Source of the DNA: an uncultured Verrucomicrobia subdivision 3 bacterium
Lineage (GTDB): Bacteria; Verrucomicrobiota; Verrucomicrobiia; Limisphaerales; UBA11358
Assembly: GCA_903875465.1 (NCBI GenBank)
Contig: CAIQWB010000045.1
Coordinates: 1 to 32,734 of the forward strand
Reading direction: 5' to 3'
Length of the DNA stretch: 32,734 nt
Shown: positions 1-32,734 of the stretch, one piece after another
Numbering within the stretch: the stretch's first letter is position 1
How the letters are laid out: each line of letters starts with the position of its first letter
Translations under genes and position numbers: made by a program
Notes under the pieces: model-generated
Database searches by the model: none
Told to the model about the DNA's origin: nothing
What the model saw: only the letters and a program-made list of their open reading frames with translations

Positions 1-29
1 ACGAAGTCGTCGTTTTTGTGTCAATTGGT

Positions 30-118
30 AGGCGCACCGTTTGGTCCGCCTCCTGTTGAGGCGCGGGAACTTGTTTTGGTTTCATCACCACAAGCCCGCC
101 AGACGGTGCGCCTCTTTT
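30..118 (+). ncRNA. possible structured RNA or riboregulator ending in a terminator
   Basis: An 11-bp perfect outer stem pairs 30-40 (AGGCGCACCGT) with 103-113 (ACGGTGCGCCT) and is followed by CTTTTC. Between the arms two further helices can form: CGCCTC 47-52 with GAGGCG 58-63, and a composite helix of CGGG 64-67 with CCCG 95-98, CTTGT 70-74 with ACAAG 90-94 and GGT 78-80 with ACC 87-89. The result is a three-way junction with a terminal T-run. It may be the end of a transcript that begins outside the window, a small RNA, or an elaborate terminator. The pairing was read by eye. No known family was recognised. Confidence 0.35.
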
Positions 119-570
119 CAAGCTGAATCGTTCCGGCTTAGCGGGTCCGTCTGTGCCCGTGCACTGATCGCCATCACCATAAACCCAACCATGACGAGTA
201 TACTTTTTAGATTCTTCATCAGTGTGTAAATAAAGCCATAATCATCGTTTCCTGTCAATTCGTGGCTCTGCAATTACCCCGGTACTTCCAAATTGAAATC
301 AGTACAAATGGGATGGTGCTTGAGGCTGTGATATTTTCGTGGCAGGGAGCGCGCCCTTTAACCGAGGCACCCATTTATTGCTGAGCTGGGCGGCCTGCAA
401 GCCGATGGAAATGACCCGCCGCTTACAACTTGGTCCTTCAAGTGCTTTTTGGTCAAAATCCCTCATTCCGGCCCCTTTCTGCGTCTAAAATGCCGCCAGC
501 CTCATAACAAAAGAGCGCAAAAGTGAGCCATTTTATAATCCTTTCCGCTCTTTTATGATTTTTCCCCAAG

Positions 571-607
571 CCGGGGTACGGTGGCCGTTGCCGGGCCACC
601 ACCCCGG
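571..607 (+). promoter_or_regulatory. strong GC-rich hairpin in the lepA upstream region
   Basis: CCGGGGT (571-577) pairs with ACCCCGG (601-607), and inside it GGTGGCC (580-586) pairs with GGCCACC (594-600). The loop is 7 nt and there is a single 2-nt bulge (AC, 578-579), giving 14 base pairs. There is no T-run after it on either strand, so it is not an ordinary intrinsic terminator. It lies about 120 nt before the lepA start and may be a leader structure or part of a palindromic repeat. Confidence 0.4.
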
Positions 608-726
608 GCAGGCGTTGCTGGTCCCCCCCGCCATTTGACCAAATCCCCCCGGCCGCGAACTCCCCCGGCAAATTTCCTTTTCATCGCGCAAATTCCCCGT
701 ATTCTATATTGCTCTTAATTATTTAA

Positions 727-2517
727 ATGGACGCAGCACATATTAGAAATTTCAGCATCATTGCCCATATTGACCATGGGAAAACGACGCTTTCTGACCG
801 GCTCCTGCACATGACCGGCACCATCGCCACGCGCGATATGTCCGACCAGTTGCTCGATGCCATGGATCTGGAGCGGGAACGGGGCATTACCATCAAGGCC
901 CACCCCGTCACGATGTTGTACAAGGCCAAAAACGGCGAAACCTATGAGCTCAATCTCATTGACACGCCCGGCCATGTCGATTTTTCCTACGAAGTGTCCC
1001 GCAGTTTGGCCGCTTGTGAAGGCGCCTTGCTGATCATCGATGCTGCCCAGGGGGTGGAGGCCCAGACCGTGGCCAATGTCCACCTGGCGATGAAGCAGAA
1101 CCTGACCGTCATCCCGGTCATTAACAAAATTGACCTCCCCCACGCGAATATCGCGATGACGAAAACGCAGTTGGAGGACATCCTCGCCATTCCGGCCGAA
1201 TCCGCTGTGCTGGCCAGCGCCAAGCAGGGGATCGGCATTGAGGATATCTTGGAGGCCATCGTGGAGCGCATTCCGCCACCCAAGCCCACCGGGGCCCCCT
1301 CCCTGCAGGCTCTCGGGTTTGACTCCTATTTCGACACCTACAAAGGCGTGGTCACCCATGTGCGCGTTTTTAATGGTGAACTCAAGGCAGGTCAGCACGT
1401 AAAATTGCTCCACTCCGGCAAATCGGTGGAGGTCAAAGAAGTGGGCAGCTTTAATCCCAAACCCTATATCCGCGACCGCTTGCAAGTGGGCGAAACGGGT
1501 TATTTCACGGCCAATATCAAAAGCCCCAAGGAAGTGAAAATGGGCGACACCGTTACGGATTCCCGTAATCCCTCGCCCGTGCTGCCCGGCTTCAAGGAAA
1601 TCCATCCGATGGTGTTCAGCGGCATCTATCCCATCAACACGGCCGACTATGAGCATTTGAAGGCCAACATGGGCAAGCTCCAGTTGAACGATTCGGCCTT
1701 TGTTTACCAGTAGGAAACCTCTGTGGCCCTCGGCTTCGGCTTCCGTTGTGGTTTCCTCGGCCTGTTGCATCTGGAAATCGTCCAGGAACGGCTCCGCCGC
1801 GAGTACGGCATGGACATCATCGCCACCTATCCCAGCGTGGTGTACAAGGTGACCCAGACCGATGGCACGGTCAAAGAAGTGGACAATCCGGCGTTCCTCC
1901 CGGACGTCACCTTTATCGACAAAATCGAAGAGCCAATGGTGCGGGCCTATGTGATTTGTCCCAATGAAAACATTGGCGACATCATGTCCCTGATCTCTGA
2001 AAAGCGCGGGGCGGTGGACCATACCGAAACGCTGGACCAGCGCCGCGTCATGCTCACCAGCTTGATTCCGCTCAACGAAATCCTCATTGATTTCCACGAC
2101 CGTATCAAAAGCATCACGCGCGGGTTTGGCTCCATGGATTATGAACACGCGGATTACCGCGTATCGGACATGGTAAAGCTGGACATGCTGGTGAATAACG
2201 AGAGCGTGGACGCGTTTTCGTGCATTGTGCACCGGGACAAAGCTGAACCGCGCGGTCGCGCCCTGGCCGCCAAGCTCAAGGAAGTCATTCCCAACCAACA
2301 GTACCAGGTTGCCATTCAAGCCGCCATCGGCGGCAAGATTGTGGCCCGCGAAAGCGTCAGCGCCTTCCGCAAGGACGTTACCGCCAAGTGCTACGGCGGC
2401 GATATCTCCCGGAAACGCAAGCTGTTGGAAAAGCAAAAAGAGGGCAAAAAGCGGATGAAAGCGTTCGGAACGGTCAATATTCCTCAGGAAGCCTTCATCG
2501 AAGTGCTCAAGGCGTGA
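727..2517 (+). CDS. lepA: elongation factor 4 (LepA/EF4), interrupted by an in-frame TAG at 1711-1713
   Basis: Translational GTPase that acts on the ribosome during elongation and 30S biogenesis. The G1 loop AHIDHGKT is at residues 13-20, followed by the RERGIT switch, DTPGHVDF (G3), NKID (G4), an SAK motif (G5), the diagnostic [13 protein letters not shown] stretch after domain II, and the LepA-specific C-terminal domain ending in a Lys/Arg-rich tail. Counting the TAG, the frame is 596 codons, the usual LepA length. The TAG falls where E. coli LepA has the YEPESSS loop (here VYQ[14 protein letters not shown]), and the same frame continues without a shift. Other genes here end in TAG (hisG, DUF2203, the 33-aa microprotein), so TAG is a real stop in this genome. 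The simplest reading is a single-base nonsense change (for example TCG to TAG) or a consensus error. An ordinary caller would split it at 727-1713 and 1723-2517. Confidence 0.9.
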
Positions 2518-2609
2518 GGGGGGCCCGGCATGATTTTTCCCCTCAAAATGAACCGTTTGCCCGGCCCGGCTGTCTGTAACTGGACATTGGCGAGTCAAAT
2601 TCCAACTAT

Positions 2610-3848
2610 ATGATGTTCTTTCGCTGGCTCACCTCCGCGACCTTGCGTCACGCCCTCACCCTGCGCAAGCACGTGTGGCGTCTGCTTTCGGCCCAACGCG
2701 ATGTTTTGACGCCGCAGGCAGTCACCGCGCTCGAACGCGGCTTGCAAGAGTTCGATGATGTGGTGGCGTCCAGCCGCGATGCCAAGACGCTGACGGCGGC
2801 CATGCAGCAGCTCGATGAGGTGGCCAACAAGTGGATCAAGCCTTATCCCAATGCCAGCTGGCGTGAAAATATTGAGGTGATTTTGGTCGCGGTGGGCGTG
2901 GCCATGGCCATCCGCACGTTTTTTGTCCAGCCGTTCAAAATTCCCACCGGCTCCATGCAGCCGACTCTGTTTGGGGTGACCTGTGATAACCTGATTCAAG
3001 ATACCAGTTTCAAGATTCCCACCGGTTTAGATCGGGTTAAGGAATGGTTTGCGGGGGTTTCCTATATCCACGTGGTGGCGAAGACCGATGGGCAGTTGAG
3101 TCCCACCACCCCGCTGACTTATTTCCGCAACGGCCAGGTGCAATTGATCGAGCCGCCCGTCAAGTTTTTGATCTTCAATATTTGCCAGAGTTTTACGCTC
3201 GGTGGTGTGCGCCAAACCATCTGGTTCCCGGCGGATTTGGGCGAGGCACCCCTGGAGTGGGGCAACCGTGCCGGACTGGATCCCGAGCATGTCTATCACA
3301 AGGGCGAGGACGTCATCAAATTGCGCCTGGCCACCGGTGACCACCTGTTTGTCGACCGCCTCACCTACAATTTCCGCCGGCCGCAGCGTGGGGAGATTAT
3401 CGTGTTCGCCACGGCCGGCACCAAGATTGAAAAACAGGATGAATTTTACATCAAGCGCCTCACCGTGCTGCCGAATGAACGGGTGCAAATCGGCAACGAC
3501 CGGCACATGATCATCAACGGCCAGCGCCTGGACAAAACGACCCCGCACTTTGAAAACGTCTATGGCTTTGACCCGAGCCAGCCGCCCCGCGAAAATCACT
3601 TTTCCGGTCATGTCAATGGCGTGGTGGATGCGCAGTACCCTTACTTGTATCCGAATCTGGCTCCCCTGTTCCCGGATCCCGAAACGGTGTTTACCAACAC
3701 CGGCGATAATTACATGGTGTTTGGCGATAATACCTGCAACAGCTCCGATTCCCGGGTTTGGGGCACCTTGCCCGCCAGCAATGTCATCGGTAAATCGTTC
3801 TTCGTTTATTGGCCATTTACCAGCCGCTTCGGTTGGTGGAATCGTTAA
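2610..3848 (+). CDS. lepB: signal peptidase I
   Basis: Membrane serine protease that removes signal peptides from Sec- and Tat-exported proteins. After about 85 polar residues there is one membrane segment (about 87-105), then the nucleophile box FKIPTGSMQPTL with Ser115, the general-base box FYIKR with Lys282, and the C-terminal GDNTCNSSDSR box (372-382). At 412 aa it is longer than the E. coli enzyme (324 aa). The excess is the N-terminal region and an insertion between Ser115 and the DHLFVDR box (about 244-250). Two adjacent ATGs (2610, 2613) are possible starts and neither has a clear Shine-Dalgarno. It lies 92 bp behind lepA in the common lepA-lepB order. The many exported proteins in this window are potential substrates. 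Confidence 0.95.
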   Translation: MMFFRWLTSATLRHALTLRKHVWRLLSAQRDVLTPQAVTALERGLQEFDDVVASSRDAKTLTAAMQQLDEVANKWIKPYPNASWRENIEVILVAVGVAMAIRTFFVQPFKIPTGSMQPTLFGVTCDNLIQDTSFKIPTGLDRVKEWFAGVSYIHVVAKTDGQLSPTTPLTYFRNGQVQLIEPPVKFLIFNICQSFTLGGVRQTIWFPADLGEAPLEWGNRAGLDPEHVYHKGEDVIKLRLATGDHLFVDRLTYNFRRPQRGEIIVFATAGTKIEKQDEFYIKRLTVLPNERVQIGNDRHMIINGQRLDKTTPHFENVYGFDPSQPPRENHFSGHVNGVVDAQYPYLYPNLAPLFPDPETVFTNTGDNYMVFGDNTCNSSDSRVWGTLPASNVIGKSFFVYWPFTSRFGWWNR

Positions 3849-3877
3849 GGGAATGCCCCTTGCCGGGCCGCCTTGTC

Positions 3878-4666
3878 ATGAACCGTGACCGTCCCGAAAC
3901 CGTCCTCATCACCGGTGCCTCCTCCGGGATTGGCTTGGAACTCGCCCGGTGTTTTGCGGCCGATGGGTGCCGCCTGATCCTTCTGGCCCGCTCCACGGCA
4001 GCCCTGGAAGCATTGGCCGACTCGTTGCGCCAACAACATGCCGTCGAAGTGATCGTCCTGACGTTCGATCTGGCCCAGCCCGCCTCCCCCCAGGCCATTT
4101 TCACCGAACTCCAAACCCGCAACTTGACCGTGGATGTGCTCGTGAATAATGCTGGCTTTGGTGCCAACGCTCCGTTTACCGAAATACCCGTGGCTCGTGA
4201 GTTGGAAATGGTGCAGGTGAATATTTCTGCCCTTATGGAACTCACCGCGCTGTTTTTGCCCGGTATGATCGCGCGCAATCGCGGGGGCATTTTTAATGTG
4301 GGTTCGGTGGCCGGCTTCCAGCCGGGGCCGGGGATGGCCGTTTATTTTGCCAGCAAAGCCTTTGTCCTCTCGTTCACGGAAGCCCTGGCGGAGGAATTGC
4401 GTGGAACGAACCTGACCATTTCCGTTTTATGTCCCGGCCCCACGGAATCTAATTTCGGGGCGGTCGCACGGGGGGCCAGGCAACGCCCCAACCAGGTAAA
4501 GAAAATGACCTCGAAAATGGTGGCGGAATCCGGCCATCGCGGCTATCGCCGCGGGAAAATCATCGTCATTACCGGGCTTGGCAATCGCATGATGGTGTTT
4601 GCCTTGCGCTGGCTGCCCCGCTGGCTTCCCCGGCGCATTGTGGGATTTTACAACCGGGTTCAGTGA
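3878..4666 (+). CDS. short-chain dehydrogenase/reductase (SDR), DltE-like
   Basis: Classical cytoplasmic SDR of 262 aa, presumably NAD(P)-dependent. The N-terminal Rossmann loop TGASSGIG is followed by the NNAG motif (VNNAGFGANAPF), the catalytic Ser in NVGSVAGF, and Tyr/Lys in YFASK (YxxxK). The last 60 residues are basic and contain LRWLPRWLPRR, a feature I know from uncharacterised SDRs often annotated as DltE-like or YqjQ-like. The frame is open back to 3809 inside lepB. I choose ATG 3878 because translation from there begins nine residues before the first beta-strand, as usual for the family. It is 29 bp downstream of lepB and probably co-transcribed. The substrate cannot be told from sequence. 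Confidence 0.88.
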   Translation: MNRDRPETVLITGASSGIGLELARCFAADGCRLILLARSTAALEALADSLRQQHAVEVIVLTFDLAQPASPQAIFTELQTRNLTVDVLVNNAGFGANAPFTEIPVARELEMVQVNISALMELTALFLPGMIARNRGGIFNVGSVAGFQPGPGMAVYFASKAFVLSFTEALAEELRGTNLTISVLCPGPTESNFGAVARGARQRPNQVKKMTSKMVAESGHRGYRRGKIIVITGLGNRMMVFALRWLPRWLPRRIVGFYNRVQ

Positions 4667-5005
4667 TTGACCCAACTAAAGTTGCAGAAATGGCAATCAC
4701 AAGTGTAAACCATTTTTTGCGAGTCACTTAGCTATTAGGGTCACCTTCCCCAAAGGGCAGTAGCCGCAGCGCGAAGAATTCTCTAAAGTCACTCCAATCA
4801 GAAGTTTTGGGTCAACCTAAACGTGTAGCGGGGCTGGTGATAAATCACCAGCCTCGTTTCATTTTTCAGCCTGATTAGCTCACTGTTGGCGATCACGCAA
4901 CGAGTAAGCCATATCTTTGCCTCCTCATGAGCTGTTTCCGAATCGTGACATTCCTTTAACCTTGCCGACATTGTTTGGGAGTCCCATTTGCGCTATAAAT
5001 CCCCA
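4667..5005. other. intergenic region with terminator and possible small RNA
   Basis: No protein-coding frame is supported here. The first 165 bases after the SDR stop are of mixed composition and have no known RNA motif I can name. They end in a perfect intrinsic terminator at 4831-4866. Because the terminator is so far from the SDR stop, the segment is either a long 3' UTR or a small RNA that uses this terminator. The remaining 140 bases before the response regulator presumably carry its promoter, but no clear -35/-10 pair is visible. Confidence 0.4.
4831..4866 (+). terminator. intrinsic terminator
   Basis: GGCTGGTGA (4832-4840) and TCACCAGCC (4845-4853) form a perfect 9-bp stem closed by a TAAA tetraloop. 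It is followed by TCGTTTCATTTTT. It is correctly oriented to end transcription coming from lepA-lepB-SDR, or from a small RNA between 4667 and 4830. Confidence 0.85.
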
Positions 5006-5386
5006 ATGGGACCGCGTATATTAATTGTTGATGACGAGGGGGATTTCATTGAGTTGGTGAAATTTCGCCTCGGTGGCTTGGGTTACGAATTTCTTGTCGC
5101 TTCGGATGGCGTTCAGGCCTTGACCCAGGCCCGGCAGTTTAAGCCGGACCTGATCCTGCTCGATATTCTGCTGCCCGACCTGGATGGCCTTTCCGTCTGT
5201 GAAATCCTGCGCCGCCAGCCTTCCACCAAAAAAATACCGGTTATTTTCATGAGCGCGCTCACGGGCGACGTCACCCGCCGTTCCGCCAATTTGCATGCGC
5301 AGGACTTTTTTACCAAGCCACTGGACCTTCCCAAGTTGCAACAACGCATCGCTGATTTGCTTCAGCACGACCCGACAGCGAATTAA
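5006..5386 (+). CDS. stand-alone response regulator receiver domain protein
   Basis: A 126-aa protein made only of a CheY-like REC domain. The acidic pair Asp9-Asp10, phospho-acceptor Asp53 in LLDILLPDLDG, the Ser83 switch position in FMSALTGD and Lys104 in FFTKPLD are all present, so it should be phosphorylatable. There is no output domain, so it probably acts by protein-protein interaction or as a phosphorelay intermediate. No histidine kinase is adjacent; the one at 25.8 kb has its own partner. ATG 5006 is preferred over an in-frame TTG at 4988 because the first beta-strand begins directly after it. Confidence 0.85.
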   Translation: MGPRILIVDDEGDFIELVKFRLGGLGYEFLVASDGVQALTQARQFKPDLILLDILLPDLDGLSVCEILRRQPSTKKIPVIFMSALTGDVTRRSANLHAQDFFTKPLDLPKLQQRIADLLQHDPTAN

Positions 5387-5424
5387 CGCGGGTTAAAAAA
5401 GTTCAAAAGTCTTCCGCCGTTCGC

Positions 5425-5453
5425 TTGACACGGTGGCCCGGTGGCTTCATTTT
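5425..5453 (+). promoter_or_regulatory. candidate sigma-70 promoter for acnA
   Basis: A perfect -35 hexamer TTGACA is at 5425-5430. A weak -10 (CATTTT, 5448-5453) follows after 17 bp, about 22 bp before the acnA start. A purine-rich ribosome-binding site (GAAGGGA) precedes the ATG at 5476. Only the -35 is strong. Confidence 0.45.
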
Positions 5454-5475
5454 CTAATGCCGTGAAGGGACATCA

Positions 5476-8181
5476 ATGAGCATACCGCATAATTTATTTG
5501 GCACACTGCAAGAATTTGAATTGGGCAACGGCCAGCAAGCGAAATTTTATTCGCTGCCCGCGCTGGAACAAGCCGGCATTGGCCCCGTTTCGAAACTCCC
5601 CGTTTCCATCCGCCTGGTTCTGGAATCCGTCCTGCGCAACTGCGACGGCCTGAAAGTTCAGGAAGCCAACGTGCGCGAACTGGCCAACTGGAAAGCCACG
5701 GAAAGCCGCACCGCCGAAATTCCTTTTGTCGTGGCCCGTATTGTCTTGCAGGATTTTACTGGCGTGCCCCTGTTGGTGGACCTCGCGGCCATTCGCACCG
5801 CCGTGGCTAAAATCGGTAAGAATCCCAAATTGATTGAGCCCTTGGTGCCCGTGGACTTGGTGGTCGATCACTCAGTCCAGGTGGATTTTGCCGGAGCCGG
5901 GGATTCCATGCAGCGCAACTTGGAGTTGGAATTCTCCCGCAACCGCGAACGCTATCAATTTCTTAAATGGGGCATGCAGGCCTTTGACACCTTTAAGGTG
6001 GTTCCCCCGGGCATTGGCATTGTTCACCAGGTCAATCTTGAGTATCTCGCCAAAGGTGTTTTGGAATCCAAAGGGGTTTATTATCCCGACACCCTGGTGG
6101 GCACGGATTCGCACACTACCATGATCAACGGCATCGGGATCGTGGGTTGGGGGGTGGGCGGTATTGAAGCGGAAGCCGGCATGCTCGGCCAGCCGGTTTA
6201 TTTCCTCACCCCGGATGTGGTGGGCGTTAATCTTACTGGCTCCCTCAAGGAGGGGGTCACCGCCACGGACCTGGCGCTGACGGTCACTCAACTGTTACGC
6301 AAAACCAAGGTGGTCGGAAAATTTGTGGAGTTTTTCGGCACCGGCGCGGCCGCCCTCCCCGTGGTGGATCGGGCGACCATTGCGAACATGGCTCCTGAAT
6401 ATGGCGCCACCATGGGCTTCTTCCCGATTGACGAGGAATGCGTTAATTACCTCCGTGCCACGGGCCGCAGCGAGGAACACTGCAAGCTCTACGAAAATTA
6501 TTATCGCTCCCAAGGCCTTTGGGGCATCCCGCAAGCCGGGCAGATTGAATATTCCCAATTGGTGGAACTGGACCTCAGCACCGTGAAACCCAGCGTCGCC
6601 GGGCCGAAACGCCCGCAGGATCGCATCGAGCTGGGCAATTTACGCCGCGAATTTTTCAATGCCATTCAGCGCCCCGTGACGGAAAACGGCTTCGGCAAAT
6701 CACGCCAGGCTTTTGGCAAATCGTTCAAGGTGGAAACCACCGCCGGCAAAAAAGCCAGCCTGGGCACCGGGTCCGTCGTGATTGCGGCCATCACTTCCTG
6801 CACCAATACTTCGAATCCCAGCGTCATGCTGGCCGCTGGTTTGCTGGCCAAGAAAGCTGTGGAACGCGGTCTCAAAGTGAATCCCGCCGTCAAGGCTTCC
6901 CTGGCTCCCGGCTCCCGGGTGGTGACGGATTATCTCAAGAAAACCGGGCTGCAACCCTATCTGAACAAGCTGCGGTTTAACACCGTGGGTTATGGGTGCA
7001 CCACCTGCATTGGCAACTCTGGTCCGTTGGATGCCGGTATTGAAGAGGCCATTGTGAAGAACGATTTGGTCACTGCCTCGGTGCTCTCCGGCAATCGCAA
7101 TTTTGAAGCCCGCGTGCATCAAAATGTGAAGTCCAACTTCCTCATGTCGCCCCCGCTGGTGGTGGCTTTCGCCCTCGCAGGGCGGGTGGATATTGACCTC
7201 AGTTGCGAACCCATCGGCAAGGGCTCGGATGGTGAAAATGTCTACCTCGCCGACCTCTGGCCCACCTTGCAAGAGGTGCGGGACGCCATGCAGTCGGCCC
7301 TCAAGCCGGAAGTCTTCCGCAAATTGTACAAAAATTTCGCGGCCCAGAATCCCAAATGGAACGAGATTCCGTCCTCGGTCGGCAATGTTTACGACTGGGA
7401 TGTTAACAGCACCTACATTCAGGAACCGCCGTTCTTCCGGAATTTCAACCTGCAACCCGGCAGCATTGCCCCCATCACCGGGGCGCGGGCGCTCGGGATC
7501 TTTGGCGATAGTGTCACCACCGACCATATTTCACCCGCCGGGGCCATCAAGAAATCATCGCCAGCGGGCAAATTCCTGGTGGACCATGGCGTGGCATTCG
7601 AGGACTTCAACAGCTATGGCTCGCGCCGGGGTAATGATTTGATTATGACCCGTGGCACCTTTGCCAACGTGCGCATTAAAAACCTGATGCTCGGGGGCGA
7701 GGAAGGTGGCAACACCTTTGGTCCGGATGGGGTCAAAACTTCCATCTTTGACGCCTCCCTGGCCTACCAAAAACAGGGCACCCCGTTGGTGGTCATTGCC
7801 GGACAGGAATACGGCACTGGCTCCAGCCGGGATTGGGCCGCCAAAGGCACCAACTTGCTCGGCGTCAAAGCCGTGGTTGCTCAGAGTTTTGAACGCATCC
7901 ATCGCTCTAATTTGGTGGGTATGGGGGTGTTGCCTCTCCAATTCAAGGAAGGTACCACCGCCCTTTCCCTCAAGCTGGATGGCTCCGAAACCTATGACAT
8001 TGTGGGGTTGGATGCCAGTATCAAGCCGCAGCAGGATTTGATCCTCAAGATCACCCGCAAAGATGGGGCCGTGGAAAATGTTTCCGTGCGCTGCCGCATT
8101 GACACCCCCATCGAGATTGACTACTACCAACATGGTGGCATTTTGCCCTATGTGCTCCGACAACTGATTGCCGGTGCCTGA
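5476..8181 (+). CDS. acnA: aconitate hydratase A
   Basis: Citrate/isocitrate isomerase of the TCA cycle, AcnA/IRP1 type, 901 aa (typical about 890-900). Domains 1-3 contain VVDHSVQVD and [13 protein letters not shown]. The three [4Fe-4S] cysteines are Cys442 ([10 protein letters not shown]), Cys508 and Cys511 ([11 protein letters not shown]). A linker leads to the C-terminal swivel domain with [25 protein letters not shown] and [12 protein letters not shown]. All cluster ligands and active-site motifs are present, so it should be active. Members of this family can double as RNA-binding proteins when the cluster is lost, but nothing here shows that. It is preceded by a good ribosome-binding site and a TTGACA box, and the zinc-ribbon gene follows 21 bp downstream. 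Confidence 0.97.
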
Positions 8182-8202
8182 ACCACTTAAAATTCCGAAA
8201 TC

Positions 8203-8712
8203 ATGAGATGTCCACGCTGCCGATCGTCGCTGAGGGTGGTGGAGCACGATGGCATTCAGGTCGAAGTTTGTTCTGATTGCCGGGGCGAATGGCTGCACGC
8301 CGAGGAACTGGAAAAAATCATCGAACACCACGATCATATTTTTTCCGCCCGGGACCTGGCCGCACTCGACACCATTAAACATCCCGTCGTGCCCGTAGAA
8401 GATCAGGATCATGATGTCCTGAGTTGTCCCCATTGCGAAACCATCGAGATGGAGCGTTTTAACTACGCTGACGCCAGTGACCTGCAACTCCACAAGTGCT
8501 CCGAATGTGGCGGCATTTGGGCCGACAAAGATCAGCTCGAAAAGATCGAGGAATTGCTCGATGGCTGGAAAGCCTGCCTGGCCGAGGATACCACCACCTT
8601 TGGTCCAATCCTCAAGAAAATTGCCAGTGAGGAGCGTAAAGAATTGGATCGGGATGTTTCCATTTCACGCTTGGGGATGGTAAACACCATTTTACGGCGT
8701 TTATTGGATTAA
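8203..8712 (+). CDS. double zinc-ribbon protein (TFIIB-type zinc finger family)
   Basis: A 169-aa cytoplasmic protein with two copies of the zf-TFIIB-like module. The first has CPRC at residues 3-6 and CSDC followed by RGEWL. The second has CPHC and CSEC followed by GGIWADKDQLE. The CxxC...CxxCxGxW pattern followed by an acidic helix with an ExLE motif is typical of this bacterial family, whose function is unknown. After the second finger there is a 60-residue charged tail. Closely linked to acnA (21 bp), so it is probably co-transcribed. I cannot assign a role beyond zinc binding. Confidence 0.85.
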   Translation: MRCPRCRSSLRVVEHDGIQVEVCSDCRGEWLHAEELEKIIEHHDHIFSARDLAALDTIKHPVVPVEDQDHDVLSCPHCETIEMERFNYADASDLQLHKCSECGGIWADKDQLEKIEELLDGWKACLAEDTTTFGPILKKIASEERKELDRDVSISRLGMVNTILRRLLD

Positions 8713-8945
8713 ACCGGGCTCACTTGGACAAATATTCCCCGGTTAACTATTCAAAATTTGGGAAATCAAAATGAGTTGCGTCTGCCACCAGCGAAAAAAC
8801 TCATTAATGGCTCATTTGGAGTTTTGACGCCTTTCGCCCTAATTTGCAGATTTGTCGCAGTGGGCGGTCTCCGCATAGCGGACGAGATGACCTCAAAAGC
8901 GTTGGTCCGTGCACTGTCTGGGGCTCGTCGCGAAATATCACTGGC
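8713..8945. other. convergent intergenic region
   Basis: It separates two converging genes. AACCGGG (8713-8719) and CCCGGTT (8739-8745) could form a 7-bp hairpin just after the zinc-ribbon stop codon, but there is no T-run to make it a confident terminator. Nothing else is recognised. Confidence 0.4.
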
Positions 8946-11495
8946 TTACGTCTCCGGGCTGACAATCGCCACCACCAAGGCGTCTGTTTTCAGATACTTT
9001 TGCGCGACCAGCTTGATTTGTTCCAGGGTCACCGCCTCATATTTTGCATCATCCAGTTCCGCCCGGCCATACCCCAGACCGTATAACTCATCCAGAGCAG
9101 TGGAGGCCGCCAGGTGCCCCAAATCCTGCCGGGCAATTTTTTTCTGGCCGATGATTTTGGCCTTGGCGCGTTTGAGTTCTTCCGCTGTCAGCCCTTCATT
9201 CCGCAGCAGCATGGCCTCGCGCAGTAATTCCTGTTCGACTTGTTGGGCCTTCGCCGGTTCTGTGCCGGTGTAAAAGGCAAAGTAACCGGGCACCACGCCG
9301 GCAAAATTCTGGGCTCCTACATAATAAGCCAGACCCAGTTCCTCGCGGATGCGCAGGAATAACCGGGAGCCCAAATCACTGCAGGATTCCTGAATCAATT
9401 CCAGCGCAAAGCGGTCCTCACTGCTCATGGTGGTGCCGGGAAATCCGACCACCAGCACCGCTTGTTTCTTTTCCCGGATCTCCCGCACGCGTTTGAATCC
9501 TTTCAAGGGTGGGGCGAGGTGGGCAAAGACCGGCTGGTTGGCGGAGGGTTTCCAATCGGCAAAATAATGATCCACGGCCGCCCGCACTTCGGCGGGGTTG
9601 ATATCGCCGTAAATCGCCAGCACACAATTATTCGGTCGGGCCAGTTGCGCATGAAACGCCCGCACTTCTTCGCTGGTGACTTTAGCCACCACTGCTTCGG
9701 TGCCGAGCGGGTCCAAGCCATAAGTGGCTTCGCCAAAAATCACCTTGCGCATCGCCAGGCTCGCACTTTTGAGTAGTTCATCCTTGAGTGCGTGGATGCC
9801 GGCAATCTGCACCTCCCGCTCCCGGTCCAGCGCCTCGGCGGGGAAGGTGGGATTCAAAATGACATCCGCCAGCAAGTCCAGGCCGTTGGTGAAATCGCTG
9901 CTCATCACTTCCACATTCACCCCAAAACTTTGGTTGCCCCCGTAACTATCAATACTGCCGCCGATCGACTCAATCTCCGTCGCCAGCCCTTCCGCCGTCC
10001 GGCGCGCGGTGCCTTTGAGCAGCAGCCGGGCCAGCAATTGCGTGATGCCATTGTTCGCTGTGGTTTCGGCCAGTACGCCGCCTTGAAATAAGGCCCGAAA
10101 TTCCACGAACGGCAGCCGGTGGTCGGCTTTTAACAGCAGGGTCAAACCATTGGGCAATACCAACTTTTCAATCGCCTGATCCGTGTTGGTCTCATTGGTG
10201 GCGGCAACTGTGGGCGCGGTGCCTTCGGGCAGCAACGCATATTGGGTGCGGTTTTCCGGGGTTAAATACTCCCGCGCCACGCGCTGCACTTCCGCCGGCG
10301 TGGCTTTTTTGACCGCCGCCAGATACCGTTCTGAGAAATTCAAGTCACCCGCGGCCAGCCAGTTGCCGCCCAGATTTTGCGCCTGCCCCTCCATCGTTTT
10401 GCGCGAGGAGAGTGTGGCAGCGATAAACTGTTTGACCGCCTTGTTCACTTCGGCGGCCGTCACCGTGGTTTTGACTCGCTCCACTTCCGTCAGAATGGCT
10501 TCACACGTCGGCGTGAATTGCTCGCCGTCAATCACCGCACTAATACCAAACAAACCTGTGAGCCCGGGGCTGTAGGTCCAGGCATCCACCTGATGCGCCA
10601 CCCCTTTGATTTCCCGTACTTCCTGATAGAGCCGCGAGCTGCGACCATTGCCCAGCAGCACGCTCAGAACATCCAGCAGGGGAATATCCGGATGACGCAC
10701 TTCGGGAATGTGCCAGGCGAAGTGCACATGGCCCAGTTCGATCTTGGCTTCCTCAATAATTTCGCGGGCAGTGGTTTGCCGGGGTTCGGTGGGTAGTACC
10801 ACCCCGGGCATGGCGGTGGCTTTGGCCTTGGCATATGCCTCGCGGATCTGCGCCACAACTTCGCCTTGTTGGATGTCCCCCGTGACCACGTAAAACACAT
10901 TGTTCGGGGCGTATTTTTCCGTGTAATAGCTGCGGATGTCCTCCGGCTTGATTTCGTTAAAAATATCCGGGTAGCCGATGATGGTGTAGCGGTAGGGACT
11001 CTTGGTGTAGGCCACTTCAAATAGCCGGCGACTGGCCCGGCGGCCGGGATCATCCTGCCCCATGTCCATTTCGCGGCGGATCACATCCATTTCCTTGGCC
11101 AGTTCATCCGGCGGCAAATTGGCGTGCTGCATAATGTCACAAAGGATGTCGATGGCGGTGCGCGCCCCCGTGTTGGGAACATCAATGTGATATACCGTGC
11201 GGTCAAAACTGGTATAGGCGTTCATGTAGCCGCCGGCTTCCTGGACCTCCTGGTCAATGCGACTGCCGGGGCGGGTGGTGGTGCCTTTGAAGAGCATGTG
11301 CTCCAGCACATGGGAAAGCCCGGCGCCCAGCCAGCGGCCTTCGTGGATGCTGCCCGCCATGCACCAGGCTTGCACCGAGACCACCGGGGCGCTGTGATCC
11401 TCACGCACGATAATGGTCAGTCCATTTTCGAGGGTCGTGGTCTTCACTCCGGGGGGCAGGGCAGGAATCTCGCCGTTGGCTGTTGAATTGGTCAT
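8946..11495 (-). CDS. M16-family zinc metallopeptidase, fused active and inactive halves
   Basis: An 849-aa protease of the pitrilysin/mitochondrial-processing-peptidase family. The N-terminal half carries the inverted zinc motif HxxEH at residues 62-66 (SHVLEHMLFKGT) and a third ligand, Glu142, in VIRREMDM at the expected spacing. The C-terminal half (from about residue 430) repeats the fold but has ITQLLARLLLKGT in place of the zinc motif. It keeps the R/Y-pair region (REELGLAYYVG) typical of the non-catalytic partner. In many bacteria these halves are two adjacent genes or subunits; here they are one polypeptide. No signal peptide is seen (the N-terminus is polar), so a cytoplasmic location is likeliest. 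The start is directly preceded by the palindrome CGTTTAAACG (11496-11505). Confidence 0.92.
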   Translation of the reverse strand: MTNSTANGEIPALPPGVKTTTLENGLTIIVREDHSAPVVSVQAWCMAGSIHEGRWLGAGLSHVLEHMLFKGTTTRPGSRIDQEVQEAGGYMNAYTSFDRTVYHIDVPNTGARTAIDILCDIMQHANLPPDELAKEMDVIRREMDMGQDDPGRRASRRLFEVAYTKSPYRYTIIGYPDIFNEIKPEDIRSYYTEKYAPNNVFYVVTGDIQQGEVVAQIREAYAKAKATAMPGVVLPTEPRQTTAREIIEEAKIELGHVHFAWHIPEVRHPDIPLLDVLSVLLGNGRSSRLYQEVREIKGVAHQVDAWTYSPGLTGLFGISAVIDGEQFTPTCEAILTEVERVKTTVTAAEVNKAVKQFIAATLSSRKTMEGQAQNLGGNWLAAGDLNFSERYLAAVKKATPAEVQRVAREYLTPENRTQYALLPEGTAPTVAATNETNTDQAIEKLVLPNGLTLLLKADHRLPFVEFRALFQGGVLAETTANNGITQLLARLLLKGTARRTAEGLATEIESIGGSIDSYGGNQSFGVNVEVMSSDFTNGLDLLADVILNPTFPAEALDREREVQIAGIHALKDELLKSASLAMRKVIFGEATYGLDPLGTEAVVAKVTSEEVRAFHAQLARPNNCVLAIYGDINPAEVRAAVDHYFADWKPSANQPVFAHLAPPLKGFKRVREIREKKQAVLVVGFPGTTMSSEDRFALELIQESCSDLGSRLFLRIREELGLAYYVGAQNFAGVVPGYFAFYTGTEPAKAQQVEQELLREAMLLRNEGLTAEELKRAKAKIIGQKKIARQDLGHLAASTALDELYGLGYGRAELDDAKYEAVTLEQIKLVAQKYLKTDALVVAIVSPET

Positions 11496-11888
11496 CGTTT
11501 AAACGTTAGTTCTATATACTAAACTGAAACGGGATAAGGGCAAATTATTTTGATGCGGGTATTTTGATGCAGGGCCGGTTCTGCCAGCTTCAGGATGCTG
11601 CCGGATTTTGGCGCTTACGAGGACGAGTGGTGGGCGAGTGAATGGGCTAACCCATGAAAGGCTGGCTGGTTGAGTTTACGGGTGGCGGGCGGGGGCCGTG
11701 GGCCAAATCGGGGTGGGATTGCCGGGCTGCCGAACGTCGTTAATGCGATTTTGGACTCTTCTTGCCAGTGGACTCTGAATCTGCGCTTTCCGGCGGGCCT
11801 GGTATTTAAATATTTTTCCACTTGCACTTTAAGGTGATTCCAGTATGATATCACTTACATATCACAAGTGGTATGGAAAAGGAACTTT
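11496..11888. promoter_or_regulatory. divergent control region between the M16 peptidase and the SPFH gene
   Basis: No gene is seen in these 393 bases. At the peptidase side there is a perfect 10-bp palindrome (CGTTTAAACG, 11496-11505). A perfect 11-bp direct repeat, TATTTTGATGC, occurs at 11546-11556 and 11560-11570 (period 14). At the SPFH side there is a promoter with overlapping operator half-sites (separate entry). The middle (about 11580-11800) is GC-rich and shows nothing I recognise. Confidence 0.5.
11822..11874 (+). promoter_or_regulatory. promoter with overlapping operator half-sites for the SPFH operon
   Basis: The -10 TATGAT (11844-11849) lies 16 bp after a weak -35, TTGCAC (11822-11827). 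Overlapping and following it are ATATCAC at 11848-11854, ATATCAC at 11859-11865 (exactly 11 bp, one helical turn, later) and an inverted one-mismatch copy GTGGTAT at 11868-11874. The first half-site lies within the palindrome TGATATCA (11846-11853). A protein bound here would cover the -10 and the start site, so repression is likely. The ribbon-helix-helix protein encoded in the same operon is an obvious candidate. Confidence 0.6.
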
Positions 11889-12812
11889 ATGAATATAGAA
11901 AAAATGGGTGGAAGTAATGAACGTGAAATGGCGGCGCTGAGTGGCTGGCTGATGTTGCCGGTTACCATCGGCGGGTTGGCGGGCGGGTTGGCTTTGTTAA
12001 TCCGTGGCATTCCGTCGAGCAACCCGTACTTGATTATTGGCGGGGCGTTGCTTGAAGTCCTGGCCGTTCTCCTGATGGTCGGGTTTTTTACCCTGCAACC
12101 AAATGAGGGCCGGGTGCTGATCTTGTTCGGGGCCTACAAGGGCACCGTCCGGCAGAGTGGGTTTCACTGGGGGAATCCGTTTTATGCGAACGGCGATCGG
12201 GCCGGCAAGAGCCTCGGCACGCGGTACAAGGTGTCACTGCGGGCCCGCACGCTCGCGCTGGAGAAGCTCAAGGTGAACGACAAGCGGGGCAATCCCATTG
12301 AAATTGCCGCCGTGGTGGTCTGGCGCGTCCGGGACACGGCGCAGGCGGTGTTTGACGTGGATGACTGCTCGAATTACGTGCATACCCAGAGCGAAACGGC
12401 GCTGCGCCATCTGGCCAGCAGCTATAATTATGACGATGCGGCGGAGCATGAATCCTCGTTGCGCGGCAATGTGGAGGAGGTTTCCCAGGCCTTGCGCGTG
12501 GAATTACAGGAGCGCCTGGCCAAGGCCGGGGTGGTGGTGGATGAGGCCCGGTTGACGAATCTCTCCTATGCGCCGGAAATCGCTCAGGTGATGCTCCGCC
12601 GGCAACAGGCCGAGGCGGTGATTGCCGCCCGGCAAAAAATTGTGCATGGCGCGGTGAGCATGGTGGACATGGCCTTGAAGGAACTGGCCACCAAACAAGT
12701 GGTGGTCCTCGATGACGAACGCAAGGCGGCCATGGTTAGCAATCTCATGGTCGTGCTCTGCAGTGAGTCCGAGGTGCACCCCGTGGTGAACACCGGCACC
12801 CTGTATAATTAA
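11889..12812 (+). CDS. SPFH (stomatin/prohibitin/flotillin, band 7) domain membrane protein
   Basis: A 307-aa inner-membrane scaffold-type protein. Two hydrophobic segments (about 19-38 and 47-69) anchor it. The SPFH domain begins at the [16 protein letters not shown] motif and extends to about residue 235, followed by a helical region rich in Ala, Gln and Arg ([13 protein letters not shown]). ATG 11889 is chosen because AAGGA stands 6-7 nt before it; an in-frame GTG at 11868 lies inside the operator. SPFH proteins oligomerise into membrane microdomains. This subgroup, with the N-terminal [11 protein letters not shown] motif, is often found next to a small ribbon-helix-helix protein, as here (3-bp gap). 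Its physiological role is unknown. Confidence 0.9.
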
Positions 12813-12815
12813 TTC

Positions 12816-13037
12816 ATGGCTGCGCGAAAGCCATTCTTGCTGCGGATCGATCCTGCGCTCTGGGCCGAGTTGGAGGCCTGGGCGCAGGACGAACTGCGGA
12901 GTGTCAACGGGCAGATCGAGTACCTGCTCAAGCAAGCCGTGGCGAAACGAAAAGGGCCGCCTAAGACCGCTGCCGCGGAAGCCGCAAAATCCATCCATCC
13001 AACTTCCGCCGGGGAGGGTGTTGAGCCCACCCACTAA
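12816..13037 (+). CDS. ribbon-helix-helix (Arc/MetJ-like) DNA-binding protein
   Basis: A 73-aa protein with an N-terminal RHH fold: the beta-strand [16 protein letters not shown], helix A ([14 protein letters not shown]) and helix B ([17 protein letters not shown]). It has a basic, Ala/Lys-rich tail. RHH proteins bind DNA as dimers of dimers on short repeated half-sites. The operon's own promoter has ATATCAC half-sites one helical turn apart, which suits autoregulation. It is 3 bp downstream of the SPFH gene and surely co-transcribed. It may be annotated as an antitoxin-like (HicB/Arc) protein, but no toxin is adjacent. Confidence 0.85.
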
Positions 13038-13042
13038 AATCT

Positions 13043-13342
13043 TTGCCCCACCAGCATCGGAACGACCCGCGCCATGGGAAATGGCCTTTCTATTATGGCC
13101 CGGCCGATCCGCGAGCCATGGTGCCCAAGCGGGTCAGGTGGACGGGGTGGACGCTGAATCTCGCGCGTCCGAGCGCGATCCCAGTCCTGCTTCGCTTGCT
13201 CACCAGTCGGAAGGAAATAAATCAAGTTGGCTGGCGAACGGCGGCAGGCCAGCCGCCCGCCTTTGGCTGCCCGGACTTGGCCGGGCGGTTGGCCTGGGGT
13301 GATGTTGTGTCTAATTTCAAATGGGCTGCGTCGGCGGTTTGA
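13043..13342 (+). CDS. DUF5808-like small protein, possibly degenerate
   Basis: The frame contains the block KWPFYYGPADPRAMVPKR followed by GWTLNLARPSA and a short hydrophobic stretch (IPVLLRLL). I recognise this as the FYYNPxDPRxxVPKR...GWTLNFARP signature of DUF5808. The only available start is TTG 13043, without a ribosome-binding site, 5 bp after the RHH stop. The expected membrane helix is short, and beyond about residue 60 the frame runs into a 15-bp inverted repeat (13245-13296), so the C-terminus is probably not native. It is either a real third gene of the SPFH operon with a damaged end, or a pseudogene. Confidence 0.45.
   Translation: MPHQHRNDPRHGKWPFYYGPADPRAMVPKRVRWTGWTLNLARPSAIPVLLRLLTSRKEINQVGWRTAAGQPPAFGCPDLAGRLAWGDVVSNFKWAASAV
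13245..13296 (+). repeat. 15-bp inverted repeat (palindromic element)
   Basis: The 15-base arms at 13245-13259 and 13282-13296 pair perfectly except for one G-T wobble, with a 22-nt loop. The inner part of the loop can form a competing GCCCGG/CCGGGC hairpin. No T-run follows. It resembles a REP-type palindrome and overlaps the tail of the DUF5808-like frame. Confidence 0.6.
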
Positions 13343-13604
13343 TTATTAATTAAAGCACTATATAAATTTAGCATATCTTATTATTTTTCGCAAATGAAAT
13401 TGGCCTGGGCGCTTGATTCCATAAGGCTAAAGCACTGGCTGGCAAGCGCCGGCCTGTGCCCGTGACCTCAACTGGAGTAAGTTGATACTCCGTTCTGCGG
13501 CTCTTTGGTTATGAGCGTCATTAGCGTCGTGATTGACGAAGTCAGGTCGCCCAAGTTAGCATGTCCTGCCTTCCCCTAAGGCCGCAACCACGAATACCAC
13601 ATCT
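13343..13604. other. intergenic region before the DUF1801 gene
   Basis: The first 50 bases are strongly AT-rich (around TATATAAATTTAGCATATC), unlike the GC-rich surroundings. GGAGTA (13474-13479) and TACTCC (13486-13491) form a small hairpin with an AGTTGA loop. No gene or recognised regulatory motif was found. Confidence 0.35.
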
Positions 13605-14108
13605 ATGAAAAGCACGGCGACCACGGTGGCGGAATACTTGCAACAACTGCCCGCCGACCGGCGGGAGGCCATGAGCACCTTGCGGGAAGTGATTCTGGCC
13701 AACCTGCCAGCCGGTTATGAGGAGTGCATAAGTTATGGGATGATTGGTTATGTCGTGCCGCACCACCGTTATCCGGCGGGCTACCATTGCAATCCCTTGC
13801 TACCGCTGCCGTATGCCAATCTCGGTTCCCAAAAGAACCATCTGGTGCTGCATGTCATGACGATCTATGGCGACCCCGCGACAGAACAATGGTTGCGCCA
13901 GGCCTGGCCAGCCACGGGTAAAAAACTCGACATGGGCAAAGGGTGCCTGCGCTTCAAAACCGTGGAAGATATGCCGCTCGCGGTGATTGGCGAGTTGATC
14001 GCCCGCGTGCCGGTGGATAAGTACATCGCCCGCATGGAGCAAGTCCTGGCGGCTACCCGAAAACCTGCGGCCACGGCCAGGCCGAAACCAGCGCGGAAGT
14101 CTGCCTGA
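13605..14108 (+). CDS. DUF1801 domain protein
   Basis: A 167-aa cytoplasmic protein of the DUF1801 (YdhG-like) family. Characteristic parts are the N-terminal helix ending in LPADRREAMSTLREVI, the EECISYGMIGYVVP strand, HLVLHVMTIYG, and GKGCLRFKTVEDMPLAVIGELIARVPVDKYI. The last 25 residues are a Lys/Arg/Pro/Ala-rich tail. Family members are small fold-only proteins, sometimes linked to iron handling, but the biochemical function is not established. It stands alone, with purN about 110 bp downstream. Confidence 0.85.
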   Translation: MKSTATTVAEYLQQLPADRREAMSTLREVILANLPAGYEECISYGMIGYVVPHHRYPAGYHCNPLLPLPYANLGSQKNHLVLHVMTIYGDPATEQWLRQAWPATGKKLDMGKGCLRFKTVEDMPLAVIGELIARVPVDKYIARMEQVLAATRKPAATARPKPARKSA

Positions 14109-14220
14109 GACGGCTCCATTCGAGCCGGTTCGCTCACCCGCCATTCCTGTCTGGCTCGGTACTGCCAGGGCAGTCCGCTTTCCGCTTGTTTTGGGCGGGG
14201 GCTGTGCTATTCAAAGGCCA

Positions 14221-14883
14221 GTGAGCAAACTATTTCGATTGGGTGTGCTCGGCTCCGGGCAGGGGTCGAACTTTGTGGCAATTGCCGAGGCCATTGCGGC
14301 CGGGAAAATCCCGGCGGAAGTGGCCCTCGTTTTGAGTGACGTCGAATCATCCGGGATTCTGACCCAGGCGCGGCAGCGGGGCATCCCGGCCAGTTACCTG
14401 CCGCCGGGCAAATATCGGACCAAGCTGGAAGAGGACGCGGAGCGCTCCCTCGTGGCCCAGTTGCAGGCGGCTGAGGTGGATCTGGTCCTGCTGGCGGGCT
14501 TCATGCGCGTGCTCAAGGGCGAGTTTTTGAAGGCCTTCGAGGGACGCATTGTGAACATTCATCCCTCGTTGCTGCCGTGTTTTCCCGGGTTGCACGCCTG
14601 GAAGCAGGCTCTGGATTACGGGGTCAAGGTCACCGGTTGCACGGTGCATTTTGTGGATGCGGGCATTGATTCGGGGGCGATCATCGGCCAGCAAACGGTG
14701 CCGGTGCTGGACCGCGATACGCCCGAATCGCTGCATCAGCGGATTCATCAGGCGGAGCATGAGTTGTATCCCCGCTGCGTGGCGGCACTGGCGCGCGGCG
14801 AAATTTCGGTTCAAGGGCGGTTGGTATTGTGGAACGCACCAGCGCCCAAGTATGGCAACCCATTTCCGCCCCGGCAGCCGTAA
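14221..14883 (+). CDS. purN: phosphoribosylglycinamide formyltransferase
   Basis: Transfers a formyl group from 10-formyl-THF to GAR in purine synthesis. The N-terminal GSGQGSNF phosphate loop, Asn112 and His114 in VNIHPSLLP, and Asp150 in DAGIDSGAII form the known catalytic Asn/His/Asp set. The FPGLHAWKQAL segment is the folate loop. GTG 14221 is chosen as the start because AAAGG precedes it and the first strand (LFRLGVLGSG) begins immediately. An upstream in-frame TTG at 14191 would add ten residues of poor quality. Length is 220 aa (E. coli 212). No other pur gene is nearby. Confidence 0.94.
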   Translation: MSKLFRLGVLGSGQGSNFVAIAEAIAAGKIPAEVALVLSDVESSGILTQARQRGIPASYLPPGKYRTKLEEDAERSLVAQLQAAEVDLVLLAGFMRVLKGEFLKAFEGRIVNIHPSLLPCFPGLHAWKQALDYGVKVTGCTVHFVDAGIDSGAIIGQQTVPVLDRDTPESLHQRIHQAEHELYPRCVAALARGEISVQGRLVLWNAPAPKYGNPFPPRQP

Positions 14884-14888
14884 AACCA

Positions 14889-15803
14889 ATGAATTTTATT
14901 TCCAAGTCTCACCGCCTGGTTTTATCCCTGGCGACCTGCCTTACGGCCTTGACGATGAGCGCCGCCGAGCCATTGGTGCTCTGGCCCAATGGTGCCCCCG
15001 GCGAAAAGGGCGACATCGGGGTGGAACAGGACACCTCCAAGCCCGGGGATGGCCTGGTGGATGGGAAAACCGTAGTCCGGCTCGGCAACGTCAGCGTGCC
15101 CACCATCACGCTCTACCGGCCGGACTCTGCGGTGGCTACCGGTGCGGCCGTGATCGTCTGTCCCGGTGGTGGTTATAGCATTCTGGCGATGGATCTGGAG
15201 GGGACAGAGGTGTGTCAGTGGCTCAATTCCATCGGTGTCAACGCGGTGCTGCTCAAATACCGCGTACCGGCGCGCGCGGGGGCGGAGCGTTACCTGGCCC
15301 CGTTGCAGGATGCGCAGCGGGCGCTGGGCTTGGTGCGGTCCCATGCCGCCGAGTGGAAATTGGATCCGCACCGCATCGGCATCATGGGCTTTTCCGCCGG
15401 CGGTCATTTGTCCGCGGCGGCCAGCACCCGATTTGCGCAAAGGGCTTATCCGCCGGTGGATGCGGCGGACCAGGCCAGTTGCCGGCCTGATTTTACGATG
15501 CTGATTTACCCGGCCTATTTGGTGCCGCACGCAGGTCCCGCGCTGGCACCGGAATTAACGGTTACGTCCAATACACCTCCGACGTTTCTGTTTCAAGCGG
15601 AGGACGATGGGGTGCATGTGGAGTGCAGTCTGTATTATTACCTGGCGCTCAAGCAGGCGAGGGTGCCGGCGGAATTGCACATCCTTCCCTCCGGCGGTCA
15701 CGGATATGGGTTGCGTGGAACGGCGGCAGCCCCGGCGTCCTGGCCGAAATTGGCGGAGGCTTGGTTGCGCCGGGAAGGCATCTGCCAACAGCTCCACCTG
15801 TGA
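14889..15803 (+). CDS. secreted alpha/beta hydrolase (BD-FAE/acetyl-xylan-esterase-like)
   Basis: A 304-aa exported carboxylesterase-type hydrolase. A signal peptide with a hydrophobic core at residues 9-24 ends near SAA|EP (about 26). Then come WPNGAPG, the oxyanion-hole strand CPGGGYSIL, the nucleophile elbow GFSAGGH with Ser169, an acid at Asp239/Asp240 in FQAEDDGVHV, and His271 in SGGHGYGL. This is a complete triad. The WPxGAPG opening is typical of enzymes annotated as xylanase or acetylxylan esterase that act on plant polysaccharide esters. The start is ATG 14889, 5 bp after purN. The frame is open further upstream inside purN but lacks a signal peptide there. It fits the carbohydrate-processing theme of the second half of the window. 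Confidence 0.88.
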   Translation: MNFISKSHRLVLSLATCLTALTMSAAEPLVLWPNGAPGEKGDIGVEQDTSKPGDGLVDGKTVVRLGNVSVPTITLYRPDSAVATGAAVIVCPGGGYSILAMDLEGTEVCQWLNSIGVNAVLLKYRVPARAGAERYLAPLQDAQRALGLVRSHAAEWKLDPHRIGIMGFSAGGHLSAAASTRFAQRAYPPVDAADQASCRPDFTMLIYPAYLVPHAGPALAPELTVTSNTPPTFLFQAEDDGVHVECSLYYYLALKQARVPAELHILPSGGHGYGLRGTAAAPASWPKLAEAWLRREGICQQLHL

Positions 15804-15945
15804 GCGTTCAGCAGATAAAACAACGCCGCATTCGGCAATTCTCCCCCGCCTTGGTTTGGTAAATGCCAAAAAAAAGATGGCTTTGGCCCGGCGAAGTTGG
15901 AAAATGAGCGGGTGAATCCGCTGGCCGGCTGTGCGAACAATGACG

Positions 15946-15969
15946 TTCCGGCCTGCCCGGAGGCCGGAA
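15946..15969 (+). promoter_or_regulatory. hairpin enclosing the hisG Shine-Dalgarno
   Basis: TTCCGGCCT (15946-15954) pairs perfectly with AGGCCGGAA (15961-15969) around the loop GCCCGG. The only good Shine-Dalgarno candidate for hisG, GGAGG (15959-15963), is half in the loop and half in the 3' arm, 13 nt before the ATG. The hairpin could therefore limit ribosome access. Confidence 0.45.
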
Positions 15970-15976
15970 ATCATTT

Positions 15977-16858
15977 ATGGCGAACAAGCAAGTATTACGG
16001 TTTGGATTGCCCAAGGGCAGTTTGCAGGAGGCCACCATCGAAAAGATGGCCAAGGCCGGGTTTAATATTTCGGTGAGCAGCCGTTCCTATATTCCTTATG
16101 TGGATGACGAGGAAATGGAAATCCGGCTGATTCGCGCCCAGGAAATCAGCCGCTATGTGGAGCATGGCTACCTGGATTGCGGGATCACCGGCCACGACTG
16201 GATCATTGAGAATGGCTCGAAGGTCCATGAGGTGGGCGAATTTTTATTCAGCAAGGTCTCCCGCAAGCCCGCCCGCTGGGTGCTGTGTGTGCCGGAAGAT
16301 TCACCCGTGAAAACGGTGAGGGATCTCGAAGGTAAACGGATTGCCACCGAAGTGGTCAATCTCACCAAAAAATACCTCAAAAAGAATGGCGTCAAAGCCG
16401 AGGTGGAATTTTCCTGGGGGGCCACCGAAGTCAAGGCGCATGAGTTGGTCGATGCGATTGTGGAAGTGACGGAAACGGGTTCCTCGTTGCGTGCCAATAA
16501 GTTGCGTATTGTGGATGAATTGCTCAGCTCCACGCCGCGCTTGGTGGCGAATCATGTGGCTTGGAAAGATCCGTGGAAGCGCAATAAGATCGAAACGATG
16601 GCCCTCTTGCTGAAAGGCGCCCTGGAGGCGGAAACCAAGGTGGGCTTGAAAATGAACATCGCCGAAAAGAATCTGGCGTCGTTGCTGGCCAATCTGCCGG
16701 CCTTGCGCAACCCCACGATTGCCGCCCTGAGTCTCCAAGGGTGGGTGGCCGTGGAGACGATTATTGACGAACACGTGGTCCGGGAATTAATTCCGCAACT
16801 CAAGCGCGCCGGGGCGGAAGGTATCATCGAGTACCCCCTGAACAAGGTCGTTTATTAG
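15977..16858 (+). CDS. hisG: ATP phosphoribosyltransferase, long form
   Basis: First enzyme of histidine synthesis, joining ATP and PRPP. At 293 aa it is the HisG-long type with its own C-terminal regulatory domain, so no HisZ partner is needed. Visible features are [14 protein letters not shown] at the N-terminus, [13 protein letters not shown], the lobe junction with [14 protein letters not shown], and the PRPP loop [26 protein letters not shown]. An ACT-like C-terminal domain (about 215-293) ends in [13 protein letters not shown]. Feedback inhibition by histidine is typical of this form. It stands alone rather than in a his operon. It ends in TAG, which shows that TAG works as a stop here. 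Confidence 0.95.
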
Positions 16859-16936
16859 ACCAGACCGGAGGGGCAACTGGTTTGATGATAAAATTTGATT
16901 GGCAAATGGCCTAATCTCGGATATTTCATTAGTCAC

Positions 16937-17038
16937 ATGGGTTCACTGAAAAAACGCCGCAAGGCAAAGATTAATAAACATAAACGGCGTAAAAAGCTGC
17001 GCTTGAATCGTCACAAGAAGCGCACTTGGCAGAAATAG
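16937..17038 (+). CDS. 33-residue bS22/AURKAIP1-COX24-like ribosomal microprotein
   Basis: ATG 16937 opens a 33-codon frame ending in TAG. The peptide begins [20 protein letters not shown] and ends [12 protein letters not shown]. It is extremely basic (18 Lys/Arg plus 3 His of 33) and has no acidic residue. The pattern MGSxxKKRR...KxKHRK..LR..R..R is that of the small-subunit protein bS22 of mycobacteria and the COX24/AURKAIP1 (mS38) domain. It is therefore probably a tiny 30S ribosomal protein. An intrinsic terminator follows 24 bp downstream, making a compact single-gene unit. Automated callers with a 100-nt or 50-aa limit would miss it. Confidence 0.85.
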
Positions 17039-17062
17039 TTCTGTCCCGTTCGTTACCATCAT

Positions 17063-17110
17063 CCGTTCGCGTGCGGCTTCTCGCAAGAGCTGCCGCGAAC
17101 GGTCTTTTAT
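17063..17110 (+). terminator. intrinsic terminator after the ribosomal microprotein
   Basis: CCGTTCGCG (17063-17071) pairs with CGCGAACGG (17094-17102). Inside it GCGGC (17073-17077) pairs with GCTGC (17089-17093), giving a stem of about 14 bp with one bulge. TCTTTTATA follows. Confidence 0.85.
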
Positions 17111-17212
17111 ATGGTGTGGCCACGCCCAACTTTTTGGGCCTGGCAGATTTTACTGGAGGTCGATGGTGGAAAGGGCAAATGGCAACGCTGGTTTCAGCTT
17201 GAATTTGGCTGA

Positions 17213-17596
17213 ATGAAATATCAGTTCGACAAACATTATACCCGCGAAGAGGCTTCCCGCTTGCTGCCGCAAATTCGCATCTGGCTGGGGCGGCTGAATG
17301 AATTGAGCGAGAATTTGGAACGCCTCGATAAACGCCTGACCAGTCTGGCCGGGCAGGGGAATGATATTGGCGGTGAGTCCGTCAATAACTGGATTCGTAC
17401 CCTCGCCGAAATGCAGGAGATTCTCGCCGAATTCCAAAGTCGGAGTATTTTCATCAAGGATCTTTCCCGGGGCTTGTTGGATTTCCCCGCCATTATTGGC
17501 GGCCGGGAGGTGTTTCTCTGCTGGGAACTGGACGAGGAAAAGGTTGAATTCTGGCATGATTTGGAGGCCGGGTATGGCGGGCGGGAGCCGTTGTAG
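17213..17596 (+). CDS. DUF2203 family protein
   Basis: A 127-aa cytoplasmic protein of the DUF2203 family. It has the N-terminal FDKHYTREEASRLLPQIR motif, a long helical middle with heptad-like spacing (about 20-80), and the C-terminal KDLSRGLLDFPAIIGGREVFLCWELDEEKVEFWHDLEAGY block. That last block is the family signature (GxxDFPx...G..v.LCW..gE..i..WH). The function is unknown. The gene ends in TAG. It lies between the ribosomal microprotein and a zinc-ribbon hypothetical, all on the plus strand but probably separately transcribed because a terminator precedes it. Confidence 0.88.
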   Translation: MKYQFDKHYTREEASRLLPQIRIWLGRLNELSENLERLDKRLTSLAGQGNDIGGESVNNWIRTLAEMQEILAEFQSRSIFIKDLSRGLLDFPAIIGGREVFLCWELDEEKVEFWHDLEAGYGGREPL

Positions 17597-17779
17597 GCGG
17601 GGTGTGGGGCCGGGGCCTTGAAACCGGAATCATCAAATTTTAAAATTCCAACCTCAGGGAAACTTCAATTTCCAACCGGCAAAACTTGCCATTTATAGTT
17701 GGTCGATTAGGTTCTAACTATCATCCGAAATTAACTCAACCCTTTGCCTGTGGGGCAATACATGTCCGGAAGGCAGCTT

Positions 17780-18145
17780 ATGAATTTGTTTGGCCGACAG
17801 CGTTATTATGGCTTGCAAGCCATGCCGGCCCAGGAAACCGCGGATGTGGCGCAGCGGGAGGCCCGGGACGCGCAATTCAATGTCGAGCTAATGCGTGCGG
17901 ACATCAACCGGCTGCTCATGATTACCGAGGGGCTGTGGACCTTGCTGAAGGAAAAGCATGGTTATACCGATGAGGAATTGGCGCAAGCGGTCCAGGCGAT
18001 TGACGCCCAGGACGGCGTGCTGGATGGCAAACCGCCCAAGGCCAGTCCCAAACCCTGCCCGCAATGCCGTCGGATGGTGGCCGCCCACCACACAACTTGC
18101 ATTTATTGCGGACAGACGGTGCCAGTAGATTTGTTTGGGCGTTAA
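17780..18145 (+). CDS. hypothetical protein with C-terminal zinc ribbon
   Basis: A 121-aa protein not recognised as a named family. The N-terminal half is helical and charged (QREARDAQFNVELMRADINRLLMITEGLWTLL, written here only in part as a likely coiled region, residues about 25-60). A Pro/Lys linker leads to a zinc-ribbon-like end with CPQC and CIYC separated by 12 residues. ATG 17780 has GGAAGG 7 nt before it and is the preferred start; ATG 17762, also in frame, would add six residues. The tail motif CPxC...CIYCG is common in small bacterial proteins that use a zinc ribbon as a structural cap. Confidence 0.7.
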   Translation: MNLFGRQRYYGLQAMPAQETADVAQREARDAQFNVELMRADINRLLMITEGLWTLLKEKHGYTDEELAQAVQAIDAQDGVLDGKPPKASPKPCPQCRRMVAAHHTTCIYCGQTVPVDLFGR

Positions 18146-18148
18146 TGC

Positions 18149-19072
18149 TTACGAGGCAGCCAACTCGTCGCAGGTGGCGTTGAAGAATTTGGCGCACTGG
18201 GCGATCTCCGTCGAGGAATGATCCCAGTTGTACTCGTATTCCACGCAGAAGCTGCCTTTGAAACCCTGGCGCTTCATTTCCACCATCTGGGCATGGACAT
18301 TGCTGGCGCCGGTGCCCCAAGGCACGTCGTGGGCGTCCGGGCCTTGTTTGTTCAAATCTTTGAAGTGCAGGGCGAACACATGGCCTTCCAGCTTTTTCAA
18401 GCATTCCACCGGATCCAGGAACGAGCGCATCCAATGGCCGACATCTGCGCAGGCACCCATCAAGGGGCTGCGACCCTTGATGGCGGCAAGCACCATGTCG
18501 GGATGCCAGTAAATGGAATGGCCCTTGGGATGTTCATGAATGGCTACCCGAATTTTGTATTCCTCACACAACTTTTCCACCAGGTCCAGCGAGGCGGTCG
18601 GCGGTTCGGACACTAGCGTGTCCAGGTTGAAAGTCTTGGCAAATTCAAACACCGCCCGGCTTTTGGCCTCGTCCGGCGGCAGTTGCACCACCCCAATATT
18701 CACAAATTTGGGCTCAATCCCATTGGCCTTCATTTTATCGAGGATTCGCTGCTGGTCTTTGGGCGTCAGCGCGGTGGTGGGCATGGCCGTGGTGCCTACC
18801 AGATTGACCGAACCGGAAATACTCATGTGGCGAATGCCCAGCGCGGCCGTCATGTCAATCGCATCGAAAATGTTAAACTTGCGGAAGGTGTAGGAATGAA
18901 CGGCCAGCTTCCAGCCCAGTTTATCAGCTCCCGGGGTCGGTGTCGGCCCGCTGCTCCCCGTCAGGGCATCGGCCGCCTGAGCGAGGGATCCGAAGGTGCC
19001 GGCCAGGCCCAGGCCTAATCCGACGGCGCCCGCTTGTTTGAGAAAATGACGACGGTGCAGAGTTCCATTCAT
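18149..19072 (-). CDS. Tat-exported TIM-barrel sugar isomerase/epimerase-like protein
   Basis: A 307-aa protein of the xylose-isomerase-like TIM-barrel (AP-endonuclease 2) superfamily. A twin-arginine signal (RRHFLKQAGA, Arg7-Arg8, then GLGLGLAGTFG) directs it out of the cytoplasm. Barrel strands with likely metal ligands include SEPP (Glu156), HEHPKG (Glu180/His181), CADVGHW (Asp210, His213), HFKDL (His236, Asp239) and VEYE (Glu279). In the Bacteroides BT2156-2160 type pathway, a homologous protein acts as a lyase on 3-keto-glycosides, and that role is my preferred guess. It is divergent from the DUF1080 gene across a 169-bp shared control region. A cytosolic sugar-phosphate role is unlikely given export. 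Confidence 0.85.
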   Translation of the reverse strand: MNGTLHRRHFLKQAGAVGLGLGLAGTFGSLAQAADALTGSSGPTPTPGADKLGWKLAVHSYTFRKFNIFDAIDMTAALGIRHMSISGSVNLVGTTAMPTTALTPKDQQRILDKMKANGIEPKFVNIGVVQLPPDEAKSRAVFEFAKTFNLDTLVSEPPTASLDLVEKLCEEYKIRVAIHEHPKGHSIYWHPDMVLAAIKGRSPLMGACADVGHWMRSFLDPVECLKKLEGHVFALHFKDLNKQGPDAHDVPWGTGASNVHAQMVEMKRQGFKGSFCVEYEYNWDHSSTEIAQCAKFFNATCDELAAS

Positions 19073-19241
19073 AATAATGATTCCGATGATTTACTGGATG
19101 GACGCTGCGAACACAAGCTGGGTTACATCCTTGGTCCGGAATGCCGCATAAAAGTGGACCCGCACCCCCCCGGTTTTAAGGCAGGTAAAATCCTTGAATT
19201 GTAACCGGTAATCGGCAAACTGCGTCAATCCCGTTACGATC

Positions 19242-20018
19242 ATGAAAATCAAACCATTGCTGTTGCTCGCTCTCGCCGCCCTTGTACTTGCCGCGCCCTC
19301 CCTTCGTGCCCAGGAAAATAACACCCTGACCGATGCCGAAAAAGCCGCTGGCTGGCGTTTGCTGTGGGATGGCAAAACCACCGATGGCTGGCGCAGCCCC
19401 AAGTCAGAGAAGTTTCCCGCCCGGAGTTGGGTGATTGAAAATGGCGAATTATCGGTCGTGGCCAGTGGCAATGCCGAAGCCGGGGCCGGGGGCGACATCA
19501 TCACCCGGGAGCGTTACGCGAATTTTGAGCTGACGGCCGATTTCAAAACCACCAAAGGTTGCAACAGCGGCATCAAAATCTTTGTGCAGCCCAACATTTC
19601 CCCCATCGACAAGGTAACCGGCAAACCCACCGGCAGCGGCTCGGCCATTGGCATGGAATTTCAAATTCTGGATGATCTGACCCATCCGGACGCAAAATTG
19701 GGCCGGAATGGCGACCGCAAGGAAGGTTCGCTGTACGATCTGATTCCCGCCCCTAAGGATAAAAATATCCTGCCGGTCGGGGAATGGAGCCATGCCCGCA
19801 TCGTCTCCCAGGGCAAACATGTGGAATTCTGGCTGAACGGAGCCAAGACGGTGGAAGTTGAGCGCGGCTCCCCGGAATTCCGCCAGGCCGTCGCCTTGAG
19901 CAAATTCAAGAACATTCCCGATTTCGGCGAATGGCCGGACGGTCACATTCTCCTGCAGGAACACGGCAGCCAGGTCTCCTTTCGCAACATTAAAATTCGC
20001 GAGCTCCCAGCCAACTAA
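19242..20018 (+). CDS. secreted DUF1080 protein (3-keto-glycoside hydrolase family)
   Basis: A 258-aa exported beta-jelly-roll protein. The Sec signal peptide (Leu/Ala-rich core 5-18) ends at LRA|QE, near residue 23. Family motifs visible are GWRLLWDGKTTDGW, a NGELSVV strand, GGDIITRERYANFELTADFKT, NSGIKIFV, GMEFQILDD, GEWSHARIV, VEFWLNG, and a C-terminal HGSQVSFRNIKIREL. DUF1080 is the fold now called 3-keto-disaccharide hydrolase: it cleaves glycosides previously oxidised at C3. The two oxidoreductases directly downstream (31 bp and overlapping) are the plausible providers of the 3-keto substrate. Confidence 0.92.
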   Translation: MKIKPLLLLALAALVLAAPSLRAQENNTLTDAEKAAGWRLLWDGKTTDGWRSPKSEKFPARSWVIENGELSVVASGNAEAGAGGDIITRERYANFELTADFKTTKGCNSGIKIFVQPNISPIDKVTGKPTGSGSAIGMEFQILDDLTHPDAKLGRNGDRKEGSLYDLIPAPKDKNILPVGEWSHARIVSQGKHVEFWLNGAKTVEVERGSPEFRQAVALSKFKNIPDFGEWPDGHILLQEHGSQVSFRNIKIRELPAN

Positions 20019-20048
20019 TCAGCTATCGCCAAATTCAAAATTCACCCT

Positions 20049-21494
20049 ATGAACCCATTTATGCTCTCCCCTCGGACCCCGGCTGGCCTGCCCCGCCGCT
20101 CCTTTATCAAAGGCGTGCTGGCTGCCGGCACCTTTGCCATCGTCACCCCGCGCCACCTGCTGGCTGCCGACGATGCCCCGGCTGCCGCGCCCGCCAGTGG
20201 CAAAGTGAACGTCGCCTGCTGCGGCATTGGCAATCGCGGCGCTGAGGATGTGATGGCCTTGCATGCCACCGGCCTGGCGAATTTCGTCGCCTTTTGTGAC
20301 ACCGACATGGGCGCGCCGCACACCCAGGCGGTGTTGAAGAAGTTTCCCAATGTCCCCCGCTTTCAGGATTTCCGCCAGATGTTCGACAAGCTGGGCAAGG
20401 ACATTGAGGCCGTGAGCGTGGGCGTGCCCGACTTTTCCCATTTTCCCATCGCGATGACCGCCATGTCCCTGGGCAAGCATGTGTATTGCGAAAAACCCAT
20501 GGCCCATAGTTACAAGCAAATCGAACTCATGATGGCCGCGGAAAAGAAATATAAAGTGGCCGCCCAGATGGGCAATCAGGGCCATTCCGATGCCAACTAT
20601 TTTCAATTCAAGGCCTGGGTGGATGCCGGTATTATTAAAAATGTCACCCGCATCACCGCCTACATGAATGGCAAGCGCCGCTGGCACGGCATGAAAGTCA
20701 ATGGCCTGCTTCCGGGCCAGCCGGTGCCCACCACCCTCGACTGGGATGTCTGGCTGACCACCGCCCAAGCTCACCAATACAACGTCGGCTATGTGAATGG
20801 CGACTGGCGCTCGTGGTTTGATTTTGGCAACGGTGCCCTCGGTGATTGGGGCGCCCACATCTTTGACACCGCCCACCAATTCCTGAGCCTCGGTCTCCCC
20901 ACGGAAGTGGACGCGGTCAAACTGGACGGTTACAGCCCCTTCATTTTCCCGCAGGCTTCCACGCTTTTGTTCCGCTTTCCGGCCCGCGGATCCCTGCCGC
21001 CGGTGGATTTGACTTGGTACGATGGCCAGCAGAACCTGCCGCCGCTGCCCGATGATTTGGGCTCGCCCGTCGTGGATCCCAATATCCCGCCGCCGTCCAC
21101 CGGCTCTCTGGACACCAAGGTGAATCCGCCCGGCAAAATCATTTACGGCGAGGGCCTCACCTTCAAAGGCGGCTCGCACGGCTCCACGTTGAAAATTATT
21201 CCCGAAGCCAAAGCCCGGGAAATGGCGTCCCAACTGCCGCCCGTGCCCAAGAGCTCGTCCAACCATCACAAAAACTTTTTGCTCGCCTGCAAGGGCGAGG
21301 AAACCTGCCGCTCCTCCTTTGCCATCGCCGGTCCGCTCTGCCAGACCATGGCGCTTGGCATTATTGCCCAACGGGTGAACGCGAAATTGAGTTTCGACCC
21401 CGCGACCCGGACGATTACCAACCATGCCCTCGCCAATGCCATGCTCGATGGCGTGCCGCCGCGCCCGGATTGGGAGCAGTACTATAAAATGTGA
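20049..21494 (+). CDS. Tat-exported Gfo/Idh/MocA family oxidoreductase (first)
   Basis: A 481-aa protein. The twin-arginine signal is PRRSFIKG with Arg16-Arg17. The Rossmann nucleotide loop is GIGNRG (59-64), the EKP motif of the family is CEKPM (148-150), and the C-terminal alpha/beta domain has the GDWGAHIFD motif with His270 and Asp273, which line the active site in relatives. All key residues are intact, so NAD(P)-dependent oxidation of a sugar or glycoside is expected. Tat export implies that the cofactor is bound before translocation. Adjacent genes (DUF1080 upstream, a second Gfo/Idh/MocA overlapping downstream) suggest C3-oxidation of glycosides. Confidence 0.93.
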   Translation: MNPFMLSPRTPAGLPRRSFIKGVLAAGTFAIVTPRHLLAADDAPAAAPASGKVNVACCGIGNRGAEDVMALHATGLANFVAFCDTDMGAPHTQAVLKKFPNVPRFQDFRQMFDKLGKDIEAVSVGVPDFSHFPIAMTAMSLGKHVYCEKPMAHSYKQIELMMAAEKKYKVAAQMGNQGHSDANYFQFKAWVDAGIIKNVTRITAYMNGKRRWHGMKVNGLLPGQPVPTTLDWDVWLTTAQAHQYNVGYVNGDWRSWFDFGNGALGDWGAHIFDTAHQFLSLGLPTEVDAVKLDGYSPFIFPQASTLLFRFPARGSLPPVDLTWYDGQQNLPPLPDDLGSPVVDPNIPPPSTGSLDTKVNPPGKIIYGEGLTFKGGSHGSTLKIIPEAKAREMASQLPPVPKSSSNHHKNFLLACKGEETCRSSFAIAGPLCQTMALGIIAQRVNAKLSFDPATRTITNHALANAMLDGVPPRPDWEQYYKM

Positions 21495-21520
21495 CGGCGT
21501 CCGCCGCGGCCATCCACCCC

Positions 21521-22933
21521 ATGATCCACCAGTCACGTCGCCAGTTTCTTCGCAACAGCCTGCGGGGCGGCTTGGGTTTGGCTTTGCTGCCCAACCTGAT
21601 TCCGGCGCGCCTGCTGGGGGCCGGGGCGCCAAGTAGAAAAATTCAAGTCGCTCAAATCGGCTGCGGTCGCATGGGCCGCAGTGACTTGGGCAACGTGTTG
21701 AATGAGTCGCTGGCGCGCGTCGTGGCCGTGTGCGACCTGGACTCCATCCGCCTCGCCGCCGGGAAAAAGATGGCCGAGGATTATTACACCGAACGCGGCG
21801 AGGCCGGCGTCACGGTGCGGACCTATCACGACTACCACGATGTCCTGTCCTCGCCGGACATTGACGCCGTGTTGATCACCGTCCCTGATCACTCCCACGC
21901 GCGGGTCGCCATCGATGCCGCCATTGCCGGCAAGCACATCTACCTCCAGAAACCGGTGACGTATACCATCCTGGAAGCCATCGCGCTGCGCAAAACCGTG
22001 GAGGCCAAAGGTGTCATTTTGCAAACCGGCTCGCAGCAGCGTTCCGAGCGTCCCTGGCGCAGTTTCCGGGCCGCCAGCGAAGCCGTGCGCAATGGGCGGC
22101 TTGGCCAGTTGCACACCATTAAAATTGGCGTCGGCCTGGACCAGCCCTCCGGCTTTCTCCCCGCACCCATGCCCGTGCCGGATACCCTGGATTACGAGCG
22201 CTGGCTCGGGTCCGCTCCGGAACAGCCTTATATGGAGCACCGGGTGCACCCGCAAAATAGTCTGGATGGCCGGCCCGGCTGGATCACCACCGAGGATTTT
22301 GGGCTTGGCATGATCACCAATTGGGGCGCACACCACGTGGATATCGCCCAATGGGCCATGGGCCAGGAACTCGGCGGCCCGCTGACCGTGGATGCCCGGG
22401 CCCACTTCATGACCCACGATGCCTGGACCGTCCACACCACCTATCATGTGGAACTGGCGTATCCTAACCACGTCCGGGTCATTCTCGATAATCAATTCCC
22501 GACTGGACTGCGCTTTGAGGGCGATGAAGGCTGGATTTTTTGCACCCGCTCCGAGGAGGCCGTCACGGCCAGTGACCCCAATGCACCCTTGGATCGTGCG
22601 GCCCTGCTGCCCTTGCGTGCCAGCGACCCGAAATTGATTTCCCCGCTCGGGGCCAATGCCCTGCGGTGGATGCCCAGCCGCACGCATCACGGCAACTGGC
22701 TGGAGAGCATTCGCGATCATCGCCCGCCCATCGCGCCCATTCAGCAATCCGCCCGCAGCCTCGAAGCCTGCGCCGCCGCCTGGATCAGCATGAAGTTAAA
22801 ACGCAAGCTGACCTGGGATGCCGCTGCCGAAATGTTCCCCGGCGATGCCCAGGCCAACGCCCTGCGCGGCCGCCCGGCCCGCAAACCCGAGTACGATTAC
22901 GCCGTCGCCCTGCAACGCGCCGGCATTGCGTAA
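21521..22933 (+). CDS. Tat-exported Gfo/Idh/MocA family oxidoreductase (second)
   Basis: A 470-aa protein with the twin-arginine signal SRRQFLRN (Arg6-Arg7). The nucleotide loop is GCGRMG (47-52), and the family EKP motif is altered to QKP (Gln143-Lys144-Pro145) with the lysine kept. NWGAHHVD (His271/272, Asp274) is the active-site motif. ATG 21521 is chosen so that the RR motif sits near the N-terminus. A GTG at 21491 overlapping the previous stop is an alternative that adds ten residues. It is translationally coupled or nearly so to the first oxidoreductase. A Gln in place of the Glu may reflect a different reaction direction or substrate. Confidence 0.92.
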   Translation: MIHQSRRQFLRNSLRGGLGLALLPNLIPARLLGAGAPSRKIQVAQIGCGRMGRSDLGNVLNESLARVVAVCDLDSIRLAAGKKMAEDYYTERGEAGVTVRTYHDYHDVLSSPDIDAVLITVPDHSHARVAIDAAIAGKHIYLQKPVTYTILEAIALRKTVEAKGVILQTGSQQRSERPWRSFRAASEAVRNGRLGQLHTIKIGVGLDQPSGFLPAPMPVPDTLDYERWLGSAPEQPYMEHRVHPQNSLDGRPGWITTEDFGLGMITNWGAHHVDIAQWAMGQELGGPLTVDARAHFMTHDAWTVHTTYHVELAYPNHVRVILDNQFPTGLRFEGDEGWIFCTRSEEAVTASDPNAPLDRAALLPLRASDPKLISPLGANALRWMPSRTHHGNWLESIRDHRPPIAPIQQSARSLEACAAAWISMKLKRKLTWDAAAEMFPGDAQANALRGRPARKPEYDYAVALQRAGIA

Positions 22934-22954
22934 AAGCCTTTCCCGATGGCGTGG

Positions 22955-23914
22955 TCAGTGTGGCGGATTTGCTGCGTCACTAACCGCCCCCCCATTCAGC
23001 CGGTATATCCCGCCGCGGATCTCCTCCAGCGTGCCAATAATAATATCGTACTGATATTCATAAACACTGTTCTTGCGCAGGACCGCTTTTTTCACCGGCG
23101 CCATGTAGGCCGTGGACCCATCCCGGGCTTCCCGCCCGGGTTCACCCGACCGCCCCGCCAAAAACCGCGTGCACTGTGCATTGTAAACCCCCATGCCCCA
23201 GTGAGCATCATCCACAAACGCCATCCAATGCTCGCCCACATTCGTGTAAACCCCCCAGAACCCGCTCGCCAGATTGATGACCGGCGGATTCGTCAGCGCC
23301 GCGTTTTTGAATGGGGTGCCGCCCACGTACGTATAAAGATTTTTTAACGCCGAGATGGGATAAACCGCCGGCAGTTCCTGGTCGTTTTCGGCGGCGTCAC
23401 CATAGAGCGTGTCCGTCCGGTGACAGGTCAGCCGGTTCCGCACGTGAATGATGTTGGTTTGGACCGTGGTCCACTGTTCCATCTCCGCCTCCGCCGGCCG
23501 GTTGTTCATGTCCCACAACATCGGCACACACTTCACATACAGCGAATCGCCGCTGCGCTCGCACCGCAAAATCTTCGCCCGGTTGCGATGGGCGTCCCCC
23601 ACTTGAATGGGATTCCAGCTCCACGGCGACCACGCCGGCGATTGCCCTTCCGCCTTGCGATCCAGCGCCTTGCCGGCATAGTACGACTGTTGAATATAAC
23701 GGCCCTCATCCGCAATATTCACCAAACTCCGCGTCGAACCCGACTTCGAAATATAAGCGATCGCCCCACCCCGGGTCAGATCCAACTTCACCGTCAATAC
23801 CCCATTGTCCAGCCCCAACTCCTGGGGTTCCGCCGCCCCGGCGCGCCCGCCGGTCAGACCACCAAATAAAACTCCCAGCCCCAGCCAGCGCCAGATTCGC
23901 GGTAATAGTTTCAT
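22955..23914 (-). CDS. secreted protein of unknown function, probable beta-sandwich
   Basis: A 319-aa protein. The signal peptide is LPRIWRWLGLGVLFGGLTGG followed by RAGAAEP, with cleavage around residue 27. The mature part starts with LGLDNGVLTVKLDLTRGGAIAYISKSG, a pattern like the first strands of galactose-mutarotase-like beta-sandwiches. It continues with many Trp/Tyr-rich strands (SPWSWNPIQ, YVKCVPMLWDM, FWGVYTN). I do not recognise the family. ATG 23914 is preferred over ATG 23935 because the shorter form gives a normal signal peptide. It is tail-to-tail with the second oxidoreductase (21 bp) and 45 bp downstream of the third, so it is probably co-transcribed with the latter. Confidence 0.7.
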   Translation of the reverse strand: MKLLPRIWRWLGLGVLFGGLTGGRAGAAEPQELGLDNGVLTVKLDLTRGGAIAYISKSGSTRSLVNIADEGRYIQQSYYAGKALDRKAEGQSPAWSPWSWNPIQVGDAHRNRAKILRCERSGDSLYVKCVPMLWDMNNRPAEAEMEQWTTVQTNIIHVRNRLTCHRTDTLYGDAAENDQELPAVYPISALKNLYTYVGGTPFKNAALTNPPVINLASGFWGVYTNVGEHWMAFVDDAHWGMGVYNAQCTRFLAGRSGEPGREARDGSTAYMAPVKKAVLRKNSVYEYQYDIIIGTLEEIRGGIYRLNGGAVSDAANPPH

Positions 23915-23959
23915 GCCATTGCCCAACTCGCTCACCGCCGCCGTCCGGCTGGCCGCGTC

Positions 23960-25168
23960 CTAATCCTTTAACGTCACCCGGTTCGCCTGGCGCTGGGCCT
24001 TAATCGCCAGTTCGGCGGCAAGCAGGCACTGAACCTGGTCCTGGGCCACGTGGGTTCGGTTCACAATGTCCGCCACAAATTGCGGACCAAAGGGCAGGGC
24101 GAGGTTGTTGCAGTCAAAATACCGCGCCTGTTTGCCGTCCACCAGATAGAGGTTGTTGCCCTGCGCCTTCACCGCCACATTGGTGTACTTGCGCACTTCA
24201 ATATAGCCCTCCGTGCCGAGAATGAACAGGCGGCCATCACCCCACGTGCCGAGGCCGTTGGGCGTGAACCAGTCCAGCCGCACATAACCCAGGCCGCGAT
24301 CCCCCCGCAACACCACGTCGCCAAAATCCTGGAAATGCGGATGCTCCGGATGCCGGATGTTCGCCACCTGCGACTCCACAATCCCCGCTTCCTGCGAACC
24401 CGTGTAAAAAAGAAACTGGTCAATCTGATGCGAGCCAATGTCGCAGAGAATACCGCCATATTGGTCTGGATTCCAGAACCAGGCCGGCCGGCCCCCGCCA
24501 CCCCCGGCATCCCCATGCCCCTGAATGACCTGGTGCGGCGCTAGGTTGATGGTCTGGATCACCTTGCCAATGGCACCCTGCTGCACTAAATGGCCCGCGT
24601 ATACCGCCGCTTTCACCTCCAGCCGCTCGCTGTACATGATCCCGTAGATGCGTTTGGTTTCCGCAATCGTCTTGCGCACCGCCGCCAGTTGTTCGAGGGA
24701 GACAATCCCGGGCTTGTCCGCCAAAAAATCCTTCCCGCGCCTCATCACCCGCACCCCGAGCGGGGCGCGTTCGCTGGCAATCTGCGAACTCAGCACCAGT
24801 TGAATCGCCGGATCATCCAGAATTTCCTCCTGGGTTTGCACGATTTTGACGTTGGGAAATCGCTTGGTGAACGTGGCCAGCTTGTCCGCCTCTCCACCCC
24901 ACGCCGCGACCAATTCACCGCCCCCCCGCAGAATCGCCCCGACCATGCCGTAAATATGGTCATGGCTCATGCCGCACACCGCAAACTTGATGTGGTACTG
25001 CGGTGGTTCCACTGGTGGCACCGGCAGGACCGTTTCCGCCACCACACTCCCGGTCTCCGCGCCCAGTGCCGTGGCCCCCGGCGGCAGTCCGGCCATCAGC
25101 GCCAGTGAGCCCATCGCTCCGGCTTGTTTGAGAAATTCCCGCCGGCCTGGTCGATTCGCGTTCATCAT
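23960..25168 (-). CDS. Tat-exported Gfo/Idh/MocA-like oxidoreductase (third, degenerate nucleotide loop)
   Basis: A 402-aa protein. The twin-arginine signal is GRREFLKQAG (Arg9-Arg10), followed by a Pro/Val-rich linker to about residue 57. The expected GxGxxG loop is CGMSHDHIYGM, and the EKP motif is DKP (Asp151-Lys152-Pro153). The second-domain motif CDIGSHQID with His247 and Asp250 is kept. The fold is clear, but the altered nucleotide loop raises doubt about ordinary NAD binding. CGxSHxH is a recognisable subgroup feature in verrucomicrobial and planctomycetal homologues as I recall them. An ATG-ATG start (25168 or 25165) is preceded by GGAG. Confidence 0.9.
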   Translation of the reverse strand: MMNANRPGRREFLKQAGAMGSLALMAGLPPGATALGAETGSVVAETVLPVPPVEPPQYHIKFAVCGMSHDHIYGMVGAILRGGGELVAAWGGEADKLATFTKRFPNVKIVQTQEEILDDPAIQLVLSSQIASERAPLGVRVMRRGKDFLADKPGIVSLEQLAAVRKTIAETKRIYGIMYSERLEVKAAVYAGHLVQQGAIGKVIQTINLAPHQVIQGHGDAGGGGGRPAWFWNPDQYGGILCDIGSHQIDQFLFYTGSQEAGIVESQVANIRHPEHPHFQDFGDVVLRGDRGLGYVRLDWFTPNGLGTWGDGRLFILGTEGYIEVRKYTNVAVKAQGNNLYLVDGKQARYFDCNNLALPFGPQFVADIVNRTHVAQDQVQCLLAAELAIKAQRQANRVTLKD

Positions 25169-25500
25169 TCAGCTCCACCAATTTGTTGCTCGTGCAGTTG
25201 CATTACGGAATGCCCGGCAACATACCGCACCCCGGGATGCCCCGGCAATTCTTAACTGCGCGTCCGGCCGTTAAACCCGAACTCCGAAATTAAAGTGGCT
25301 GGGATGTGTCAAGATGTTGGAGCAGAAACACTTTGGAAAAATTGCCGGCATACCCGCAGTGGTCTGGTGAGACTGCCGCTGCGCGCAGCGCGCATTCTTA
25401 AATGGGCAACTGCTTGGCAGCGGCTTGGGAAGCCAATGTTCCAAAGCGTTTATGCCCAAGAGATGGATGCCGACCGGCCGTTTTAATTTCGGAGTTCGGG
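25169..25500. other. intergenic region holding a MITE-like element
   Basis: The first 100 bases precede the third oxidoreductase (minus strand) and presumably contain its promoter, though no consensus is evident. The rest is occupied by the inverted-repeat element described separately (25270-25506). No protein is supported here. Confidence 0.5.
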
Positions 25501-25506
25501 TTAAAC
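25270..25506. mobile_element. MITE-like element with 21-bp perfect terminal inverted repeats
   Basis: AACCCGAACTCCGAAATTAA and one further A (25274-25294) recur perfectly inverted at 25482-25502, and similarity extends three to four bases outward. Inward, the two halves stay alignable without gaps for about 70 bases (for example AAACACTTTGGAA against AAACGCTTTGGAA), so the whole element is a long imperfect palindrome of about 235 bp. No transposase is encoded. The right end supplies the stop codon of the small minus-strand gene at 25501. A clear target-site duplication was not found. Confidence 0.6.
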
Positions 25507-25743
25507 CAGGCACCCCTGGCGCCGGAGTGGGCGCGGCATGGAGAACACGATTTCCGGAGCAAAGAGCGAGCACCACTCCCGGGCCGCTGCCGCGTCCGCC
25601 GCCGAACCGCCCTGCAATTCATAACGCCCTGCCGGCAGCCGGACCAGCCGTGCCTGCCCAAACGTCGCCACCAGCCGTGGCCCAAAGTTGAAGTTCATCA
25701 GATTTGCCTGCGCTCCAATACCCATTAATTTTTTAATATTCAT
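25501..25743 (-). CDS. small hypothetical protein, possibly truncated by the adjacent element
   Basis: An 80-aa frame starting at ATG 25743. It contains ARLVRLPAGRYELQGGSA followed by AREWCSLFAPEIVF. This arginine-leucine...GRxEL.GG...REW.SLF.pE pattern looks like a genuine conserved protein, and I recall similar short proteins in Verrucomicrobia, without any assigned function. The last codon and stop fall inside the terminal repeat of the neighbouring element, so the C-terminus (RRQGCLV) may not be original. No Shine-Dalgarno is seen. A perfect hairpin and a run of 18 C (18 G on this strand) lie upstream. An alternative start is ATG 25725. Confidence 0.5.
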   Translation of the reverse strand: MNIKKLMGIGAQANLMNFNFGPRLVATFGQARLVRLPAGRYELQGGSAADAAAAREWCSLFAPEIVFSMPRPLRRQGCLV

Positions 25744-25760
25744 GGGGCTAGTCTGGCAGG

Positions 25761-25789
25761 GGACCCTGGACATCCGCTGTCCAGGGTCC
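25761..25789. promoter_or_regulatory. perfect 12-bp hairpin
   Basis: GGACCCTGGACA (25761-25772) and TGTCCAGGGTCC (25778-25789) pair perfectly around the 5-nt loop TCCGC. It lies 18 bp upstream of the small minus-strand ORF and between that gene and the sensor-kinase stop. On the minus strand it has no following T-run. On the plus strand it is followed only by A/T-mixed sequence. A leader structure or protein-binding palindrome is possible. Confidence 0.55.
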
Positions 25790-25805
25790 AAAATAATTAA
25801 AATAT

Positions 25806-25823
25806 CCCCCCCCCCCCCCCCCC
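25806..25823. repeat. homopolymer run of 18 C
   Basis: Eighteen consecutive C on the plus strand (G on the minus strand) lie about 60 bp upstream of the small minus-strand ORF and 25 bp after the sensor-kinase stop codon. Such tracts are prone to slippage and can tune promoters. The exact length is also unreliable in sequencing. Confidence 0.9.
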
Positions 25824-25847
25824 AACAGCGGTTTTTTCCGCCGGCGC

Positions 25848-27248
25848 TTAAGGTTTTGCCACCGGAATGCCCACCTGAAATTCCGCCCCTTCACCCGCCC
25901 GGCTCTGCACCGTCACGGTGCCCCGGTGCGCCTCCACAATCGCCTTGACCAGGCTCAAACCCAGGCCCAGGCCCCGCTGCGAACGGCTCTTGTCGCCCCG
26001 GTACAGTCGTTCCCAGATGCGCGGTTGTTCATCCGCGGGAATGCCCATGCCATTATCCCGCACCCGGACCACGACGCGGCCTGCGGCCACCGCACAAGTG
26101 AGCTGTACGCGCCCGCCCTCAGGCGTGTATTTGATGGCATTGTCCAGTAAGTTGGCAAACGCCTGCCGCAGCCGCGTGCCATCCACCTCCGCCTCGCACG
26201 GGGTCTGAAAATCCGTCACAACTGTAATGTGCTTCTCCTCCGCCACCATTTGGTACAGCTCCACCACGCTGGCCAGCAGCGCATCAATGGCGGTAGTTTC
26301 CAGCTTCAACCGCATGACCCCCGCCTCCGCCTCCGTAATGTCCATCAGCGCGGTCAGCATCGTGAGCACGCGCTCGGATTCCTCCACACAATCCGCCAGG
26401 GCCTCGCTCGCGGCCGGATCCGGCGTGGTTTGCAACGCCAGCTCCGCCGTGCCCCGCAACCGGGTGAGCGGCGTGCGCAGGTCATGCGCCACGTTATCCA
26501 ACGCCTCCCGCATACCCTTGATCAGTGCCTGGTTTTTGTCCAGCACCCGGTTGAATTGCCGGGCCAGATCCTCTAGCTCGGTTTGCTCCACACTCGCCCG
26601 CACGCGCGCCGCGAGGTTGCCCGTGTCCAGGATCGCGCGGGCCGTCGCCACCACCTCCCGCACTGGCTTGGTGGCCCGATGCGCAAACCACGCGCCGCCC
26701 AGCGCCCCCAGCAACAGTGCCGGCGTCATCACCAGGAGAAAATCCCGGCGAAACGGCTGGAGCAGGGTGCTGCGATTGTTCGTGCTCCGCCCCACCTGCA
26801 ACACCGACCCATCCGCCAGCCGCATCGCCGCCACCGTGAAATCGCTTTGCTCATTCTTCGGCAGCCGCAGCCAGACCAGCCGCGAAACATCGCCCCCCCG
26901 GTTCAATGCCGACGAATCAAAATGCACCCAGTCCTCCGGGGCTGTCAGCAACAACACCGTCCCTTGCCAGCCCGCCAGGCGAATGAAAAAAGACTTGTCC
27001 TCTTTGGCCACCCGGTTGCGTTCCACCAGCGCTTGTAGTGCCGGCAGGCCACCGGTGTCATACACCGCCACGCACTCCCGCAGCCGCGCCACAATGATTT
27101 CCTGATCCTTGCTTTGCAGGGTCGCCGCCAGCAGGAAATACAGGAGCCCAAACAGAATCACCGCGCTCAACGTGAAGAGCGCCAGATAGCCCAGGCTCAG
27201 GCGAAACGCAAAACTGCGCGTCAGCCGGTTAAGCAGGTTTGAGAACAT
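25848..27248 (-). CDS. two-component sensor histidine kinase (EnvZ/HeavyMetal-sensor type)
   Basis: A 466-aa inner-membrane kinase. TM1 is at about 18-43, the periplasmic sensor domain at about 44-168 and TM2 at about 169-190. Then follow a HAMP linker, a HisKA dimerisation helix with His255 in [15 protein letters not shown], and a HATPase domain with the N-box [11 protein letters not shown] (Asn370), the G1 box VRDNGMGIP and the G2 box [18 protein letters not shown]. All catalytic motifs are intact. It overlaps the response-regulator gene by 20 bp, so they are translated together. The sensed signal is unknown. Its divergent neighbour is a glycuronyl hydrolase, which makes a sugar- or envelope-related cue plausible but unproven. 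Confidence 0.95.
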
Positions 27249-27903
27249 AGCCAGCCCCGCGAATGGTTTGAATCAGTTTTACCGGAAAATCCTTGTCCAC
27301 CTTCGTCCGCAGCCGGTGCACCAGCACATCCACCACATTGGTTTGTGGATCAAAGCTGAAATCCCACAAATGCTCCAAAATCATGGTTTTCGTGACCACC
27401 CGCCCGGGATGCCGCAGCAGCAATTCCAGCAGGGCAAACTCGCGCGCTTGCAGCTCAATCTCCTGGCCCCCCCGCGTGACCTTGTGCGCCAGCAAATCCA
27501 GCGTCAGCTCGCCCTGCACCAGCTTGGTCGGCTCCGTCGTGTGCGTGGCCCGGCGGATCAGCGCCTGCACCCGGGCCAGCAGCTCGGAAAACGCAAACGG
27601 CTTCGTCAGATAATCATCCCCGCCCGCCTGCAACCCCTTCACCCGGTCATCCACCGTCGCCTTCGCGCTCAGGATCAACACCGGCGTCAGGATTTTCTTC
27701 TGCCGCAACTCCCGCAGCACCGTCAGGCCATCCATTTTGGGCAGCATGATGTCCAGCACCACCGCGTCAAACTCCACCACCCCGGCCAGCGCCAGCCCCT
27801 TCGCGCCCTCCGGCGCATGATCCACCGCAAAGCCATTCTGCTTCAGTCCGTTGACCACGAACGAAGCAATCTTCGGATCATCTTCAATTACCAAAACACG
27901 CAT
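27229..27903 (-). CDS. response regulator, OmpR/PhoB family
   Basis: A 224-aa DNA-binding regulator. The REC domain has the acidic pair Asp8-Asp9, phospho-acceptor Asp51 in [12 protein letters not shown], the Ser79-Ala80 switch region and Lys101 in YLTKPFAF. The C-terminal winged helix (about 125-224) has [27 protein letters not shown] and the wing [14 protein letters not shown]. It is the first gene of the operon with the histidine kinase (20-bp overlap). It is transcribed away from the GH88/GH105 gene, and the 169-bp region between them is where it could control both. Confidence 0.96.
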
Positions 27904-28072
27904 GCGTCAATGCCCGCCAGCCTAACCCGAACCTCCCGGCAAAGAAATCTCTAAAAGCATCCCCCATGCGTTGATCTGCTTCCCCCTCCTTCGCCCCGCC
28001 ATTCAGCCTTGGATCGCGCATTCAAAAAACCCCAAGACTTTTGCGCCTTTCATTATTATCCTCCCGGCATCC

Positions 28073-29404
28073 ATGAAAACGCATGCTTTCCCGCGCCAGG
28101 CCCACCCCCAGGCGTGTATCGTGTTGCTGGCGATAATCGGTGTTATCCTTTCCCCGCATATCCTCCCCGCGCAACCCGCCAGCGCCCCCGCGCCCCTCGT
28201 CCGCGATGCCGCCACCACGGCCGTCCCCGGTGCCCGCCTCGCCTACACTCCGGGCCAGCCCCCCAAATTCTGGTCCGTCGCCGCCGCCGAGACCATCATG
28301 GCCCGCTGGCCCGATTATTCCCAGGCCTACTTCAACGCCTGGACCTATGTGAACGGCTACGAACTCCACGGCTTCGAACTCCTCTGGCGCGCCACTGGCG
28401 ACCCGCGGTACTATGATTACACGAAGCGCTACATCGACCAGTTTGTGGATGCCACCGGTAATTTTCGCGGCGTCCGCACCGCCAAAGGTTCCACCAACAC
28501 CCCGAGCTTTGGCAACCTCGACAATATGATGACCGGCAATACCCTCGTGATGTTGTACGAGACGACCAAGGACGAGCGTTACCGCAAAGCGGCCGACAAA
28601 ATCCGCCGCGCCCTCGACCACTATCCGCGCAATCACAATGGCGGCTTCTGGCACAACCAGCGCATGAACGGACAAATGTGGATCGACGGCATTTTCATGG
28701 GGGAAATGTTTGTGATTCGCTACGGCAAATCCATCGGCGATGCCCCGTATTGCTGGGACGAGGCAACCCGGCAGATCGGGCTCTACGCCCAAATCGCCCA
28801 GCGCGGCGCTTCCGGGCTTTACTTGCACGGCTTCTATGAACCCGGCCATGGCGGCAAGGCCCCCGGCTGGGCCGATCCGCAAACCGGCTTGTCGCCCGAA
28901 GTCTGGAGCGAAGGGCTGGGCTGGTATGCCTTGGTGCTCACCGAAACGCTCGCCACCCTGCCCAAAGAGCATCCCCGCCGCGCCGAGCTGGAGGATATTT
29001 ACCATCGCCTGGCCGCCGGTTTGAAGCGCACCCAGAACCCCACCAGCGGCCGCTGGTACCAGGTCGTGGACCAGGGCGACCGCCCCGACAACTGGACCGA
29101 TACCTCCGGCAGCGCCATGTTTACCTACACCCTCGCCAAGGGCATTGAACTGGGCCTGCTCCCCCGCCGCGAATACGGACCAGTGGTGCAGCAGGGGTAT
29201 CAAGGCATCATCGCCAATGCCAAAATCAATGACCACGGCTTGCTGGACATCTCCAGCGCCTGCGATGGCGTGGGCGTGCAGGTCGATTACGCCCACTACA
29301 TCAATTTCAAAAAATCCATCAACGCCAAGGAAGCCGTCGCCGGCTTCCTTTGGGCCACCGCCATCGTCGAAAAACCCGAACTGGAGCGGCTGCGGAATAA
29401 ATGA
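28073..29404 (+). CDS. secreted GH88/GH105-family unsaturated glycuronyl hydrolase
   Basis: A 443-aa (alpha/alpha)6-barrel enzyme that removes 4,5-unsaturated uronic acids left by polysaccharide lyases, for example from rhamnogalacturonan. A long N-region is followed by the hydrophobic core CIVLLAIIGVILSPHI and probable cleavage near residue 34-36, so it acts outside the cytoplasm. Family features are NLDNMMTGNTLVMLYE, GGFWHNQRMNGQMWIDGIFMG with the probable general acid Asp205, the FYEPGHGGKAPGWADP loop, WSEGLGWYALVL, and GRWYQVVDQGDRPDNWTDTSGSAMF. The frame is open to 27971, but ATG 28073 gives the signal peptide. It is divergent from the two-component system and upstream of a secreted beta-propeller. 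Confidence 0.92.
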   Translation: MKTHAFPRQAHPQACIVLLAIIGVILSPHILPAQPASAPAPLVRDAATTAVPGARLAYTPGQPPKFWSVAAAETIMARWPDYSQAYFNAWTYVNGYELHGFELLWRATGDPRYYDYTKRYIDQFVDATGNFRGVRTAKGSTNTPSFGNLDNMMTGNTLVMLYETTKDERYRKAADKIRRALDHYPRNHNGGFWHNQRMNGQMWIDGIFMGEMFVIRYGKSIGDAPYCWDEATRQIGLYAQIAQRGASGLYLHGFYEPGHGGKAPGWADPQTGLSPEVWSEGLGWYALVLTETLATLPKEHPRRAELEDIYHRLAAGLKRTQNPTSGRWYQVVDQGDRPDNWTDTSGSAMFTYTLAKGIELGLLPRREYGPVVQQGYQGIIANAKINDHGLLDISSACDGVGVQVDYAHYINFKKSINAKEAVAGFLWATAIVEKPELERLRNK

Positions 29405-29512
29405 AATATGTTCCTACCGGCTCCCAAGTCCACCCCCGAAAAATGTTCCAAGCCGTTTGAAAATGTGCGCCTTAAAATCATCTAAAACCCCTCCATTGCG
29501 GAATCTTGCCCC

Positions 29513-29540
29513 GCTCCGCCATTCCGCTGAATGGCGGAGC
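29513..29540 (+). promoter_or_regulatory. perfect 12-bp hairpin with CGCT loop
   Basis: GCTCCGCCATTC (29513-29524) pairs perfectly with GAATGGCGGAGC (29529-29540). It is 109 bp after the glycuronyl hydrolase stop. The following bases (ACCGCCCCGGCAGTCCTTTTCC) include only a short, distant T-run, so it may be a weak terminator or part of the structured repeat that follows. Confidence 0.5.
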
Positions 29541-29565
29541 ACCGCCCCGGCAGTCCTTTTCCCGC

Positions 29566-29660
29566 ATCCCAACGGGATTCCGTCCTCGCGCCCGGGGTTG
29601 CTTCGCCGGAGCTCCCCGGGGGTGGCGGGTTGTCATCAAATGCCACCCCAACGGCGTGGT
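29566..29660 (+). repeat. structured repeat of three hairpins overlapping the propeller start
   Basis: Three hairpins follow each other: ATCCC-AAC-GGGAT (29566-29578), CCCGGGG (29591-29597) with CCCCGGG (29614-29620), and CCAC...GTGG (29643-29659). The octamer CCCAACGG occurs in the first (29568-29575) and the third (29647-29654). This layout resembles a dispersed non-coding repeat I associate with verrucomicrobial genomes. The start codon at 29640 and the next six codons lie inside it. Confidence 0.5.
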
Positions 29661-30581
29661 GACCATTCTTTCCTGCTCATCTGCCTATGCTTGCTTCTAT
29701 CTGTCTTGGCCGAAGGGCAGGGGACCAATACCCCTTCCATCACCCATCGCTTCGTTTGCACTGACTATACCCAGGGCAAAGTCTTCGTGGTCTCCACCAC
29801 CGGCCAGATTGAATGGGAATATGACGGCGCCACCAATTGCAACGACCTCTGGGTGTTGCCCAATGGTAACTTTTTATTCAACACCGGTCACGGCGTGAAA
29901 GAGGTCACCCGTTCGAAACAGGTGCTCTTCGATTACGAATCCACCAGTGAAATCTACGCCTGCCAGCGCCTGGCCAACGGCAACACCTTCATCGGCGAAT
30001 GCACCGCCGGCCGCCTGCTCGAGGTGAACCCTTCCGGCCAGATTGTGAAATGCATCCATTTGCTCCCCGAGGGCACCCCTGGCGGCCATGCCTGCATGCG
30101 CAACGCCCGCCAACTGGACAACGGAAATTACCTCGTTGCCCATTACGGTCTAAAAGTTGTCCGCGAATACGCTCCCGATGGCCGCCTCGTCCGCGAGATC
30201 CCCGCCGCTGGCGGCCCGCACAGCGCCGTGCGCCTGCCCGATGGCAACACCCTCATCGCCTGTGCCGATGGCCCGGGCGGTGCCCGCGTGTTTGAAGTTG
30301 ACCCCGCCGGCCGGACCGTCTGGCAGGTGCAAAGCAACGAACTGGCCGGCGTCACCCTGAAATTCATGGCCGGCCTCGAACGTTTGCCCAACGGCCATAC
30401 CCTCATGGCCAACTGGCTCGGCCACCACCAATTCGGCACCACCGCCGACCTCATCGAAGTCACCCCGGACAAACGCGTGGTCTGGCAATTCCACGGCCCG
30501 CCCAGTATCCGCACCATCTCCAGCGCCCTCCTGTTGGACGACCCTTCCGCCGCTGCCCAGAATTCGGAAATTTGGCATTAA
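29640..30581 (+). CDS. secreted beta-propeller protein (PQQ/arylsulfotransferase-like repeats)
   Basis: A 313-aa exported protein. The N-region MPPQRRGDHS and the core FLLICLCLLLSVL form a signal peptide ending near AEG (about 24-27). Five blades are visible by the repeat L(P/A/D)(N/D)G(N/H)xL at about residues 73-80, 111-118, 159-165, 199-206 and 249-256. Each is followed by an (E/K)V-x-P-x-(G/K)-x-(V/I) hairpin ending in Trp, Phe or a hydrophobic residue (for example VFEVDPAGRTVWQV). This is the pattern of PQQ-like/ASST propellers. No enzymatic residue can be named, so it may be a binding or structural partner for the glycuronyl hydrolase upstream. ATG 29640 is the only start that gives a signal peptide. 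Confidence 0.75.
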   Translation: MPPQRRGDHSFLLICLCLLLSVLAEGQGTNTPSITHRFVCTDYTQGKVFVVSTTGQIEWEYDGATNCNDLWVLPNGNFLFNTGHGVKEVTRSKQVLFDYESTSEIYACQRLANGNTFIGECTAGRLLEVNPSGQIVKCIHLLPEGTPGGHACMRNARQLDNGNYLVAHYGLKVVREYAPDGRLVREIPAAGGPHSAVRLPDGNTLIACADGPGGARVFEVDPAGRTVWQVQSNELAGVTLKFMAGLERLPNGHTLMANWLGHHQFGTTADLIEVTPDKRVVWQFHGPPSIRTISSALLLDDPSAAAQNSEIWH

Positions 30582-30836
30582 ATGATTTAAAAGAGCCGAC
30601 GCTCACCTGCCTGGGCCACCAAGCAGTCCCCCTCGGCTGCGCGTAACTTGAAAATCAAAATGCCCTTCGCACCGTACCGCCCCCGCTCCTCAAAAATGAT
30701 TTCGCCCCGGCTGCGCAACGTTTGCCGGCACCCCAGAATTGCGCCCTGCACCCACTGCGGGAAACCGCGGCCGATAACTTATTTAAGCAACTAAAATAAC
30801 CGTTAAATAACTTGCAAAAAAGACAACCGTTAGGTA
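30582..30836. other. intergenic region with direct-repeat operator candidate
   Basis: No gene is seen. The last 40 bases are AT-rich and carry AACCGTTAAATAA (30798-30810) and AACCGTTAGGTAA (30825-30837), an 11-of-13 direct repeat with a 27-bp period that runs up to the start codon of the regulator remnant. The repeat looks like an operator for a winged-helix regulator. Confidence 0.5.
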
Positions 30837-31046
30837 ATGTGTCGTTGTATGCAACCAATGCCCTGTTTGCTCGTGGATTCGCCCGCCCAATGGCGCGTGC
30901 TGGTTTCGCCGATGCGCGCCGGGATTGTCGAGGCCCTGCGCCTGCTCGGTCCTGGCAGCATGGCCGGCCTTGCCGTTCACAAAACCCGCCCGCCCGCCGC
31001 CTCCCAAACCCGGACAATTTCCCCCACCCCACGAACCAAACCCTGA
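30837..31046 (+). pseudogene. truncated winged-helix (ArsR-like) transcriptional regulator
   Basis: The first 45 residues resemble the start of a DNA-binding domain: CLLVDSPAQWRVLVSPMR followed by AGIVEALRLLGPGSMAGLA, the helix-1/helix-2 part of an ArsR-type fold with the typical (W/R)xLxxPxRxxIlxaL pattern. After LA the sequence turns into Pro/Arg-rich low complexity (HKTRPPAASQTRTISPTPRTKP) and lacks the recognition helix and wing. No other frame continues it, so I take it as a gene remnant rather than a frameshift. The operator-like direct repeats before it are intact. Confidence 0.5.
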
Positions 31047-31103
31047 CTCCACCCTGGCTCCGGCAGCCCAACGCTCCGCCGGTGCCTCCATCCAGCCAAG
31101 ACC

Positions 31104-32375
31104 ATGACCTCGCAATGCCTTGCCCCAAACTTAAACCTTGCCGGCCAGTCGGCAACTCCCGACCTGAAGGCCAGACTGAGCAGCCTCGTCCAGCGGACCC
31201 CGCCCGCGGAACTCCTCAAACGCAAACTCCCCGCCGTTAAAGTCTACGCGTTTCTTGCCAGCGCGTTGCTCGGCCTGGCGATTGGGTATGCCGGCGAACA
31301 CCTCGCCCGGCCTTATTTTTTGGGATTTCATCACCAGCCCTGGCCAGTGATCATCTCCCTGGTGGCCCCCATCCCCCTATGGTTTGTGGCGGTGGGATTG
31401 CACGAATTGGGCCATGTCATCGGGGGCTGGCTCGCCGGTGGTAATTTTCTACTATGGGTGGCCGGGCCCTTCATGGTGCGGCGCACTCCCGCCGGCCTGC
31501 GTCTGGCCTGGAATCGCAGCGTCAACCTCGCCGGCGGCATGGCCGTCTGCGTGCCGCTGGACCCCGCGCAAGTTTCGGCGCGGCGCATGGCGTGGATGGC
31601 CGCCGGGGGCCCGCTGGCCAGCCTGCTGCTCGCCTTCGCCGCCGTCTGGCTGGCCGGTGCCTTGGACTTTTCCCTCTCCCCCCTCCGCATCCTCGGCCAA
31701 AACGTGTTAATCGAATTGGGTTTGATCTCCGCCCTGCTGTATCTGGTTTCCGCCTGGCCCGGCACCGCCGGTGGTTTTAAAACCGATGGCAAACGCCTGC
31801 TCGGCTTGTTGCGGGGCGATGAGCGATCCGACCAGGAATCCGCCTTGCTCGTGCTCACCTCGGCCAGTCTGGCCGGCATCCGCCCCGCCGCCTACGACCC
31901 CGCCTTGGTCACCCGCGCCGTCGCCCTCAAGGATGGTTCCCTCTTCGATATTTGCGGTCATCTGATCGTTTACTACCACGCCGCCGACCGTGGCGACCTG
32001 GCCCCGGCCCAAGCGTTTCTAGACCACGCCGTCGCCGGCGCCGCCTGTCTGCCCGTCATGACGCGGGATACCGTGTTCTGCGAATATGCCTGGCTGCTCG
32101 CCGCCCACACTTCCGAGGTTGCCGCCGCCCGCACCTGGCTGGACGCGGCGGGCAAACTCGATTTTGACCCCGCCACCCGCCTCCGGGCCGAGGCCGCCGT
32201 CTTGCTGGCCGAAAACCAGTTCCCCGCCGCCGCTGCCGCCGCCCGCCAGGGCTTGCAGGCCCTCCGCGAACGCAGCCTCAGCCCCGTGGAAAGCCCCTTC
32301 GCCCGTGAAGCCCTGGAACACCTCCTCACCCGCGCCACTTCCCCAACCGCCCACCCACTCAACCCAGCGGGTTGA
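31104..32375 (+). CDS. membrane zinc metalloprotease-like protein (HExxH, M50-like)
   Basis: A 423-aa polytopic membrane protein. Hydrophobic segments lie at about 48-63, 82-110, 165-187 and 200-218. The zinc motif HELGH (His100-His104) sits within the second segment, as in site-2-protease (M50) relatives. FKTDGKRLL with Asp228 could supply the third ligand in place of the usual LDGG block. From about residue 235 the soluble C-terminal part is Ala-rich and helical (repeated AAARxW/ALRE-like units), resembling TPR-type repeats. It is not a standard RseP: no PDZ domain is seen. It follows the regulator remnant directly. A substrate cannot be inferred. Confidence 0.75.
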   Translation: MTSQCLAPNLNLAGQSATPDLKARLSSLVQRTPPAELLKRKLPAVKVYAFLASALLGLAIGYAGEHLARPYFLGFHHQPWPVIISLVAPIPLWFVAVGLHELGHVIGGWLAGGNFLLWVAGPFMVRRTPAGLRLAWNRSVNLAGGMAVCVPLDPAQVSARRMAWMAAGGPLASLLLAFAAVWLAGALDFSLSPLRILGQNVLIELGLISALLYLVSAWPGTAGGFKTDGKRLLGLLRGDERSDQESALLVLTSASLAGIRPAAYDPALVTRAVALKDGSLFDICGHLIVYYHAADRGDLAPAQAFLDHAVAGAACLPVMTRDTVFCEYAWLLAAHTSEVAAARTWLDAAGKLDFDPATRLRAEAAVLLAENQFPAAAAAARQGLQALRERSLSPVESPFAREALEHLLTRATSPTAHPLNPAG

Positions 32376-32416
32376 CATCTTGTAGCCCGAAGGGGTGCCA
32401 GTTCGCTTACCACCTA

Positions 32417-32467
32417 CCTGCCCATCCCGCCTCCCCAGGCAAGGGCAGGGGACTTTTGTAATTTTTT
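32417..32467 (+). terminator. probable intrinsic terminator after the M50-like gene
   Basis: CCTGCCC (32417-32423) pairs with GGGCAGG (32443-32449). GGACTTTTGTAATTTTTTT follows. The loop is long (19 nt) and could fold further, so the call is moderate. Confidence 0.55.
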
Positions 32468-32567
32468 TAACCCGGAATAGTTCGGATTTGCCTGGATCGC
32501 CTCCGTAAATCGTGAATCTTCCCGCGCCCAAGCCCGCCCAGCCGGGCTCTCCAAACCCCATCCCCTT

Positions 32568-32734
32568 AGCCGGAACCATGCAATAGAAAGGCAAGTGGTT
32601 GCGCTGTGGATTTTTGTACAAGGCGAGGAGTGAAACGCGTAGCATATCCACTATGGATCTGGAAGCGGTTCACGACGAAGTCCTTGAACAAAAAGACCAA
32701 GCAAACGCTGCATTTCTATTGCCTGGTTCCGGCT
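32568..32734. repeat. long imperfect inverted repeat at the window end
   Basis: The 26 bases at 32568-32593 match the reverse complement of 32709-32734 at 24 positions (AGCCGGAACCA-GCAATAGAAA-GCA). Similarity continues inward with small gaps: TTTTTGTACAAGG against TTTTTGTTCAAGG, then GTGAAACGC against GTGAACCGC. The whole 167 bp is thus a large palindrome, MITE-like or a recombination/assembly product. The last base of the window is exactly the last paired base. Confidence 0.6.

Follow-up and report, generated by a model that had tools for sequence, protein, structure and literature searches.

The window analyzed here is an entire contig (C45, 32.7 kb) of the source genome (G000), an assembly of 5.32 Mb in 153 contigs that is 96% complete. 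It contains a gene for LepA (EF4), the reading frame of which is interrupted once. From the ATG at position 727 to the TGA at 2515–2517, the sole stop within the frame is the TAG at 1711–1713, and translation through it gives a protein of 596 residues with a single X at residue 329. The positions of the features discussed below are summarized in Table 1. A length of 596 aa was found for 33 of the 35 aligned LepA proteins (that of the source genome and those of 34 relatives), and the two shorter ones (G004, 584 aa; G030, 564 aa) both reach contig ends. In the read-through protein, four LepA Pfam domains scored above their curated cut-offs: the EF-Tu-type GTP-binding domain (GTP_EFTU), domain 2, EFG_C, and LepA_C. 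Under table 11, these domains fall on two ORFs, with GTP_EFTU and domain 2 upstream and EFG_C and LepA_C downstream. The ORF reading, the 596-aa relatives, and the Pfam matches therefore bear out the original prediction of an intact lepA frame of normal length that has all its domains and a single in-frame TAG.

Table 1. Positions of the lepA features in the window and of the tRNA-like gene elsewhere in the source genome.
Feature	Position	Strand	Remarks
lepA (EF4) frame	727..2517	+	596 codons + TGA, one interruption (TAG)
In-frame TAG, codon 329	1711..1713	+	TCG (Ser) in the three nearest relatives
Upstream ORF, 328 aa	727..1713	+	GTP-binding domain, domain 2, initial part of domain III
Downstream open stretch, 267 codons	1714..2517	+	Rest of domain III, EFG_C, LepA_C
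AGGA, then GTG at 1723	1712..1725 (AGGA, 1712-1715)	+	Motif completed by the base change; possible but unsupported restart site
tRNA-like gene, tRNA-Stop (UUA)	G000:C65:43374-43451 (locus L193:15375-15452)	-	One of 42 tRNA genes

The position of the TAG within the protein differs from what had been expected. It had been placed in a variable loop, but a weak match to EFG_III (domain III), which covers residues 294–365 and lies below the curated cut-off, is split in its middle by the TAG, so that the stop falls in the middle of domain III and not in a linker. Likewise, the short product had been described as a two-domain protein of 328 aa, but it comprises the first two domains together with roughly half of domain III. 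The read-through protein matched solved LepA proteins over nearly its whole length (query residues 2–595, 1–596, and 5–594 for PDB 2ywe, 5imq, and 3cb4, respectively), and 2ywe was the best match. Among the 80 matches listed for the C part of LepA, from which records very near the window were possibly left out, the best named record was 83% identical and is titled Akkermansia muciniphila; the nearest named records in this list are mostly titled Verrucomicrobia or Verrucomicrobia groups. No second copy of lepA was found in the genome, the next-best hit being 37% identical. Near the start of the contig there is a 15-nt inverted repeat (positions 30–44 and 99–113, 93% complementary, 54 nt apart), and no Rfam family reached its cut-off in the window.

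Codon 329 in related genomes and constraint on lepA

The collection contains 48 other genomes of the genus, of which 41 had a clear match to lepA, and the codon at the site could be read in 40. All 40 have a sense codon there, and none has TAG. The residue is Ser in 28, Ala in 7, Thr in 3, and Pro in 2. The commonest codon is TCG (17 of the 40 relatives), followed by GCG (6), TCC (5), TCA (4), TCT and ACG (2 each), and ACC, CCG, GCC, and CCT (1 each). The site had been described as variable, but in these relatives the column contains only these four residues. Ranked by LepA identity over the whole length, the nearest of the full-length relatives in the alignment are G043 (96.6%), G006 (89.2%), and G003 (88.7%), all of which have TCG at this position. 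This agrees with the original guess of TCG as the ancestral codon, which was to be checked by aligning lepA from relatives, and suggests that the TAG is most simply explained by a single C-to-A change that occurred on the branch of the source genome alone.

When the source genome is counted, LepA is present in 27 of the 28 good-quality genomes of the genus. The only quality-passing genome without a match is G026 (94% complete, 3% contaminated), which is possibly a case of real loss. An apparent break of lepA in another relative, G001, contains 110 N and is most simply explained by assembly gaps. Over the first half of LepA, relatives such as G033 and G021 show a higher identity than G006 (93 and 92% versus 89%), but over the second half they are more distant (82% versus 90%), perhaps owing to old recombination or uneven rates.

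We also compared the two sides of the stop. Between the source genome and G043, dN and dS were 0.024 and 0.82 for the whole gene, 0.017 and 0.75 before the stop, and 0.032 and 0.93 after it; dN/dS is thus well below 1 downstream of the stop, a result that does not discriminate among the readings considered below. When the amino-acid changes were polarized with G006 and G003 as outgroups, the source branch had 3 changes before and 6 after the stop and the G043 branch had 2 and 6, with 1 and 2 ambiguous changes. With the G033 group as the outgroup, the corresponding numbers were 1 and 7 for the source branch and 2 and 4 for the G043 branch, with 3 and 3 ambiguous. At columns that are invariant in the other aligned LepA proteins, the source protein had no unique change before the stop and one after it, and the other 34 proteins had 0 to 3 and 0 to 2, respectively. 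Neither relaxed constraint nor clear decay after the stop was seen in any of these three comparisons. The similar numbers of changes on the source and G043 branches suggest that lepA was under constraint until lately, and a rough estimate by hand places the origin of the stop, if it is real, in the final few per cent of this branch's length. We rejected an old pseudogene with a decaying C-terminal half, given the lack of clear decay in the change counts of that half. The absence of clear decay would be expected whether the allele is very young, the TAG is an error, or the gene is still in use.

Use of TAG and search for other interrupted frames

TAG is an ordinary stop codon in the source genome. 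In a sample of 432,734 bases, which covers about 8% of the genome and comprises the window and 20 stretches, each 20 kb long, on five other contigs, TAG terminates 17 of 199 long ORFs, the upstream ORF of lepA being among the 17. In the window, it terminates 3 of the 24 listed genes, which confirms the earlier count of at least three others. Three release-factor-type frames are open in the genome, and from their motifs we take them to be RF1, RF2, and an ArfB-like protein. The RF1 frame is intact: it is an open frame of 390 aa on contig C117 with the stretch PATEAQGR, which presumably marks it as RF1. We rejected pyrrolysine at UAG, given that no PylS passed the cut-off: the single match in the genome scored 26.2 bits against a cut-off of 178.15, which 1 of 14 control genomes passed.

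We also scanned the sample for stops that are flanked on both sides by 40 coding codons, with the frame the best of the six on each side. Of 2,137 stops, 27 passed this strict filter, and in 26 of these an ATG follows within 16 codons of the stop; lepA is the only one without. Judged by this ATG alone and not by homology, the 26 others look like ordinary gene junctions. For long ORFs, away from their ends, the power of the scan was about 90%, as 833 of 930 test positions in such ORFs passed the filter. A first pass at a score of 0.25 gave six stops: that of lepA and five others, each followed by an ATG at a distance of 1 to 4 codons. A looser scan, which required a coding score > 0.1 on both sides and made no comparison of frames, gave 70 stops, several of them without a near ATG, and lepA had the highest score among them.

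Under a code in which UAG is reassigned to an amino acid throughout the genome, the lepA frame would be open. We give this explanation virtually no credence: TAG ends long ORFs and window genes as described above, the RF1 frame is intact, no anticodon CUA occurs among the 42 tRNA genes found, and the strict filter leaves no other internal TAG without a nearby ATG in the sample. Genome-wide recoding was rejected on the stop usage, RF1, and the tRNA survey, and the earlier view that reassignment is unlikely is supported by the stop usage, the intact RF1, and the stop scan.

tRNA genes of the source genome

The tRNA survey scored 150 of 155 first-look candidates in the 96% complete genome and yielded 42 tRNA genes. 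The search for a suppressor tRNA-CUA that had been proposed earlier gave none among these 42, and the only candidate for a tRNA able to read UAG is one irregular gene called UUA. Genes for tRNA-Asn (GUU) and tRNA-Ile (GAU) are absent from the 42 and were perhaps lost at contig breaks.

Matched to the Rfam tRNA model, the UUA gene scored 47.6 bits, and its unaligned anticodon stretch has 13 bases instead of 11. The anticodon arm is irregular in the alignment. If the anticodon is read as UUA, it is followed by a C, an unusual base at this place in tRNAs. In the source genome, the gene has a transposase-like ORF (IS1 family, 28.5 bits) close to it. Among 47 other genomes of the genus that were drawn, one (G015, 92%) has a near whole-length match; matches of 32 bases were found in G005, G042, and G033 (E 1.6e-4 to 2.9e-4), that in G033 lying at the 3' end of a tmRNA gene, and weaker matches were at chance level. 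Of 292 other genomes drawn from the order, three (G050, G123, and G208) matched at E 1e-6. ARAGORN called UUA for four of the five genes of this set and Val-UAC for the gene of G050. The surroundings of the gene in the source genome and in G015 are 84% alike over a block of 244 columns, and one pair of the T stem, compared by eye, differs on both sides (G-C in the source genome and A-T in G015). Searches of phage and plasmid collections with the gene gave no match at E 0.01, and no viral contig contained an exact 24-base pattern taken from it. It might be imagined that this gene, which lies beside a transposase gene in the source genome and is also present in a few others of the order, weakly suppresses ochre and amber codons; the cell would then tolerate stops like that in lepA and make some full-length protein, but we regard this as highly unlikely. 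We treat the gene as a side observation that bears little on lepA.

Interpretation of the interrupted lepA frame

The reading that we prefer, with about even confidence, is a loss-of-function allele that arose very recently. One C-to-A substitution of very recent date would have turned the TCG of Ser-329 into TAG; if the TAG is present in the organism, translation would stop inside domain III, and the cell would then make no working LepA, giving a young null allele. This reading builds on the TAG itself and on the findings that no relative read has it and that the gene around it is not clearly decayed, and it supposes that the base change is real and that the truncated LepA does not work. It is further favored by the lack of a second lepA, the low dN, the intact RF1, and the normal use of TAG as a stop. 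In the available part of one study of Escherichia coli (PMC4245954), deletion of lepA caused no obvious growth defect and LepA without its C-terminal domain failed to complement; should the base prove real, truncation with loss of function is therefore the favored mechanism. On the other hand, LepA is kept in nearly all good genomes of the genus, so that its loss would be unusual, and an error would account just as well for the lack of clear decay. The C part also has 7 changes on the source branch against 4 on that of G043, with 3 ambiguous (G033 group as the outgroup), although this difference is small.

A serious possibility, although somewhat short of an even chance, is that the TAG is a consensus error or a strain-mix artefact and that the organism has a sense codon and an intact lepA. 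The change is a single substitution without other damage, and 1.7 kb separate the site from the end of its contig, which is 32.7 kb long and belongs to an assembly of 153 contigs. Against this, the other sampled stretches (400 kb) yielded no further strict-filter stop without a nearby ATG at about 90% power, which indicates that in-frame stops made by error are at least not frequent. Of the three options raised in the original prediction, a consensus error and a recent nonsense mutation thus both still stand, whereas readthrough is unsupported.

Readthrough or suppression of the TAG would yield some full-length LepA and keep the gene functional, and we consider it very unlikely. It would be in keeping with the low dN/dS after the stop, but dN/dS would be equally low for a young null allele or for an error. 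Ochre suppressors can read UAG too, and the gene called tRNA-Stop (UUA) keeps the question slightly alive; its anticodon arm is irregular and one homologue was called Val-UAC. No anticodon CUA and no PylS above the cut-off were found, as described above, and the local RNA structure at the TAG is not unusual (z -0.85), so structure-promoted readthrough was rejected. The available part of Belinky et al. (2021, PMC7918605) reports in-frame stops under dN/dS < 1 as widespread across bacteria, and the stops examined there were common to two or more species, to limit artefacts; by contrast, the lepA stop is found in 0 of 40 relatives. The proposal that readthrough gives two products is not supported by the relatives or the tRNA genes, and the short product would end inside domain III.

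Translation of the C part from GTG 1723 by reinitiation, with the two halves working together as a split gene, is extremely improbable. The base change does complete an AGGA seven bases before this GTG, and such a motif, within the 45 bases before GFGFRCGF, is found in only 2 of 35 lepA genes, that of the source genome included. The break nevertheless lies inside domain III, and a purine motif within 25 bases before the start was found in only 3 of the 14 window genes examined, from which the genome seems to lean little on such motifs. A restart at GTG 1723 was rejected on these two grounds. In one of the three genes with a Shine-Dalgarno-like motif, it is 17–18 bases away from the start.

As an ordinary nonsense allele or an error, the interruption of lepA matters little, but it is a caution against annotating the locus as two short lepA genes or as a gene with two products. 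If the stop is real and fixed, the source genome would represent a natural LepA-null lineage in a genus that keeps the gene in 27 of 28 good genomes, which would be of modest use for the open question of the purpose of LepA.

In comparison with known systems, the protein resembles the solved LepA (EF4) proteins in its near whole-length similarity and its LepA Pfam domains, and differs from them in that codon 329 is a stop in the source genome. The UGA-reading bacterial tRNA-Trp reported in the available part of PMC13092985, the anticodon stem of which has 4 bp, is a different tRNA from the UUA gene and reads a different codon. The in-frame stops under purifying selection that are described in the available part of PMC7918605 share with lepA a low dN/dS on both sides of the stop, but the lepA stop is absent from the 40 relatives read, so that the same stop was not found in the orthologue of a second species. 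Like a young bacterial pseudogene formed by a single nonsense mutation, lepA has one in-frame stop in an otherwise intact frame, and the stop is absent in relatives. It differs from such a pseudogene in having no clear decay downstream, so that an assembly error looks the same; the lack of relaxed constraint after the stop is what is expected of a very young allele.
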